A stretch of DNA of 64,000 nt from Agrobacterium tumefaciens (GTDB lineage Bacteria; Pseudomonadota; Alphaproteobacteria; Rhizobiales; Rhizobiaceae), in assembly GCF_005221325.1 (NCBI RefSeq), contig NZ_CP039888.1, positions 1,240,001 through 1,304,000 of the forward strand. Direction: 5' to 3'. The notes beneath the pieces were generated by a model. That model ran no database searches, was not told where the DNA came from, and saw only the letters and a program-made list of their open reading frames with translations. Below are positions 1 to 64,000 of the stretch, piece after piece. Both the position numbers and the translations under genes were made by a program. How positions within the stretch are numbered: the first letter of the stretch is position 1; each line of letters starts with the position of its first letter.

Positions 1-133
1 CGAATGCCAGCGCCAGGCCAAGGCTGACGACCCAGACGAGAAAGGCAATGACGAAAGGCCGATGACGGCGATAGCTATTGCTCTTGGGACTAACGGGGCT
101 CTTGGCTGGGTTTTTCGGACTGGCGGGGGTCAT
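1..133 (-). CDS. N-terminus of a membrane-anchored protein (partial, runs off the window)
   Basis: Only about the first 44 codons are present; the gene continues past position 1. The start at 133 is preceded by AAGGTG six bases upstream. The visible part is a Lys/Ser/Pro-rich, positively charged segment of about 26 residues followed by one hydrophobic stretch (FVIAFLVWVVSLGLALAF), so it looks like a type II membrane anchor or an uncleaved signal. The family cannot be identified from this fragment. It lies 26 bp downstream of the yaiI stop in the same direction and may be co-transcribed with it. Confidence 0.55.
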   Translation of the reverse strand, partial: MTPASPKNPAKSPVSPKSNSYRRHRPFVIAFLVWVVSLGLALAF

Positions 134-158
134 GGACGACACCTTTCTGTTTGCAGCG

Positions 159-620
159 TCATTTTTTGACACGGCGGCAGAAACGGTCAAGCGTCTCCAG
201 AAAGGCCGAGCGGTCACGCGGTGAAAAGGCCGCGTTATATCCCTTGCTTTCCCCGGTTTCACGCAGATGCGCGCCAAGATCACGCATCGCCGTCGCCATG
301 CCGATATTCGACGGATCGAAAACACGACCCGTCGGTCCCGTCACCAGCGCACCTTTGGCGACGCAGCGGCCGGCGAGAGGCACATCGGCGGTGATGACGA
401 TATCGTTTTCGCCGGCATGCTCGGCAATCCAGTCATCGGCCGCATCGAAACCCGCAGATACGATGACGTTTTTCACCATCGGGTCGCGCGAAGGGCGCAG
501 GCCGGAATTGGCGACAAAGGTTACTTCCAGCCCATGCCGCTCCGCCACCTTGAGGATTTCCGGCTTCACGGGGCAGGCGTCGGCATCGACATAGATTTGC
601 GGGTTTTGCGGCATGGACAC
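159..620 (-). CDS. yaiI: YaiI/YqxD family protein (UPF0178, DUF188)
   Basis: A 153-residue protein with the family's N-terminal signature YVDADACPVK (residues 10-19) and the later DIVITADVPLA segment. The acidic residues resemble a PIN-like nuclease active site, but the biochemical role of the family is not established. Length matches the usual ~150 residues. It is divergent from the DUF5680 gene at 780 and precedes the truncated membrane gene at the left edge. The assignment is by recognisable motifs; function remains unknown. Confidence 0.85.
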   Translation of the reverse strand: MSMPQNPQIYVDADACPVKPEILKVAERHGLEVTFVANSGLRPSRDPMVKNVIVSAGFDAADDWIAEHAGENDIVITADVPLAGRCVAKGALVTGPTGRVFDPSNIGMATAMRDLGAHLRETGESKGYNAAFSPRDRSAFLETLDRFCRRVKK

Positions 621-779
621 TCTTTTGGGGTAATTCCTGCGATGCTTTTAAGGGCAAACGCCGTAATTACCAAGCCCGTCAGCGCTGAAATAGTGGCTCG
701 ACGGCGCACAGGAGGATGCTTGCGACGATCGCTAAAACCGTCTATGTTCACTTTATGTTCTAAATCGTGGAGAGGGTCA

Positions 780-1232
780 ATGCTGGAGGAGTTTATCGTG
801 CAAGCCAAGGCCGCAACATATGTCGGCGGCGGCGATAAATCTTCGACCCCCACGCGTCAGGGGTCGCACGATCTCGGTTATAGAGATGGAGACTGGCACT
901 ATATCGACAGCTATTTCGGAGGAACCGATTTCATCGGCCAGGAGGTCGTCTGGCATCAGGGAACGGCGGTGTGGGCGATGAGTTATTACGGCCGTATCCT
1001 CAGGCCCGATATGATCGACGGCACGACGGCCGGTATGGTTATTCAGCGGTCGCTATCCACGCTCTATCGGGAAGGCCGCTTTCTCGGCGGCTTTACTCAT
1101 CCGGTGGAGAATCTGGTCTATGTCGATACGAATGCGGGTGAATTCGAGTCCTTCACCGGCGTCGAGCGCATTTACCGGGGACATGTCGAGACGTACCGGC
1201 TTGACTATCATGGCGGCATCATAAAGCCATGA
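780..1232 (+). CDS. DUF5680-like small cytosolic protein
   Basis: A 150-residue soluble protein without signal peptide or membrane segment. It starts MLEEFIVQAKAATYVGGGD and contains aromatic- and glycine-rich segments (HDLGYRDGDWHYIDSYFGG, VWAMSYYGRI) typical of the DUF5680 family. The reading frame stays open far upstream, but that part is antisense to yaiI; the ATG at 780 behind a GAGAGG-like site is the sensible start. No function is known for the family; it stands alone between two minus-strand genes. Confidence 0.75.
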   Translation: MLEEFIVQAKAATYVGGGDKSSTPTRQGSHDLGYRDGDWHYIDSYFGGTDFIGQEVVWHQGTAVWAMSYYGRILRPDMIDGTTAGMVIQRSLSTLYREGRFLGGFTHPVENLVYVDTNAGEFESFTGVERIYRGHVETYRLDYHGGIIKP

Positions 1233-1286
1233 GAAGTGCCATGACGGGGGCGATGATGTTTTCACCGCCCCATCACAGGTCTCAGA

Positions 1287-1943
1287 TCAGCCGGGCTGCT
1301 TGGTCTTGCGCAGATAGGGAAGAACCGTGTCATAGGAGCCGAAACGGGCAATCGCATCTTCGTTGGAGACGGCGGCGGTGATGATGACATCCTCTCCCTG
1401 CTTCCAGTTGGCGGGGGTCGCCACCTGGTGTTTGGAGGTGAGCTGGATGGAATCGATGGCGCGGAGAATTTCATGGAAATTGCGGCCGGTGGTCATCGGG
1501 TAGGTGAGGACCAGCTTGATCTTCTTGTCCGGGCCGATGACGAAGACGGAGCGCACGGTGGCGTTATCGGCGGGCGTGCGGCCTTCGGAACTGTCGCCTG
1601 CACCCGCCGGCAGCATGTCATAGAGCTTCGCCACCTTCAGGTCCTTGTCGCCGATCAGCGGATATTCGACATTAAAGCCGGTCGCGGTGCGGATATCGTT
1701 CTTCCATTTTTCATGACTTTCAACCGGATCGACAGAAATGCCGATGATCTTGACGCCGCGTTTTTCGAATTCCGGCTGCAGGCCGCCCATGGCGCCAAGT
1801 TCCGTCGTGCACACGGGCGTGAAGTTTTTCGGATGGGAAAACAGGACCGCCCAGCCATCGCCGATCCAGTCGTGAAAACGCACCGAACCCTGGGTGGTCT
1901 CGGCGGTGAAGTCGGGGGCAATATCGTTGATACGCAGGCTCAT
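1287..1943 (-). CDS. 1-Cys peroxiredoxin (Prx6 type)
   Basis: A 218-residue thiol peroxidase that reduces hydrogen peroxide and alkyl hydroperoxides in the cytosol. The peroxidatic motif is HPKNFTPVCTTELG near residues 37-50, with the catalytic Cys in the P-V-C-T context (usual form PVCTTE). Length and the C-terminal extension (FPICARP-free, ending LPYLRKTKQPG) fit the Prx6 subfamily, which lacks a conserved resolving Cys; no second Cys of the 2-Cys type is seen. Monocistronic, with ~160 bp of non-coding DNA on its 5' side. Substrate preference cannot be read from sequence. Confidence 0.88.
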   Translation of the reverse strand: MSLRINDIAPDFTAETTQGSVRFHDWIGDGWAVLFSHPKNFTPVCTTELGAMGGLQPEFEKRGVKIIGISVDPVESHEKWKNDIRTATGFNVEYPLIGDKDLKVAKLYDMLPAGAGDSSEGRTPADNATVRSVFVIGPDKKIKLVLTYPMTTGRNFHEILRAIDSIQLTSKHQVATPANWKQGEDVIITAAVSNEDAIARFGSYDTVLPYLRKTKQPG

Positions 1944-2107
1944 AGTGTGCTTTCTCCCTGATGTTTTGAACTGAAAATCTGATGGTTCTCGGCAATTCGT
2001 GTCCGACGCAAGAGCTTAGAGTTTTTGCCCGAAATGGCCAGAGCTTTTCACTCCCTGCCGATGACTAAGTAGGCGAGGGCCTGACTGTGCAGACCCTCAC
2101 GCTGCCC

Positions 2108-2728
2108 TCAGAGACCCATCATCGCCGGTTTCCAGAACCGCTCCCGATCAAGCCCGTCGTGGCACTCGATCACGATCCGTGTGCCGTTCCTGAGACGCCG
2201 CCGCAAAAGACCTGATTGCGCCCGTATCTGCCCGCCTTCATGAAGCTTCTGCAGCATCGAGCGTGAAAGCCCCAGTTCGGAGGCCAGCAGGCGATCGAGG
2301 CGTATGCCAGCCGGAAACGGAACCGCGAGATCGATCTCGGCCGCGGCCCAGTAGGGAGGTTCGTTCCGTATCTTTTTCCCGATATCGAACTCCGGAAACT
2401 CGTCGACACGCTGCGACTTGCGTCTCAACGCCTCGAGGTTGAAGGTTTCGGCTCTTATCCATTGCGGATCGTTGGACTGTAGTGCCTCCAGAACAGGTGG
2501 GCTTATGTCGCGAACATTCTGCCGCTCGAAGATTGGCCGGTTCCAGCTTTTGTCGCAGATCAGGCATCTGTAGATGAGCCAGGCATCGAGTTTACGGCCA
2601 TTGGCATTGAGTCGGATCTTGCCGCTGGCCTGAAATGCCCTCAGCTCACCGCATCCGTTGCAGGCAAGCCAGGGCTGGGGCGCCGTTCTTGGCGTGATGG
2701 TCCATTGGACCCGAAGGAGGTTGCACAT
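2108..2728 (-). CDS. DUF1062 family protein with two Cys pairs
   Basis: About 206 residues from the ATG at 2728; an upstream in-frame ATG exists but would add a low-complexity leader, and family members begin close to MCNLLRVQWTI. The N-terminal third has CNGCG and CLICDKSW, a zinc-ribbon-like pair of CxxC motifs. The C-terminal half has an S4-like segment (IRLDRLLASELGLSRSMLQKL), suggesting nucleic-acid or RNA binding. DUF1062 has no assigned function. It is transcribed away from a 375-bp gap with no convincing gene. Confidence 0.75.
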   Translation of the reverse strand: MCNLLRVQWTITPRTAPQPWLACNGCGELRAFQASGKIRLNANGRKLDAWLIYRCLICDKSWNRPIFERQNVRDISPPVLEALQSNDPQWIRAETFNLEALRRKSQRVDEFPEFDIGKKIRNEPPYWAAAEIDLAVPFPAGIRLDRLLASELGLSRSMLQKLHEGGQIRAQSGLLRRRLRNGTRIVIECHDGLDRERFWKPAMMGL

Positions 2729-3103
2729 TGTGTCTTGGTCTTCCGTCTGGAAGTCCACCAAGATGGTGCAGGAGAAAACCCTTGCGGGTGCGGCGTGGCG
2801 ATGTCCTGGGTGGGCGAAGAGCGGAGACAGCAGGGCTGTGCAAGGCACATTTTAACAATGCCAGACCGGTCTCTTGCCACCACCCGATGAACATGATCAT
2901 ACGCCGACAGCCCGTGGCTATCCGCAATACGGGTGAAACTGGATTGAGACCGGTATTTACTTAGGCAAAGTCTACCTCGATGCGCCAATGCTCTTCGCGG
3001 GCGACGATAACAAATGATGGCCCAGAGAGGGAGTCCTCCCGCATTCTGCGGCTGAAACAAGTTATGCCTGCAGCTTTTGCGCAACTCTTCGAATTGGCAG
3101 GCT
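2729..3103. other. Gene-poor stretch, possible decayed coding DNA
   Basis: No start-to-stop gene with a ribosome binding site is visible in these 375 bases. One minus-strand frame reads peptide-like text (FTRIADSHGLSAYDHVHRVV) without a credible start and runs out of frame, so this may be the remnant of a lost gene, but no family could be named. Confidence 0.3.
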
Positions 3104-3748
3104 TTATTGTCCGGAGGAAATTTCGTGATGGCTGGCATTCGAGGTTACCAGAAGGGGAACCATGCGACGAAGGGTCGGATCTCTACGAATGAAATGGTGC
3201 CATAGCGCCGCTATCACATGCAGAAGGACGATAACGGCAGCGAGATAGGCGAGGGTGGCGTGAACGTCACTCCAGAAGGCCTCGGCCTGATCTGAAATCT
3301 CCATCGGCAATCCCGGAATGACGACGAGATCAAAGACGTAGCTGGGGATTTGCAAGGGAGAGCTCGACGCCACTGCCCAACCGGCGAGGGGAACGGCCAG
3401 GGTCAGGAACAGCAACGCCGCATGAGCGATCCGCGCGGCGAAGCTCGAAACCGGACCTTCGCCATCGACAGCCCGCGGCTTTCGGCTGAAAACCGACCAG
3501 ATGCAACGCGGCACTGCGAGCGCCAGCACCAGAAATCCGATCGACTTGTGGTACTGAAAAAGATCGAACTGGAGCACCGGATCGATGCTGTCGCGGCTCA
3601 TCAGATATCCCAATGCGAGCTGTGCTACGAAAAGGATCGCGATAGTCCAATGGAACGCGATCGCCACCAGTGCAAAGGAGGAGGGCGTGTTGCGCCAGCT
3701 GCGTCCAACAGCCGGGGCACTCTCTGAATTGTCGCCAGAATATTGCAT
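3104..3748 (-). CDS. Cytochrome b561 family membrane protein
   Basis: A 214-residue inner-membrane diheme cytochrome of the bacterial b561 type, which moves electrons between quinone and a periplasmic partner. Four hydrophobic helices are visible at about residues 25-50, 65-85, 105-130 and 160-185. Candidate heme-ligand histidines lie in FHWTIAI, QYHKSIG, DVHATLAY and LLHVIAALWHH. It is the last gene of a minus-strand operon behind an ECF sigma factor and its anti-sigma factor, with 3 bp between the anti-sigma stop and its start. Cytochrome b561 plus YceI is a recurring stress-response pairing; the redox partner is inferred only. Confidence 0.85.
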   Translation of the reverse strand: MQYSGDNSESAPAVGRSWRNTPSSFALVAIAFHWTIAILFVAQLALGYLMSRDSIDPVLQFDLFQYHKSIGFLVLALAVPRCIWSVFSRKPRAVDGEGPVSSFAARIAHAALLFLTLAVPLAGWAVASSSPLQIPSYVFDLVVIPGLPMEISDQAEAFWSDVHATLAYLAAVIVLLHVIAALWHHFIRRDPTLRRMVPLLVTSNASHHEISSGQ

Positions 3749-3751
3749 CGG

Positions 3752-4528
3752 TTAACTCAGCTGTTGGTAGGTGTCTTTGGCGATGGCGTCCATGCGGTCC
3801 GTCGGCAGATTGCCGACCAGAGCGCAGCGGATCATTTCGTCATCCCAGGACACTGTCTCCAGCGAACCGACACTGGAGCGCCGCATAGCGGTGTCGCTCG
3901 AGTCAGCCGCAGCAACGATGTAAAGCGTGACACGCTGCCCGCCTTTGTCTTCGTACATAAGCTGGGCGGCAGGGCCTTCGGAGCCGGGCAGCACACGGCC
4001 ACCAACGAGGGAGAGGCCATGACGAGTGAGATCGGGGATATTGATTTTACGGTCCAGCCGCTTCGAGAGCCATTTCGGCAGGTTCTGGGCATCTTCGCTA
4101 TCGGCGCGGACCTCCACCGGATGAAGAACGTCGCTAGCAAACAGCTTATGTGCCTGCGTTGCATCCGCCACGATGGAAGCAGGTCCGGCAACCTCGGATA
4201 CAAGCCCACGCCCGAACCAGCCGCCTGTCAGCCCGACGGCAAGAACAATGACGGCTGCCGCCGCCCTGTTGCGCCAGTCGGCCCGCCCCGATCGCATGCG
4301 CCGCTCAATGCGGTATACATCGAGACGATCGGGCAAGACATTGGTGTCGAGAGGACCATAGAGAGCCGTCAGCGTCGCATTCTGCTGCTGCCACATCTTG
4401 ACCTTGCGTGCGTCGGCCGGATTGGAGGTGAGGTGGGCACGAACGGCATCGCGCCTGTCGTCTTCAAGCTGCCCATCGACATAGGAGATGAGATCGGCTT
4501 CGGTTATCTGTGGATCGCTGCCGGTCAT
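3752..4528 (-). CDS. Membrane-anchored anti-sigma factor
   Basis: A 258-residue protein with an N-terminal cytosolic domain (residues 1-85, beginning ITEADLISYVDGQLEDDRR, the usual anti-sigma helix opening). A single membrane segment follows at about residues 88-105 (AAAAVIVLAVGLTGGWF), then a periplasmic domain. No HxxxCxxC zinc motif is present, so it is not a zinc-type (ZAS) anti-sigma factor. Its start overlaps the sigma-factor stop by an ATGA (4525-4528), giving coupled translation. Expected role: hold the ECF sigma factor at the membrane until an envelope or oxidative signal arrives. Confidence 0.82.
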   Translation of the reverse strand: MTGSDPQITEADLISYVDGQLEDDRRDAVRAHLTSNPADARKVKMWQQQNATLTALYGPLDTNVLPDRLDVYRIERRMRSGRADWRNRAAAAVIVLAVGLTGGWFGRGLVSEVAGPASIVADATQAHKLFASDVLHPVEVRADSEDAQNLPKWLSKRLDRKINIPDLTRHGLSLVGGRVLPGSEGPAAQLMYEDKGGQRVTLYIVAAADSSDTAMRRSSVGSLETVSWDDEMIRCALVGNLPTDRMDAIAKDTYQQLS

Positions 4529-5031
4529 TTTATCACCTTGAGATTTGGCTGGTCTTCCTGGGTCATGCGGGCAAGCTCCGTTCGGGCCCGCCCCAGCCGG
4601 GACATCAGTGTGCCAAGGGGAATTTCAAGAATCTCTGCGGCTTCCGCATAGGTCAGGCCTTCGACAACGACGAGGAGAAGCGCCTCACGGTGTTCGCCGG
4701 ACAGTTTTTCGATGGCGCGTGCCATTTCCGCAAGGGCGACCCGACCCGTCTGGGCCGCCGGAACAACCAGTTGTTCCGCAGCATCGTCAATCGGGATCTG
4801 CCGGGGCCGGCGTTTGCTGCCGCGCAGATTGTTGCGGTAGACATTAACAAGCACCCGATACAACCAAGGACGCAACGGACCCTGCGGTCGCCACAATGCC
4901 TTTTTTCGGATCGCTCTTTCCAGGCAGTCCTGGACGAGATCGTCAGCCGTGTCGCGATCATGCGTCAATGCATTCGCATAACGCCGGAGCGCTGGTATGC
5001 AACTTGTCATCTCGTCCAGAAAGTCCGGCAT
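4525..5031 (-). CDS. RNA polymerase ECF sigma factor
   Basis: A 168-residue group IV sigma factor. Region 2 is visible as ANALTHDRDTADDLVQDCLE (about residues 18-37), with the LYRVLVNVYRN segment after it. Region 4 is near the C-terminus (GEHREALLLVVVEGLTYAEA and EILEIPLGTLMSRLGRAR). The ATG at 5031 opens MPDFLDEM; an earlier in-frame start would overlap the preceding gene. It lies 5 bp after the COG4315 gene and overlaps the anti-sigma gene by 4 bp. It probably drives its own operon and yceI from the motif described at 5477-5501 and 6144-6168. Confidence 0.9.
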   Translation of the reverse strand: MPDFLDEMTSCIPALRRYANALTHDRDTADDLVQDCLERAIRKKALWRPQGPLRPWLYRVLVNVYRNNLRGSKRRPRQIPIDDAAEQLVVPAAQTGRVALAEMARAIEKLSGEHREALLLVVVEGLTYAEAAEILEIPLGTLMSRLGRARTELARMTQEDQPNLKVIK

Positions 5032-5036
5032 TGCCG

Positions 5037-5426
5037 TTACTCCTTGGCAACGTGCCAAACGCCGCCGACGCCATCGCCTGTGATGTCGCCGGGTTTCTTG
5101 TCCATCTGCCAGCGATAAAGCGGCTTTCCGTCATGCGACCACTGCATCGTGCCGTCCTTGCGGGCGATCGGTTTGTAGTCGCCGTCTGCCTTGTTGGTTT
5201 TCAGGGCGGTGAGGGGTGGCCATTTTTTCGCGCAGCCATCATAGCAAGCCGATGAGGCGTCACCGTCATTGTCGAATGTATAGAGCGTCATGCCCTTGGT
5301 GTCGGTGAGGATAGTGCCCTTGGCCGTTGCCTTTTCAATCACCGCGCCACCGGCATAAGGCTCGGCAAGGGCGGCAGTGGAGGCGAGCGCCAGGGCGCCG
5401 GCCAAAACGAATTGATGTGCACGCAT
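5037..5426 (-). CDS. Exported COG4315-type protein (secreted repeat domain)
   Basis: A 129-residue protein with a clear Sec signal peptide (MRAHQFVLAGALALASTAALA, cleavage after about residue 21). The mature part has the family pattern: GMTLYTFDNDG, ACYDGCAKKWPPL and PLYRWQMDKKPGDITGDG, ending GGVWHVAK. The two Cys probably form a disulfide in the periplasm. Function of the family is unknown, although it often accompanies ECF sigma/anti-sigma pairs. It is the first gene of the operon COG4315-sigma-anti-sigma-cytochrome b561. Confidence 0.85.
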   Translation of the reverse strand: MRAHQFVLAGALALASTAALAEPYAGGAVIEKATAKGTILTDTKGMTLYTFDNDGDASSACYDGCAKKWPPLTALKTNKADGDYKPIARKDGTMQWSHDGKPLYRWQMDKKPGDITGDGVGGVWHVAKE

Positions 5427-5476
5427 GAGATAGTCCTTTGAGGAAACGGATCGGACAAGGCGCCGATACTGGATAA

Positions 5477-5501
5477 AACACCGGCCGGCGGAATTTATTC
5501 C
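5477..5501 (-). promoter_or_regulatory. Candidate ECF-type promoter of the COG4315-sigma operon
   Basis: On the minus strand the sequence reads GGAATAAA, 11 bases, then GGTGTT, ending about 51 bp upstream of the COG4315 start. The same two boxes with the same 11-base gap lie upstream of yceI. A GGAA-type -35 and a GTGTT/-10 box are typical of ECF sigma factors. Confidence 0.55.
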
Positions 5502-5536
5502 CCGCCTCGCTGACTTTTTGGTGCGTCTGCCGCTTT

Positions 5537-6103
5537 TTATCTGACGCCCTTCAGATTGATGTCGAACGCCACCATATTCGAATAGAGCGGCACACCGACG
5601 CCCATGCCATAGGGCATGCGGGGGATATTGCCAGTGACATGGAAGGTGACCGATCCCTTTTGCTGTTCAATAAATGTCGCGTGAAAGGTCTCGGGTCGGG
5701 ATACGCCTTTGGCGGTCAATATGCCTTCGACCACCGCGCTGCGCGGTCCATCCTGAATGACCCGGTTGGAGCGAAACACGATCTGCGGATAGGCGGCGAC
5801 ATTAAAAACCGCGCTGGATTTCAGGAAGTTTTCCACCCGCTCTTGCCCCGTCTTCACGCTGGACGGATTCAGGCTGATTTCCACGTAAGACTTCGCCGGC
5901 TGGTCCGGATCGATGTCGAACCGGCCGGTTATGTCGAGGATTGCACCCTTGATTCCCGGACCGGCAACCTGGTCGATTGAAAACCCGATATGGGACGCGG
6001 GATCGATGCGATACCGTCCGGCAGCAGACGAGAACGGGCTGGCGGAGACCGGAGTGCACGCCAGTGCCGCCATCAGGAAAGTGAGGGAGTAGGTGTATTT
6101 CAC
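5537..6103 (-). CDS. yceI: YceI family periplasmic protein
   Basis: 188 residues from a GTG start at 6103, chosen because AAAGGAAC lies seven bases upstream and the product then opens with a clean signal peptide (MKYTYSLTFLMAALACTPVSA). The mature domain is a lipocalin-like YceI barrel (YRIDPASHIGFSIDQVAG, EISLNPSSVKTG, FHVTGNIPRMPYGMG). YceI proteins bind isoprenoid or quinone-like lipids in the periplasm. It shares its promoter motif with the sigma operon next door and, with cytochrome b561, probably forms one stress regulon. Its promoter is only ~75 bp from the prophage boundary. Confidence 0.88.
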   Translation of the reverse strand: MKYTYSLTFLMAALACTPVSASPFSSAAGRYRIDPASHIGFSIDQVAGPGIKGAILDITGRFDIDPDQPAKSYVEISLNPSSVKTGQERVENFLKSSAVFNVAAYPQIVFRSNRVIQDGPRSAVVEGILTAKGVSRPETFHATFIEQQKGSVTFHVTGNIPRMPYGMGVGVPLYSNMVAFDINLKGVR

Positions 6104-6143
6104 GGCGGAGGTTCCTTTGTGAGTACGTGGTCGCACTCAGAAG

Positions 6144-6168
6144 AACACCGCAGGGAAGCATTTAATCC
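6144..6168 (-). promoter_or_regulatory. Candidate ECF-type promoter of yceI
   Basis: The minus strand reads GGATTAAA, 11 bases, then GGTGTT, about 41 bp upstream of the yceI GTG start. It matches the motif at 5477-5501 in both boxes (one mismatch) and in spacing. Confidence 0.55.
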
Positions 6169-6240
6169 ATGTGATTGGCGATAGATCGTCAAATAGGTGC
6201 AATCCGATCAGCCACAGAAACGCAATCTATCGTGATACAA

Positions 6241-6268
6241 TAATCGCATAAGATAGATTGTGGAATTT
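6241..6268 (+). repeat. dif: dif-like Xer site, left end of the microvirus prophage
   Basis: XerC-type arm TAATCGCATAA (6241-6251), six-base centre GATAGA (6252-6257), XerD-type arm TTGTGGAATTT (6258-6268). The layout is that of bacterial dif: arm ending GCATAA, six-base centre, arm beginning TTATG. The XerD arm here has TTGTG instead of TTATG. It pairs with the direct copy at 12255-12282. Confidence 0.82.
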
Positions 6269-6382
6269 CAGAGGTTTAGTGACAGTGTATATTCATACAC
6301 TTGAGTAACTCACGTTACATAATCTGTGTGAACTGATTTGGGGTCACTCGTCAAGCATTAGAATGAACTTCCCAACACTTTA
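6269..6382. other. Non-coding end of the microvirus with two short hairpins
   Basis: No gene. Two perfect small inverted repeats sit side by side: GTGTAT-ATTC-ATACAC (6285-6300) and GTAAC-TCAC-GTTAC (6305-6318). In circular or single-stranded phage DNA these lie next to the Xer site and could be promoter, origin or protein-binding elements. Confidence 0.4.
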
Positions 6383-6874
6383 TTAACACCACGGCACAAA
6401 GGATTTTCTACCTCCGCCGCCGCCCTTCGAACGGGCTGCTTTTTTGCTGTCTGGACGCTTTTTGCACACTGGTAGATCGCGCGCCTTTTCAGACGACTTC
6501 CTTGCGTCAGGCTCAGGTGTGCTTGGAGCTAAGGACAGCTGTGATACTTGGCGGGGAGGGTGTGCCGTTTTTACGACCGGCTTCCTAACGGGCGCATACT
6601 TCGGCTTTGGCTTCGCCGCCTTCGGTCGTGATATCGAGGGAAGAGACGAGACAGGCCGAAGCGATGTTTTCACATCGACATAATTCGTCCTGGGGGAATT
6701 GCGCTTCACCGTAACCCGCAGGGCCGGTTCAGCTACCCGCCTCACCTGAAAGGCGAGGGCAGGACCTACAGTTCTATCGGGACTGTAGGAACGTGAGTTT
6801 GAAACCCGGCGAGACGCCACAGGCGTTCTGTCTCGTACGGGTTGTGACTTTTTGGCTTTATTTTTACGTGCCAT
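6383..6874 (-). CDS. Basic, proline-rich microvirus protein of unknown function
   Basis: A 163-residue, strongly basic, low-complexity protein rich in Lys, Arg, Pro and Ser, with no predicted membrane segment. It ends with a glycine run and the motif RKSFVPWC. Its first 109 bases overlap the 3' end of rep in another frame, a usual microvirus economy. Composition suggests nucleic-acid binding. It is the last phage gene before the left Xer site. No homologue is recognised with certainty. Confidence 0.7.
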   Translation of the reverse strand: MARKNKAKKSQPVRDRTPVASRRVSNSRSYSPDRTVGPALAFQVRRVAEPALRVTVKRNSPRTNYVDVKTSLRPVSSLPSISRPKAAKPKPKYAPVRKPVVKTAHPPRQVSQLSLAPSTPEPDARKSSEKARDLPVCKKRPDSKKAARSKGGGGGRKSFVPWC

Positions 6875-7842
6875 CCGGCATCTCCCTCATGATCGATTGA
6901 GAACCACAGCCGGACACCGGCAGTGGCGGTGAAGTAGCAGTTTGCTTTTTCGCAAAACTGCACAATTGCCCCTTCGAATGGCGGGGCGACGGGGACAGGC
7001 CCCTTAGAGCGGTGCTCTGAATAAAGGAACTCATCGTACACGGGCGTAGCTCCGGTATCGAGGAAGTCCCAAATGATCTCACTGCGGGGAGGGAGATCAC
7101 CATGCTTTTCATCCCAAATGTCGATGAAATATTGCAGGAAGTTTTCCGCCGTTTTTCCGGTCATGTGGAACTGAACCGGCTTGGCCGCTTCCCGAAACTG
7201 CTTATGCGTTTTGGCGCGAAGTGTCCGGGGGACACGGCGCACATCGGGGAAGCCGTACATGAGCGTCTGCGGGGACAGGCCCGCATCGAGATATTCATGC
7301 GCAAGGCGCTTGAAATACTCATGCCCAAGCGGCGGCTTCTTGGAAACCATCGGCCCCCATCCTTGCTGTTCTTCGTCAGCAGCGTCTTTCAGAAGGTACT
7401 TGCACGCATAGCGCACCGCCTCCGGCGTGGACTTGTCCCAATAGGACCAGCCATGCGGCCAATGTTTTTCCATGAAGTTTTCTCTCAACTGATGGTCGGG
7501 GACAGGCCCCTGCCAGTAGAGAATAATGTGCCAATGCGCGCGGCCCTTCATGGAGCCGTATTCGCCTACGACGAAATACCGAACGGGAAACCCATCGGCG
7601 CGGAGATACTTCAGGTATTTTTGCACATCGGAGTAAGTCAGAACCGCAGCACGGATATGATCGATATCGCCCGTTGTGCGATCCTGCCCATAGGTCAGGG
7701 TTACGACATGCGAGGCAGTTGCAGTCTTACTTTCGGCAATGTTTCGGCCAACCCAATCGTCAACTTTGGTTTCCCGACATTGCCAGCATTCGCGACAGGC
7801 CACGACGCCGACATCGCTAATTTTTACCGGGTTCAAACACAT
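6766..7842 (-). CDS. Microvirus replication initiation protein (Rep, VP4-like)
   Basis: 358 residues from the ATG at 7842 (opening MCLNPVKISDVG); an in-frame TTG at 7881 is less likely. Features of HUH-type rolling-circle initiators of Microviridae: N-terminal CRECWQCRE, the metal-binding HxH in MKGRAHWHIILYW, and the downstream Tyr/Lys motif AVRYACKYLLKD holding the candidate nicking tyrosine(s). The enzyme nicks the replicative form to start rolling-circle replication. It lies 159 bp after the peptidase gene, separated by a long perfect hairpin that may hold the origin. Confidence 0.88.
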   Translation of the reverse strand: MCLNPVKISDVGVVACRECWQCRETKVDDWVGRNIAESKTATASHVVTLTYGQDRTTGDIDHIRAAVLTYSDVQKYLKYLRADGFPVRYFVVGEYGSMKGRAHWHIILYWQGPVPDHQLRENFMEKHWPHGWSYWDKSTPEAVRYACKYLLKDAADEEQQGWGPMVSKKPPLGHEYFKRLAHEYLDAGLSPQTLMYGFPDVRRVPRTLRAKTHKQFREAAKPVQFHMTGKTAENFLQYFIDIWDEKHGDLPPRSEIIWDFLDTGATPVYDEFLYSEHRSKGPVPVAPPFEGAIVQFCEKANCYFTATAGVRLWFSIDHEGDAGWHVKIKPKSHNPYETERLWRLAGFQTHVPTVPIEL

Positions 7843-7900
7843 GCGTTTTCGTGTCCTGTCACTAAATGCACCTATTACCAAGGGTGGTGTTTCCGCCGCG

Positions 7901-7940
7901 CCTCCCTCCCTCCCGTGATCTTGGGATCGAGGGAGGGAGG
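7901..7940. other. Perfect 12-bp hairpin with G-runs, candidate phage origin or packaging element
   Basis: CCTCCCTCCCTC (7901-7912) is exactly complemented by GAGGGAGGGAGG (7929-7940) around a 16-base loop. It lies in the only sizeable gap among the phage genes, between the peptidase and rep. The G-strand carries three or four G-tracts one base apart, which could fold as a quadruplex. No U-run follows on either strand, which argues against a simple terminator. Confidence 0.5.
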
Positions 7941-8001
7941 CACGGCTACGCGCCCGCCGAGTTGACGGCGGGTGCGCTTTTCATTCGCCAAAGAGGCTTG
8001 G

Positions 8002-8646
8002 TTACAGGGAGCGGCCAATATCTCGCCAATTGGCGAGTTCCCAATGGGCTGGATCGTAAAACGACCAGTCACCGCCCCATACGACCTGGACGCCCATCGA
8101 GGCCGCGACTTCCTTGCCGATATGTCCGACAAGGTCCCACTGCTTCCGCGTGAGGTCCCACGCTTTCGTGCCGTGCACGATATCAACGGCAAAGCCGTGA
8201 TTGTGGGCCGACTGCCCCGGTTTCGCTTTGCTCAGGCCCTTAACGTACAATCGTTGCTGCTCCACATCATCGCGATAAACGCAATGTGCGAACATTGGCA
8301 CGCCAAGTTTTGCGAAACGCTTAATTAGCTTTCGCTCAAATTCGAGCAAAGTAGGATGCCCCCGAGAGCGATCAGCACGATTGTGCTGACCCTTGTGCCG
8401 TTCGCTGAGAAGGAATGATCTATCGATCACCCCCCTCAGTTCCGCGGCGTATTTGTCGCCGTCAGGCGGTACCGCCCGCTCCGGCTGATCCCCCTCCGGG
8501 GCCGCCCTATTGTTCGCCTCCATTCGGGGCAGGGGCAGTTTCGCCGGGTTCTTCACCGGCTGCGCCTTGTGCTGGTATCTGTTCGCTACCAGCGCCAGCA
8601 ACCGTTCCCGGAGCGTTGGAGACGACGGTTTCTGCAGGTCTGCCAT
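8002..8646 (-). CDS. M15-family peptidoglycan peptidase (phage endolysin)
   Basis: 214 residues. The zinc-peptidase motif SAHNHGFAVDIVH and the later DPAHWEL define the M15 (VanY/endolysin) fold; His, Asp and His ligands are all present. It should cleave peptide cross-links during phage release or entry. The start at 8646 has a strong GGAGGAAG four bases upstream, which means the first 140 bases are also coding, in another frame, for the end of the previous gene (8507-9100). The N-terminal ~70 residues are basic and low complexity. Confidence 0.88.
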   Translation of the reverse strand: MADLQKPSSPTLRERLLALVANRYQHKAQPVKNPAKLPLPRMEANNRAAPEGDQPERAVPPDGDKYAAELRGVIDRSFLLSERHKGQHNRADRSRGHPTLLEFERKLIKRFAKLGVPMFAHCVYRDDVEQQRLYVKGLSKAKPGQSAHNHGFAVDIVHGTKAWDLTRKQWDLVGHIGKEVAASMGVQVVWGGDWSFYDPAHWELANWRDIGRSL

Positions 8647-9100
8647 TTTCTTCCTCCATACGCCGACGCGCGAGCGCGGCTTCGAATTCGTCCGCCTGCT
8701 GCGCGAGGCGACGCTCCAAATTCTGGTTCATGCGGAACATCATTTCTTCGAGTTCCGGATTGCGATGCCGCCGGTTTGCGATCTTGGTGAAGACCACCGG
8801 ATCGACAACCTCAGAGAACGTGGGTTCAAGGTCCGCACTGACATACTGGACCACGCCGGAACCTTTCTCGGCGTACACGCGGAAGGTCCCCGCCGCGTTG
8901 AACTCCACCGTTTCCTGCCCTTCGGGGAGGGTGCAGAGAAACCGCTCCTCATCATCCACGCGGATGAAGAATGACGTGACGGCCTCGAGATTAAAATCGA
9001 TGCGCACACGACGCTCGGCGATGTCCGAGCCGGAGAAGACAATCGCGGTATCGGGCGCAAGCGCCGACCAGCGAGCGAGAGAATTGAGCTTTACGACCAT
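8507..9100 (-). CDS. Microvirus protein following VP1 (scaffold or accessory, unassigned)
   Basis: 197 residues. Residues 1-110 look beta-rich (FFIRVDDEERFLCTLPEG, FRVYAEKGSGVVQYVSADL). Residues ~115-155 form a charged helix, likely coiled coil (LEEMMFRMNQNLERRLAQQA). The tail is Gly/Pro/Glu-rich and disordered. Position directly after VP1 (3 bp gap) is where microviruses carry internal scaffolding or small structural proteins, but no specific family could be recognised. Its last 140 bases overlap the peptidase gene. Confidence 0.7.
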   Translation of the reverse strand: MVVKLNSLARWSALAPDTAIVFSGSDIAERRVRIDFNLEAVTSFFIRVDDEERFLCTLPEGQETVEFNAAGTFRVYAEKGSGVVQYVSADLEPTFSEVVDPVVFTKIANRRHRNPELEEMMFRMNQNLERRLAQQADEFEAALARRRMEEENGRPAETVVSNAPGTVAGAGSEQIPAQGAAGEEPGETAPAPNGGEQ

Positions 9101-9103
9101 TGA

Positions 9104-10765
9104 TCAAGCCTCCTTTTCAATGCGTCCCTGCGGAGCGACCGCAAGCACCTTTTCGTAATCGTCCGTGGCCTCAACCAGATGGCCGCCGAACACGGTGTTT
9201 CCTTCGATGAAAACATCGCCCTGCGTGACGACTTCGAAGGGGTCCTGATTGGTGACGACAAACGGTTTCGTGTGCATGTTCGTGCACAGGTAGAAATCCG
9301 TCGAAAGCGTGGGATTGATCGTCTCGACAGCCCAAATGCGCTGCCGGTCTTCATCGAAGCCGGTGTTAACCGTGGGGCGGTAGAACCGCCCACCGACGCG
9401 GGGTGTGTCGATGATCCAGCGACCATTGAGCGGCTCATAACCGAACGTGGAGTTCGGCGTGGAATGAGACGTGTCGATGCGGCTGTTTTTCACCACATCG
9501 ACCTTTTCGGGATCGAGCGTATCACGCAGATACTGCGGCAAATCATCGACCGACAGGCTATTAAGCCATGGATCTTCCTGCCGCTCGAAAAGCTGGTCGG
9601 GAGTGATCTCCGCCACGACCATGATGATGCCGCCCGTGTTGATGCGCGGCATCTGGATCGACATATCGAGACCCGTCATGCCGTTGACCACACTTTCCGT
9701 CAGGTTGCCGGCATCCGAAGCATAACGCTTGGACATGCCGAAAATCGTCTTGCGATCGGAGAGCAGCATTGGCTGCTTGAACGCCTGATCGGGAATGGAA
9801 ATGGCATCCATCAGCAAATTGATGATGTAATCATCGTGCTGATTATACTGCTGGCGAAGGCGGGCAAACGCCTGTGTTTTGCGGGCCATCTCGATATTGG
9901 AAAGCGACACGGAAATGCCGTTCTCCTCAAGTTCGGCCCAAATGTCCGGGCCAGCGGCAGCAACGGAATGCCGCATAGCGAGCTTCGCAGCACCGGCAAG
10001 GAGCGGTTCTTCTGCGCCCTGAACGAGATACGCAGTCGGATATACGGCGTTGCCGCCCGCCTCCTGTATCGTCGCATTTGTGAGCGGTGTGCCGTGCTTG
10101 TCGTAATAGCCGATACCCGAAAGCCGCAACTGCTGAGACGCAATGTTGAGCGGCACCTCGCCGTCGATAACAGCCTGATCGAAATCGGGAACGATATGGC
10201 TGAAACGCTCATGCGACCAGAAGGCCGGAGCCAGCGTTGCATCAAGACGCGTGCGGAGCGCCAAATCCGGCGAACGGTTCTTCGCACGGAAGTTCCAGAT
10301 TTGGTTATAGGCCTCGATATACGAGGAATTCACCATCTGGTCCGCACGGCCATGTAGGCCTAGATAGCGGTAAATGTCGTTCGAGCCGTGCGCACCGAAC
10401 GCCACCTGCTCAATGAAGGCGACAACCATCTCGCCTTCGAGCGGCGGCTTGCCTTCATACGACAGGTTCAGCTGGTCCATCGAACCGTTGAAGCGTTCGA
10501 GAGCCAGCATCGGCACAAAATAGGCCATGACGCGCACGTTAATCGCGTTCATGAGCACTTCCGCCGTTTCCATCATCTCGAAGGAAAAACGGAGGCGGCC
10601 AGAGCGGACAGCGTCTTCGCGCAAAAGCGGGAAAGCCGCAATCGGCACGCACTTGCCAGCGGGGAGGGACGTGATACCCCTCGCAGAATGCTTGCGCATC
10701 GTGCGGGGAGCCACCAAAGGCTCCGTCCGCGTGCGGCTATTTGTGATTGAATTTGGTCCTGCCAT
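9104..10765 (-). CDS. Microvirus major capsid protein VP1 (F-like)
   Basis: A 553-residue single jelly-roll capsid protein of Microviridae, of which 60 copies build the T=1 shell. Recognisable parts are the N-terminal ITSLPAGKCVPIAAFPLL, the FSFEMMETAEVLMNAINVRV strand pair, the VVAEITPDQLFERQEDPW segment and the C-terminal FVVTNQDPFEVVTQGDVF. Length is in the usual 500-600 range. Its start overlaps the J-like gene by 29 bases. It sits between VP2/J and the unassigned protein at 8507. Confidence 0.9.
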   Translation of the reverse strand: MAGPNSITNSRTRTEPLVAPRTMRKHSARGITSLPAGKCVPIAAFPLLREDAVRSGRLRFSFEMMETAEVLMNAINVRVMAYFVPMLALERFNGSMDQLNLSYEGKPPLEGEMVVAFIEQVAFGAHGSNDIYRYLGLHGRADQMVNSSYIEAYNQIWNFRAKNRSPDLALRTRLDATLAPAFWSHERFSHIVPDFDQAVIDGEVPLNIASQQLRLSGIGYYDKHGTPLTNATIQEAGGNAVYPTAYLVQGAEEPLLAGAAKLAMRHSVAAAGPDIWAELEENGISVSLSNIEMARKTQAFARLRQQYNQHDDYIINLLMDAISIPDQAFKQPMLLSDRKTIFGMSKRYASDAGNLTESVVNGMTGLDMSIQMPRINTGGIIMVVAEITPDQLFERQEDPWLNSLSVDDLPQYLRDTLDPEKVDVVKNSRIDTSHSTPNSTFGYEPLNGRWIIDTPRVGGRFYRPTVNTGFDEDRQRIWAVETINPTLSTDFYLCTNMHTKPFVVTNQDPFEVVTQGDVFIEGNTVFGGHLVEATDDYEKVLAVAPQGRIEKEA

Positions 10766-10856
10766 TTTGGGTTCCTTTCTTGAACCTTTTGAAAACTTTC
10801 TTTACCGTCACCGCCGCACGCCTACAGGTGCGACACCGTTTCTTTGGAGAAGGCAT
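10737..10856 (-). CDS. J-like basic DNA-packaging peptide (39 aa)
   Basis: A 39-residue peptide, MPSPKKRCRTCRRAA followed by VTVKKVFKRFKKG and ending NGRTKFNHK, with 15 Lys/Arg and no acidic residue. AGGGG lies about seven bases before its ATG. Its 3' end overlaps the VP1 start by 29 bases in another frame. Short, extremely basic peptides encoded next to the capsid gene (J or VP8) bind the single-stranded genome inside microvirus shells; this one fits by charge, size and position. Identification is by these properties, not by sequence similarity. Confidence 0.72.
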   Translation of the reverse strand: MPSPKKRCRTCRRAAVTVKKVFKRFKKGTQNGRTKFNHK

Positions 10857-10859
10857 AAA

Positions 10860-10985
10860 ATGACCCCTGTTCAGTCTCAGGCCCTTGATTTACTTGCCAA
10901 AATATTCATTTGGACCGTAAAGGGCTTCGCCCTCGCTTTCGGCATAAGTATCGCAGCCGGTATTATCGCCGCTTTCTTCATCTAG
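10860..10985 (+). CDS. Small membrane peptide on the opposite strand of the microvirus (41 aa, tentative)
   Basis: ATG at 10860 with GGAGAAGG nine bases upstream. The product is 41 residues, MTPVQSQALDLLAKIF then a continuous hydrophobic stretch ending SIAAGIIAAFFI, i.e. one membrane helix. It runs against all other phage genes and starts 4 bp from the J-like start, back to back. Being on the non-virion-sense strand it could be transcribed only from double-stranded (replicative or prophage) DNA. A competing 34-codon minus-strand frame covers the same DNA, so it is tentative. Confidence 0.4.
   Translation: MTPVQSQALDLLAKIFIWTVKGFALAFGISIAAGIIAAFFI
10877..10981 (-). CDS. Short frame coupled to the VP2 stop (34 aa, tentative)
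   Basis: The ATG at 10981 overlaps the VP2 stop as ATGA, and 34 codons follow (opening MKKAAIIPAAILMPKARA). Coupling to VP2 and the need to fill a 121-bp gap speak for it; the low complexity and the rival antisense frame at 10860-10985 speak against. No family recognised. Confidence 0.3.
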   Translation of the reverse strand: MKKAAIIPAAILMPKARAKPFTVQMNILASKSRA

Positions 10986-11982
10986 CGCGGGATAAACTCG
11001 GCACCATTTCTCTGATCTCATCGAAATACTTCTTGCGATACTTCGGGTCGGGCTTCGTTGCTTTCGCACGATGATAACGCCCCGTGCCATAGGCATCATT
11101 GGCCGTCTTTGCGTTTCGGTATGCCGAATACGCAGCATCGCCTAGAAACTTAACAGCACCGCCGATAGTCGAGAAAATCTCGTTATCGCCGTAGATAGTT
11201 TCCGTAGTTTCAGCATCCGGAAACCACGGGGCATGAAACCAGCCTTTACGGCCATCATTCAGCCCCATGCTAGAAACGGTAGGATCATCCCCACCGACCA
11301 ACGTACCTTCACCCGGCTTATTGCCGCCGGACTTCGTGAAGGAACTCGACCGAGACGCAAGGCTTGCGCCCGCGCCGGACGGCCGCCGTTCGAAATCGCC
11401 CTGGGCGAACGAACCGACACCACGCGCAACACCGGACAAAGCAGACGCGTTGAGCGCTGCAATCTGGCTTTCAACCAGCCGGTATTCCTGTTCGCGCTTG
11501 CTATCCGCGAACGGGTCAAAGTTGGACATGAAATCCCCAACAGCGCCGACCGCATCAGCGGCGACCGATCCACCAACCGCCTGCCGAACAGGCGCTTGAC
11601 GGGCAGGGGATGGAGACGCAGTCAAAGGAGTGGACGACAGCGGAGCAAAGCCCGCCCCGGCGTTATAGTTCGAAGCCGCACCACTGCGAACGAGCGTCAG
11701 CGGGTTAAACCCCGCTTTCGTCGCATCCTCGACAAGATTGCCGAGAACGGTGCGGCTGTACGCCCGAGCCTCATCAAGTTGAGCGCGGTCATACGCCCGA
11801 CTTTCCTCCAACTCGGTCCGGTTGTAAGCCCGTTCTTCCGTCCGGTCCTCCAACTGCCATTCACGCTGCTGCTCGGCAGCAGCCATGTCATTGGCGTATT
11901 GCTGGTTGGCCTGTTTTTTTGCGGCCTTATTCTTGAGAGCACTCCCGGCGATACCAGCGATCGCGGGAATGAGGAAATTCAG
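10978..11982 (-). CDS. Microvirus DNA pilot / minor capsid protein VP2 (H-like), CTG start proposed
   Basis: Up to 334 residues. The first ATG (11886) would cut off a hydrophobic glycine-containing N-terminus (LNFLIPAIAGIAGSALKNKA) that pilot proteins usually have. The open frame reaches back to a CTG at 11982, 11 bases after AGGAGG and four bases after the previous gene's stop, and no ATG, GTG or TTG exists there. The middle has a long charged coiled-coil (residues ~33-75: REWQLEDRTEERAYNRTELE), the part that in phiX174 H forms the DNA-conducting tube. The rest is Gly/Ser/Ala-rich. Confidence 0.78.
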   Translation of the reverse strand: MNFLIPAIAGIAGSALKNKAAKKQANQQYANDMAAAEQQREWQLEDRTEERAYNRTELEESRAYDRAQLDEARAYSRTVLGNLVEDATKAGFNPLTLVRSGAASNYNAGAGFAPLSSTPLTASPSPARQAPVRQAVGGSVAADAVGAVGDFMSNFDPFADSKREQEYRLVESQIAALNASALSGVARGVGSFAQGDFERRPSGAGASLASRSSSFTKSGGNKPGEGTLVGGDDPTVSSMGLNDGRKGWFHAPWFPDAETTETIYGDNEIFSTIGGAVKFLGDAAYSAYRNAKTANDAYGTGRYHRAKATKPDPKYRKKYFDEIREMVPSLSRAR

Positions 11983-11985
11983 GAA

Positions 11986-12216
11986 TTAACGAACCTCCTG
12001 TGTTTTGGGTTTCGACACGCGCTTGCGCTTGGGCTTAGGAGCCTGCTTTCCCGCGAACACGAAATCCGCGAGAAGGAGCAGACCAGCGACAACCCAAGCC
12101 TCGAACTTAGCAGAGAGCGACGGATCGACCGCCATAGCGCCGGACAAGGCCGACGCCGCTAATGCGCCGAAGCGCATCGCAAGCGGCTTAATGAGAACAG
12201 ACACGAAATTTTTCAT
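11986..12216 (-). CDS. Small microvirus membrane protein, possible holin
   Basis: 76 residues from the ATG at 12216 (GAAGGGA upstream). A moderately hydrophobic N-terminal half (VLIKPLAMRFGALAASALSG) is followed by a clear membrane helix (AWVVAGLLLLADFVFAG) and a strongly basic tail (KPKRKRVSKPK). Size and layout resemble small holins, and the phage also encodes a peptidoglycan peptidase that would need one; this is inference. It is the first phage gene inside the right Xer site and is followed at once by VP2. Confidence 0.6.
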   Translation of the reverse strand: MKNFVSVLIKPLAMRFGALAASALSGAMAVDPSLSAKFEAWVVAGLLLLADFVFAGKQAPKPKRKRVSKPKTQEVR

Positions 12217-12254
12217 GAACGATCCCTTCCAGATGTTCACGAAATTCCCCAATT

Positions 12255-12282
12255 ACATCGCATAAGATAGATTATGGAACTT
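12255..12282 (+). repeat. dif: dif-like Xer site, right end of the microvirus prophage
   Basis: XerC-type arm ACATCGCATAA (12255-12265), centre GATAGA (12266-12271), XerD-type arm TTATGGAACTT (12272-12282). Same orientation as the site at 6241-6268; 16 consecutive bases TCGCATAAGATAGATT are shared. Its XerD arm keeps the canonical TTATG, suggesting that this right half derives from the host dif. Confidence 0.82.
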
Positions 12283-12354
12283 ATTCGTTTATGAAATCCC
12301 GGATTTGCGTGACTATCGCTTGTTCAAGCACCCTACGTATCCCGCAACTGACAC

Positions 12355-13080
12355 TTAGATCGATTTCAGCGAAACACGCTTTTCAAGCTCAGCCGCCTGT
12401 TCCTTGCGTTCACTGTAACGATCCGTGAGATAGTCGGAAGCGTCACGCGTCAGCAATGTGAATTTCACCAGCTCCTCGCAGACATCCACGACCCGGTCAT
12501 AATAGGACGAAGGCTTCATCCGGCCATCCGCGTCGAATTCCTGAAACGCCCGGGCCACAGAGGATTGGTTGGGAATGGTGATCATTCGCATCCACCGGCC
12601 GAGAATCCGCATCTGGTTCACGGCGTTGAAGGACTGGCTGCCGCCTGAAACTTCCATGACGGCGAGCGTCTTGCCCTGTGTCGGCCGGATCGATCCGGCC
12701 GCGAGCGGAATCCAGTCGATCTGCGATTTCATGACTCCGGTCATCGCGCCGTGGCGCTCCGGGCTTACCCAGACCTGGCCTTCCGACCATTGCGCGAGTT
12801 CACGCAGTTCCTGCACCTTGGGATGGCTCGCCGGTGCCTCATCGGGCAAAGGCAGGCCTTTCGGGTCGAATATCCGAACCTCCCCACCGAGCCGTTCGAG
12901 CAACCGACCCGCTTCGAATGCAAGCAGGCGACTATAAGAAACCTCGCGCAGAGACCCGTAAAGGATCAGGATGCGCGGCTTGTGGGTCGAAAATGCCGGA
13001 CGCAGAGCTTGCTCGTCAATTTCGTGCAGGTGTTGCGCCTGCAGTGCGGGAAATGTGTCACGCAATGCGCTTTCCTTCAT
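12355..13080 (-). CDS. arsH: ArsH, NADPH-dependent FMN reductase / organoarsenical oxidase
   Basis: 241 residues from the ATG at 13080; an upstream ATG at 13101 has its purine run too close and would deepen the overlap with arsC. Flavodoxin-like NADPH:FMN domain: [20 protein letters not shown] binds the FMN phosphate, then [20 protein letters not shown] and [20 protein letters not shown]. ArsH oxidises trivalent methyl- and aromatic arsenicals to the less toxic pentavalent forms. It is the last gene of arsR-acr3-arsC-arsH. Confidence 0.92.
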
Positions 13081-13486
13081 TGTCGAGGACCTGCTCGCCA
13101 TCCTCTTTAAAGAATGGCCCCTTCAACGTCGCGGGTAGAATATCCAGAACGACCTCCGAGGGGCGGGCAAGCCGGGTGCCCAGCGGTGTGATGACGAAGG
13201 GCCGGTTGATAAGGATCGGCGTTTCTATCATCGCATCGAGCAGCTGATCATCGGTTAAGTCCGGATTATCGAGACGGAGCGCGGCATAGGGGGTCCCCTT
13301 CTCGCGTATGGCTTCGCGTACTGTCAGACCAGCATCGGCAATCATTTTTGCGAGCTGTTCACGCGTCGGCGGTTCCCGCAGGTACTCTACCACGGTCGGC
13401 TCGATTCCTGCTGCCCGGATCAGCGCCAGCGTATTGCGAGACGTTCCACACGACGGATTGTGAAAAATCGTGGCATTCATACTCAT
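13058..13486 (-). CDS. arsC: Arsenate reductase, glutaredoxin-dependent (ArsC)
   Basis: 142 residues with the active-site loop [16 protein letters not shown] (catalytic Cys near residue 12) and the downstream REPPTREQL and Arg-rich positions of the ArsC/Spx fold. It reduces arsenate to arsenite using glutathione and glutaredoxin; arsenite is then exported by Acr3. The start overlaps the acr3 stop by 4 bp (ATGA) and the stop lies inside the arsH 5' end. C-terminal residues ([19 protein letters not shown]) match the family. Confidence 0.93.
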
Positions 13487-14541
13487 TGCCTTTCGGTCAT
13501 TATCGTTCGGGAAACGGCAGGCGCAGCCTCATACCAGCCCTTAGAGCGGTTCACGATCCAGACGACAGAAAGCATGACCGGGACTTCGATGAGGACGCCG
13601 ACGACGGTTGCAAGTGCAGCGCCCGACTGAAGGCCGAACAGGCTGATTGCGGCTGCGACCGCAAGTTCGAAAAAGTTACTGGCGCCGATCAGGGCTGAAG
13701 GACCGGCAACGCAGTGCCTTTCACCAGCCATCCGATTGAGGAGATAGGCAAGCCCGGAATTCAGATAGACCTGGATCAGGATCGGGATGGCGAGCAGGCC
13801 GATGACGGCCGGCTGGGCGATGATCTGCTCGCCCTGAAAGGCGAAAAGAAGAACCAGTGTCGCAAGCAGCGCCATCAGCGAGATCGGCTGGAACGTTGAG
13901 AGAAAACGATCCAGCGTTCCTGACGTGCCAGCCGCCACGAGCCTGCTCCTTATTGTCTGCGCGATAATGACGGGCACGACAATATAAAGCGCCACGGAGA
14001 GAATGAGCGTGTCCCACGGAACGGTGATGGCCGAAAGGCCGAGCAACAGGCCGACGATCGGGGCAAACGCCACGACCATGATCGCATCGTTGAGTGCGAC
14101 CTGCGACAGCGTGAACAGCGGCTCACCGCGTGTGAGGTTGCTCCAGACGAAGACCATAGCGGTGCATGGGGCCGCGGCAAGGATGATCAGCCCGGCGATG
14201 TAGGAACCGATCTGATCCGCCGAAAGATACGGGCGGAACAACCAGCCGATGAAAAACCAGCCCAACATGGCCATCGAGAACGGCTTGACGGCCCAGTTGA
14301 TGAACAGGGTCACGCCGATGCCACGCCAGAATGCGCCGACCTGCGAGAGAGAGCGGAAATCGATTTTCAGCAACATCGGAATGATCATCAGCCAGATCAG
14401 GACCGCGACCGGAATATTCACCCTGGCGATCTCGGCCGCGGCGATGAGCTGAAAGAGGTCGGGCATCAGATGGCCGAGCGCGACACCAACGACGATGCAC
14501 AGAAATACCCAGACGGTCAGATAACGTTCGAAGGCAGACAT
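13483..14541 (-). CDS. acr3: Arsenite efflux permease, Acr3 family
   Basis: 352 residues with about ten hydrophobic helices. The Acr3 signature LAAAPCTAMVFVWSNL, with the essential membrane Cys, is present near residues 123-138, as is the second-repeat helix GASNFFELAVAAAISLFG. The protein exports arsenite across the inner membrane driven by proton motive force. It is called arsB in some annotations but the motif is Acr3. Its ATG overlaps by one base the stop of a 23-codon frame that itself overlaps the arsR stop. Confidence 0.93.
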   Translation of the reverse strand: MSAFERYLTVWVFLCIVVGVALGHLMPDLFQLIAAAEIARVNIPVAVLIWLMIIPMLLKIDFRSLSQVGAFWRGIGVTLFINWAVKPFSMAMLGWFFIGWLFRPYLSADQIGSYIAGLIILAAAPCTAMVFVWSNLTRGEPLFTLSQVALNDAIMVVAFAPIVGLLLGLSAITVPWDTLILSVALYIVVPVIIAQTIRSRLVAAGTSGTLDRFLSTFQPISLMALLATLVLLFAFQGEQIIAQPAVIGLLAIPILIQVYLNSGLAYLLNRMAGERHCVAGPSALIGASNFFELAVAAAISLFGLQSGAALATVVGVLIEVPVMLSVVWIVNRSKGWYEAAPAVSRTIMTERQ

Positions 14542-14612
14542 CAGGCGGAGTCTCCTTGCGGCGTCGTCGCGCCCTCCATGACGCCGACATTGCGCAGGCC
14601 GATGGCGTTCAT
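14541..14612 (-). CDS. 23-codon relay frame between arsR and acr3 (tentative)
   Basis: The ATG at 14612 overlaps the arsR stop (ATGA) and the TGA stop overlaps the acr3 ATG by one base (TGATG). The peptide (MNAIGLRNVGVMEGATTPQG...) matches nothing known. The arrangement would let ribosomes pass from arsR to acr3 without release; it may also be the residue of a lost gene. Confidence 0.35.
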   Translation of the reverse strand: MNAIGLRNVGVMEGATTPQGDSA

Positions 14613-14962
14613 GACGCCTCCGCCTGCTGTTCGCAGCAGGGTGTGAGTTCGGCGACCAACGGAGCGCAAAGTTCGCTCGCGCCGCCGCAGCAATCCTTCA
14701 GCAGAAACAGGGTCAGCGCGCGCAGTCCCTCGAGATCGGCGCGATAGATGATCGACCGGCTTTGCCGCTCGCTCTTGACCAGCCCTGCCCGCGCAAGCGT
14801 GGCGAGATGCGCCGACATCGTGTTCTGGGGAACATCGATGAGACGCGCGAGTTCGCCGGCCGGAATACCCTCCGGCTCGTGTTGCACAAGACGTCGGAAG
14901 GTCTCCAGCCGGGTCGATTGAGCGAGAGCGCCAAGCGCTGTTATTGCACTAATACTATCCAT
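14609..14962 (-). CDS. arsR: ArsR family arsenite-responsive repressor
   Basis: 117 residues, a winged-helix ArsR/SmtB repressor. The DNA-recognition helix region is LIDVPQNTMSAHLATLARAG. The arsenite site is not the classical CxCxxC in the DNA-binding helix; a C-terminal set DCCGGASELC is present instead (CC-x5-C), as in the Acidithiobacillus-type ArsR. Release from DNA on As(III) binding would induce the acr3-arsC-arsH genes. Its start codon lies inside its own operator, seven bases after the -10 box, so the mRNA is probably leaderless. Confidence 0.92.
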   Translation of the reverse strand: MDSISAITALGALAQSTRLETFRRLVQHEPEGIPAGELARLIDVPQNTMSAHLATLARAGLVKSERQSRSIIYRADLEGLRALTLFLLKDCCGGASELCAPLVAELTPCCEQQAEAS

Positions 14963-14996
14963 ATATCCAGAATAATGGATATATTGACGATGTCAA
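14961..14996 (-). promoter_or_regulatory. arsR promoter with overlapping operator
   Basis: On the minus strand TTGACA (14991-14996), a 16-base gap, then TATTCT (14969-14974) make a good sigma-70 promoter. A perfect 9-bp inverted repeat, ATATATCCA-6-TGGATATAT (14961-14984), covers the -10 box and the start codon at 14960-14962; binding there would block transcription. Confidence 0.7.
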
Positions 14997-15094
14997 CGAT
15001 TGAACGATGCATCTGTGGAATTTCGGGATAAATCTGAAATACAAACGGAATAACACTTATATATCAATACATAAATTGAAATTCCTAATGTAAT

Positions 15095-16876
15095 TTAGAA
15101 TTCTCCAGAAGCCTCCCGGCGTCTCAGTTCGAGCTCTTCGCTATAACGCCTCAGCGTATGGCTTTCTGTAAGCAAGCCGACGGGCCGGTTTTCGATTCTG
15201 TCGTTGACGACAACCAGCGCTTCGCTTTCCGCCGCGTCGAAGGCCGCCGCTGCCTGCCGTGCATTCATGGTCGGCAGCAATATGTCGTTCTTGTAGTGCA
15301 GATAGGTTTCGAGGCTGATCTTGCTGGGGTCGCGGTCCATCGGATCGGCATAGATTTCCGGCACGAGCACGATACCGGCATAACGCCCGTCATCATGGGT
15401 CATGATCACCCGCTGCGTCGAGCCGAGTGGGAACTTCTCCTTGAAGGCGGGAAGCCCCATGCTGACATTGGCCTTGCGGATATCGGCGCGCATCATCTTG
15501 CCCACCGTCAGATCACGGATCCAGCCGATATCATGGGCGCTGCGAATGCTCTCGCCGCGCAGGTGAAAACGCCAGGTGGCGAAGGAGTAACCGAAGGTGG
15601 TGCGCACCACCAGCGAGGTGGTGATGACCGCGGCAAGCACAAGCGCCGTGATCTGGAAATCGCCGGTCAATTCCAGCGCCAGAAACGTCATCGTCAACGG
15701 CCCGCCGATAATGGCGGCGGCAAAGGCGCTCATGCCGATCACGGCATAGACGATGGGAGCCGTCGAACCGTAACCGATATAGGGTGCGCAGAGCGCGAAA
15801 ATCTTGCCGAGCAGCGACCCCATGAACAGCGAGGCGAAAAACAGGCCGCCGCGGAAATTCGAGCCGATGGAAATGGCGCTGGCCGCAGCCTTCAGCAGAA
15901 ACAGCCCGGCCAGCCCGTAAATCGTCAGTTCGGCATCGATGTTGAGATGCAGCGCGCCATGGCCGCTGGAGAGAACCTGCGGCGAAATCAGCGCCAGCCC
16001 ACCCACTGCCACACCGCCAATGGTGGGGCGCAGCCAGCCGGGAATGGCGCTTTTGCGGGCTGTTTCCTCGATGAAGGATACCGCCTGCATCAGCACGATG
16101 CCGATGGCGGCACAGACGACACCGAGGAAGATGGCCGGCACATAATCCGCCGGCGTTACACGGCTGGCATCGACAATATCTATCGAGAGGCCATGGCCGC
16201 CGATAAGCCCGATGACGGTGGTGGCCACCAGCGCAGAGACGATCAGCGGCGCAAGCGTCACCACGGTATAGGTGCCGATGATGAGTTCGATGGCGTAGAA
16301 CGCTCCGGTTAGAGGTGCGTTGAAGGCCGCTGCAATCGCACCTGCGGCGCCACAGCCGACGAGGATGCGCATGTCCCCTCGCCTCAGCTTCAGCTTGATG
16401 CCGATCTTGGAGGCGACGCCGCTGGCGATCTGCGTATAACCGGCCTCAAGCCCGACTGAAGCACCGAAACCATTGGAGACGATGTTCTGCACGCAGACGA
16501 TGATGCTATCCGTTAGCGACAGCCGGCCACCATGCAGCGCATTCGCCTCGATCGGGTCCACCATGGGCTTCTTGCGGGTCTTCGACAGAATGAAAATGAT
16601 GAGGCCAAGCAGGACGCCGCCGATAATCGGCCCGAGCAGCACGATCCGCCCGGAAAGGTCGCTGCTGCTCAACCGCTCCACACCGAAGACCAGTATATGC
16701 AGCGCCGTGCTCAAGGCTCCGATCAGCGCCACCAGCAGGCCCGCCGCAATGCCGATGAGAACGGCGAGCGCGACAAGACCAAGTTCGCCACGCCGGAACA
16801 TTGCCCGCAGCCGGCTGGTGCGCAGATTGTCGAAGAAGCTCGCCATACTGGGTGCACGGAAAGGCCTGGTCGACAT
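15095..16876 (-). CDS. ClC-family chloride channel/transporter with C-terminal CBS region
   Basis: A 593-residue inner-membrane protein with 10 or more hydrophobic helices, then a soluble CBS-type region from about residue 450. The usual G(K/R)EGP motif reads GASVGLEAGYTQ, keeping the gating glutamate but not the canonical Arg/Pro. Later elements GGLFFASLFMGSLLG and GGPLTMTFLALELTGD match helices N-O of ClC proteins. It may be an anion channel or an anion/proton exchanger. Monocistronic; start at MSTRPFRAP or the internal MASFFDNL cannot be decided. Confidence 0.85.
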   Translation of the reverse strand: MSTRPFRAPSMASFFDNLRTSRLRAMFRRGELGLVALAVLIGIAAGLLVALIGALSTALHILVFGVERLSSSDLSGRIVLLGPIIGGVLLGLIIFILSKTRKKPMVDPIEANALHGGRLSLTDSIIVCVQNIVSNGFGASVGLEAGYTQIASGVASKIGIKLKLRRGDMRILVGCGAAGAIAAAFNAPLTGAFYAIELIIGTYTVVTLAPLIVSALVATTVIGLIGGHGLSIDIVDASRVTPADYVPAIFLGVVCAAIGIVLMQAVSFIEETARKSAIPGWLRPTIGGVAVGGLALISPQVLSSGHGALHLNIDAELTIYGLAGLFLLKAAASAISIGSNFRGGLFFASLFMGSLLGKIFALCAPYIGYGSTAPIVYAVIGMSAFAAAIIGGPLTMTFLALELTGDFQITALVLAAVITTSLVVRTTFGYSFATWRFHLRGESIRSAHDIGWIRDLTVGKMMRADIRKANVSMGLPAFKEKFPLGSTQRVIMTHDDGRYAGIVLVPEIYADPMDRDPSKISLETYLHYKNDILLPTMNARQAAAAFDAAESEALVVVNDRIENRPVGLLTESHTLRRYSEELELRRREASGEF

Positions 16877-16977
16877 GCTGTTCCTTTTCAGGCGGCGCCA
16901 AAGAGCAACACGCCCTTAATTTGTTGTTTCAAAGCACGTACTGCCCAAAACCGGAATCCGCATTTCGGGATACATGC

Positions 16978-17802
16978 TCAGGGCGCTTCGATCTCAACCT
17001 CGAAACGCATCTGGTCGTAAGCCGGTTCAACATGATCCGGCGTCTCACGCATCACCGTGTCATAATCGAGCGGAATATGCATGTGGGTCAAGATCGCCCG
17101 CTTGGGTGCGAATGCCTCGATCCAGCCGAGCGCCTGTTCCAGCGAAAGATGGCTGGGGTGATATCGGTACTGCAAGGCATCGATCACGAGCACGTCGAGT
17201 CCGGCAAGCTTGGGCAGGCTTTCCGCCGGAAAATCGCTGACATCGGTGCAATAGGCAACGTCGCCGATGCGAAAACCTAGCGAATGCACGTCGCCATGCT
17301 GCTGCATATGCACCTTGAAGGGGATCGGCCCGCCTGCCCCGTCGATGATAACAGGCTCGTTGATATCGGCGATAAGCTGCGGCCTGACAATCGGCGGATA
17401 GTTGCTGCCCGGCGGCGTCTCCAGGCAATAGGCAAAGCCGTCGCGGATGCGCGCCATGGTGACGGGATCGGCATAGATCGGAATACGGCTTTTCTGAAGA
17501 GCGAAATAGATGCGCAGATCATCGATGCCGTGCAGATGGTCGGCATGGGCGTGGGTGTAAAGCACGGCATCAACGGCTTCCACCTTGGCGGCGATCATCT
17601 GCTCGCGAAAATCCGGGCCAGTGTCGATGACGACGGTGGTCTTGCCGCCATCAGGGCCGATCTGCTCCACCATGAAGGCCGCGCGCGTGCGCCTGTTCCT
17701 GGGATTTTGAGGATCGCAGGCACCCCAGTCGCCGTTGATGCGCGGAACGCCGGGCGACGACGCGCAACCGAGAACCGTGAAGCGACGACGGTAGATTGCC
17801 AC
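16978..17802 (-). CDS. PhnP-like metallo-beta-lactamase-fold hydrolase
   Basis: 274 residues with the metal-binding signature THAHADHLHGIDDL (HxHxDH), plus later His/Asp ligands (GDVAYCTDVSDF, ILTHMHIPLDYD) and the N-terminal GCASSPGVPRINGDWGAC. This is the cyclic-phosphate phosphodiesterase (PhnP/lipoyl-related) branch of the MBL superfamily. It is not linked to phn genes here; it follows tatD by 2 bp in a metG-tatD-MBL block common in Rhizobiales, so its natural substrate is unknown. Confidence 0.85.
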   Translation of the reverse strand: MAIYRRRFTVLGCASSPGVPRINGDWGACDPQNPRNRRTRAAFMVEQIGPDGGKTTVVIDTGPDFREQMIAAKVEAVDAVLYTHAHADHLHGIDDLRIYFALQKSRIPIYADPVTMARIRDGFAYCLETPPGSNYPPIVRPQLIADINEPVIIDGAGGPIPFKVHMQQHGDVHSLGFRIGDVAYCTDVSDFPAESLPKLAGLDVLVIDALQYRYHPSHLSLEQALGWIEAFAPKRAILTHMHIPLDYDTVMRETPDHVEPAYDQMRFEVEIEAP

Positions 17803-17804
17803 AC

Positions 17805-18587
17805 CTACACCCTTGTCATCTTGGAAAAGCAGCGAAAGGCGTTTTCGGTGGTGATTTCGGCCATGCGCTCGAACGAGATGCCATGCACCTCAGCCAGAAC
17901 CTCGGCCGTGTTGACGACATAGGACGGTTCGTTACGCTTGCCGCGCCAGCGCTTCGGCGCAAGATAGGGCGCATCGGTTTCAACGAGCAGCCTGTCCAGC
18001 GGCACGGTAGCGGCGATATCGCGAATATCCTGCGACTTCGGGAATGTCAGGATGCCGGAAAAGGACACGTAACCGCCAAGCTCGACGCCAGTTTTCGCCA
18101 GTTCCGGTCCGGCGGAAAAGCAGTGCAGGATGAAGGGAAATGCGCCCTTCCCGCTTTCGGCGCGCAGGATAGCGGCCATGTCGTCATCGGCGCTGCGGCT
18201 GTGGATGACGAGCGGGAGCTTCGTTCTTCTTGCCGCCTCGATATGGCGGATGAGACCGGTCTTCTGGTCTTCCGGCTTCTGCGTGTCGTAGAAATAATCC
18301 AGACCCGCCTCGCCGATCGCCACGATCTTGTCGTGACTTTCCGCAAGCCGCACCAGGTCGTCGGCGGAAATGTCGAGTTCCTCGTCGGCATTGTTCGGAT
18401 GTGTACCGACCGAGCAGAAAACGGAGGGATAGTGTTCCGTGATTTTCAAAAGCTCCGGCAGGCGGCGCACCCGGGTCGAAATCGTCACCATCTGGCTCAC
18501 ACCGGAGGCATGGGCGCGGGCGATGATATCGTCGCGCTCCGCCTCGAAATCGGGGAAATCCAGATGGCAATGCGTATCGATCAGCAT
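17805..18587 (-). CDS. tatD: TatD family metal-dependent deoxyribonuclease
   Basis: 260 residues from the ATG at 18587, giving the family's opening MLIDTHCHLDF with the HxH metal ligands. Further ligands: AIGEAGLDYFYD, LPLVIHSRSADDD, FILHCFSAG and LLVETDAPYLAPKRWRGK. A longer in-frame start would lie within metG and is rejected. TatD enzymes are 3'-5' exonucleases on single-stranded DNA or act on D-aminoacyl-tRNA. It lies 10 bp after metG. Confidence 0.92.
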   Translation of the reverse strand: MLIDTHCHLDFPDFEAERDDIIARAHASGVSQMVTISTRVRRLPELLKITEHYPSVFCSVGTHPNNADEELDISADDLVRLAESHDKIVAIGEAGLDYFYDTQKPEDQKTGLIRHIEAARRTKLPLVIHSRSADDDMAAILRAESGKGAFPFILHCFSAGPELAKTGVELGGYVSFSGILTFPKSQDIRDIAATVPLDRLLVETDAPYLAPKRWRGKRNEPSYVVNTAEVLAEVHGISFERMAEITTENAFRCFSKMTRV

Positions 18588-18597
18588 GGTCACGCCT

Positions 18598-20148
18598 TCA
18601 CGCTTCCGGTGCGACGTAACGCGGGAAGACCGGCTTCGGCGCTTCGAGCGGCGTGCCCGGAACCAGACGACCGGCCTCGCCGAGCGCTGTGAAATCTCTG
18701 ATGTCAGCAGGTGCCGCAACGAGATCGAGCAGCTTCTCGCAGGAATCGGGCATGAAGGGCTGCAGCAGGATGCCGATCTGGCGCACCACTTCGGCCGTTA
18801 CGTAAAGCACGGTGCCCATACGCTCTGGATCGGTCTTCTTCAGCGCCCACGGTTCCTGCGACGCGAAATAGCGGTCGGTTTCCGAAACGACGGCAATGAT
18901 GGCGGCAAGCGCGCGGTGAATGAGCTGCTTGCTCATTTCCTCACGGCAGACCGCAAGCAGCCCGTCCGCGGAAGCCAGCATCGCTTTGTCTTCATCGTTG
19001 AATTCGCCGGGCGTCGGGATCTGCCCGTCGCAATTCTTGACGATCATTGACAGCGAACGGCTGGCGAGATTGCCGATGCCGTTAGCAAGATCGGCGTTGA
19101 TGCGGGTGGCGATACCCTCTTCGCTATAGCTGCCATCCTGGCCGAAGGAGACTTCGCGCATGAAGAAATAACGAATAGGATCGAGGCCAAAATGGCTGAC
19201 CAGATTGGCCGGATCAACGACGTTGCCGAGCGACTTCGACATCTTCTCGCCCTTGTTGAGCAGGAAGCCATGCGCATAGACGCGCTTGGGCAGCGGTAGC
19301 TTCGCGCTCATCAGGAAGGCCGGCCAATAGACCGCGTGGAAGCGGATGATGTCCTTGCCGATGATGTGCACGTCGGCAGGCCAATATTTGGCGCGCGGGC
19401 CGTTCTTGTCTTCGATGTAGCCGGTCGCGGTGATGTAGTTGGTCAGCGCATCGACCCAGACATACATGACGTGCTTGGGATCGTTAGGAACCTTGATGCC
19501 CCAGTCAAAGGTGGTGCGGGAAATCGACAGGTCCTTCAGGCCGGATTTGACGAAGGAGATGATTTCGTTGCGACGCTCGGCCGGACCGATGAAATCAGGG
19601 TTCTCCTCATAGAGCTTCAGCAGCTTGTCCTGATATTCGGAGAGCTTGAAGAAATAGCTTTCCTCTTCCACCCACTCCACCGGCGTGCCCTGCGGCCCGT
19701 AACGGACACCATCGACGCGCACTTCCGTTTCGTCTTCGCCATAATAGGCCTCGTCGCGCACGGAATACCAGCCGGCATAGCTGTCCTTGTAGATGTCGCC
19801 GCTATCGGCCATCAGGTTCCAGATATTGCGCGACGTCTCGTGGTGACGCTCTTCCGTGGTGCGGATGAAGTCGTCATTCGAGGCGTTGAGCAGCTTGCCC
19901 ATTTCGCGGAACTGGTCGGAGTTGCGCTGCGCCAGCTCTTCCGGCGAAATACCTTCCGCCCGCGCCGTCTGCTGCATCTTCTGGCCGTGTTCGTCCGTGC
20001 CAGTCAGGAAGAAAACATCCATTCCGTCCAGGCGCTGAAAGCGTGCCATGGCGTCCGTCGCAATCAACTCATACGCATGGCCGATATGCGGCTTGCCGTT
20101 GGGGTAGGAGATTGCGGTGGTGATGTAGAATGGTGTCTTGTCTGTCAT
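18598..20148 (-). CDS. metG: Methionyl-tRNA synthetase
   Basis: 516 residues, class I aminoacyl-tRNA synthetase charging tRNA-Met. HIGH motif in [13 protein letters not shown] near residue 20 and KMSKS in [16 protein letters not shown]. It is the short form without the C-terminal tRNA-binding (Trbp111-like) domain, as usual in alphaproteobacteria. It lies in the chain tmk-holB-metG-tatD-MBL on the minus strand, separated from holB by 111 bp. Confidence 0.96.
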
Positions 20149-20259
20149 GACGGTCTATCGACTTTACAGGCTGTTTTTTGGATAGACCGCTCTTAAACCA
20201 TTGTTCGCAGCAGCGAAACAACAACTTCCCCATTTTGGGTATGATTCATACCCCTGCGC

Positions 20260-21285
20260 CTAAACCGAACGAATATCTTCCAGAATGGAAAGCACCATCT
20301 GTTTCTTGTCGAGATTATAGGCCTGCGCGACGGTGATACGCTCCGAAAGCGTTGAGGAAAGCCGCGCATGTTTTTCCGCCGCCGCGATATCGCCCGCCAT
20401 TGCCGCCGCCCGGGCCCGCTCCATCAGTTCTTCCGTCACATGCTCCATAAAGAAGCCGAGAACGATGTCGCCGTCCTTCTGTGCCAGAACCTCGGCAAGC
20501 TTGTGCATGCGCTTGCGCGCGGCCGGCCCTTCTGCGGACATGACCTCGGCAAAGGCCTCGACAATATCGGAGCCGCCGTAATTCATCAGCTTCAGCGCCT
20601 GCGCGACACTGCCCTTCGAGGCGGCAAGCAGGGCATCGCGCTTTTCGCCTTCAGGGCTGATATCGAGTTGATCAAGCGCTTGCACCATGGCCGCATCGGA
20701 AAGCGGCAGGAGCCTAAGCGGCATGCAGCGCGAGCGGATCGTCGGCAGCAATTTTCCCGGCGCATGCGAAAGGACGAGGAACAGCGCCCGCTTCGGCGGC
20801 TCTTCCAGTATTTTCAGGATGGCGTTCGCGGCATTGCGGTTGAGATCATCAGCCGGGTCAATGATGACGATGCGCCAGTTGCCTGTGCCCGAGGTCTGCG
20901 AAAAGAAGTGCCCTGCCCGCCGCACCTCGTCCACGGTGATCGCGGATTTGACGCGCCCGGTCTTTTCATCCACCGGACGGGTGAGATGCAGGAGATTATG
21001 CGAGGCGCCGGCGGTGATCTGCCGGCTGACGAGCGATTGCGGATCGGGTTGGCCAAGAAAATCCGGCGCGGATTCGGGATCGGGATGGGTCAGCACATGA
21101 TTGGCGAAACGGAAGGCGAGCGTCGCCTTGCCGATCCCCTCCGGTCCTTCGATCAGAATGGCGTGATGGCCTTTGCCCGAGCGATAGGACTGCGCAAGGA
21201 ACGCCTCGGCCTCCTCATGCCCGAAAAGCTTCGTGTTCTGCTGCGGCGCGATCGCGCCGTCGAGAACGCCCTGAACCTCACTCAT
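20260..21285 (-). CDS. holB: DNA polymerase III subunit delta'
   Basis: 341 residues of the clamp-loader complex. Walker [21 protein letters not shown] near residue 45, the sensor segment [21 protein letters not shown] and the arginine-finger-adjacent [13 protein letters not shown] are visible. The second Walker A residue is Ala (GKAT), as in many delta' subunits, which do not hydrolyse ATP. Overlaps the tmk stop by 8 bp, so the two are translationally coupled. Confidence 0.93.
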
Positions 21286-21967
21286 TCGCCGCGCCCGCTA
21301 CGTTTTCCGCACGCTCGAGCAATGGCTCGACGAAAGACATGACGTCTTCCGTGACCTTGTCTTCCTGCTGGTCGGCATTGACGATGCGGCAGCGACGCGG
21401 TTCGGCCAGCGCAATATCCAGATAGGCTTCGCGCCGCTTCTCGTGGGTCTCGATTTCTTCTTTTTCGAACCGGTCAGGGGCTACCCCCTCATCCGCGCGT
21501 TTTCTGGCACGCGCCAGGCCCTTTTCGGCAGCTATATCGAAGATCAGCGTCAGTTCCGGCACGACGCCGTCGATGGCTATCCGTTGTAGCGTCTCGATGA
21601 ATTCCGGCTCCAGATTGCCGGTCGTGCCCTGATAGACACGCGAGGAATCAAGGAAGCGGTCGCAAAGCACGATCTCGCCGCGCGCAAGTGCCGGGCGAAT
21701 GACCTCCTCGACATGGTCGTTACGCGCCGCCGCAAACAGGATCGCCTCCATGCGCACGCCGAAGGATTCCGCCGCACCCGAGAGCAGAACATGCCTGATG
21801 GCCTCCGCGCCTGGCGAACCACCCGGCTCACGCGTGACGACCACCTCGAACCCACGGCCACGAAGCGCCTCGGCAAGCGTGCGAATCTGCGTCGACTTGC
21901 CGGCGCCCTCGCCGCCCTCGAAGCTGATGAACAATCCGGTCTTTTCGGCCAATGTCACGTCCTGCAC
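21278..21967 (-). CDS. tmk: Thymidylate kinase
   Basis: 229 residues, phosphorylates dTMP to dTDP. P-loop [20 protein letters not shown], the DR(Y/F) motif in [14 protein letters not shown] and the LID region [15 protein letters not shown] are present. It precedes holB with an 8-bp overlap, the usual alphaproteobacterial arrangement. Slightly longer C-terminus than in E. coli. Confidence 0.96.
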
Positions 21968-22084
21968 GGGTTTCCTGAAATTCGAGATGCCTGTTTACAG
22001 CATCGAAGCGAAATGTGTGAAGCGCTTTTCGGAAAAACCAGTGCCTGAACAAAAACATAGGAACAAGGCCGGCGAAAATGGCCG

Positions 22085-23257
22085 TCACAGCCAGAAGAGC
22101 AGCAATTCCTTCAGCGCGCCCGTCGCGTTCTGGGTGAGTGAACCCTTGCCCACAGCCGCCCTTGTATAAAGCGGCACTTCGCGCAGCAGCCGTTCACCCG
22201 AAAATATCTTGAGCGTTCCGGCATTCGCGCCGATATCCAGCGGCGCATTGAGCGGCCAGCGATAGACGATGCGGCCGGAAATGCGCTCCGGATTATTCAC
22301 CGGCACCAGCACGCTGACATCTTCCTTCGGCGAAAGATCGATATGCGAGACATCGCCGCCATAGACGCTGACGGCGCCGACCGCTTCATCCTTGCTGAAA
22401 AGATGGCGTTTTTCGAAGGCTGTCAGGCCCCAATCCACCACCCGGCGGGCTTCTTCCTGCCGTGTCTTGTCATCTGCAATGCCTGCGAGCGCCAGATAGA
22501 CGCGGCGCCCTTCCCGTTCGGCTGAAACGACGGCGGCAAAACCGCTGCCTTCGGCAAAACCGAGCCCCAGACCATCTATGCCGCTACCCGGCATCAACAG
22601 CGTGTTCTTGTTGCGCTGGAAAATCCGGTTCCACTCGAAATCGGGCTTGGTGAAAAGCGCGTAACGGTCGGGATAGGTGTCGTGCAGATGCTGGGCCAGA
22701 CGCACCATATCCCTGGCGGTCGTCTGGTTGCCGGGGTCGGGAAGCCCCGTTGAATTGGCGAATATGCTGCGGTTCATGCCAAGTTCACCCGCCCGCGCCG
22801 TCATACGCTTGGCGAAGGCGGCATCCGAACCGGCCATGCCTTCAGCCACGATGATGCAGCCGTCATTGGCGTTCTGCACAATGATGCCGGTCAAGAGATC
22901 GTTGATGCCGACGGAGGATTTCAGCGCCGCGAACATGGTGGAAGTGCGCGAGGGAGCGCCGCCCGTGCGCCAGGCATATTCCGAGACCGGATAGGCGGTC
23001 TCCGGCGTCACCTGCCCCTTGGACAGCGCATTAAGCACCACCTCCACCGTCATCAGCTTGGCAAGTGACGCGGGCGGAAAGGACTGATCTTCGTTTTGCG
23101 AAAGAAGCACCGTGCCGGTCTCGGCATCGATCATATAGGCCTGTTCAGCCTTGGCGATGAAGGGACCCGTCTGCGATTGCGCCGCGCCCGCACTGAAAAA
23201 TGCAAAAGCGGCCGCCACGATGACCGACCGATAGGAGCGATGAATGGCCTTGCGCAT
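22085..23257 (-). CDS. D-alanyl-D-alanine carboxypeptidase homologue with altered active-site motifs
   Basis: 390 residues from the ATG at 23257 (MRKAIHRSYRS then a signal peptide). The SxxK serine/lysine pair is present (PPASLAKLMT). The second motif, normally SxN, reads NAN (IVQNANDG), and the third, normally KTG, reads GLG in SGIDGLGLGFAEG. A PBP5-like C-terminal domain and a short hydrophobic end (GALKELLLFWL) follow. Loss of KTG would be expected to weaken or change catalysis; the protein may be a structural or regulatory relative. It lies between rlpA and tmk. Confidence 0.85.
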   Translation of the reverse strand: MRKAIHRSYRSVIVAAAFAFFSAGAAQSQTGPFIAKAEQAYMIDAETGTVLLSQNEDQSFPPASLAKLMTVEVVLNALSKGQVTPETAYPVSEYAWRTGGAPSRTSTMFAALKSSVGINDLLTGIIVQNANDGCIIVAEGMAGSDAAFAKRMTARAGELGMNRSIFANSTGLPDPGNQTTARDMVRLAQHLHDTYPDRYALFTKPDFEWNRIFQRNKNTLLMPGSGIDGLGLGFAEGSGFAAVVSAEREGRRVYLALAGIADDKTRQEEARRVVDWGLTAFEKRHLFSKDEAVGAVSVYGGDVSHIDLSPKEDVSVLVPVNNPERISGRIVYRWPLNAPLDIGANAGTLKIFSGERLLREVPLYTRAAVGKGSLTQNATGALKELLLFWL

Positions 23258-23329
23258 GAAACCGCCCAGTCCTGCGTACTGCAACCGGCTGCACGCAATA
23301 AAAGCGAAAGGCAGCCTACTCTCAATCCG

Positions 23330-24418
23330 TCAGCGCGACTTCGCCTGCTGACGCTTCACATGGGCGAGTATCGATTGCTCGTTGAGCGCACCACGATCGA
23401 CGAGCACGCTGTCGAAGGCGCGCTCGGTCTTGGAAACCGTAGCTGATTCTTCCGAATAGGCCGCCGAATATTTAGAGGACGGCGTCGGCACGCGCAGATA
23501 ATTGCCGCCGGGTGCTGCCGGCTCACGCATGAAATTGCCCTCCGGCCGCTCGGCCAGGAATGGGCCGATTTCCGGCAGGATAACAAATTGTTCGAAAGCC
23601 GGCTGAACGCCGTTGACGAGTGGCATGGCCTGAAGTGCGGCATTCTTCTTGGAGCCGACCAGCGCCGTCTGCGTGGAGCTACCATAATTCGGGTTGGACG
23701 CCGGAGCCGGCACGAAGTTCGGAGAAGCCGAAGCCACCATCACGCCCGTTGCGATCTGCCCTTCCGGAGCGACGCCCGGCGAGCGCGAGCCCTTCGGAAT
23801 ATAGGAGGCCATCAGATAGGGCATGTCGTGACCGTCAAGCGGGGCACGGCCGGCATATTGCACACGCACATTCGCCGTACCCGTCGCCTTCATGTCGAGA
23901 AGATCGGCGGTCTTGCTAGAAACGTCGATCAGGCGACCCTCATGGAAGGGACCGCGATCGTTGACGCGTACCAGCACCGACGAGCCATTTTCCATGTTGG
24001 TGATGCGCGCATAGCTCGGCAGGGGAAATGTCGGATGTGCGGCGGAAAGGTGTTCTTTATCGTAGACTTCGCCATTCGCCGTCAGGCGGCCGTGGAAGGC
24101 GGAACCGTACCAGGAAGCAAGACCGGTCTTGTTATAACCCGGCTCTTCTTTCGGAAAATAACGACGGCCCTTGACCGTATAGGCATTGCCGACCAGCTCT
24201 CGCCCGCCGCCCTTGGGAATGCTCTTCCCATCGGCCACACGCGGGCTGGCTTTGACGCCATATTCCGATTCAGAGAAATATTCCTTGCTGCGCTTGGGCT
24301 TAGGCTTGGTCTCAGTGGTGGTGGAACACGAAGCCGTCGCGGCGCAAAGCACGGAAATTGCAAGCCACTTCGCACCCGATCTGGTGCTGATGCCGAGTTT
24401 CTTGACCGTAGAATTCAA
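23330..24418 (-). CDS. rlpA: RlpA-like septal ring lytic transglycosylase, lipoprotein
   Basis: 362 residues. A signal peptide with a lipobox-like ATASCS puts it on the outer membrane. The double-psi beta-barrel domain is complete: KTGLASWYGSAFHGRLTANG, HLSAAHPTFPLPSYARI and VRVNDRGPFHEGRLIDVS, with catalytic Asp/His positions kept. RlpA cleaves naked glycan strands at the septum. The C-terminal ~170 residues are Pro/Ser-rich and no SPOR domain is recognised, unlike many relatives. It lies 72 bp upstream of the carboxypeptidase homologue in the same direction. Confidence 0.9.
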   Translation of the reverse strand: MNSTVKKLGISTRSGAKWLAISVLCAATASCSTTTETKPKPKRSKEYFSESEYGVKASPRVADGKSIPKGGGRELVGNAYTVKGRRYFPKEEPGYNKTGLASWYGSAFHGRLTANGEVYDKEHLSAAHPTFPLPSYARITNMENGSSVLVRVNDRGPFHEGRLIDVSSKTADLLDMKATGTANVRVQYAGRAPLDGHDMPYLMASYIPKGSRSPGVAPEGQIATGVMVASASPNFVPAPASNPNYGSSTQTALVGSKKNAALQAMPLVNGVQPAFEQFVILPEIGPFLAERPEGNFMREPAAPGGNYLRVPTPSSKYSAAYSEESATVSKTERAFDSVLVDRGALNEQSILAHVKRQQAKSR

Positions 24419-24747
24419 ATCGTCTGCCCCACGCTTATTGGCCCACGCTTACTGGCTTGGAGAACCGCACCCTCACTTGCCTCGATAAATTGCCCCTGCC
24501 ATCGAAGCACCTAACAGTCGCTTAATCTTGTGCATAACGTGGCGAAAATGCGAACGACTTCTGCAAATTCGATAAAATTGTAACGAACGTGGTTAATGAT
24601 TTCTATGTTTTTGACCCGCCGCTGGGGTGAGTTTTACCCACCTTCGCCGCCCCTCTCCAGCGTATACGCAAGGAACAAACTGGGGACGACGGCGTTTTCT
24701 CCCCGCAAACAAACGAGCTTCCGCCGATTCCGGCTGAGGGAGGAAAC
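24419..24747. other. Divergent intergenic region rlpA / small exported gene
   Basis: About 330 bases without a gene. It holds the presumed promoters of rlpA (minus) and of the small exported protein (plus, GGGAGGAAAC just before its ATG). No operator or RNA structure was recognised. Confidence 0.4.
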
Positions 24748-25086
24748 ATGATCAAGCTTATGAAAACCACAGGCCTGGCAATCGGCCTCGCCCTCGCATC
24801 CTTCGCCACAACGATACCCGCGGGGGCGCAGGACATGGAACTCAGAATCGGGCCCGACGGCGTTCGCCCCGTAATCCGCGACCGTGACCGTGACATGGAC
24901 CGCCGCGGCCCGCCCCGTATGCGCGGCTGCAGCGAGCGTGAAGCCCGCGCCGCCGCTCGTGAAGCCGGACTGCGCGATCCCGAAGTCGTGCGCGTCACCC
25001 CCCGCCGCGTCGTGGTCGAAGGTTTCACCCGCCGCGGCCAAGATCGCATCACATTCGCAAACGAACGGGGCTGCCCGGAAATCTGA
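24748..25086 (+). CDS. Small exported Arg-rich protein
   Basis: 112 residues with a signal peptide (MIKLMKTTGLAIGLALASF...AGAQ, about 27 residues) and a very arginine-rich mature part (RDRDRDMDRRGPP), including two Cys that could pair (MRGCSERE, ERGCPEI). GGGAGGAAAC precedes the start. It resembles small rhizobial periplasmic proteins of unknown role; no function can be assigned. Its terminator lies at 25107. Confidence 0.75.
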   Translation: MIKLMKTTGLAIGLALASFATTIPAGAQDMELRIGPDGVRPVIRDRDRDMDRRGPPRMRGCSEREARAAAREAGLRDPEVVRVTPRRVVVEGFTRRGQDRITFANERGCPEI

Positions 25087-25106
25087 TGAGATCAACAACC
25101 GCATGG

Positions 25107-25130
25107 AACCCGCCGGAAGGCGGGTTTCCT
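25107..25130 (+). terminator. Rho-independent terminator after the small exported gene
   Basis: Hairpin AACCCGCC-GGAA-GGCGGGTT followed by TTCC, 20 bp after the stop codon. Confidence 0.7.
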
Positions 25131-25216
25131 GTCATGCCGATTTTTGGCCATTTCAAATCCTGACTACACGTCGGGAGCATTCCCGCTTCGTCGCATCGTC
25201 ATAGTCGTTTTGGCTG

Positions 25217-25232
25217 AATGGCAGATGGGGTG
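25217..25232 (+). repeat. attL, copy of the tRNA-Ser 3' end
   Basis: AATGGCAGATGGGGTG, identical to 35719-35734, where it covers the CCA end and 3' part of tRNA-Ser. Here it is not part of a tRNA, so it is the duplicated attachment core at the integrase-proximal end. Confidence 0.8.
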
Positions 25233-25316
25233 TCCGCCGATCCTTGTAACACATTGAAATTACGTATGCATTGCCCTTGTAAATCGGCGTATTATGCGTA
25301 TTTTCCATCCCTAAGT

Positions 25317-25331
25317 TATGGCAACGGGATA
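25317..25331 (+). repeat. 15-bp repeat at the left end (integrase arm-type site candidate)
   Basis: TATGGCAACGGGATA, repeated in the same orientation at 35672-35686. Each copy lies just inside an attachment core, and this one ends 5 bp before the integrase ATG, so a protein bound here would also block int expression. Confidence 0.6.
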
Positions 25332-25336
25332 CGGAA

Positions 25337-26500
25337 ATGGCGCGGAACAAACTCACGGAAACGAAGATCAAGAAGCTTTCCAGCGCTGGCATTTATAGCG
25401 ACGGCGACGGGCTCTATTTACGTGTCCGGGCGGGCGGCTCAAAGCAATGGTTCTTCATCTACAAGCGAGACGGCAAGCGCACCGAGATAGGACTCGGCGG
25501 CTACGGGCAAGGAACCGCGCCTGTCTCTCTTGATCTTGCCAGAGAGAAAGCCGAAAGCATCCGGCAGCGTCTGGCGCGTGGCGAGGAACTGGCGGTGCGA
25601 CCGACCTTCGCCGCGATCATGGAAGACGTAATCCAAAAGAAGATGACCGAGTCCAAGAGCAAGGGCCACAAGGCTGCATGGCGCATGACTCTCGACAAGT
25701 ACGCCGCGCCGCTGCACAAGAAAGCGGTGGCCGACATCACTCGTGATGACGTGGTTGAGACGCTCAAACCCATTTGGACAGAGAAGCCCGAGACAGCCGA
25801 CCGGACCCGGATGCGCATTGCAGCCGTGATCGACCATGCCAAGGCGCGCGGCCTTTATACCGGCGACAATCCTGCCGACTGGCGCGGCGGCCTTAAGGAA
25901 TTGCTCCCTGCCCGGCAAAAGCTGTATCGCGGCCATCATGAGGCAATCGACTATAAGGCCCTACCCGCTGTCATCAAGAAGCTTCGGGCAGCTAAAGGGG
26001 TGTCGTCTGTCGCGGCGGAATTCGCTTGTCTGACTGCGGCTCGCTCTGGTGAAGCACGGGGCGCGGTCTGGTCTGAAATCGATTTGGAAAACGCTCTATG
26101 GATCATTCCAGCGGAACGGATGAAGGCAGGTAAAGAGCATCGCGTCCCCTTGTCGGCGCGGGCCTTGGAAATTCTTAAAGAGCGGCGGGAAATGGCCACG
26201 GGTGAGCTTGTGTTCGAAGGTGAGAGCGAAGGTAAGGCAATATCAGACACGGCCATGGTTAAGGCGTTGCGCGCAGCTACGGGCGGCACAGAGACGCTGC
26301 ACGGCTTGCGATCCTCGTTCCGAGACTGGGCCGGTGACGAGACACATCATCCACGCGAAGTCATTGAAACAGCGCTTGCTCACACGCTCAAGGACAAGAC
26401 GGAGGCCGCTTATCGTCGGTCAGATGCGTTGGCGAAGCGTCGTAAGTTGATGCAGGACTGGTCAGATTATTGCCAATCAAAGTCTGTCAATCGGAAATAA
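25337..26500 (+). CDS. int: Tyrosine integrase (P4-like, DUF4102 N-terminus)
   Basis: 387 residues. The N-terminal DUF4102 arm-binding domain reads LTETKIKKLSSAGIYSDGDG and YLRVRAGGSKQWFFIYKRDG. The catalytic domain has the first Arg in TAARSGEARGAVWSEID, then LHGLRSSFRDWAGDE (HxxR) and ALAHTLKDKTEAAYRRSD with the likely nucleophile Tyr. It drives insertion into the tRNA-Ser 3' end. It sits at the end distal to the tRNA, transcribed inward, 105 bp from attL. Confidence 0.93.
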   Translation: MARNKLTETKIKKLSSAGIYSDGDGLYLRVRAGGSKQWFFIYKRDGKRTEIGLGGYGQGTAPVSLDLAREKAESIRQRLARGEELAVRPTFAAIMEDVIQKKMTESKSKGHKAAWRMTLDKYAAPLHKKAVADITRDDVVETLKPIWTEKPETADRTRMRIAAVIDHAKARGLYTGDNPADWRGGLKELLPARQKLYRGHHEAIDYKALPAVIKKLRAAKGVSSVAAEFACLTAARSGEARGAVWSEIDLENALWIIPAERMKAGKEHRVPLSARALEILKERREMATGELVFEGESEGKAISDTAMVKALRAATGGTETLHGLRSSFRDWAGDETHHPREVIETALAHTLKDKTEAAYRRSDALAKRRKLMQDWSDYCQSKSVNRK

Positions 26501-26734
26501 CAAAGTCTTTTCAACGGAATTCTGAAATTTTTCTGAGGACGTCAAAACGTCAAGCAATAAACGCAAAAATATACATTGGCATATTTTGCAGTTTTTGGTT
26601 GCTAGGAGAAAATACTTGGAGTTATAACCGCGTTGTCGCCAGCGAGTGACGGCAATCACAAACAATCAGCGCATTTTCGCACCGGCCAAAGGAGGTCCGG
26701 TAACAACGTCGTGCGTCCAGAGAGAGGAGAAAAT
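26501..26734. other. Intergenic control region between int and alpA
   Basis: AT-rich non-coding stretch of the satellite. It contains a small inverted repeat, GACGT-CAAA-ACGTC (26538-26551), a possible operator, and the AGAGGAGA ribosome site of alpA at its end. No gene is seen. Confidence 0.4.
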
Positions 26735-26935
26735 ATGACGAAAGAACTACCGCGACTCATGTCACCAAAAGAGGCAGCCGCCGAAACCACGTTTTCAGCC
26801 GTTCAGCTTGGCATTCTGAGTGCAACGGGTCATTTCCCGAAACCTGTCCAGATTTCAACCCGACGCATAGCATACGTGCGGTCAGAGGTAACGGCTTGGC
26901 TTGATGAACGCATTGCAGCCCGCACCACCCACTGA
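26735..26935 (+). CDS. alpA: AlpA-family excisionase/transcription regulator
   Basis: 66 residues from the ATG at 26735, seven or fewer bases after AGAGGAGA. The MerR-like helix-turn-helix of AlpA is recognisable: LMSPKEAAAETTFSAVQLG, HFPKPVQISTRRIAYVRSE and VTAWLDERIAAR. In P4-like satellites and PICIs AlpA is the master activator of integrase and replication genes. Its TGA overlaps the next ATG by one base, so replication is coupled to the regulator. Confidence 0.88.
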   Translation: MTKELPRLMSPKEAAAETTFSAVQLGILSATGHFPKPVQISTRRIAYVRSEVTAWLDERIAARTTH

Positions 26936-28026
26936 TGGAAGTAGCAAATGCAGATGACTCTCCCGGTTGGACAGGGAAGGTCAACTTCGAAAAGATTGGA
27001 CAGAGGCGGGCCGCCCTGAGCGCGCCAGCGCGAAACTCAAAGCCAAAGCCAGAACAGGAAGATGAACCTGAAGAAGTAAGACTGACCGCAAAGCAGTTGA
27101 TGCGGCGGAGATTTGAGAGGCCGCGCCAGATCGTGGAGGGCTTGTTCCCTGCCGGTTGCCTTCTTCTTGTCGGTCCACCAAAACAGGGAAAATCGTGGCT
27201 ATCGTTACAGCTGGCCCGTTGCGTGGAGGCCGGAATCCCGTTCATGGGGCATCGAACCGAACAAGGTGACGTTCTGTATCTCGCGCTAGAAGATGGTTTC
27301 ATCCGTCTTCAGGACCGCTTGGGAAAGCAGGAAATCGAAGGCGCGGAATCATTCACCGATGCGCTGGATTTCCAAATCCAGATACCAACGGCAGAAAAAG
27401 GCGGACTGAAGGAGTTGGAGGAGTGGCTGATAGCTCACCCCGACGCATCCTTAGTCATCGTGGACGTTCTCAAAATGTTTCGAGAGCCGCGCAAGGGCAA
27501 GGTTGATCCATATGAGCGCGATTATGGTGACGTTCGACCTTTGACGAAACTGGCAAACCAGTATCGGGTTTGCATCGTCATCGTCCACCATACGAACAAG
27601 GGCAGTGCAAGCGCAGTCGATCCTTTTGATCGTGTCAGCGGCACGGGCGGCATTTCAGGTGCGGCAGATGGCACGATTTTGCTTGTCCCGAATGAAAACG
27701 GCGATTTGGGGCTTTATGGCCGTGGGCGCGACTTTCAGGAGTTTGACTTCAGGGTTCGATTCGACGCCGATTCTTGCGTTTGGGCAATGGATACCGAAAG
27801 CGAGGATAGCGACCTGAAGGACTACGGGAGCGTCACCGGCAAGATATTGCAGCAACTTGGGTTCATGAATGGCAATCCTATTGGCCCTAGCGAACTGGCG
27901 GCAGTCATCCACGAAAAGCCGCTTGACGTTTCGAAGAGCCTGAAACGGTTGAGTACCAGCCGGAAGGTTACGAGGATCGGGCGCGGCAAATGGGTGCTTC
28001 GCGGACTGGAGCCGAAAAGCGCGTGA
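26935..28026 (+). CDS. AAA+ replicative ATPase (RepA/RecA-like)
   Basis: 363 residues. The N-terminal ~60 residues are charged and flexible. Walker A is LVGPPKQGKSWLSLQLA (residues ~78-94), Walker B-like LVIVDVLKMF and the sensor IVIVHHTNKG follow. The C-terminal ~70 residues look like a winged helix (GPSELAAVIHEKPLDVSKSL). This is the hexameric RepA-type helicase/loader found in small phages and satellites. It is followed directly by paired iteron-like repeats that may be its origin. Confidence 0.82.
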   Translation: MEVANADDSPGWTGKVNFEKIGQRRAALSAPARNSKPKPEQEDEPEEVRLTAKQLMRRRFERPRQIVEGLFPAGCLLLVGPPKQGKSWLSLQLARCVEAGIPFMGHRTEQGDVLYLALEDGFIRLQDRLGKQEIEGAESFTDALDFQIQIPTAEKGGLKELEEWLIAHPDASLVIVDVLKMFREPRKGKVDPYERDYGDVRPLTKLANQYRVCIVIVHHTNKGSASAVDPFDRVSGTGGISGAADGTILLVPNENGDLGLYGRGRDFQEFDFRVRFDADSCVWAMDTESEDSDLKDYGSVTGKILQQLGFMNGNPIGPSELAAVIHEKPLDVSKSLKRLSTSRKVTRIGRGKWVLRGLEPKSA

Positions 28027-28054
28027 CGACGAAACTACCATACCATGCAGTAGC

Positions 28055-28181
28055 AACGGTAGTTACGGTAGTTTCATAATTGCTAATATGAGGACTGTTT
28101 AGCTAAGTCCTTCTAGCATCACATTAAATAGTATCGGTAGTAAGGGTATTTCGGTTTGTGCAAACTACCGTAACTACCGTT
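28055..28181. repeat. Iteron-like inverted repeat, candidate replication origin of the satellite
   Basis: Two 20-bp perfectly complementary arms, AACGGTAGTTACGGTAGTTT (28055-28074) and its reverse complement (28162-28181), 87 bp apart. Each arm is itself two tandem ACTACCGT-type 9-mers. Further partial copies occur at 28033 (ACTACCA) and 28135 (CGGTAGT), and the spacer is AT-rich with a GGACT/AGTCC hairpin. Position right behind the replication ATPase fits an origin. Confidence 0.65.
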
Positions 28182-28213
28182 TGTACCAACCATATAGACG
28201 AGAGGAGAAACGA

Positions 28214-28471
28214 ATGAACGAAAGGACACACACCGAAAACATGCAGGTCATCAACGCGCTGGTAGGAAAGCCGGTCGCTTGGAGTGGTTTGCCGGAGCCA
28301 GACGAAAAGGTTCTTGCCCTCCTACGGAAGCGGTCAATACCGGCAGCGCCTATGATCTTGTCACGGCTGACGGGTTACGGACGTCACGAAGTCAATGAGG
28401 TGCTGTTGCGCCTGAAGCGCCATGGTCTGGCTAAAGCCGTTGGACACGGTGAATGGGTGGCAGTGCAATGA
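28214..28471 (+). CDS. Small winged-helix-like satellite protein
   Basis: 85 residues from the ATG at 28214 (AGAGGAGAAACG upstream). The second half (LRKRSIPAAPMILSRLTGYG, VNEVLLRLKRHGLAKAVG) looks like a winged-helix DNA-binding domain. It follows the origin candidate and overlaps the next short gene by 4 bp (ATGA). A role in replication control or regulation is likely but unproven. Confidence 0.7.
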   Translation: MNERTHTENMQVINALVGKPVAWSGLPEPDEKVLALLRKRSIPAAPMILSRLTGYGRHEVNEVLLRLKRHGLAKAVGHGEWVAVQ

Positions 28472-28608
28472 GGAAGTACGGTCAGATCAATAGACAGGTG
28501 TTTGCACACAACAGCCGCGATGGCCAAAAGTCGAAGCAGCCTATCCCGGTCAAGGTTATCCCTGCCGCTACGCGTCAGGGTGCTGCCCGCCCTGTCACGA
28601 AGCCATGA
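28468..28608 (+). CDS. Small basic satellite protein (46 aa)
   Basis: 46 residues, opening MRKYGQINRQVFAHNSRDGQ, basic, coupled at both ends: its ATG overlaps the preceding stop and its stop overlaps the HNH start (ATGA at 28605-28608). The tight packing argues that it is translated. No family recognised. Confidence 0.6.
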   Translation: MRKYGQINRQVFAHNSRDGQKSKQPIPVKVIPAATRQGAARPVTKP

Positions 28609-28937
28609 GCAGATGGCCGTATAACACGGCACAGTGGCAACGGCTGCGCATAGCCAAGCTGAGGGAATGCCCGGTCTGTGAGCCATGCAGGGCAAGAGGC
28701 GTTATCGAGATTGCGGAAGTCGTAGACCATGACAAGGCGATCAACGCGGGAGGTGACGCGTTCCCTCCCCTGTCCGGCCTTACCAGCATGTGCGCATCCT
28801 GTCATAACCGCAAGACGAATGCGAAGGACAGACGCACGGCCAAGACAGGTAGGAGTTCCGGCTTCAGGCGTGCGTGGGCTGGCTTCGACGTGGATGGCAA
28901 CCCCATCGACCCTGAGGGCTGGAATGACGCTGTGTGA
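28605..28937 (+). CDS. HNH endonuclease
   Basis: 110 residues. Zinc-finger CPVCEPCRARG, the catalytic EVVDHDKAINAGGD (DH of the HNH), then CASCHNRKTNAKDRR form the usual phage HNH module. Such nucleases sit next to the terminase in HK97-type phages and are needed for packaging-site cleavage. The downstream 143 bp before terL contain no small-terminase gene that can be seen. Confidence 0.9.
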   Translation: MSRWPYNTAQWQRLRIAKLRECPVCEPCRARGVIEIAEVVDHDKAINAGGDAFPPLSGLTSMCASCHNRKTNAKDRRTAKTGRSSGFRRAWAGFDVDGNPIDPEGWNDAV

Positions 28938-29080
28938 CGCGCTGTGACCCTAGGGGGCCTCGAAGGACGAGAGTCAACGTGCTTGGGATCGGCGTGGGGC
29001 ATTCGCAAAGACTTAGTTTCAAATATTGAACGACGAAAAGGAAATCGTCATGAAAAAATGAACAATGAAAGGAGGAATTA
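28938..29080. other. Gap before the large terminase
   Basis: 143 bases without a gene, ending in AAAGGAGG, the terL ribosome site. A TerS gene would be expected at about this place and is not visible. Confidence 0.4.
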
Positions 29081-30748
29081 ATGGGCCGTCGTGGACCCGG
29101 CGCGAAGCCGAAAGCATCCCGTAAGACCGGGGATATCATGAGTGGCGGGCAGCCGAAGCACCGCAAGGTGCTTCCTTGGGAGGTCGAAGGCCTCACAAGA
29201 CTTGAAGCCGTCGTCGCATTCGTCAATGACATGAAAATTACGCAGGGCAAACTTGCGGGCCAGAACATGCAGTTGCGTGACTGGCAGATAGACGAGTTCC
29301 TTGCACCGATCTACGCCACGGACGAACATGGACGCCGCCCTGTGCGAACCGCCGTCCTATCTATGGGCCGCAAGAACGGAAAGACCGGCCTGAGCGCGGC
29401 ACTTGCGCTTTGCCATCTGGTAGGCCCTGAAGCCGAGCAGCGCGGCGAACTGTATTTCGGTGCAATGGACAAGATTCAGGCCGGTAAGGCCTGGGCGGAA
29501 TGCAAAGCGATGCTGGAAGCCCACGTCGAGCTTTCGGAGCGGGTGAATATCATCAAGTTTTCGAAAGAGATCGAAGTCGAAGCGGGTTATCCCGGTGAAG
29601 GCTCCGTTCTGAAGGCTGTGAGCGCCGATGCCGACAGCAAGCTTGGATTGTCGCCATCGTTCTTCCTTGCTGACGAAGCCGGGTATTGGGTGAAGCGCGA
29701 CCTCTTCGACGCCATGGATTCCGCTCTTGGTGCGCGTGACGAACCGCTTGTTGTCGTGATCAGCACACAGGCGAAAGACGACACGCATTTCTTTTCGGAG
29801 ATGATCGATTACGGCCTGAAGGTCAAAAGCGGCGAGATCGAGGACGAGAGCTTTCATCTGGCATTGTTCACGACTGACCCTGAGGAAGATGCATGGTCTT
29901 ACGAAACGTGGATCAAAGCTAACCCGGCTCTAGGTGACTTCCTTGCACTAGAACAGGTCGAGCGCATGGCAGCGCAGGCGCAGCGGATTCCGTCAAAGGA
30001 AGCGGACTTCAGAAACAAGATTCTGAATCAGCGCATTGACGGGACAGTGAGGTTCATCGCCGCACGGGAATGGAACGATTGCGATCTAGGCCCGATTGAC
30101 GAAGAGGCGTTGCTAGGCCGTGAATGCTATGGCGCTCTTGATTTGTCGGCGGCGCGCGATTTGACGGCCTTCGTTCTGGTGTTTCCGTCTGATGATGGTG
30201 GCCCTGCGACTGTATTGCCCCGCTTCTTCCTGCCAGAGTTCGATATCGCCGGGAAGAGTGAGAATGACCGCGTTCCTTACGATGTTTGGGCGCGTCAGGA
30301 ATCGTCGCGGCTCACCCTCTTGCCGGGCAAGGTCATAGACCCTGCCTTAGTGGCGGAATACATCGCGGATGAGGCTGGGAGGTTCGATATCAAGGAAATC
30401 GCATTCGACCGGTGGCGCATTGAAGACCTGAAGCGAGAGCTTGCCAAGGCTTCGATTGAGTTGCCGCTAACGCCGTTCGGGCAAGGATACAAAGACATGT
30501 CTCCAGCCGTTGACATGCTGGAAGTAGCGGTCGCGCAACAGAAGGTAAACCACGCAGGAAATCCGCTTATGCGAATGTGCGCGGCCAATGCGGTCATCAC
30601 AAAAGACCCCTCTGGTGCTCGCAAGCTGGATAAGTCGAAGGCCTCCGGGCGCATTGACGGGCTTGTCGCACTCGCCATGGCGTTGCAAACTGCTGCGCGA
30701 CATGAGGAAGACGATTCACTTCCTGCGTGTTTTTTGGAAGATGCATAG
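29081..30748 (+). CDS. terL: Terminase large subunit (HK97 type)
   Basis: 555 residues. The ATPase domain has Walker A SMGRKNGKTGLSAALAL (residue ~90) and Walker B PSFFLADEAGYW; the nuclease domain contains YGALDLSAARDLTAF and later acidic residues (EIAFDRWRIEDL). It packages DNA into procapsids through the portal. The first residues, MGRRGPGAKPK, resemble the beginning of P27-type small terminases; whether this is a partial fusion is open. Confidence 0.93.
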   Translation: MGRRGPGAKPKASRKTGDIMSGGQPKHRKVLPWEVEGLTRLEAVVAFVNDMKITQGKLAGQNMQLRDWQIDEFLAPIYATDEHGRRPVRTAVLSMGRKNGKTGLSAALALCHLVGPEAEQRGELYFGAMDKIQAGKAWAECKAMLEAHVELSERVNIIKFSKEIEVEAGYPGEGSVLKAVSADADSKLGLSPSFFLADEAGYWVKRDLFDAMDSALGARDEPLVVVISTQAKDDTHFFSEMIDYGLKVKSGEIEDESFHLALFTTDPEEDAWSYETWIKANPALGDFLALEQVERMAAQAQRIPSKEADFRNKILNQRIDGTVRFIAAREWNDCDLGPIDEEALLGRECYGALDLSAARDLTAFVLVFPSDDGGPATVLPRFFLPEFDIAGKSENDRVPYDVWARQESSRLTLLPGKVIDPALVAEYIADEAGRFDIKEIAFDRWRIEDLKRELAKASIELPLTPFGQGYKDMSPAVDMLEVAVAQQKVNHAGNPLMRMCAANAVITKDPSGARKLDKSKASGRIDGLVALAMALQTAARHEEDDSLPACFLEDA

Positions 30749-30758
30749 GAGGAAAGTA

Positions 30759-31046
30759 ATGACGCTACAGGGAAGAGTTTTCTCGATAAGATTGGGCGAT
30801 TTCGGGTTGGATTCGTTGGGAGGATACAGCCCTGATGCAAAAGCAAACTTTGTTTGCACCTCCGATAACTCAAATGGCTGGCAGTTTGAGCCAATTCACT
30901 ATGAGTTAGAGGATTTGCCGGAAGGTAGAGTGAAATTCGATGAAGGATTTCATCTCGACCCGACTAGCCCTCTCATTGCCCGCCTCAGCGAGGAATTGGA
31001 GCTTCCAGAAAAAATCCGAGACGGTGTTTTGTCAAGCAAACCATGA
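30759..31046 (+). CDS. Unknown small satellite protein between terminase and capsid
   Basis: 95 residues with a good ribosome site (AGGAGG) 10 bp after the terL stop. Acidic, soluble, no signal or membrane segment (FSIRLGDFGLDSLGGYSP, ELEDLPEGRVKFDEG). Not recognised; not an obvious scaffold because the capsid protein has its own delta-type N-terminus. Its base use is slightly more AT-rich than its neighbours. Confidence 0.6.
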   Translation: MTLQGRVFSIRLGDFGLDSLGGYSPDAKANFVCTSDNSNGWQFEPIHYELEDLPEGRVKFDEGFHLDPTSPLIARLSEELELPEKIRDGVLSSKP

Positions 31047-31311
31047 AGAAATAAATACAGTTGATTTTTGCGATTTACTGTTGATGCAAAAGCAAAACCG
31101 AGTATAACTGAAATCACCGGATGCAAGCACAAGACTTGACCCGGCGAGCCTGTCCCGAATGAGGGGCGGGCAGCCCGTGCGAAGCACGGAAAAGGAAGCC
31201 GTTTCTTGGAGAGGCGGCACCATAACAACCACGACATTGTTGCGCCTACCCAACCGAGCAATTCCGCATCGGCATGGCTCTTTGCGCGCTTACTAGAAAA
31301 GGAGACTATAT
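31047..31311. other. Leader of the capsid gene block with hairpin
   Basis: 265 bases without a gene. A perfect hairpin CCGTGC-GAA-GCACGG sits at 31175-31189. The region ends with AAAAGGAGA in front of the TTG start of the capsid gene. It may hold a late promoter or an attenuator. Confidence 0.45.
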
Positions 31312-32478
31312 TTGAACATTCATCATCTTCGCGAAACCCGTTCCACAAAGCTCAACGAACTTAAGGCCCTCGGCGAGAACCCGGACACCGCGAAGTTTAC
31401 CGCAATCGAAGGCGAGATTCGCGCCCTTGACGGCCAGATCAAAAACGCAGCAACCATCGCAGAATTCGAACGCCACGAAGCCGCACCGCAGGGTGACGCC
31501 ATGGCCCGCGAACTGCGCTCCTATTCCGTTTCCAAGGCCATCCGCGAAGGTAATGGCGATAGTCTGACCGGCGTTGAACGTGAAGTCCATGACGAACTGT
31601 CCAAGGGCCGTGAGGTGCGCGGCGTTATGGTTCCTACGGCTCTTATCTTCGGTGAAGAGAACCGCGCCATGCTCACGACTGGCACCGCTGGCAATACCGT
31701 TGCAACCAACATGGGCGGCTTGATTGATCGTCTTCGCCCGGTTCTTGCTGTCCAGTCTCTCGGCGCTACTGTGATTTCCGGTCTGACCGGCAATCTCGAC
31801 CTGCCGCGCTTGACCTCTGGCCCGCAGGCCTATTGGATCAACGAAGACGAGGCCACCACGGCGAGCGATGCGACCTTTGACAAGGTTTCGCTGTCTCCGA
31901 AGACGGTTTCCGGCGAAATGTACCTTTCCCGCCGCCTCCTTCTTCAGAACGGCGTTGCGCTCGAAAACGTGCTTCGTCAGGACTTGGCTTTCGTTCTTGC
32001 GCAGGCTCTCGACTCCGCTGCGATCAACGGCACCGCCGCCGCAAAGCAGCCCGTTGGCATCCTGACGCAAATCACGGAAAGCGCGACCACGGCCACGGAC
32101 CTGACGGACATTGCAGCGGACCTGATCGCAGCACTACAGATTGACGACGTGACCGGCACCACGGGCTTCTTGACCAACCCGGCGCTGATGGGCGTTGCCC
32201 GCAAGCTGAAGGACGGTCAGCAGCGCCCGATTTCCACGGCTGACACGTTCCACAATGAGCGCGTTGTTGCCACGAATCAGGTTCCGACCATTAGCGGCGA
32301 AAACCCGCTGATCTTCGGCGCATTTGCCAACCTCATGATTGGTTACTGGAGCGGCGTGGACATTCTCGCCAACCCCTACACTGACGCTTCTAAGGGCGGT
32401 CTGCGTTTGCATGCGTTCCTTGATGCTGACGTGGCTGTACGCCATCCCGAAGCGTTCGCATGGAAGGCCGTCGCCTAA
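31312..32478 (+). CDS. HK97-family major capsid protein
   Basis: 388 residues, starting at TTG 31312, seven bases after AAAAGGAGA; no ATG is near. The first ~100 residues form a helical delta-type scaffold domain (KLNELKALGENPDTAKFTAI, RALDGQIKN) to be removed by the prohead protease. Then come the HK97 fold segments (GGLIDRLRPVLAVQSLGATV, KTVSGEMYLSRRLLLQNG) and an end with the usual HAFLDADVAVRHPEAFAWK. It builds the procapsid shell together with the portal. Confidence 0.93.
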   Translation: MNIHHLRETRSTKLNELKALGENPDTAKFTAIEGEIRALDGQIKNAATIAEFERHEAAPQGDAMARELRSYSVSKAIREGNGDSLTGVEREVHDELSKGREVRGVMVPTALIFGEENRAMLTTGTAGNTVATNMGGLIDRLRPVLAVQSLGATVISGLTGNLDLPRLTSGPQAYWINEDEATTASDATFDKVSLSPKTVSGEMYLSRRLLLQNGVALENVLRQDLAFVLAQALDSAAINGTAAAKQPVGILTQITESATTATDLTDIAADLIAALQIDDVTGTTGFLTNPALMGVARKLKDGQQRPISTADTFHNERVVATNQVPTISGENPLIFGAFANLMIGYWSGVDILANPYTDASKGGLRLHAFLDADVAVRHPEAFAWKAVA

Positions 32479-32479
32479 T

Positions 32480-32758
32480 ATGGCGTCTGTCTCTCTCGCA
32501 GAGGCAAAGGCTCACCTCCGGGTAGATTACCCGGAGGATGACGCCTACGTCTCGACACTCATCAACGCGGCGGAAGGCTACATTTCAGAAATCGGCGTAC
32601 CTGCCGACAAGCTGGCCTCACCCCCCGTCAAACATGCGGCGCTTTTGCTAATCGGGCATTGGTTTGCCTTTCGTGAGGCCGCAGCGGAGAAACCACCACA
32701 AGCAATCTCATTCGGCGTTGACGCCCTTGTGCAGCCATTCAGGGAGGTGAGCTTCTGA
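32480..32758 (+). CDS. Head-tail connector (gp6-like)
   Basis: 92 residues, all-helical with the family's opening SLAEAKAHLRVDYPEDDAYV and the LINAAEGYISE and KHAALLLIGHWFAFRE helices. It forms the ring under the portal to which a tail can later bind. One base between the capsid stop and its ATG, and it overlaps the protease ATG by one base. Confidence 0.82.
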   Translation: MASVSLAEAKAHLRVDYPEDDAYVSTLINAAEGYISEIGVPADKLASPPVKHAALLLIGHWFAFREAAAEKPPQAISFGVDALVQPFREVSF

Positions 32759-33297
32759 TGACTATTGAAAAACGAGCGGCAACGGACGTAACAGCCAAGG
32801 GCCGTAAATTGACGGGCTATGTTGCGACGTTTGGCCTCGAAACCCGCATTGGCGATTTCAGCGAAGTGATTCAGGCCGGTGCTTTTGGTGATTCACTTCA
32901 ATCCAACCCTGACATTCTGGCGCTTGTCGATCATGACCCCGGCAAGGTGTTGGGCCGTAGCGCGTCGGGCAGCTTGATCCTCGAAGAGGATCAAAAGGGA
33001 CTCCGTTTCGAACTGGAGCTTCCCGATACCCAGTTGGGCCGCGACATCGCTTCGCTTGCTGCCCGCAATGATATCGGCGGCATGTCCTTTGGCTTCAATG
33101 TGCCTGAAGGCGGCGACGAATGGCACGGCGAAAAGCGAACCCTGAAGGCCGTGGACCTTCGCGAAATCAGCGTCGTGCAGGCGTTCCCGGCCTATTCCGG
33201 CACGTCTCTGGCCGTCCGGTCCCGCAAGCCGATGACGGACGCGGAACGTCGTATTCGAATTCTGGAATTGGAGGGAGGTGCTTATGTGGCCGTTTAA
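32758..33297 (+). CDS. HK97-family prohead protease
   Basis: 179 residues, U35 serine protease. The conserved ALVDHDPGKVLGRS with the catalytic His and REISVVQAFPAYSGTSLAVR with the following Ser segment are present; KGRKLTGYVATFG is the typical N-terminus. It cleaves the delta domain of the capsid protein during maturation. Stop lies inside the portal start region, a 14-bp overlap. Confidence 0.9.
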   Translation: MTIEKRAATDVTAKGRKLTGYVATFGLETRIGDFSEVIQAGAFGDSLQSNPDILALVDHDPGKVLGRSASGSLILEEDQKGLRFELELPDTQLGRDIASLAARNDIGGMSFGFNVPEGGDEWHGEKRTLKAVDLREISVVQAFPAYSGTSLAVRSRKPMTDAERRIRILELEGGAYVAV

Positions 33298-34489
33298 AAC
33301 GAAAGAGAATCGGGCCGTGGCATCGAGCGACCCTTTCTTGGGAGAATTCCTTGGTGCGCGCTGGCAAGCCCGTGCCGACATTGAGAAGGCAAGCGGCCAT
33401 GCCGTCGCCCACCGGTGCATCCAGCTTATCGCGGAGCAACTGGCGGGTGTTCCCCTTAAGGTGTACCGGAGAACGGATGACGGTGGCCGGGAAACGGCTT
33501 CTGATCACGCGCTGTACCCGGTGCTGAAGGATACGTTCTCGCCGCTCCTGACGGCCTTTGAGGGCCGGGAATGGATGAATGTTTCGGCGTTGATGTATGG
33601 CAATGCCTATGCCCGGATTGAACGAAATGGCCGCAGTCAGATTACCGCGCTGCATCCTATCCCGTCGCCATCGGTCACGGTGGAACGCCTGTCAACCGGA
33701 CGCCTTCGCTACAAGGTGGCATTGCCGAACGGTGGAACACAGACATACACGCAAGATGAGATGTTGCATGTGCGCTACCGGACGAAAGACGGCATTCTAG
33801 GTCTGTCGCCTATCCAGATCGCAAGCGCGACTTTCGGCCTTGCCTTGGCTCAACAGGACACAGCAGGCGCGGCGGCAGAAAACAACTTCCGTCCGGCTGG
33901 AGCGATGGTGTTTCCTGAAAAGCTCTCCGGCCCCGGCAAGGACGGCGCAATCGCGAAGTTCAAGGAGCGCTTCGTGGGGCAGATGAAAGCCGGTGAGGTC
34001 ATGATTCTTGACGGCGGCGCGAAATTCGAGACTTTCCAGTTTTCTTCCAAGGACTCCGAATTCCTCGAAAGCCGCAAGCTGTCAAATCTGGATATCTGCC
34101 GCGTGTATGGCGTCCCGCCTTCCGCAGTCGGCATTACGGACGATGCGACCTACAGCAACATTGGCGAGGAAAGCCGCGCTCTTGTGACTCGAGTCCTTGC
34201 GCCATGGGCCAAGCGAATCGAGAGCGTCTACAACACGACGCTGCTTTCGCCTGAAGCTCGCAAGACTCACTATATCGAGCACGATTTGAGCGGCCTTCTC
34301 AGGGGTGACCTTTCGACCCGCTACGCGGCGTACAAGATTGGCCGTGAAGCAGGATTCCTGTCGGTGGATGACATTCGCGCATTCGAGAACATGAGCAAGG
34401 TTCCGGGCGGCGACACCTATATGCAGCCCTTGAACATGGCGGCACTTGGCGTGGCACAAAATGCCCAGGCATCGGAGGCGCAGCAATGA
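33284..34489 (+). CDS. Phage portal protein (HK97 type)
   Basis: 401 residues from the ATG at 33284 behind GGAGG; an upstream GTG is less likely. Portal signatures: VAHRCIQLIAEQLAGVPLKVYRR, LMYGNAYARIERNGRSQI, HVRYRTKDGILGLSPIQIA and a long helical C-terminal part (GVPPSAVGITDDATYSNI). Twelve copies form the DNA channel. The order capsid-connector-protease-portal differs from the common portal-protease-capsid order of phages. Confidence 0.93.
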   Translation: MWPFKTKENRAVASSDPFLGEFLGARWQARADIEKASGHAVAHRCIQLIAEQLAGVPLKVYRRTDDGGRETASDHALYPVLKDTFSPLLTAFEGREWMNVSALMYGNAYARIERNGRSQITALHPIPSPSVTVERLSTGRLRYKVALPNGGTQTYTQDEMLHVRYRTKDGILGLSPIQIASATFGLALAQQDTAGAAAENNFRPAGAMVFPEKLSGPGKDGAIAKFKERFVGQMKAGEVMILDGGAKFETFQFSSKDSEFLESRKLSNLDICRVYGVPPSAVGITDDATYSNIGEESRALVTRVLAPWAKRIESVYNTTLLSPEARKTHYIEHDLSGLLRGDLSTRYAAYKIGREAGFLSVDDIRAFENMSKVPGGDTYMQPLNMAALGVAQNAQASEAQQ

Positions 34490-34830
34490 CGGGGGGCGGC
34501 GATCTTCGCGGCGTTTTTGAATTCCGGCGCAAGACAGACGGCAATGACGGTTTCGGGGGCATAATCCCCGGAGCCGGTCCCGTCACCACGATCTTCACCA
34601 CGTCGGGCCGGATCGAGGTCCGTAGTGGCGATGAAATGGTTTTGAATAACGTCCCGCGAGGCGTTTCAACGGTGGAAATCACTATCCGTCAGCAGCCCGC
34701 CACTAAGGCCGTTAACACAACATGGAGCATTCGGGACAAGCGTTCCGGGCGCTCTTACAACGTCAAAATGATGAAGCCGGATAAGAAAGGAGCTTTCATC
34801 ACGTTCACAGCAGAAGGAGGAACACCGTGA
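34486..34830 (+). CDS. Head-closure / head-tail adaptor protein
   Basis: 114 residues, beta-rich, with FEFRRKTDGNDGFGGIIPG and EITIRQQPATKAVNTTWSIR reminiscent of SPP1 gp16/head-tail adaptor proteins that close the portal and accept the tail. Overlaps the portal stop by 4 bp (ATGA). Similarity is by pattern and position only. Confidence 0.65.
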   Translation: MTGGGDLRGVFEFRRKTDGNDGFGGIIPGAGPVTTIFTTSGRIEVRSGDEMVLNNVPRGVSTVEITIRQQPATKAVNTTWSIRDKRSGRSYNVKMMKPDKKGAFITFTAEGGTP

Positions 34831-35138
34831 AGGTAAAGACTATCAGCATTGAGCCTATCAGTAAGGGCCATGACCGGGAAACGGGTTTTCGCAAGCTGGC
34901 AAAGGTCCAATTCTTCTTGCCCGACATGCAGATGACGATCCGCGATGTAGTCTTGACCCACGACCACGAACACGGGTTCGCTGTGGCGCACGTCAAACCG
35001 AAGGAGGGGCAGTCAACGCTCCAGTGGGTGCGAAACTCACCCTTCGCCAAAGCTTTGGCAGAAGCGGCAGCAACGGCCTATAGCAGCATGCTCGCTGAAG
35101 ACTTGGACGAACTGAAGGCGCTCTACAAGGCAGCCTGA
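34827..35138 (+). CDS. Last gene of the head operon, unknown
   Basis: 103 residues, soluble, overlapping the previous gene by 4 bp. An N-terminal beta-rich part (KLAKVQFFLPDMQMTIRDVV) and a C-terminal helix (ALAEAAATAYSSMLAEDLDE). Position suggests a head-tail or redirecting function, but no family is recognised. A strong terminator follows three bases later. Confidence 0.6.
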   Translation: MKVKTISIEPISKGHDRETGFRKLAKVQFFLPDMQMTIRDVVLTHDHEHGFAVAHVKPKEGQSTLQWVRNSPFAKALAEAAATAYSSMLAEDLDELKALYKAA

Positions 35139-35140
35139 CC

Positions 35141-35174
35141 AAAGCCCTACGGTTGATCCCGTGGGGCTTTTCTT
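35141..35174 (+). terminator. Terminator of the satellite head operon
   Basis: AAAGCCCTACGG-TTGATC-CCGTGGGGCTTT forms a 12-pair stem with one G-U pair and a 6-base loop, followed by TCTT. Confidence 0.75.
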
Positions 35175-35349
35175 CGTTTGCGCAAAAGAAAACCCGCCGC
35201 GCTGGTGAAAGCGAGACGGGCCACAGAAAAGAAGATCGAAATGAGCAAAGAAGATTTCACGCAATTTCGCACAGGATCGGCAAAACCACAATGAACTTTA
35301 CCGCCAGAGTGGGCGGGCAGCATGCGCGCGAGCGTAAATATCGACTGCG

Positions 35350-35571
35350 TCAGTACGGAAGCGATTCTGCGCTGTCCTCAGTAATTGTCACACGATAGGG
35401 GTTTGTCCGCTCAACCTTACGCATGATATCACCGAATTTGTCATCAGCAGAAACGGACCATGTCCTCCGTCCGTCTACCGACTTCGTGACTTCAGTCCCA
35501 TCATTTGGGTTTAGTCCGTCTGGCACATGATGCAGAAATTCAGCGGTGATTATGTAGCGAATCGAAGTCAT
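35350..35571 (-). CDS. Small minus-strand satellite gene (accessory)
   Basis: 73 residues with a strong GGAGG seven bases upstream of its ATG at 35571. Beta-strand-rich, soluble (SIRYIITAEFLHHVPDGLNP, DNKFG-like segment SVSADDKFGDIMRKVE). It converges with the head operon and lies next to the tRNA end of the element, the place where satellites keep cargo or defence genes. No family recognised. Confidence 0.6.
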   Translation of the reverse strand: MTSIRYIITAEFLHHVPDGLNPNDGTEVTKSVDGRRTWSVSADDKFGDIMRKVERTNPYRVTITEDSAESLPY

Positions 35572-35671
35572 GAGTTTCCTCCAAGTTGCAGAAACGACTG
35601 ATACACCGATTCATGCAGCTAAAAGAAGAAACTTCGGTCGAAACTGATGACGACACATAAAAAAGTGAGGG

Positions 35672-35686
35672 TATGGCAACGGGATA
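35672..35686 (+). repeat. 15-bp repeat at the right end (integrase arm-type site candidate)
   Basis: TATGGCAACGGGATA, identical and in the same orientation as 25317-25331; 47 bp from the attachment core. Confidence 0.6.
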
Positions 35687-35718
35687 AAAACCGCTTCAAG
35701 TCATTGATTTCGCTAGTA

Positions 35719-35734
35719 AATGGCAGATGGGGTG
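35719..35734 (+). repeat. attR within the tRNA-Ser 3' end
   Basis: AATGGCAGATGGGGTG, identical to 25217-25232. It includes the encoded CCA and acceptor-stem 3' strand of tRNA-Ser, so the tRNA stays intact after integration. Confidence 0.82.
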
Positions 35735-35810
35735 GGATTCGAACCCACGGTACGCTCTCACGCACGCCGGTTTTCAAGACCGGTTCCTTAAACCACTCGG
35801 ACACCCATCC
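35721..35810 (-). tRNA. tRNA-Ser (anticodon UGA)
   Basis: 90 nt, read on the minus strand from GGATGGGTGTCCGAG to the encoded CCA. The anticodon arm CCGGT-CTTGAAA-ACCGG gives anticodon UGA, decoding UCA-type serine codons. A long variable arm (GCGTGCGTGAGAGCGTACC) identifies a class II tRNA, and GGGTTCGAATCCC is the T arm. Its 3' end is the integration site of the satellite. Confidence 0.96.
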
Positions 35811-35890
35811 TTCGGTGGTGAGGCTTTATAGCGGTTTGAAAAGGCCCGTCAATCCCGCCGTTTTACGCCGACGCCTGCCTGCACTGTACC

Positions 35891-35910
35891 TCTGCGGGCC
35901 CGCCCGCAGA
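35891..35910. terminator. Perfect GC-rich palindrome downstream of the 54-aa gene
   Basis: TCTGCGGGC-CC-GCCCGCAGA directly follows the stop of the minus-strand gene at 35911. It is a strong hairpin; no U-run follows, so the terminator call is tentative. Confidence 0.45.
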
Positions 35911-36075
35911 TCATTGTCCGGGCGTGGCCGCAGGAGGCAGCAGCGAGCCTTCCCCGGAAGGAACATTCGGAACCTGCTGCGCTGAATCAAACAGTGTCAG
36001 GCTGAGAACGATTGCGACAAGCACCAGCAAAAGCGCCACGAAGAGGATTCCCGATTTATCCATGCGTCTGCTCAT
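35911..36075 (-). CDS. Small single-pass membrane protein (54 aa)
   Basis: 54 residues starting MSRRMDKSGILFVALLLVLV, with one clear membrane helix (ILFVALLLVLVAIVLSLTLF) after a positively charged start and a Pro-rich C-terminal tail. An alternative start is the ATG at 36063. Small, host-encoded, standing alone upstream of tRNA-Ser. Function unknown. Confidence 0.6.
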   Translation of the reverse strand: MSRRMDKSGILFVALLLVLVAIVLSLTLFDSAQQVPNVPSGEGSLLPPAATPGQ

Positions 36076-36229
36076 GTCACGTTATGTTAAAGGCGAATAT
36101 GTGCAATTCGAGGCAATGCAAAGAATAAAGCGAAAGTCTGTCAAGTTGTCTTACAGATTTGCATAACTCATCGTTCAAAAATCTGTAGATTGAGCGAAAT
36201 TTATGCATAGGCGTACTGTTTGGGACGGA

Positions 36230-36345
36230 AATGGCCTATCGCGTCAACACTGTTGTCACTTATATCAAGCCATCGCTCCCGGGCATTGCCCAACTTTCCC
36301 CGAGCGATCAACCTTGCCCCGCCTGTTTGCGGGGCTTTTTTCTTT
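36230..36345 (+). ncRNA. Candidate small RNA
   Basis: A non-coding stretch with ordered structure: a small hairpin CAAC-ACT-GTTG (36245-36255), then ATCGCTC (36272-36278) pairing with GAGCGAT (36302-36308) around an inner GGGC-ATT-GCCC and an unpaired AACTTTCCCC, then a strong terminator. The exposed pyrimidine/C run could pair with ribosome binding sites, as in rhizobial Hfq-dependent sRNAs. The 5' end and promoter could not be fixed; family not assigned. Confidence 0.5.
36316..36345 (+). terminator. Strong Rho-independent terminator
   Basis: GCCCCGC-CTGTTT-GCGGGGC followed by TTTTTTCTTTT. No plus-strand gene ends nearby, which supports a non-coding transcript upstream. Confidence 0.85.
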
Positions 36346-36405
36346 TATGGACATGCAAGATGAAGTGCTGCCAAAAGGCCTGCGCCTCTCTGTGCCGCCC
36401 TGACC

Positions 36406-36633
36406 TCAAACGCCGATGCCTGGCCCGCCATTGCCGTGCCGGCCACCGCCTCGGATAATATCCTCGAACAGGTTGAGCAGTGCCGGCGGCAAGTTGTCAG
36501 AGAATTCCGCAATGATTTCGCTGGCGCGATTATAGGAATAGATGGCCGAAAGTGTCAGCACCAGAAGCACGATCCAGGGCCAGATCGGCTTACGCCTTTG
36601 CGGGCTTCCGTTCTCCTGTTGCGGTAAAGTCAT
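36406..36633 (-). CDS. Small membrane protein (75 aa)
   Basis: 75 residues: Pro/Arg-rich N-terminus (MTLPQQENGSPQRRKPIWPW), one membrane helix (IVLLVLTLSAIYSY), then an amphipathic segment (FSDNLPPALLNLFEDIIRGG) and a Gly-rich end. It lies 15 bp after the zinc-ribbon gene and is probably co-transcribed. Function unknown. Confidence 0.65.
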   Translation of the reverse strand: MTLPQQENGSPQRRKPIWPWIVLLVLTLSAIYSYNRASEIIAEFSDNLPPALLNLFEDIIRGGGRHGNGGPGIGV

Positions 36634-36648
36634 GCCGGTCTCTCCCGT

Positions 36649-36912
36649 TCAGGCCTTAACGCGCGGTTCGCCTCCAGGCGCATAGGCGGTTTTCTGCAGG
36701 AAGCGGAATATATTACCGCATTGGCCACAGCGGATCATGAAATCCGTCGGATCGCCCGAGGCACGTTCCGTGCGAAATCCCCTCGGCATGTCATCAATGC
36801 GAAAATCGACGTCCCGACGGCTCTTGTCATCCGATTCCGATGCTTCGGCAAAACCCTGATGACCACATTTGGAACATTCGAGCTTTCGGGAATATCTGTC
36901 GCGCGCTGCCAT
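36649..36912 (-). CDS. Small zinc-ribbon-like protein (87 aa)
   Basis: 87 residues with two CxxC pairs, LECSKCGHQGF and IRCGQCGNIFRF, spaced as in a zinc ribbon. No membrane segment. The region between is acidic and variable. Found with the small membrane gene downstream. A structural or nucleic-acid role is possible; family not recognised. Confidence 0.65.
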   Translation of the reverse strand: MAARDRYSRKLECSKCGHQGFAEASESDDKSRRDVDFRIDDMPRGFRTERASGDPTDFMIRCGQCGNIFRFLQKTAYAPGGEPRVKA

Positions 36913-37049
36913 CTGCCGTCCTTTGCTTGGTTGGTATCAGGTAGCAGCGGCAAAACGTCATTTCAATGCCGGTCGCCTCAGGTTAAAGCTTTGTATGGCT
37001 ATTTTCCGTCTGGAAAATCATCCGGCGGCCGGAACGAATATGGAAGCCC

Positions 37050-37769
37050 ATGCACGACCAAAGACCCCTGCTTTCATCGTCTCTCGTACGCCGCGCAGCC
37101 ATCCTTGCCGGAATTCTTCTCATCCTCCTCGCCGGCCTCAATGTCGGCATCAAATGGTATGGCGAACGGATCCTCAAGGCGGGACATGTGACCGATACCG
37201 ACGAGGTGGAGATCACCATCGGCAACGATCGGCTGAAACTCGCCAAGAACACGCTGCGAACGCCTTTAGAGAGACAGGGCGGCGAAAGCGAACGGGTCGA
37301 TCTCTACCTCACTTGGCCTGACCTCAAAGGATATGAGGAGGCGAATCGCGCGATCTTCGACGATCCGACCCAGGCGGCGGGGCTGATCTTCGTCCAGCTC
37401 TCGCAAAGCACCATGTCCGAAGATATGTCCGGCCGTTTCGGGCCGATCTATTCACGGCTGACCGAAGGAGAGCCGGTGCCGCTGAAACACGGCCTCCTGC
37501 TGCATCGTCTGCGCGCCGATTCCGGCTATGGCAAGGAAGTCATCGTGACCGGCGAACGTGAAAACAGCGATACCTTCGTGGCGCGCTGCCTCCTGCCGCA
37601 GGCACCGCAGGACGCAACGGGCAGTGACTGCCAGAGGGATATTCATATCGGCCAGGACCTCAGCCTGTTCTATCGATTCTCCGCCAATCTGCTGCCGCAA
37701 TGGCAAAAGCTTGATGCGGATGTGAAAACCTATGTTGCGCACCGCCTCGTAAAAGACGGAAATCCGTGA
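37050..37769 (+). CDS. Membrane-anchored periplasmic protein of unknown function
   Basis: 239 residues with a single N-terminal helix (RRAAILAGILLILLAGLNVG) and a soluble periplasmic part (HVTDTDEVEITIGNDRLKLA, RVDLYLTWPDLKGYEEANRA). Two Cys (ARCLLPQ, GSDCQRD) may form a disulfide. Typical of a conserved rhizobial protein; no domain recognised. Transcribed toward the SPOR-domain carboxypeptidase, 138 bp away. Confidence 0.65.
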   Translation: MHDQRPLLSSSLVRRAAILAGILLILLAGLNVGIKWYGERILKAGHVTDTDEVEITIGNDRLKLAKNTLRTPLERQGGESERVDLYLTWPDLKGYEEANRAIFDDPTQAAGLIFVQLSQSTMSEDMSGRFGPIYSRLTEGEPVPLKHGLLLHRLRADSGYGKEVIVTGERENSDTFVARCLLPQAPQDATGSDCQRDIHIGQDLSLFYRFSANLLPQWQKLDADVKTYVAHRLVKDGNP

Positions 37770-37907
37770 CACGGCACGGCACAGATTGCGCGCGAAAAGT
37801 CGCATTTTATGGAAGGCGGATACCTTTCATAAACCACTTGGTAACGCCATCCCGATAAAGTTTCTTCCCGGAGCATCGGGCGGGGCGTGTCCGAGCGGAA
37901 CAGAAAT

Positions 37908-39407
37908 ATGCGATTGAAGAGTTCAGCAGTGTTGAAAAGTCTATCTGGAGCACATTCGCGCAAAGCGGGTGCAACGTCTTTCGTGAGGTTTATTGCGTTA
38001 ACCCTTGCTGCGGCGTTCATAACCGCAACATCCGTTCAGACCGCAAAGGCCGACCCGAAATATGCGGGTATCGTCATCGACGCAAAGTCCGGCAAGGTCC
38101 TCTATGGCGAGGATCCTGATGGCCTGCGTTATCCGGCATCGCTGACGAAGATGATGACGCTTTATCTGACATTCGAGGCGCTCAACAGCGGACGAATCTC
38201 CCTTGATTCCAAGGTGCCCGTTTCGGCCAATGCCGCCAAGGAGCCGCCTTCCAAGCTCGGCGTGCGCGCCGGCGGAAGCGTTACGGTTGAGCAGGCGATC
38301 CTTGCCCTCGTTACCCGGTCCGCAAACGATATGGCGACCGCACTCGGCGAACATCTCGGCGGCTCGGAAGACCGTTTTGCCCGGATGATGACGGCGAAAG
38401 CCCGCGCGCTCGGCATGACGCGCACGACCTATCGTAACGCCAACGGCCTGCCCAACACGGCGCAGATGACGACGGCACGCGACCAGGCTCGTCTTGGCAT
38501 CGCGCTCCGCCAGCATTTCCCGCAATATTACGGCTATTTCTCCACCCGGACCTTCAATTTCGGCAAGCAGGTGATCGGCAACCACAATCGCCTCGTCGGA
38601 ACCGTGAAGGGCGTGGATGGCATCAAGACCGGTTACACCCGCGCAGCCGGCAGCAATCTCGCGACATCCGCCCAGCTCGATGGCCGCTCCATCGTTGCCG
38701 TCGTTCTCGGCGGACGCTCGAGCGCTGCCCGTGACGCCACCATGCGGAAGCTCGTCGCAACCTACCTGCCCCAGGCATCGCGCGGCGGCAACAGCAACCT
38801 GATCGCACAGACGCGTTCTGCCCCGGTCGAAGAACCCGTTACCGTGGCGGCAGCCGTTCCTTCTCCGTCCGTGGCCGTCGCAGCAACCGATGCCGGCCTG
38901 CCCAACGCCGGACCGGTGCCGCAGGCCCGTTACGAAGAAGCGCCGGTCACAGCCTTTGCTGGCTCCTCTTCCAATGCCGCCGTCAAGGCCATGGAAGCCG
39001 CCACCTGGCAGAAGGGCAAGGATCCGATTGTGCGCGCACCGGTCGCTCCCGATCGCAATCTGATCACCAACTCGACCAAGGTGGACAACATCGTTACGGC
39101 ATCCACGGCAGCGTCCGCATCCGCCGCCCCTTCCGTCTCCGCCAGGGCAGAGGCGCCGCAGGGTGGCTGGGTAATCCAGATCGGCGCATCGCCGGACGAA
39201 AACTCTGCCCGCGGCTTGCTGCAGAACGCGCAGGAAAAAGGCGGCGTGGCACTGCGCTCTGCAAAACCCTTCACGGTCGCCTTCAGTAAGGACGGCTCCC
39301 AGATCTACCGTGCCCGTTTCGGCGGCTTTGACGGCCAGAACGCTGCGGTAAATGCATGCAACGCATTGAAAAAGAAAGGCGTCAGCTGCTGGGCGTCACT
39401 CCAGTAA
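37908..39407 (+). CDS. D-alanyl-D-alanine carboxypeptidase with C-terminal SPOR domain
   Basis: 499 residues from the ATG at 37908. A signal peptide (FIALTLAAAFITATSVQTAKA) is followed by an S11 peptidase domain with all three motifs: PASLTKMMT (SxxK), TRSANDMAT (SxN) and GIKTGYTRAAG (KTG). A long Ala/Pro/Ser linker leads to a SPOR domain at the end (GGWVIQIGASPDENSARGLL ... SWASLQ), which binds denuded septal glycan. It trims peptidoglycan pentapeptides, probably at the division site. In contrast to the homologue at 22085, its active site is complete. Confidence 0.9.
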   Translation: MRLKSSAVLKSLSGAHSRKAGATSFVRFIALTLAAAFITATSVQTAKADPKYAGIVIDAKSGKVLYGEDPDGLRYPASLTKMMTLYLTFEALNSGRISLDSKVPVSANAAKEPPSKLGVRAGGSVTVEQAILALVTRSANDMATALGEHLGGSEDRFARMMTAKARALGMTRTTYRNANGLPNTAQMTTARDQARLGIALRQHFPQYYGYFSTRTFNFGKQVIGNHNRLVGTVKGVDGIKTGYTRAAGSNLATSAQLDGRSIVAVVLGGRSSAARDATMRKLVATYLPQASRGGNSNLIAQTRSAPVEEPVTVAAAVPSPSVAVAATDAGLPNAGPVPQARYEEAPVTAFAGSSSNAAVKAMEAATWQKGKDPIVRAPVAPDRNLITNSTKVDNIVTASTAASASAAPSVSARAEAPQGGWVIQIGASPDENSARGLLQNAQEKGGVALRSAKPFTVAFSKDGSQIYRARFGGFDGQNAAVNACNALKKKGVSCWASLQ

Positions 39408-39490
39408 CTGATGTTTCCGCAGGCGGTGCTTCATTGTCGAAACATCGCCTGTCTCCTCGAATTGTGTAATGAGTAGCGAGGCTTTCCAAG

Positions 39491-39751
39491 ATGGCAGTCA
39501 ACGAGAATTATTCGGACATTGCGTCTGGCAACGGGCAAGGCAGCCTGTCGGTTCTGCATCCCATTCACGAGGCGGCGATGCGTATCGCCGATCTCGGTCT
39601 CAATCGTTCCAAGGCAAAGACGCGTGATCTCGTGGCGCTGCTTCTGTCGCACGGCGCGCGTGCCTGGCGCGCCAATCAGCCGGAAGCCCGCGTCCACCTT
39701 CATGTCGCCCGCCGCTCGGGCCGTGCACCGATCCATATCCGCATCCGGTAA
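39491..39751 (+). CDS. Conserved small protein (86 aa), unknown
   Basis: 86 residues, soluble and basic toward the end (VHLHVARRSGRAPIHIRIR). The middle is helical (EAAMRIADLGLNRSKAKTRD). It looks like a conserved rhizobial protein of unknown role. A bidirectional terminator lies 30 bp downstream, shared with gyrA. Confidence 0.6.
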   Translation: MAVNENYSDIASGNGQGSLSVLHPIHEAAMRIADLGLNRSKAKTRDLVALLLSHGARAWRANQPEARVHLHVARRSGRAPIHIRIR

Positions 39752-39782
39752 CGAAACGCACGCAGTAAGAAAGACCCAAAGA

Positions 39783-39816
39783 AAAACCCCGCGGAGCCTG
39801 AACGCCGCGGGGTTTT
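39783..39816. terminator. Bidirectional terminator between the 86-aa gene and gyrA
   Basis: AAAACCCCGCGG (39783-39794) and CCGCGGGGTTTT (39805-39816) form a 12-bp stem with a 10-base loop; A- and T-runs on both sides serve both convergent genes. Confidence 0.85.
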
Positions 39817-39847
39817 CCGTTGATAGACGAAGCAGAAACGAGGCGGC

Positions 39848-42640
39848 TTACGCCTCGCTCTCCGGTGTTCCAGGTGCATCCGGCAGATTATCATCTGCCT
39901 CTTCGCCATTACCGTTTTCCGCCTCATCGTCGCCTTCAGGCTCGTTGATGCGCTCCACGGAAACCACTTTCTCGTCCTTGGCGGTAGAGAAGATCGTGAC
40001 GCCCTTGGTGGCACGGCTGGCGATGCGGATGCCGTTGACCGGCACGCGGATAAGCTGGCCGCCATCGGAAACCAGCATGATCTGGTCGCCTTCGTCCACG
40101 GGGAAGGCAGCGACGAGTTCGCCGATTTCGTTGGTCTTTGAGGTATCGGTGGCGCGAATGCCCTTGCCGCCACGGCCCGAGGTGCGGAAGTCGTAAGAGG
40201 ACGAACGCTTGCCGTAGCCCTTCACGGAAACCGTCAGCACGAATTCTTCGCGTGCCTTCAGCTCCTGATAACGCTCTTCGCTGAGTTCACCCTCTTCCGT
40301 CACTTCCTCACCGACGAGTGCGATATCGTCTTCATCGACGCCTGCGGCGCGGCGCTCGGTGGCCGAGCGCTTGAGGTAAGCTGCACGCTCCCATGGTTCA
40401 GCTTCCACATGGCCGACAATGGTCATGGAGATGATGCGGTCGCCTTCGGCCATGTTGATGCCGCGCACACCGACGGAGTTACGGCCGGCAAAGACACGTA
40501 CATCATCCACGGGGAAGCGGATGCACTGGCCAAGCGCGGTCGTCAGCAACACGTCGTCACGATCGGTACAGGTTTCGACGGAGAGGATTTCATCGCCCTC
40601 CTCGTCCAGCTTCATGGCGATCTTGCCATTGCGGTTGACCTGAACAAAATCGCCGAGCTTGTTGCGGCGAACTGTGCCGCGCGTCGTCGAGAACATCACA
40701 TCGAGCGTTTCCCAGGTCGTCTCGTCCTCGGGCAACGGCATGATGGTGGTGATGCGCTCGCCGGGCTCAAGCGGCAGCATGTTGATGAGGGCCTTGCCCT
40801 TGGATTGCGGCGTACCGATCGGCAGGCGCCAGACCTTTTCCTTGTAGACGATGCCGCGCGAGGAGAAGAACAGCACAGGCGTATGGGTATTGGCAACGAA
40901 GAGACGATTGACGAAATCCTCGTCGCGCGTCGCCATGCCGGAACGGCCCTTGCCGCCGCGGCGCTGTGCCCGATAGGTGGTCAGCGGCACGCGCTTGATG
41001 TAACCGAGATGCGAAACGGTGACGACCATGTCCTCGCGGGCGATGAGGTCTTCATCGTCCATGTCAGGACCGCCCTCGACGATCTGCGACCGGCGCGGCG
41101 TGCCGAACTCGTCACGGACCGCGATAAGCTCGTCCTTGACGATCTGCTGGATGCGCAGGCGCGACGACAGGATTTCGAGATACTCGCTGATCTCGGCGCC
41201 GATCTTGTTCAGCTCGTCGCCGATTTCATCGCGGCCAAGCGCGGTCAGACGGGCAAGGCGCAATTCTAGAATGGCGCGCGCCTGCTCTTCGGAAAGATTG
41301 TAGGTGCCGTCTTCGTTGATGCGGTGGCGCGGATCGTCGATGAGACGGATCAGGCTTTCCACATCCTGCGCCGGCCAGCGCCGCGTCATCAGCTCCTCGC
41401 GGGCCGAAGCCGGATCGGGCGCATGACGGATGACCCGAATGACCTCGTCAATGTTCGCGACCGAAATCGCCAGACCGACCAACACATGCGCGCGGTCGCG
41501 TGCCTTGCGCAGCAGGTACTTGGTGCGGCGGCTGACGACTTCCTCGCGGAAGGAGACGAAAGCGCGCAGCATGTCCAGCAGCACCATCTGCTCCGGCTTG
41601 CCGCCGTTCAGCGCCACCATGTTGCAGCCGAAGGAGGTCTGCAGCGGCGTGTAGCGATAAAGCTGGTTCAGGATGACTTCGGCATTGGCATCGCGCTTCA
41701 GCTCGACGACGACGCGGTAACCTTGACGGTCGGATTCGTCGCGCAGGTCGGAAATGCCCTCGATGCGCTTTTCCTTGACCAGCTCGGCCATCTTCTCGAT
41801 CATCGAGGCCTTGTTCACCTGATAGGGAACTTCGGTGATAATGATCTGCTCGCGGTCTCCGCGCATCGGCTCGATGGTTGCGACGCCGCGCATGATCACA
41901 GATCCACGGCCGGTCTCATAAGCCGAGCGGATACCCGAACGGCCCATGATGAGCGCGCCCGTCGGAAAATCCGGTCCGGGAATGATCTGCATCATTTCAG
42001 GCAGTTCGATCGCGGGATTCTCGATCAGCGCGATACAGCCGTCGATGACCTCGGACAGATTGTGCGGCGGAATATTGGTGGCCATGCCGACCGCAATGCC
42101 ACCTGCCCCGTTTACCAGCAGGTTCGGGAACTTGGCCGGAATGACGACTGGCTCCTGTAGCGTGCCGTCATAGTTGTCGCGAAAATCGACGGTTTCCTTG
42201 TCGAGATCGTCGAGCAGCGAATGGGCTGCCTTCTCAAGACGGCATTCGGTATAGCGTTCGGCCGCCGGCGGATCGCCGTCGATGGAGCCGAAATTGCCCT
42301 GCCCGTCGATCAGCGGCAGGCGCAGCGACCAGTCCTGCGCCATACGCGCCAGCGCATCATAGATCGCCGCATTGCCGTGCGGATGGAATTTACCCATCAC
42401 ATCACCGGTAACGCGGGCGCATTTGACGTATTTCTTGTTCCAGTCGATACCGAGTTCGGACATGCCGTAGAGGATACGGCGATGAACCGGCTTTAGGCCG
42501 TCTCGCACATCGGGAAGCGCGCGGGACACGATGACGCTCATGGCGTAATCGAGATACGACCGCTGCATTTCCTCCATGATGGAGATCGGTTCAATGCCTG
42601 GCGGAAGTTTTCCGCCGCCGGGGGGGCTCTGGTCAGTCAA
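39848..42640 (-). CDS. gyrA: DNA gyrase subunit A
   Basis: 930 residues. N-terminal breakage-reunion domain with the catalytic Tyr130 ([14 protein letters not shown]) and the quinolone-determining region [17 protein letters not shown], where the E. coli Ser83 equivalent is Ala91. The C-terminal beta-pinwheel contains the GyrA-box QRRGGKGR, which separates it from ParC. With GyrB it introduces negative supercoils. The C-terminus is extended and acidic ([18 protein letters not shown]). Alone on the minus strand. Confidence 0.97.
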
Positions 42641-42857
42641 AACGGATCACATTCTCTGTTAAGAATCGGATGGATTTTTATAGCGGAAACAGCAACGTTA
42701 AGCCAATTTCCCGGCGAGTTTTGAACAGGCTTTTGCGTCATTTGCAAGACGAACGCCGCTTTTCACGCTTTAGCCCGGCAAAAGCGGGTCTGCTCCCTTT
42801 CAAAGCAGCCACGACTTGCGTAGGCTCATCCGCAAAAAGGCAATAAGCGGGGAAAGA

Positions 42858-43487
42858 ATGGCCAGCAGCGAAACCCTCATCAACGCGCTCACCACACTTC
42901 TGGTCACGCTCGATCCGCCGGGTCTCGCGCCCGTTTTCCTGGCGCTCACCGTCGGCATGACGCGCGACCAGCGCAGCCAGGTGGCATTGCGCGGCTCCAT
43001 CATCGCCTTCGGCATTCTCGCCGTCTTCGCGCTGTTCGGCCTTGCCATTCTCAACCTGCTCGGCATTTCGCTCGGTGCCTTCCGCATCGCCGGCGGCCTT
43101 CTGCTCTTCTGGATTTCCTTCGAGATGATTTTCGAGAAACGCCAGGAGCGTAAGGAAAAGACCTCGGAAATAGCCATCACCAAGGACCACCTGCACAATC
43201 TGGCGGTCTTTCCGCTGGCTCTGCCGCTGATCGCCGGACCGGGCGCCATTTCCGCGACAGTGCTCCTTGCCGGCTCGATGAAAACCACCGTCGAGATGGT
43301 GGTGCTCATCCTCATCCTCGCTTTCGCCATGGCTCTCGTCTACGCCGCACTGATCGTCTCGGAACGCATGGACCGTTTTCTCGGCAATACCGGCCGTGCG
43401 ATCCTTACCCGGTTGCTCGGCGTGCTGCTGGCAGCACTCTCGGTGCAATTCGTGGTCGATGGCATAAAGTCGGCCTTCGATTTCTGA
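42858..43487 (+). CDS. MarC family inner-membrane protein
   Basis: 209 residues from the ATG at 42858 (GGGGAAAG upstream), with six hydrophobic helices. MarC/YchE family pattern: LLVTLDPPGLAPVFLALTVG, FRIAGGLLLFWISFEMIF, PLALPLIAGPGAISATVLL and the C-terminal RLLGVLLAALSVQFVVDG. Function unsettled; the old link to multiple antibiotic resistance was withdrawn. Divergent from gyrA. Confidence 0.88.
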   Translation: MASSETLINALTTLLVTLDPPGLAPVFLALTVGMTRDQRSQVALRGSIIAFGILAVFALFGLAILNLLGISLGAFRIAGGLLLFWISFEMIFEKRQERKEKTSEIAITKDHLHNLAVFPLALPLIAGPGAISATVLLAGSMKTTVEMVVLILILAFAMALVYAALIVSERMDRFLGNTGRAILTRLLGVLLAALSVQFVVDGIKSAFDF

Positions 43488-43618
43488 TCTCGGCGTGATC
43501 GCATATCTGCGCAACAAAATCCCGCATCCGGCTATAAGTCAGGAAAATCCATCCTTTAAATCCGGCGGCTGTTTCGGCTAAAAGACGCGCATCTTTTCCG
43601 GATTCGAAAGTTTTCTTC

Positions 43619-44767
43619 ATGCGTTCCATGCTGCGCCGCCTCATCCCGGATGCCGCCCCTGTCAGCAACAGGGAAAGGCTGCGCTCCGCAACCGGTGCCT
43701 TTGTCGGCATTCTGCTGACCGGCCTTCTGGGCAGTCTGGCTCTGCGTTTCGACCCCACCCTGCCCGCCATGATCGCGCCGATGGGCGCTTCGGCCGTGCT
43801 TTTATTTGCCGTGCCCTCCAGCCCGCTGGCGCAACCGTGGTCGATCCTGTGTGGCAATCTTGTATCGGCTTTCGTGGGGGTAACCGTGGCGCTGCTGGTG
43901 CCGGACCCATTCCTCGCCAGCGCGCTCGCCATCGGCCTTGCCATAGCCGCCATGATGGCGCTGCGCTGCCTGCATCCGCCAAGCGGTGCTGTTGCGCTGA
44001 CGGCCGTTCTCGGCGGTCCCGCCGTCCACAGTCTCGGTTATGGCTTTCTGCTCTGGCCGGTCGCCGGAAACTCGCTGATCCTTCTCGCTTTGGCCCTCGT
44101 CTATAACAATGCCACCGGCCGCGCTTATCCCCATGGCCTGAAGCTTGGAAAGGCCGCCCACGGCACGACCGATCCCACCCCCATTCAGAAAATTGGCTTC
44201 TCCTCGACCGATCTCGATGAGGTGCTGAAGGAATATGACGAGGTCCTCGATATCGACCGGGACGAGCTCGAAACCATCCTGCGCAAGACCGAATTGCGTT
44301 CCTACCGGCGCCGCGCGCTGCATCTCGATTGCGGGAGCGTCATGTCACGGGATGTGGTCGGTGTCGCCCCGGATGACAGCCTGCGCCATGCGCATGCGCT
44401 GATGCACAGCCATCATTTCAAGGCGTTGCCCGTCACCAACGACAAGGCCGAAATCGTCGGCATCGTCACCCAGACGGATTTTCTGGAAAAGGCAAGCTGG
44501 AGAAACGGGCGCCCCTCCATCGGCTTCCTGCAGCGGCTGCGCCTCATTCTGTCAGGTGCAAGCGCCCCCAACGATACCGTCAAGGACATCATGACCTCGC
44601 CGGTGAAAACCGTGCAGCCGGAAACCCCGATCGAGGAAGCCATCATCCGTTTCGCGGAGGAAGGTCTGCATTACCTGCCGGTCATCGACGCCAGGGGCAA
44701 GCTGGTGGGCATCGTGTCGCAATCCGATGTCATGGTCGCGATGCTGGCGGACAAGGTCGCGGCCTGA
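43619..44767 (+). CDS. HPP family membrane protein with two CBS domains
   Basis: 382 residues. Four membrane helices in the first ~165 residues carry the HPP signature (APMGASAVLLFAVPSSPLAQ, ALRCLHPPSGAVALTAVLGG). Two CBS domains follow at about 235-295 and 320-380 (VMSRDVVGVAPDDSLRHAH, IMTSPVKTVQPETPIEEA). HPP proteins are linked to nitrite transport; the CBS pair probably senses adenine nucleotides. It stands alone and ends at a bidirectional terminator. Confidence 0.88.
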   Translation: MRSMLRRLIPDAAPVSNRERLRSATGAFVGILLTGLLGSLALRFDPTLPAMIAPMGASAVLLFAVPSSPLAQPWSILCGNLVSAFVGVTVALLVPDPFLASALAIGLAIAAMMALRCLHPPSGAVALTAVLGGPAVHSLGYGFLLWPVAGNSLILLALALVYNNATGRAYPHGLKLGKAAHGTTDPTPIQKIGFSSTDLDEVLKEYDEVLDIDRDELETILRKTELRSYRRRALHLDCGSVMSRDVVGVAPDDSLRHAHALMHSHHFKALPVTNDKAEIVGIVTQTDFLEKASWRNGRPSIGFLQRLRLILSGASAPNDTVKDIMTSPVKTVQPETPIEEAIIRFAEEGLHYLPVIDARGKLVGIVSQSDVMVAMLADKVAA

Positions 44768-44781
44768 GCCGCTGAAACATT

Positions 44782-44815
44782 AAAGGCGGGCAGCAGCTAC
44801 GCTACGCCCGCCTTT
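44782..44815. terminator. Bidirectional terminator between HPP-CBS gene and ssb
   Basis: AAAGGCGGGC (44782-44791) pairs with GCCCGCCTTT (44806-44815) around a 14-base loop. Confidence 0.8.
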
Positions 44816-44835
44816 CATCATTTGCGAGCTTCCGC

Positions 44836-45378
44836 TCAGAACGGAATATCGTCGTCCATATCGTTGGAGAAGCCGCCTGAAGGCTGGCCGCCGCCACGGG
44901 AAGAGCCGCCGCGCGGCGAGGATTGCTGGTCATAACCGCCGCCGTAACCGGAGCCGCCGCCGCTACCATAATCATTGCCACCGCCGAAATCGCCGCCGCC
45001 GCTGCGGCCACCACCGCCACCTTCACCACGACCATCGAGCATCGTCAGCGTGGAGTTGAAGCCCTGCAGCACGATTTCGGTGGAGTAGCGGTCGTTGCCG
45101 GTCTGGTCCTGCCATTTGCGCGTCTGCAGCTGGCCCTCAATATAGAGCTTGGCGCCCTTTTTGACATATTGCTCCACGACCTTGCACAGGCCCTCGTTGA
45201 AAACCACGACGGTGTGCCATTCGGTCTTTTCCTTGCGCTCGCCGCTGTTGCGGTCGCGCCAGGTCTCCGAGGTGGCGATACGCAGGTTGGCGATGGGGCG
45301 GCCATCCTGCGTCCGGCGGATTTCGGGATCTGCGCCGACGTTTCCGATCAGAATTACCTTGTTTACGCTACCAGCCAT
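44836..45378 (-). CDS. ssb: Single-stranded DNA-binding protein
   Basis: 180 residues from the ATG at 45378 ([20 protein letters not shown]); an upstream in-frame start adds a non-family leader. OB-fold to about residue 110 ([39 protein letters not shown]), a Gly-rich linker and the acidic tip DMDDDIPF, which recruits repair proteins. Divergent from uvrA across an SOS box, an arrangement conserved in alphaproteobacteria. Confidence 0.96.
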
Positions 45379-45535
45379 CTCGTCATCCTGTCCGCCAGCC
45401 TTCATGACCGGCAATTGCATTTCAAAAAATCCCGCACACAATAACCGCCGCCGCCGGCAAAGGGCACCGCAGGCAGGGAACTATCCACAAAGAATAATCT
45501 TAAGCTGTGGGAGCAGACATTCGCGCTTGCAATTC

Positions 45536-45550
45536 GTTCCTTTTTTGTTC
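45536..45550. promoter_or_regulatory. LexA (SOS) box between ssb and uvrA
   Basis: GTTC, seven bases, GTTC (45536-45550), the exact alphaproteobacterial LexA consensus GTTCN7GTTC. It lies about 135 bp upstream of uvrA and 158 bp upstream of ssb, so LexA probably represses uvrA and possibly ssb. Confidence 0.8.
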
Positions 45551-45684
45551 TATTAAATCGCAGATTTCGAGTCAAGCATTCCGAAAAGCTGCGACCGATA
45601 GGAAATAGACCTCGACACCTTCGGCTGCGTCACTACATAAGGACGCGCTGTCATCAAGTGTGTTATTTTTGTCCGAGCCTTGTC

Positions 45685-48606
<2,922 letters not shown>

Positions 48607-48615
48607 GAGGGCAAA

Positions 48616-49257
48616 TTGGTTGGATCAATACACGAGACGGCAATAACGCTACTTCAACAATCATATCGAGCCGCCAACCGCCCTGGATTCCGAAAAGCGA
48701 TCCAGCAACTTCAATGGGATGAAGAAGGATGGGGTGACGCGTCAGAACCAACCTCTTGGGAGGACTTCCTAAAAATAGGAGAGGTTTGGAAAGAGGGTAT
48801 TATTCCTGACCTTTGGTTCATCGATACAGACGTTATGTCGGTAGTCTGCATTGAAGTTGAACATGCTAGCCGAATTAACGACAGGAAATTTGAATCATAT
48901 AAAAATCTGTGGTGGCATTTAGATGAATTCCATTGGGAACTGCATCTATTAGTGTCTGATCGATGGTGCAATCTGACGCCAGTCCCCATCCATCGGTATA
49001 CCGCGATGGGAACAGCAGATTTGGAAAACCACCATTTGGGCGCTCTCATAAAAGTGGAGCGTGAGAAGAATGAAATAATGTTTGAATTGAGCAAGATATA
49101 TTGCATCTCAGATATTTCCGCGCGTGAAATGCAACGAGCAAAATGGGTAGAGAAATACCCGCGTTTTACATTCGAAAAATTTCAAGAAGAAACGCGTATC
49201 AATTCGCACGAGTTGCAGTCATCAGATCGAGCCGGTAAAGAAGGAGATCAGAGATGA
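48616..49257 (+). CDS. AT-rich orphan gene, possible PD-(D/E)xK-like protein
   Basis: 213 residues, starting at TTG 48616, five bases after AGGAGG. Base composition is clearly more AT-rich than all neighbours (codons such as AAA, ATA, TTA), a sign of recent transfer. The core IIPDLWFIDTDVMSV...VCIEVEHASRI resembles the PD...(D/E)xK core, with Glu in place of the usual Lys (EVE). The stop overlaps the DUF72 start (ATGA), so it was inserted in frame with the operon's translation. No family recognised; nuclease activity is only a hypothesis. Confidence 0.6.
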   Translation: MVGSIHETAITLLQQSYRAANRPGFRKAIQQLQWDEEGWGDASEPTSWEDFLKIGEVWKEGIIPDLWFIDTDVMSVVCIEVEHASRINDRKFESYKNLWWHLDEFHWELHLLVSDRWCNLTPVPIHRYTAMGTADLENHHLGALIKVEREKNEIMFELSKIYCISDISAREMQRAKWVEKYPRFTFEKFQEETRINSHELQSSDRAGKEGDQR

Positions 49258-50054
49258 ATATGTCGGGAACGATCCGCACCGGTATCGGCGGCTGGACTTT
49301 TGAACCCTGGGAAGGCACGTTTTATCCGGAAAAACTGCCGAAGAAGCGCCAGCTGGAACATGCCAGCCGGCAATTGACGGCAATCGAGGTGAACGGCACC
49401 TATTACAGCAGCCAGAAGCCGGAAACCTTCGCCAAATGGGCCTCCGAAGTGCCCGAGGATTTCATCTTTTCGCTAAAGGCGAGCCGCTTCGTCACCAATC
49501 GCAGGGTTCTGGCCGAGGCGGGTGAATCCATGACGAAGTTCCTGACGCAGGGGCTGACGGAACTCGGCTCCCATCTTGGCCCTATCCTCTGGCAGTTCGC
49601 TCCCACGAAGAAATTCGATGCGGATGATTTCGGCGCCTTTCTGGCGTTGCTGCCGGAAAAACAGGACGGCATTTCCCTGCGTCATGTGGTCGAGGTGCGC
49701 AACGAGACATTCCAGGTGCCGGAATTCATCGATCTCCTCGCCAAACACAAGGTCGCCATCGTCTGCGCCGATCATCACGATTATCCGATGCTGCCGGATG
49801 TGACCGCCGATTTCGTCTATTGCCGCCTGCAGAAGGGCGAGGACGATATCAAGACCTGTTATCCGCAGACCGGGATCAGCGACTGGGCCAAACGGGTCAA
49901 GACCTATGCGGCGGGCGGCGTGCCTAACGACCTACCGCTGATCGCGCCCGATCGGAAGGTCGAAAAGACACCGCGCGACGTCTTCGCCTTCTTCATTACC
50001 GGCGGCAAGGTCAATGCACCCGTGGGTGCACAGGAACTGCAAAAAGCGGTCTGA
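49254..50054 (+). CDS. DUF72 family protein (YecE-like)
   Basis: 266 residues, TIM-barrel DUF72 family. Recognisable parts: IRTGIGGWTFEPWEGTFYPE, TAIEVNGTYYSSQKPETFAK, FSLKASRFVTNRRVL, ILWQFAPTKKF and VEVRNETF. Enzymatic role unknown; nucleic-acid binding or endonuclease activity has been suggested for relatives. Translation is coupled to the orphan gene upstream; convergent with dusA with a 6-bp gap. Confidence 0.88.
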   Translation: MNMSGTIRTGIGGWTFEPWEGTFYPEKLPKKRQLEHASRQLTAIEVNGTYYSSQKPETFAKWASEVPEDFIFSLKASRFVTNRRVLAEAGESMTKFLTQGLTELGSHLGPILWQFAPTKKFDADDFGAFLALLPEKQDGISLRHVVEVRNETFQVPEFIDLLAKHKVAIVCADHHDYPMLPDVTADFVYCRLQKGEDDIKTCYPQTGISDWAKRVKTYAAGGVPNDLPLIAPDRKVEKTPRDVFAFFITGGKVNAPVGAQELQKAV

Positions 50055-50060
50055 GCCCTC

Positions 50061-51071
50061 TCAGCCCGCCAGTTCTTTCGCGGGGTTGAAATCGATGGCG
50101 GCAAAAGCTGCCTCGATCACCTCCGGCCCCGCACCCGGCCGGGTGGCGTCGCTGGAGAGGATTTGCCGGAAACGGCGCGCGCCCGGCATGCCCTGAAACA
50201 GGCCGACCATGTGGCGGGTGACGTGATTGAGACGTCCACCTGCGGCAATATAATCGGCGGCGTAAGCAATCATCGCGTTCCGCAGCGCCATCCAGTCATA
50301 TTGGCGGGCTTCCTCGCCATGGATGCGATGATCGACATCGGCAAGGATTGAGGTGTTGTGATAGGCGGCCCGGCCAAGCATCACGCCGTCCATGTGTTTC
50401 AGGTGTTCACCCGCCTGATCGAGATCGGCGATGCCGCCATTGATGCCGATGAAGACGTCAGGATTTTCCCGCTTCATGCGATAGACGAGATCATAATCAA
50501 GCGGCGGCACCTCCCGGTTCTCCTTCGGCGAAAGCCCCTGCAACCAGGCTTTGCGCGCATGGACCCAGACCGCATCCGCACCGGCCGCCACGACCCGCGC
50601 CAGAAAATCCGGCAACACCGTTTCGGGCTCCTGATCATCGACGCCAATGCGGCATTTCACCGTCACTGGCACGCTCGCAACCGCCTTCATCGCCGAAATA
50701 CAGTCCGCCACCACCTCAGGCTCGCGCATCAGGCAGGCGCCGAAGGTGCCGGATTGCACCCGGTCCGAAGGGCAGCCGACATTGAGGTTGATTTCGTCAT
50801 AACCGTAATCACCGGCAATCCGCACCGCCTCGGCAAGCTTGGCAGGATCCGATCCACCAAGCTGCAGCGCAACGGGATGTTCCTGGGGGTGGTAACCGAG
50901 CAACTTCTCGCGCTGGCCATGGATGATGGCATCAGCAACGATCATTTCGGTGAACAGCAGAGCGCGCTTCGACAGTTGCCGATGCAGAAATCTGCACCTC
51001 GTATCGGTCCAATCGATCATCGGGGCCACGGCGAAGATTTTTTCGCCGCTGGCAAGCGCTTGTCTGTACAT
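50061..51071 (-). CDS. dusA: tRNA-dihydrouridine synthase A
   Basis: 336 residues, FMN-dependent enzyme that reduces uridine to dihydrouridine at U20/U20a of tRNA. FAVAPMIDWTDTRCRFLHRQ, QLGGSDPAKLAEAVRIAGDY, the catalytic Cys in LNVGCPSDRVQSGTFGACLM and VKCRIGVDDQ are all conserved; VMLGRAAYHNTSIL is the DusA-type end of the barrel. Monocistronic, divergent from the FAH gene. Confidence 0.94.
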   Translation of the reverse strand: MYRQALASGEKIFAVAPMIDWTDTRCRFLHRQLSKRALLFTEMIVADAIIHGQREKLLGYHPQEHPVALQLGGSDPAKLAEAVRIAGDYGYDEINLNVGCPSDRVQSGTFGACLMREPEVVADCISAMKAVASVPVTVKCRIGVDDQEPETVLPDFLARVVAAGADAVWVHARKAWLQGLSPKENREVPPLDYDLVYRMKRENPDVFIGINGGIADLDQAGEHLKHMDGVMLGRAAYHNTSILADVDHRIHGEEARQYDWMALRNAMIAYAADYIAAGGRLNHVTRHMVGLFQGMPGARRFRQILSSDATRPGAGPEVIEAAFAAIDFNPAKELAG

Positions 51072-51209
51072 GGATAAACCTCTTTGCGCCGGCTTCTACA
51101 GCAAAGGACTGCAAAAAGCCAGTTTCGCCCGCAACAGCATTTTGAACTGGAAATCGCCCCGGAATCGCGGGACAAGACTTGCAGCTTCAAGAGACGACAG
51201 GAAATCCCC

Positions 51210-51899
51210 ATGGCCGCCACAGTCATCCCCGCTCCGAAACCCGTTCTGCTGCCCGTCGAGGGCACGGAAGACACATTCCCCGTTCGGCGGGTCTATTGCG
51301 TCGGCCGCAATTATGCCGATCACGCCATCGAGATGGGCCACGATCCCTCGCGCGAGCCGCCCTTTTATTTCCAGAAGAACCCGGACAATCTGCTGCCCGC
51401 TGGCAATGATTTCCCCTACCCGCCACTGTCCTCCAACGTGCATTACGAGGTCGAGTGTGTCGTGGTGCTAAAGAGCGGCGGCGCGGATATTCCGGCGTCA
51501 GAGGCGCTGAGCCATGTCTGGGGTTACGCCGTCGGCATCGACATGACCCGCCGCGACCTGCAGGACGGGCTGAAGAAAATGGGCCGCTCCTGGGAGGGTG
51601 CCAAGGCGTTTGAATATTCAGCGCCGGTTTCGGCCATCGTTCCCGCCGATAAAATCGGCCATCCCTCAACCGGCGCGATCTGGCTCGATGTCAACGGCGA
51701 ACGCAAGCAGACCGGCGATCTCGCCCAGATGATCTGGAAGGTGCCGGAAGTGATTGCCGAGCTTTCCAAGCTGTTCACCCTTGCCGCCGGCGACGTGATT
51801 ATGACCGGCACGCCGGCCGGCGTCGGCCCGATTGTACGTGGTGATCGCATCGAGTGTGGCGTCGATGGCGTCGGAAAGCTATCGGTCACGGTCGCCTGA
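51210..51899 (+). CDS. Fumarylacetoacetate hydrolase-family protein
   Basis: 229 residues from the ATG at 51210. Metal site of the FAH fold: the C-terminal-type domain begins RRVYCVGRNYADHAIEMG, with HYEVECVVVLKSGG giving the ExE ligands, then VGIDMTRRDLQDGLKKMG and IMTGTPAGVGPIVRGD. Small single-domain members include fumarylpyruvate hydrolases and acylpyruvases; the exact substrate cannot be read. Followed by the gamma-carbonic anhydrase gene, probably one operon. Confidence 0.88.
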   Translation: MAATVIPAPKPVLLPVEGTEDTFPVRRVYCVGRNYADHAIEMGHDPSREPPFYFQKNPDNLLPAGNDFPYPPLSSNVHYEVECVVVLKSGGADIPASEALSHVWGYAVGIDMTRRDLQDGLKKMGRSWEGAKAFEYSAPVSAIVPADKIGHPSTGAIWLDVNGERKQTGDLAQMIWKVPEVIAELSKLFTLAAGDVIMTGTPAGVGPIVRGDRIECGVDGVGKLSVTVA

Positions 51900-51935
51900 T
51901 CGCTGTCGATGGATATCCAGAGGGAGGACACCACC

Positions 51936-52469
51936 ATGCCGATTTACCGCCTCGCGGACAGGGTGCCGCAGACCCCCGCCGCGGATCGCTACTGGGTTGC
52001 GCCCGATGCCAATGTCATCGGCTCGGTCACACTCGGTGAGGATGTCGGCATCTGGTTCGGTGCGACGCTGCGCGGCGATAACGAGCCGATCAGCATCGGC
52101 CGTGGCACCAATATTCAGGAAGGCGTGATGGTGCACAGCGATCCCGGTTTTGCCGCTGTTATCGGCGAAATGTGCACCATTGGCCACCACGCCATCGTGC
52201 ATGGCTGCAGTATCGGCGACAATTCGCTCATCGGCATGGGCGCGACGATTTTGAACGGCGCGAAGATCGGCCGCAACTGCCTCGTCGGCGCCAACGCGCT
52301 GGTGACGGAGGGCAAGGAGTTTCCGGATAATTCGCTGATCGTCGGATCGCCGGCGCGGGCTATCCGCACGCTGGATGAAGAAACCGTGGCGGGCATTCGC
52401 CGTTCTGCGGAAAAATACGTCGAGAACTGGAAGCGTTTTTCGAAGGAGTTGGCGATCATCGAAAAATGA
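51936..52469 (+). CDS. Gamma-class carbonic anhydrase-like protein
   Basis: 177 residues from the ATG at 51936 behind GAGGGAGGA. Left-handed beta-helix of hexapeptide repeats (NVIGSVTLGEDVGIWFGATL). The metal-binding His residues are in GVMVHSDPGF and TIGHHAIVHGCSIG. Members hydrate CO2 or have lost activity and serve as assembly proteins; the three His ligands look present here. Follows the FAH gene by 36 bp. Confidence 0.88.
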   Translation: MPIYRLADRVPQTPAADRYWVAPDANVIGSVTLGEDVGIWFGATLRGDNEPISIGRGTNIQEGVMVHSDPGFAAVIGEMCTIGHHAIVHGCSIGDNSLIGMGATILNGAKIGRNCLVGANALVTEGKEFPDNSLIVGSPARAIRTLDEETVAGIRRSAEKYVENWKRFSKELAIIEK

Positions 52470-52474
52470 TCGAT

Positions 52475-52494
52475 GGCGGGCAACGATGCCCGCC
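52475..52494. terminator. Hairpin between gamma-CA gene and zur
   Basis: GGCGGGC-AACGAT-GCCCGCC, a 7-bp perfect stem between two convergent genes; poor U-run. Confidence 0.6.
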
Positions 52495-52507
52495 CTTACA
52501 ATTGGCG

Positions 52508-52921
52508 CTATGCCGCGCAGGCAGCGCAGAGGCCGCGGATTTCAATGGTGGTCTTTTCCGCCTTGAACTTGCTGTCCTTCACCCAACGCTCCAGACGGTG
52601 ATCGATCTCGTGATCGTGAAACTCCGTCACCTGCCCGCATGATTCACAAATGGCGAATGCCACGGTTCCATGGTGCTGCGAGCAGCATTCGGCCTGCGTA
52701 TGCGTGCAGGCGACAAAGGCGTTGAGGCTTTCCAGCCGGTGAACGAGACCGAATTCCACCAGTTTTTCCAGCGCCCGGTAAACCTGCAGCGGCGCGCGGA
52801 ACCCGTCGTCGCGCAGCTTGTCGAGGATCATATAGGCGCTGAGCGGCTGATGCGCATTTGAGAGGGCGTTCATGACCAGCGACTGGTTCTTGGTGAGGTT
52901 CTGCTGGGTCTGCGCATTCAT
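52508..52921 (-). CDS. zur: Zinc uptake regulator Zur (Fur family)
   Basis: 137 residues. Winged-helix N-terminal domain (ALSNAHQPLSAYMILDKLRD) and a metal-binding C-terminal half: HTHAECCSQHHGTVAF, ICESCGQVTEFHDHEIDH and LCAACAA. The two CxxC pairs make the structural zinc site. With zinc it represses the znu genes. Its start overlaps the znuB stop (ATGA at 52918-52921), so the regulator is the last gene of the operon it controls. Confidence 0.92.
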   Translation of the reverse strand: MNAQTQQNLTKNQSLVMNALSNAHQPLSAYMILDKLRDDGFRAPLQVYRALEKLVEFGLVHRLESLNAFVACTHTQAECCSQHHGTVAFAICESCGQVTEFHDHEIDHRLERWVKDSKFKAEKTTIEIRGLCAACAA

Positions 52922-53736
52922 GGCTTGCCTCCTTCATCCGCGGAGCGGGAAAAACCCGGCGCCGGCAACAGGCTTATAACGAACAGGATCACCGCAGCAA
53001 CCACGATGGACGGGCCGGACGGCGTATCATAGGTGAGAGAGCCGAACAGGCCGCCGACAACGGCGACCGCTCCGATCAGAGAGGCCACGACTGCCATCAC
53101 CTCCGGTGTGCTGGAAAAACGCCGCGCGGTGGCGGCGGGTATGATGAGCAGCGAGGTGATGAGCATGATGCCGACCACCTTCATTGCAATGGCGATCACC
53201 AGCGCCATCAGCAGCGTGAAGATGAGCTTCGCCCGTTCCGGGTTCAACCCCTCGGCTTCCGCCAGCTCTGTATTGACGGTGGAAGCGAGTAACGACCGCC
53301 ACAGGAAGACCATCGAGACGATAACCACCAGCCCGCCGCCCCAGATCAGCGCGATATCGCTGCGCGTCACGGCAAGAATATCACCGAACAGGAACGAGAC
53401 GAGATCGATGCGCACCCAGCTCATGAAGGCGACGATGACAAGGCCGATCGCCAGCGCCGAATGGGACAGGATACCAAGCAGCGCATCGGAAGAAAGCGCC
53501 TGCCGCCGCTGCAGGAAAATCAACAGGATGGAAACGGCGGACGCCACCAGAAAAACGCTGACGATGAGGTTGAGCTGCAACAGCAACGAGAGCGCCACGC
53601 CGAGCAGCGCCGAATGGGCCATGGTGTCGCCGAAATAGGCCATGCGCCGCCAGACGACAAAACAGCCGAGAGGGCCGGCGGTAAGCGCGACACCGATGCC
53701 GGCGACCATGGCGCGAATGAAGAAATCGTCAAACAT
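52918..53736 (-). CDS. znuB: Zinc ABC transporter permease ZnuB
   Basis: 272 residues from the ATG at 53736 (MFDDFFIRAMVAGIGVALT). Seven or eight membrane helices, with the permease motif GPLGCFVVWRRMAYFGDTMA and SALLGVALSLLLQLNL; YDTPSGPSIVVAAVILFVIS near the end. It forms the channel for Zn2+ with ZnuC. An upstream in-frame extension is His/Met-rich noise lying inside znuC and is rejected. Overlaps znuC by 8 bp. Confidence 0.93.
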   Translation of the reverse strand: MFDDFFIRAMVAGIGVALTAGPLGCFVVWRRMAYFGDTMAHSALLGVALSLLLQLNLIVSVFLVASAVSILLIFLQRRQALSSDALLGILSHSALAIGLVIVAFMSWVRIDLVSFLFGDILAVTRSDIALIWGGGLVVIVSMVFLWRSLLASTVNTELAEAEGLNPERAKLIFTLLMALVIAIAMKVVGIMLITSLLIIPAATARRFSSTPEVMAVVASLIGAVAVVGGLFGSLTYDTPSGPSIVVAAVILFVISLLPAPGFSRSADEGGKP

Positions 53737-54673
53737 GGCGTTCTCCCTGCCGCTGGTCGTGGGGTGCGTGGTCTCCATGGTCATGGTCATGGTCATGGTC
53801 TTGGCCGCAGCCGCATTCGCCATGCTCATCCTGGTCGTGCCCATGGTCATGATGATGATCATGCCCGTGATGATGCCCATCCTCGGGATGGCAATGGTTC
53901 GTCACCGTTCCATCCGCATGCTGCACACGGCCATCCGGCAGATGGGTGTGATCGTGATGGTGGCTATAGACCGCCAGCGCCTTGGCCGCCGTGCCGCCGA
54001 ACAGCCGCATATATTCCGGGCTCTGGCTCACCGCCTGCGGCGTGCCGCGGCAGCAGACATGGCCGTTCAGGCAGATCACGGTATCGGTTTCCGCCATCAC
54101 CACATGCAGGTCATGCGAGATTAACAAAATTCCGCAATTATTTGAATTTCTGATGTTTTTGATAAGATCATAAAGCGCGATCTCGCCGGAAAAGTCGACA
54201 CCCTGCACAGGCTCGTCGAGAACCAGCAGATCGGGCTTGCGGGCAATCGCGCGAGCCAGAAGCGCCCGCTGGAACTCGCCGCCGGAAAGATGCTGCACCT
54301 CGGCATTGGCCAGATGCGCGATGCCTGTCGCATTGAGTGCCGCATCAATTTCACGGGCGGCAAGCGGCCCGGTCAGCGTCATCAGCCGCCGCACGGAAAG
54401 CGGCATGGTCCAGTCCACCGAAAGCTTCTGCGGCACATAACCAACGCGCAGACCGGCCTTGCGCGCGACCTTGCCTTCGCTCGGTTTCAGCACGCCGATC
54501 GCCATTTTCGCGCTAGTGGATTTGCCGGAGCCGTTCGGGCCGATCAGCGTGACGATCTCGCCTTTGCTGACGGAAAACTCCACGCCGCGCACCAGCCAGC
54601 GGCCGTTGCGTTGCACGCCGGCATTGGCAAGGGAAACCAGTATTTTGTTGCCCTCAGGGGCTGAGTGAAGCAT
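53729..54673 (-). CDS. znuC: Zinc ABC transporter ATP-binding protein ZnuC with His-rich tail
   Basis: 314 residues. Walker A LIGPNGSGKSTSAKMAIG, signature LSGGEFQRALLARAIA, Walker B LLVLDEPVQGVD and switch His in LLISHDLH. The C-terminal ~75 residues are extremely rich in His and Asp (HHHGHDHHHDHGHDQDEHG) with CGCG, probably storing or sensing zinc. Codons for IKNIRNSNNCGILLIS come from an odd AT-rich patch (54120-54175). Divergent from znuA across the Zur site. Confidence 0.92.
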   Translation of the reverse strand: MLHSAPEGNKILVSLANAGVQRNGRWLVRGVEFSVSKGEIVTLIGPNGSGKSTSAKMAIGVLKPSEGKVARKAGLRVGYVPQKLSVDWTMPLSVRRLMTLTGPLAAREIDAALNATGIAHLANAEVQHLSGGEFQRALLARAIARKPDLLVLDEPVQGVDFSGEIALYDLIKNIRNSNNCGILLISHDLHVVMAETDTVICLNGHVCCRGTPQAVSQSPEYMRLFGGTAAKALAVYSHHHDHTHLPDGRVQHADGTVTNHCHPEDGHHHGHDHHHDHGHDQDEHGECGCGQDHDHDHDHGDHAPHDQRQGERHV

Positions 54674-54706
54674 GGGATTGTCCGTTCGGCGATGTTGCCT
54701 ACCGCT

Positions 54707-54747
54707 ATTGCATACGTTATAGAGTTACGCAATAAATGTAATAACAT
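54707..54747. promoter_or_regulatory. Candidate Zur operator between znuC and znuA
   Basis: Two palindromes: an imperfect 27-bp one ending ATTGC/GCAAT, centred at 54720, and ATGT-AATA-ACAT at 54736-54747. Both are AT-rich, as known Zur boxes are, and they cover the divergent promoter region. Confidence 0.55.
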
Positions 54748-54777
54748 AACTATACTTGTTCAAGTGGAGTGCATTTC

Positions 54778-55767
54778 ATGAAATCGATCCTGATCCCGCT
54801 CATGGCGTCGGTGGCAATAGCGGCCGCCGCTTCGGGGGCCACCGCCGCGCCCGATGTCGTGGTCTCGATCAAGCCTGTCCACTCCCTCGTTGCAGCCATC
54901 ATGAAAGGCGTGGGCGAACCACAGCTGATAGTCGACGGCGCGGCCTCGCCGCACACCTATAATCTACGGCCCTCCAATGCGCGCAAGCTCGAAAAGGCTG
55001 ATGTGGTGTTCTGGGTCGGGCCCGGACTGGAAGTCTTCCTGCAAAAGCCGCTGGAGGCACTGGCCAGCAAGGCGACCGTGGTGGAACTGGACGATGCCAA
55101 GGGTCTCGAGAAACTGCCCTTCCGCGAAGGCGGCCCGTTCGAAGCACATGACCATGGCGAAGAAGACCACGAGGCGCATGACGGCCACACCGAAGGCGAA
55201 GGTGCGCATGATCACGCACACGACCATGCCGATGCCGAGGAGCACGAGCACGGCGCCTATGACACCCATCTCTGGCTGGACCCCGCCAACGCCAAGGCCA
55301 TGGCCCAGGCGATCGAAACGGCGCTGATTGCGGCCGATGCCGGCAATGCCGCGACCTACCAGGCCAACACCAAGAAGCTGATCGATGATCTAGATGCGCT
55401 CGACGCCGAAGTCTCTGAGACGGTGAAGCCGGTAAAGGACAAGCCCTTCATCGTCTTCCACGATGCCTATCAATATTTCGAGCACCGTTATGGCGTGAAA
55501 ACCGCAGGATCGATCACCGTCAGCCCCGAAACCCTGCCGGGTGCGGATCGCGTCAAACAGATGCAGGAGAAGGTTCGTCAGCTGGGCGCGACCTGCGTTT
55601 TCGCCGAACCGCAATTCGAGCCGAAACTGGTCTCGGTCATCACCGAAGGCACGGCAGCGAAATCGGCAACGCTCGATCCGGAAGCGGCGACACTGGAGCC
55701 CGGCCCCGATCTTTATTTCAAGCTGATGCGCGGCATTGCCGGTTCGCTCAAGAACTGCCTGTCCTGA
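54778..55767 (+). CDS. znuA: Zinc ABC transporter substrate-binding protein ZnuA
   Basis: 329 residues from the ATG at 54778 (GGAG eight bases upstream); an in-frame GTG lies at 54769. Signal peptide MKSILIPLMASVAIAAAASG...AAP. Zinc ligands and loop: DGAASPHTYNLRPSNARKLE, a long His/Asp/Glu-rich loop (residues ~118-160: HDHGEEDHEAHDGHTEGEG), then AYDTHLWLDPANAKA and FHDAYQYFEHRYG. It captures Zn2+ in the periplasm for ZnuBC. Confidence 0.94.
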   Translation: MKSILIPLMASVAIAAAASGATAAPDVVVSIKPVHSLVAAIMKGVGEPQLIVDGAASPHTYNLRPSNARKLEKADVVFWVGPGLEVFLQKPLEALASKATVVELDDAKGLEKLPFREGGPFEAHDHGEEDHEAHDGHTEGEGAHDHAHDHADAEEHEHGAYDTHLWLDPANAKAMAQAIETALIAADAGNAATYQANTKKLIDDLDALDAEVSETVKPVKDKPFIVFHDAYQYFEHRYGVKTAGSITVSPETLPGADRVKQMQEKVRQLGATCVFAEPQFEPKLVSVITEGTAAKSATLDPEAATLEPGPDLYFKLMRGIAGSLKNCLS

Positions 55768-55822
55768 CACGAACTCCGTCGCCGTCATTCCGGCCTTGAG
55801 CCAATCTTACCGGAGAGCTGGC

Positions 55823-57377
<1,555 letters not shown>

Positions 57378-59861
57378 ATGATTTCTTCCTCCACGCCCGA
57401 AACCGTCATCGATCTGGCCGGGCTCTGGCGCCTGGCCTCGGCGGAAGGAGACCATGCCACCGAGCTTTCCATTCCCGGCGATATTCACTCCGCGCTCAAA
57501 AATGCCGGCATCATTCCCGACCCCTATCACGGCGCCAATGAGAAGGCCGTGCAATGGGTCGCACAGCAGGACTGGATCATCGAGCGGACCTTCATCCTTG
57601 ATGATGCCGAGACGAGCTGGTATCTCGATATCGATTATCTCGACACGGTCGCCATCGTCTTCGTCAACGACATCCCGATCTTGAGCGCCGACAATTGCTT
57701 CCGCCGTTATCGGCCCGATATTTCCCGTGCCGTGCGGCCGGGTGAAAACACCATCCGCATCCACTTCCACTCCAACATCACGGCCGGCGCAGAGCGGCAG
57801 GCGCGGCAGCCTTTCTACATTCCCTATCACCCAGGCAACTCGCCGATCGCCAATGGTAACATGCTACGCAAGCCGCAATGCCATTTCGGCTGGGACTGGA
57901 ACATCGCCATTGCGCCGCTTGGCCTTTACGGCAAAATCCTGCTGAAACGGCTGGATACCGCCCGCATCGAACACGTCGTCACCTCGCAGCACCATGCCGA
58001 AGGCGGCGTCGAGCTGCATGTGGCCGTCACGCTCTTTGCCGAGGGACCGGCAAGCCTGCCGGTCTATCTTTCGCTGGGCGATGAAAGGCTGCGGCTGGAT
58101 TGCGGCGTCGGCGCAGGCGAAACGGTGGTTCGCCATGTCTTCTTCGTGGAAAATCCCGACCTCTGGTGGCCGGCCGGTAGTGGCGAGCAGACGCTCTACA
58201 CGCTCACGGTGGAACTGCCTGACGAAACCGTCACCCGCCAGATAGGCTTCAGAACCATCGAACTGCTGACGGACAAGGATGAGGCCGGCAGCCGTTTCGC
58301 TTTCCGCATCAATGGCCGGGAAATCTTCTGCCGCGGCGCCAACTGGATTCCGGCCGACGCGCTCTATTCGCTGACCAGCCGGCAAAAGACCGAAGACCTT
58401 CTCTGCTCCGCGGTCGAGGCCAATATGAACATGATCCGCGTCTGGGGCGGCGGATTTTATGAGGAAGACTGGTTCTACGATCTCTGCGACCGTCTCGGCC
58501 TTCTGGTCTGGCAGGATTTCATGTTCGCCTGCAATCTCTATCCCTGCAGCGAGGACTTCCTCGACAATGTCGAACACGAGGTCGATTACCAGGTGAAACG
58601 CCTGTCCTCTCACCCTTCCATCGCGCTCTGGTGCGGTGATAACGAGCTGGTGGGCGCGCTGACCTGGTTCGATGAATCCCGCAATAATCGCGACCGCTAT
58701 CTCGTGGCTTATGACCGCTTGAATCGCATCATCAAAAGAGCCCTGAAAAAAGCCTCTCCCGAAGCGCTCTGGTGGCCATCGAGCCCCGCCTCGGGTTATC
58801 TCGATTATGGCGATGCCTGGCATGCGGATGGTTCCGGTGACATGCACTACTGGTCCGTCTGGCACGAGAACAAATCCTTCGACAATTATCGTTCGGTGAA
58901 ACCGCGTTTCTGCTCAGAATTCGGTTTCCAGTCCTACACGTCGATGCCGGTCATCCGCACCTATGCGGAAGACAAGGACATGAACATCGCCTCCCCGGTC
59001 ATCGAGCTGCACCAGAAGAATGTCGGCGGCAATGAGCGGATTGCCGGCACCATGTTCCGCTATTTCCGCTTCCCCAGGGATTTCGAAAACTTCGTTTACC
59101 TCAGCCAGGTCCAGCAGGCGCTGGCCATCCGCACCGCCGTGGATTACTGGCGTTCGCTGAAACCCCATTGCATGGGCACGCTTTACTGGCAGCTGAACGA
59201 TACCTGGCCGGTGGCCTCATGGTCGAGCCTCGATTATGGTGGCGGCTGGAAGGCGCTGCATTATGCCGCCCGCCGGTTCTTCCAGCCGGTCACGGTCTCG
59301 GCCATCCCTTCGGAAGATGGACGCCGGGTGAATTTCTCCATGGTCAACGACACGGCGGAGGATGTCGAGATCGACATGAATATCGTCGCGCTCACCATGG
59401 ACGGCAACCGCGTGCCGCTAAAATCCGCCAATGGCACATGCACGAGCGACAAGGCCGCGACACTGACCGATATCGACATGGACGCCCTGCCTGATGGCGC
59501 CATCCTTGCCTGGAACTTCATTGCCTCCAATGGCATGACCGGCGAAGGCCATCATGTGCGCGACACCTACAAGGCGCTGGAGCTTCAGCCGGCCGGGCTG
59601 GAATTTTCCGTCGGTCCGCTGAAAAACGGCCAGTTTGAAATCGATGTCACCGCCGCAGGTCTCGCGCTCTTCGTCATGCTGGAGGCAGACCAGCCCGGAC
59701 GTTATTCGGATAATCTCTTCGATCTTGCCGCCGGCGAAACGCGTCGCATCATCTTCACCCCGAAGACAACCGGCCCTCAGCCGCATTTCCGCATCTTCGA
59801 TCTTCATACCTGCCAATCCTCGCCCAATCCCAGCATTGAAACGAGGCGGATAAAGGCATAA
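57378..59861 (+). CDS. Glycoside hydrolase family 2 beta-mannosidase
   Basis: 827 residues from the ATG at 57378 (AGGG upstream); a second ATG lies at 57363. Sugar-binding and immunoglobulin-like domains come first (LAGLWRLASAEGDHATELSI), then the TIM barrel with CRGANWIPADALYS, the acid/base Glu in ALWCGDNELVGAL and the nucleophile Glu in KPRFCSEFGFQSYTS. The pattern matches GH2 mannosidases, which release terminal beta-mannose. No signal peptide, so it acts in the cytosol on imported oligosaccharides. Precedes an aldo/keto reductase. Confidence 0.9.
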   Translation: MISSSTPETVIDLAGLWRLASAEGDHATELSIPGDIHSALKNAGIIPDPYHGANEKAVQWVAQQDWIIERTFILDDAETSWYLDIDYLDTVAIVFVNDIPILSADNCFRRYRPDISRAVRPGENTIRIHFHSNITAGAERQARQPFYIPYHPGNSPIANGNMLRKPQCHFGWDWNIAIAPLGLYGKILLKRLDTARIEHVVTSQHHAEGGVELHVAVTLFAEGPASLPVYLSLGDERLRLDCGVGAGETVVRHVFFVENPDLWWPAGSGEQTLYTLTVELPDETVTRQIGFRTIELLTDKDEAGSRFAFRINGREIFCRGANWIPADALYSLTSRQKTEDLLCSAVEANMNMIRVWGGGFYEEDWFYDLCDRLGLLVWQDFMFACNLYPCSEDFLDNVEHEVDYQVKRLSSHPSIALWCGDNELVGALTWFDESRNNRDRYLVAYDRLNRIIKRALKKASPEALWWPSSPASGYLDYGDAWHADGSGDMHYWSVWHENKSFDNYRSVKPRFCSEFGFQSYTSMPVIRTYAEDKDMNIASPVIELHQKNVGGNERIAGTMFRYFRFPRDFENFVYLSQVQQALAIRTAVDYWRSLKPHCMGTLYWQLNDTWPVASWSSLDYGGGWKALHYAARRFFQPVTVSAIPSEDGRRVNFSMVNDTAEDVEIDMNIVALTMDGNRVPLKSANGTCTSDKAATLTDIDMDALPDGAILAWNFIASNGMTGEGHHVRDTYKALELQPAGLEFSVGPLKNGQFEIDVTAAGLALFVMLEADQPGRYSDNLFDLAAGETRRIIFTPKTTGPQPHFRIFDLHTCQSSPNPSIETRRIKA

Positions 59862-59963
59862 CCATCACTCAACAGAAGGACGGGCGCCACGCGCCTGCCA
59901 TCGTCTATTCAAAGGGTTGCCGGGTTCTCCGGCAGCCAGTTATCAGCAAGTGGAGGAAGACCC

Positions 59964-60995
59964 ATGGTTTGGCAACCGGCCGAAAACCGATACGCATCCA
60001 TGAAATACAATCATTGCGGCAAGACCGGCCTGAAACTGCCGGCGATTTCGCTGGGGCTCTGGCACAATTTCGGCAATGATACGCCGCACCAGACCAAACA
60101 GGCCATTTGCCGCCGGGCCTTCGATCTCGGCATCACCCATTTCGATCTCGCCAACAATTACGGCCCGCCGCCCGGCAGCGCCGAAACCGCCTTCGGCGAA
60201 ATCCTGAAGACGGATTTCCGAGGCTACCGCGATGAGATGATCATCTCCTCCAAGGCCGGTTACAACATGTGGCCCGGCCCCTATGGCGAATGGGGCAGCC
60301 GCAAATATCTGATATCGTCCTGCGACCAGAGCCTGAAGCGCATGGGGCTGGACTACGTCGATATATTCTACTCCCACCGTTTCGACCCCAACACACCGCT
60401 TGAGGAAACCTGCGGCGCGCTGGACCAGATCGTGCGCTCCGGCAAGGCGCTGTATGTCGGCATCTCCTCCTACAATTCGAAGCGCACGCGTGAGGCCGCC
60501 GCGATCCTGAAAGATCTCGGCACGCCCTGCATCATCCACCAGCCGAGCTATTCGATGATCAACCGCTGGATCGAGGAAGACGGTCTTGTCGATACGCTGG
60601 AAGAACTCGGCATCGGCTCCATCGTCTTCTCGCCGCTGGCGCAGGGCATGCTGACCACGAAATATCTCGGCGGCGTGCCGGAAGGCAGCCGTGCATCGCA
60701 GAGCAAGTCGCTGAACCCTGCCTTTCTCAACGAGCGCAATGTTGAGAACATCCGCGCGCTTAACCGGATTGCCGAGCGGCGCGGCCAGACGCTGGCGCAG
60801 ATGGCGATTGCCTGGGTCCTGCGCGGCGGCCGCATCACCTCGGCACTCATCGGTGCAAGCCGTGTCGAACAGGTCGAGGATTGCGTGAAGGCACTCGACA
60901 ATGCGGATTTCTCTGCCGAGGAACTGGCCGAAATCGACGGTTACGCCAAGGACGCGGATATCAATCTCTGGGCAAAATCAGCCGAACGTGTTTGA
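59964..60995 (+). CDS. Aldo/keto reductase (YghZ/MgrA type)
   Basis: 343 residues, NADPH-dependent TIM-barrel reductase. Catalytic set: THFDLANNYGPPPGSAE (Asp, Tyr), MIISSKAGYNMWPGPYGEWG (Lys) and DIFYSHRFDPNTPLEETCGA (His); cofactor end SALIGASRVEQVEDCVKALD. Closest known type reduces L-glyceraldehyde 3-phosphate or methylglyoxal. GTGGAGGAAG lies upstream. It follows the beta-mannosidase and may act in the same sugar pathway, though this is inference. Confidence 0.9.
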   Translation: MVWQPAENRYASMKYNHCGKTGLKLPAISLGLWHNFGNDTPHQTKQAICRRAFDLGITHFDLANNYGPPPGSAETAFGEILKTDFRGYRDEMIISSKAGYNMWPGPYGEWGSRKYLISSCDQSLKRMGLDYVDIFYSHRFDPNTPLEETCGALDQIVRSGKALYVGISSYNSKRTREAAAILKDLGTPCIIHQPSYSMINRWIEEDGLVDTLEELGIGSIVFSPLAQGMLTTKYLGGVPEGSRASQSKSLNPAFLNERNVENIRALNRIAERRGQTLAQMAIAWVLRGGRITSALIGASRVEQVEDCVKALDNADFSAEELAEIDGYAKDADINLWAKSAERV

Positions 60996-61187
60996 TATTT
61001 GAAACAGGCTGCCCGGTATCCGCCGGGCGGTCTGATCACCTCAAAAATCGAACTAAAATCTCCAACTGAAAGATTAACATCCCAACCTAACCGTTAATAA
61101 CCATTACATAAATGTAATTTTAAATTCAGTTTCCGTTCATTAGTTTATTCGTAAGTTCTCCTCATCGAAACACGAGAGGAAACTTCC
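60996..61187. other. Intergenic, AT-rich
   Basis: About 190 bases, AT-rich around 61060-61145, presumably the promoter of the RcnB-like gene (CACGAGAGGAAAC just before its ATG). No other element seen. Confidence 0.4.
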
Positions 61188-61511
61188 ATGAAAAAGTTCG
61201 TCACCATTCTTCTGGCAGCCACCGTTCTTGCAGCTCCGATGGCCCAGGCTCAAAGCCGCCACGACGATCGCCATCGCGGCGTCACCGTCGAGCGTCACGT
61301 CACCAAGAAGGTCATCGTCAAAAAGCATCGCTGGGACCGTGGCCAGCGCCTGTCTGCGGGCGAACGCCGTCATACGGTCGATCGCCGCGACTATCGCCGT
61401 TACCGCCTTGCCGAGCCGCGTCGCGACCAGCGCTGGGTGCGCGTCGATAACCAGTTCCTGCTCATCAACGCCGTCAGCGGCCTGATCGTCGGCCTTGCCG
61501 CCGCTCGCTGA
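61188..61511 (+). CDS. RcnB-like small periplasmic protein
   Basis: 107 residues with a signal peptide (MKKFVTILLAATVLAAPMAQ) and a basic, His/Arg-rich mature part (KKVIVKKHRWDRGQRLSAGE, RRDYRRYRLAEPRRDQRWVR, VDNQFLLINAVSGLIVGLA). The pattern matches RcnB family proteins, linked in E. coli to Ni/Co homeostasis. Alone, closed by a bidirectional terminator. Confidence 0.82.
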   Translation: MKKFVTILLAATVLAAPMAQAQSRHDDRHRGVTVERHVTKKVIVKKHRWDRGQRLSAGERRHTVDRRDYRRYRLAEPRRDQRWVRVDNQFLLINAVSGLIVGLAAAR

Positions 61512-61531
61512 GTAAACCCATAGCCGAATGG

Positions 61532-61558
61532 AAAAGGCCCGCTTTACGCGGGCCTTTT
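61532..61558. terminator. Bidirectional terminator between RcnB-like gene and gnd
   Basis: AAAAGGCCCGC-TTTAC-GCGGGCCTTTT, an 11-bp stem with A- and T-runs on both sides. Confidence 0.88.
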
Positions 61559-61579
61559 GTCGTTTATCGTTTCAGCCGA

Positions 61580-63025
61580 TCAGAAAATGTCGGCGCCGCT
61601 GCCCCATGGGCCGTGCGGCTTGTCCACACCGTCGGTACGTTCGAAACCATGCGCACCGAAAAAGTCGCGCTGTGCCTGGATGAGGTTGGCGCTGCCGCGG
61701 CCACGGCGATAGGCGTCGAAATAGCCGAGCGCCGAAGCCAGCGCCGAAACCGGCAGGCCAGACAGGACGGCGAAGGAAACCACGCGGCGCAACGGCGCAT
61801 CTGTATCCTTGACGATGCCGGAGAAAGCAGGCGTCACGATGAGGTTGGCCACATGCGGGTCCTTGGTGAAGGCCGAGGTGATCTCATCGAGGAATTCCGA
61901 ACGGATGATGCAGCCGGCGCGCCAGATGCGGGCGATCGTCGGCATCGGCAGGTTCCAGTTGAATTCCTTGGAAGCGGCCGACATGACGGCGAAGCCCTGC
62001 GCATAGGCACCGACCTTGGCGGCGAGAAGCGCGCTTTCGAGATCAGCGATAAACGCCTTTTTGTCGGCGGGTGCTGCTGCAAGCGTCGGCAGGCCGAAGA
62101 TTTTCTCGGCAGCCTCGCGCTCATCCTTCTGCGACGACAGGATACGGGCAGCCACGGCCGCCTCGATGGCGGTTGCGGCGACGCCCATGTTCTGCGCCTC
62201 GATGACCGACCACTTGCCGGTGCCCTTCTGGCCGGCCTTGTCGAGGATCAGATCGACCATCGGCTTGCCGGTGATCGGATCGGCGGCGCGCAGGACCTTT
62301 TCGGTGATCTCGATCAGGTAGGAATTCAGGCGACCCTTGTTCCATTCGGCGAACACATCGGCGATTTCGACGGCGCTCATGCCAAGGCCATCACGCAGGA
62401 TGCCATAGATTTCGGCGATCATCTGCATGTCGGCATATTCGATACCGTTATGGATGGTCTTGACAAAATGGCCTGCACCGTCATTGCCGAGCCATGCCAC
62501 GCACGGATCGTCATTATACTTGGCGGAAATGGAGGTCAGCACTTTCTCGACGCGCTTCCAGCTATCCTCTGTGCCGCCAACCATGATCGATGGTCCGTGG
62601 CGCGCGCCTTCTTCGCCGCCGGATACGCCCATGCCGATAAAGGTCAGCCCGCTGTCCTTCAGATTATCGAAACGGCGGATCGTATCGCGGAAGTTGGCGT
62701 TGCCGGCATCGATCATGATGTCGCCATTGGCCAGATGCGGTTTCAGGATTTCCATCTGCTGATCGACCGGATCGCCGGCCTTGATCATGATGATGATCGG
62801 GCGCGGAGGACGAATGGCGGCGACGAATTCCTCGATGGTTTCGCAAGGGATCAACTGACCCTGCAATTCACCCGCCTCGGCGTAGAATTTTTTCGTCGCT
62901 TCAGGGGTTCGGTTGAATACGGCAATCTTGTTGCCCTTTTCCGCGATGTTCAACGCCAGGTTCGAGCCCATGACGCCGAGACCGATCAAACCGATTTCTG
63001 CCTGTTCCAAGGGATGTGCCTCCAT
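61580..63025 (-). CDS. gnd: 6-phosphogluconate dehydrogenase, decarboxylating
   Basis: 481 residues from the ATG at 63025. NADP-binding IGLIGLGVMGSNLALNIAEK; the conserved GMGVSGGEEGARHGPSIMVGG, the substrate site HNGIEYADMQMIAEIYGIL and the C-terminal GSGADIF region complete the long homodimeric form. It oxidises 6-phosphogluconate to ribulose 5-phosphate in the pentose phosphate pathway. Monocistronic. Confidence 0.96.
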   Translation of the reverse strand: MEAHPLEQAEIGLIGLGVMGSNLALNIAEKGNKIAVFNRTPEATKKFYAEAGELQGQLIPCETIEEFVAAIRPPRPIIIMIKAGDPVDQQMEILKPHLANGDIMIDAGNANFRDTIRRFDNLKDSGLTFIGMGVSGGEEGARHGPSIMVGGTEDSWKRVEKVLTSISAKYNDDPCVAWLGNDGAGHFVKTIHNGIEYADMQMIAEIYGILRDGLGMSAVEIADVFAEWNKGRLNSYLIEITEKVLRAADPITGKPMVDLILDKAGQKGTGKWSVIEAQNMGVAATAIEAAVAARILSSQKDEREAAEKIFGLPTLAAAPADKKAFIADLESALLAAKVGAYAQGFAVMSAASKEFNWNLPMPTIARIWRAGCIIRSEFLDEITSAFTKDPHVANLIVTPAFSGIVKDTDAPLRRVVSFAVLSGLPVSALASALGYFDAYRRGRGSANLIQAQRDFFGAHGFERTDGVDKPHGPWGSGADIF

Positions 63026-63162
63026 CTTGCTTTTTGGTGGTCGTGTTGTGGCACTGTAATCACCAAACGGCAAGGCTGGGGGCGACTGAAACGATTAAAT
63101 TTTGATGACGCAAATCAGCTTTGCATATTTGCGACAGGTCGAGGCAACACTCGCGCCTGCCC

Positions 63163-63324
63163 TCAAGATGATGGCCGGGGCCGGTCATCGCCATCGTCTA
63201 TAACCCGCCAGGCCGCGCCCTCCATGTCCTCATATTGACCTGAGCGTACCGACCAGAGGAATGCGAAAAGCCCGAGCGCGCCCAGGAACAGCGCAACGGG
63301 AATGAGATAGATCAGCATGTTCAT
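63163..63324 (-). CDS. ccoS: Cbb3-type cytochrome oxidase assembly protein CcoS
   Basis: 53 residues: one membrane helix (MLIYLIPVALFLGALGLFAF) followed by the family's short conserved segment LWSVRSGQYEDMEGAAWRVI. CcoS is required for cofactor insertion into cbb3 oxidase. Its start overlaps the stop of the P-type ATPase gene upstream by 4 bp, the normal fixI-fixS (ccoI-ccoS) order. Found by motif, as it is very short. Confidence 0.9.
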   Translation of the reverse strand: MNMLIYLIPVALFLGALGLFAFLWSVRSGQYEDMEGAAWRVIDDGDDRPRPSS

Positions 63325-64000
63325 GCCAGTTGCGCCCCCTCACCCGCAAATCCTGCCTTCGCTTCATTTTGAGGACGGACAGTGTCAGCCGCACCGGCAA
63401 GACGCAATGCATTGGCGACGACGATCAGCGAGGATGTCGACATGGCGATGGCCGCGATCATCGGCGTCGCATAACCGGCAATCGCGATGGGTACGGCAAT
63501 GATGTTATAGCCGATGGCGAGGGCGAAATTCTGCCGGATGAGGCTGCCGGCTCGCTGCGATGTCTCGATCGCGAAAGGCACGGCATCGAGATCCTCCTGC
63601 ATGAACACGAAATCGGCGGCCTGCCGGCCAATATCGGCGGCGGTTGCGGGCGCCATCGAAACATGGGCGGCAGCAAGCGCCGGCGCGTCATTGATGCCAT
63701 CCCCCACCATCAGCACCCTGCATCCTTCACCGGCGAGTTGAGCGCAGCGCGCCGCCTTGTCCTTCGGCGACAGGTCCGCACGCCAGTTGCCGATCTCCAG
63801 CCGCTGCGCCATGGCGCTGACGGCAGCCCCCCGGTCACCCGAGACGATTTCCTGCATCAAGCCCCGTGCCGAGAGGCTGCGCAGTGCCTGTACGGCGCCG
63901 GCGCGGGGGCTATCCTCGAAACGGAAGCTCGCCAGATACCGGCCATCGAGAGACAGCACCACTTCCGACCGCGCATCGCCATTGTTTACGTCCGCTTCCT
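63321..64000 (-). CDS. fixI: Copper/cation P-type ATPase of the FixI/CcoI type (3' part)
   Basis: The last ~225 residues of a heavy-metal P1B-type ATPase; the gene continues beyond 64000. The hinge motif VLMVGDGINDAPALAAAHVS (GDGxNDxP) and the last two membrane helices (NFALAIGYNIIAVPIAIAGY, AIAMSTSSLIVVANALRL) are in the window. FixI/CcoI supplies copper for cbb3 oxidase. Overlaps ccoS by 4 bp, which supports this identification rather than a general copper exporter. Confidence 0.88.
   Translation of the reverse strand, partial: EADVNNGDARSEVVLSLDGRYLASFRFEDSPRAGAVQALRSLSARGLMQEIVSGDRGAAVSAMAQRLEIGNWRADLSPKDKAARCAQLAGEGCRVLMVGDGINDAPALAAAHVSMAPATAADIGRQAADFVFMQEDLDAVPFAIETSQRAGSLIRQNFALAIGYNIIAVPIAIAGYATPMIAAIAMSTSSLIVVANALRLAGAADTVRPQNEAKAGFAGEGAQLA

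What the first reader, a model, noticed from the sequence alone, without database searches (positions are those of the whole stretch)
6241..12282. Complete Microviridae prophage integrated at dif in a rhizobial chromosome
A 6.0-kb block has a microvirus gene set (Rep with HxH, jelly-roll VP1, pilot-type VP2, J-like peptide, M15 peptidase), no integrase, and is bounded by direct copies of a 28-bp dif-like Xer site. All frames look open. Xer-dependent microvirus lysogeny is known for enterobacterial gokushoviruses and for Bacteroidetes; a rhizobial case with this gene order seems new or little described, and the intact genes suggest an inducible phage.
Basis: partly seen in the sequence, partly recalled or inferred. 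Interest (0 to 1): 0.9.

Follow-up and report, generated by a model that had tools for sequence, protein, structure and literature searches.

The report
Dif-integrated microvirus with opposite-strand gene
A complete small single-stranded-DNA phage sits in the terminus site of a rhizobial chromosome, apparently put there by the host's own recombinases, and it seems to carry a tiny membrane-protein gene written on the opposite strand from its other genes.

Summary
Window 6243-12281 is an intact-looking 6,014-bp microvirus prophage between two copies of the host dif site, the only two in the genome by pattern search, where GC skew flips. Relatives give the empty site. In 18 integrated elements (this one and 17 relatives, chromosomal and plasmid) the host-side XerC arm is canonical and the spacer is the same at both ends; the phage-side XerC arm is usually degenerate. 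One end should thus be a working dif, the other weak. Temperate microviruses of Hyphomicrobiales, and dif integration of an alphaproteobacterial microvirus, are in print, so the prophage is a new member of a known kind.

What my searches did not turn up elsewhere is a 41-aa single-helix ORF on the opposite strand (10860-10985, +), filling the VP2-J gap. Fourteen of 37 genomes compared have that gap; all 14 carry such an ORF. Codon changes indicate purifying selection (pN/pS 0.24-0.57; lowest of six frames in 10 of 10 pairs). A 2022 survey removed every gene facing against VP1, stating that microviruses have none. Function is inferred: lysogen-phase superinfection exclusion, or lysis. There are no expression or excision data.

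The parts
6243..6267 (-). dif-like site, Rep-side end: phage XerC arm (AATTCCACAA) + spacer TCTATC + host XerD arm (TTATGCGAT)
6383..6874 (-). basic 163-aa protein overlapping the Rep 3' end; C-terminus ..SFVPWC resembles the L009 protein (..SFIPWC), by eye
   Evidence: no Pfam/PHROG/NCBIfam match
6766..7881 (-). Rep (VP4), HUH-type replication initiator
   Evidence: PF23343 7.3e-17; phrog_942 2e-36
7895..7976 (.). two GC-rich hairpins between endolysin and Rep (terminator or replication origin, inferred)
8002..8646 (-). M15 peptidase / endolysin
8507..9100 (-). 197-aa protein downstream of VP1 (scaffold-like position, inferred)
   Evidence: a hypothetical protein has this position in most of the records
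9104..10765 (-). VP1 major capsid protein
   Evidence: phrog_514; 77% to Flyfo microvirus Tbat2_105; 83% to pAt2788a prophage; family profile A1 matches solved capsid chains 9ffg/9ffh, 3e-11
10737..10856 (-). J-like basic peptide (39 aa), overlaps VP1 start
10860..10985 (+). opposite-strand ORF, 41 aa, one predicted membrane helix, fills the VP2-J gap
10978..11982 (-). VP2 pilot-type protein (start CTG at 11982 inferred; first ATG 11886)
11986..12216 (-). membrane ORF upstream of VP2 (76 aa from ATG); similar ORFs at this place in about half of the relatives
12257..12281 (-). dif-like site, VP2-side end: host XerC arm (AGTTCCATAA) + spacer + phage XerD arm; predicted working dif

Best explanation
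A temperate microvirus. Infecting ssDNA becomes a double-stranded circle. Host XerC/XerD recombine its single dif-like attP with the chromosomal dif at the terminus and insert the 6,014-bp genome (integration pattern shown by comparison; enzymes inferred). Because the phage's own XerC arm is degenerate while its spacer and XerD arm match the host, one prophage end is a full dif (12257) and the other a weak one (6243). That should keep chromosome-dimer resolution working and make excision rare (inferred). Capsid, J, pilot, endolysin and Rep genes read from the minus strand. A 41-aa membrane peptide reads from the plus strand and is very probably a real, selected gene (codon evolution; not yet seen expressed). 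Its product most likely acts in the inner membrane of the lysogen, for example in superinfection exclusion (inferred, about 35%), or in lysis (about 25%).
For: dif pair and uniqueness. Terminus: GC skew positive in 9 of 10 samples before the site and negative in 9 of 10 after it; GGGNAGGG 14:0 before, 2:8 after. Empty site: G006 flanks 92% and 91% identical, meeting at dif apart from an IS30-family insert; pAt of A. fabrum C58 is an uninterrupted empty site for the sister prophage L194 (98.3% and 97.6% flanks). 18 integrated elements: host XerC arm 0 of 162 mismatches, phage XerC arm 49 of 162, spacer identical in 18 of 18 (two undetermined letters of L087 read change nothing). XerD profile over cut-off, second Xer-like hit on C1. 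Opposite-strand ORF: 6 of 13 prophages under one rule against 0.11 expected; of 5 plasmid prophages fetched afterwards, 4 pass the same rule against 0.065 expected and the fifth, L198, has a shorter ORF seen by eye; 11 of 11 pairs show more amino-acid identity than simulated, P at most 0.005; six-frame control; no excess RNA structure in 5 stretches folded; the RefSeq annotation has a reverse-strand CDS there in L197.
Against: No expression, excision or virion data. The rule was set. In one search I cut 10 of 11 pairs to the first 20-25 codons by hand (only L195-L002 is full length), and pairs share sequences, so they are not independent. In L003 the start is TTG/GTG; L198's peptide is 26 aa and fails the rule; L087's falls just below the hydrophobicity cut. 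The apparent Shine-Dalgarno overlaps J codons, so it may be a by-product, and L194, L195 and L002 lack a clear one. One sense frame is also stop-free in the three L194/L195/L002 pairs (pN/pS 0.48, 1.50, 0.54). Promoter-like sites are no more than chance. Of 58 metagenomic loci scanned (of 80 fetched), 4 hits came at about the chance rate. RefSeq annotates no such CDS in L194, L195 or L196. The association with attP is not significant once phylogeny is counted.
Confidence: 0.83

Rival explanations
1. The opposite-strand ORF is not a gene: its openness and hydrophobicity come from base composition or from constraint on the minus strand (regulatory or coding).
For: Small size; no clear promoter; apparent SD overlaps J codons; one sense frame is open in the L194/L195/L002 pairs; metagenomic loci show only chance-level hits.
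Against: That frame has the lowest pN/pS in 10 of 10 pairs and no stop in any; each of the other five frames has stops in at least some pairs, the in-register sense frame in 9 of 10; simulated identity is exceeded in 11 of 11 pairs; shuffles rarely give such an ORF; no unusual folding.
Confidence: 0.16
2. The opposite-strand peptide is a lysis factor (holin-like) that lets the M15 endolysin reach the wall.
For: Single short helix; an endolysin is present; 4 of 7 close elements lacking it have a 25-45-aa single-helix ORF on the sense strand between endolysin and attP, against 0 of 14 that have it (cut-offs chosen afterwards; 4 of 16 further phages also have one).
Against: Another membrane ORF upstream of VP2 passes the hydrophobicity cut in 19 of 37 elements (counted by eye) and could be the holin; a lysis gene read against all late genes is odd.
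Confidence: 0.25
3. Cryptic prophage: degraded and unable to excise.
For: VP2 lacks an ATG start; one att site is weak; found in 1 of 39 genomes of the genus.
Against: The genes are open and of similar length to those of free circular relatives; L196's annotated VP2 also starts inside the conserved N-terminus.
Confidence: 0.12
4. Insertion was by another route (transposition or homologous recombination) and merely landed at dif.
For: A degenerate attP arm could look like chance.
Against: 18 of 18 elements end at dif-like sites with identical spacers on several replicons; no transposase or integrase match among the window's ORFs tested.
Confidence: 0.03

Closest known systems
Prophages and free microviruses of the same VP1 clade: pAt2788a prophage (83% VP1), Flyfo microvirus Tbat2_105 (77%)
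   Same: Gene order, J peptide, attP position, opposite-strand ORF
   Different: Both have another type of VP2 C-terminus and opposite-strand peptide; pAt2788a has another spacer and replicon
Rhizobium chicoviruses/chaparroviruses (RHph, RHEph; PMC9512667)
   Same: Same core gene order; VP1 about 50% identical; lytic isolates on Rhizobium
   Different: No attP-like site, no VP2-J gap and no opposite-strand ORF in the 3 records checked
Ebor, 'Tainavirinae' of Rhodobacter capsulatus (PMC11980548)
   Same: Prophage flanked by XerCD dif motifs, lysin gene, alphaproteobacterial host
   Different: Integrates within the cbbII operon, 6,611 nt, carries a putative methylase (passages read)
Enterogokushovirus EC6098 (PMC7062461)
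   Same: Integrase-less microvirus using XerC/XerD at dif; lysogens made experimentally
   Different: Gokushovirinae of enterobacteria; continuous excision reported; arm asymmetry not discussed in the passages read
IMEX: TLCphi, GGI, VGJphi (PMC5357621)
   Same: One dif-like attP that departs from dif on one side
   Different: Those keep the XerC side; here the XerC arm is the poorer one in 13 of 18, XerD in 2, tie in 3 (passages)

Membership tests
Microviridae | Microvirus major capsid protein | tested here: met
Microviridae | HUH replication initiator, pilot protein and J-like peptide | tested here: met
   Rep; J; VP2 by position and alignment to relatives:
Microviridae | All genes in one direction (a curation rule in PMC9239249 rather than a taxonomic criterion) | tested here: not met
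   conserved opposite-strand ORF, not yet shown expressed; capsid and Rep leave membership in no doubt
Microviridae | T=1 capsid with circular ssDNA genome | not testable with these tools
   no virion data
Element exploiting Xer (IMEX) | Flanked by dif-like sites, no own integrase, at host dif | tested here: met
Element exploiting Xer (IMEX) | Integration depends on XerC/XerD | not testable with these tools
   Xer genes present; needs mutants
TLCphi/GGI type attP | XerC arm and centre conserved, XerD arm divergent | tested here: not met
   window has the mirror arrangement
Gokushovirinae / Tainavirinae / Amoyvirinae | Place inside the subfamily by VP1 phylogeny | not tested
   held only rows related to the window; no chosen reference members of these subfamilies

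The most novel reading that the evidence does not exclude
Temperate Hyphomicrobiales microviruses carry a true opposite-strand gene whose membrane peptide is made in the lysogen and blocks genome entry by phages with a matching VP2 pilot protein. It swaps between phages as a cassette with the VP2 C-terminus and gives these 6-kb phages a two-direction genetic layout, while an attP with one poor arm keeps the host dif working.
Probability: 0.27. Interest if true: 0.86.

Novelty: new variant of a known kind. Interest (0 to 1): 0.63.

Why it matters
One large microvirus reference set was curated on the rule that all genes face one way, so an opposite-strand gene would have been removed from it. 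If translated, this ORF shows that very small DNA phages can use both strands, and gives a candidate for a lysogeny-specific gene in this lineage. The attP with one poor arm, seen on chromosomes and plasmids alike, suggests how a phage without integrase can stay integrated at dif and still leave the host a working site. A natural empty site in pAt of strain C58 makes this testable.

Tried and rejected
Tried: RNA structure as the cause of conservation in the VP2-J gap (no excess in 5 stretches). A sense-strand gene in the gap: the in-register sense frame holds stops in 9 of 10 pairs; another sense frame is open in three pairs, with higher pN/pS. Promoter and terminator scan: counts at or below the shuffle mean. 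Pfam and PHROGs for the small peptides: nothing convincing (best E 0.042); NCBIfam: no match for VP1, Rep, the 197-aa or the basic protein. attP versus opposite-strand ORF: Fisher 2e-4, but only 3 independent pairs on supported branches, median p 0.5. L083 is a 6.5-kb contig ending at both dif-like sites, tempting as a sign of mixed states, but this proves nothing. Literature: Microviridae with dif and rhizobia gave 0 papers in two searches. The listings, and the 15 shown of 464, named no opposite-strand microvirus gene and no dif study of rhizobial microviruses that I could recognise from title or abstract start. I read passages of PMC9512667 (plus its outline and one whole section), PMC9239249, PMC11980548, PMC7062461, PMC5357621 and PMC9929535; the rest were listings only, so absence from print is not proven. 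IS, Shine-Dalgarno, HUH and KOPS-type motif labels are partly recalled; the IS30 label was checked.
Full report
OBSERVATION. The two site copies at 6243-6267 and 12257-12281 are real, 6,014 bp apart, with 2 mismatches in 25; 100 shuffles of the window gave no match. A degenerate dif pattern hits the whole 6.14-Mb genome exactly twice, at these places. They lie on a 2.95-Mb contig where GC skew changes sign: 9 of 10 samples before it are positive, 9 of 10 after it negative, and GGGNAGGG octamers switch strand (14:0 before, 2:8 after). The genome has one XerD hit over the curated cut-off on C2 and a second strong Xer-like hit, below that cut-off, on C1, probably XerC (the XerC label is inferred).

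GENES. Apart from the ORF discussed below, the element's genes read on the minus strand: membrane ORF, VP2, J-like peptide, VP1, 197-aa protein, M15 endolysin, Rep and a basic protein. VP1 matched 73 phage records; the best is Flyfo microvirus Tbat2_105 at 77%, and Rhizobium isolates are near 50% (40 of 73 listed). Profile A1 matches two solved chains at E up to 0.01, both named major capsid protein, 9ffg and 9ffh. VP2 lacks an ATG at its conserved N-terminus; a CTG at 11982 behind a GGAGG is the probable start (read, inferred).

RELATIVES. VP1 was found in 1 of 39 genomes of the genus, in 7 of 394 of the family including this one (of these, G167 is a 74-residue piece at a contig end and G250 a weak 28% hit, both dropped) and in 4 of 397 of the order including this one. 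A contig scan gave 7 loci and plasmids 7 of 72,556 records (I fetched the best 5 of 7). That leaves 18 integrated elements, the window included. I also fetched 19 of the 73 phage records, and 80 metagenomic viral loci, of which 58 entered and up to 9 the tree.

ATT SITES. In 18 of 18 elements both ends carry a dif-like site with the same 6-bp spacer. The outward XerC arm (host side) has 0 of 162 mismatches to GTTCCATAA; the inward XerC arm (phage side) has 49 of 162; the phage XerD arm has 15 of 144 and the host XerD arm 12 of 144 (sites; missing L087 letters). The XerC arm is the poorer in 13, the XerD arm in 2 (L007, L086), tied in 3. Host and phage sides were assigned from position. Element L009 is permuted: its attP lies after VP1, so attP has moved at least once. 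Five of 19 free circular genomes have one such site with 0 or 1 mismatch and 0 of 20 shuffles as good; the 3 Rhizobium isolates checked have none. Empty sites: G006, where left and right flanks (92% and 91%) meet at dif apart from an IS30-family insert; G004, where dif equals the right copy but about 1.2 kb separates it from the left flank; and pAt of C58 for L194, flanks 98.3% and 97.6%, sharing one site. Of the other relatives' dif loci compared, most match the right flank at dif only in short stretches and none shows both flanks.

OPPOSITE-STRAND ORF. In the window the 121 nt between the VP2 stop and the J start hold an open frame on the plus strand, 10860-10985, encoding MTPVQSQALDLLAKIFIWTVKGFALAFGISIAAGIIAAFFI. 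Under one rule (26-70 aa, hydrophobicity 2.2 or more, start 60-170 nt before VP1), set after looking, 6 of 13 prophages have one against 0.11 expected from shuffles; over all 90 loci scanned it is 12 against 5.2, the other 6 being two phages and four metagenomic loci, the latter with high chance rates. L087 falls just under the rule and was added by eye. The five plasmid prophages were fetched after this idea arose: 4 of 5 pass the same rule against 0.065 expected; the fifth, L198, has a 26-aa ORF starting farther upstream, seen by eye. In all, 14 of 37 elements have VP2-to-VP1 distances of 188 nt or more (L195: 164 by script, 210 by its annotation) and all 14 carry the ORF; the other 23 have 144 nt or less. 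In 11 pairs pN/pS is below 0.6 and amino-acid identity exceeds simulated identity (P at most 0.005 each; 10 of 11 pairs cut by hand to the first 20-25 codons; pairs not independent; strongest L195-L002 at full length, pS 0.51, pN 0.12). In 10 pairs the frame has the lowest pN/pS of six and no stop (window-L007 is the weakest, 0.57 against 0.62 for the next frame; one sense frame is also open in the three L194/L195/L002 pairs). The RefSeq annotation shows a reverse-strand CDS over it in L197 but not in L194-L196; L198's record has no annotation.

EVOLUTION. On the VP1 tree (45 rows, one short row dropped) the ORF needs 7 changes against 12.1 for shuffled labels, 0 of 500 as low. VP1 sisters differ in peptide type: window (MTP..) with L194 (MW..), L196 (MTP) with L002 (MW), L007 (MTP) with L195 (MW). 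Among these six, VP2 C-terminus identity is 46-75% in 4 of the 6 same-type pairs, 27% and 29% in the two that involve L007, and 26-32% in the 9 cross-type pairs. I read this as cassette exchange; simple linkage explains it too.

FUNCTION. The ORF occurs only in elements with an attP: 14 of 14 against 9 of 23, Fisher 2e-4, but prophages were found because they were integrated and the phylogeny-aware test is not significant. That and the link to VP2 suggest exclusion of incoming phages; a lysis role is the main rival. Both are inferred.

WHAT IS KNOWN. PMC9239249 (passages) states that all microviruses have genes in one direction and that reverse genes were removed, and mentions temperate phages of soil/plant Hyphomicrobiaceae. 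PMC9512667 (passages and one section) lists putative prophages in Mesorhizobium, Agrobacterium, Ochrobactrum and R. pusense; the term Xer does not occur in its main text. PMC11980548 (passages) shows XerCD/dif motifs for Ebor. PMC7062461 (passages) shows XerC/XerD-dependent lysogeny in E. coli. PMC5357621 (passages) describes TLCphi and GGI attP with divergent XerD arms.

VERDICT. The prophage is a well-supported new member of a known kind. The opposite-strand ORF and the mirror-type attP make it a new variant.

Noticed in passing
window 7895-7976: Two neighbouring GC-rich hairpins between endolysin and Rep; may be a terminator or the rolling-circle origin.
   Followed up: no
L009 5832-11698: Rhizobium straminoryzae prophage is circularly permuted: attP lies after VP1 instead of after Rep, so dif-like sites have arisen or moved more than once.
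   Followed up: partly
L194, L195, L196 (Agrobacterium pAt plasmids): Related microvirus prophages sit at dif-like sites of conjugative plasmids, each with its own spacer; spacer identity may set which replicon a phage enters.
   Followed up: partly
L091 3723-4724: An IS30-family transposase gene lies between the yceI gene and dif in relative G006; L194 also has an annotated IS30 transposase just outside its attR.
   Followed up: partly
L083 1-6507: A 6.5-kb contig that begins and ends at dif-like sites; possibly an assembly trace of mixed integrated and excised states.
   Followed up: no
L086 6465 and 12867: Prophage with both XerC arms canonical but a degenerate phage XerD arm, the opposite of most relatives (TLCphi-like).
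   Followed up: no
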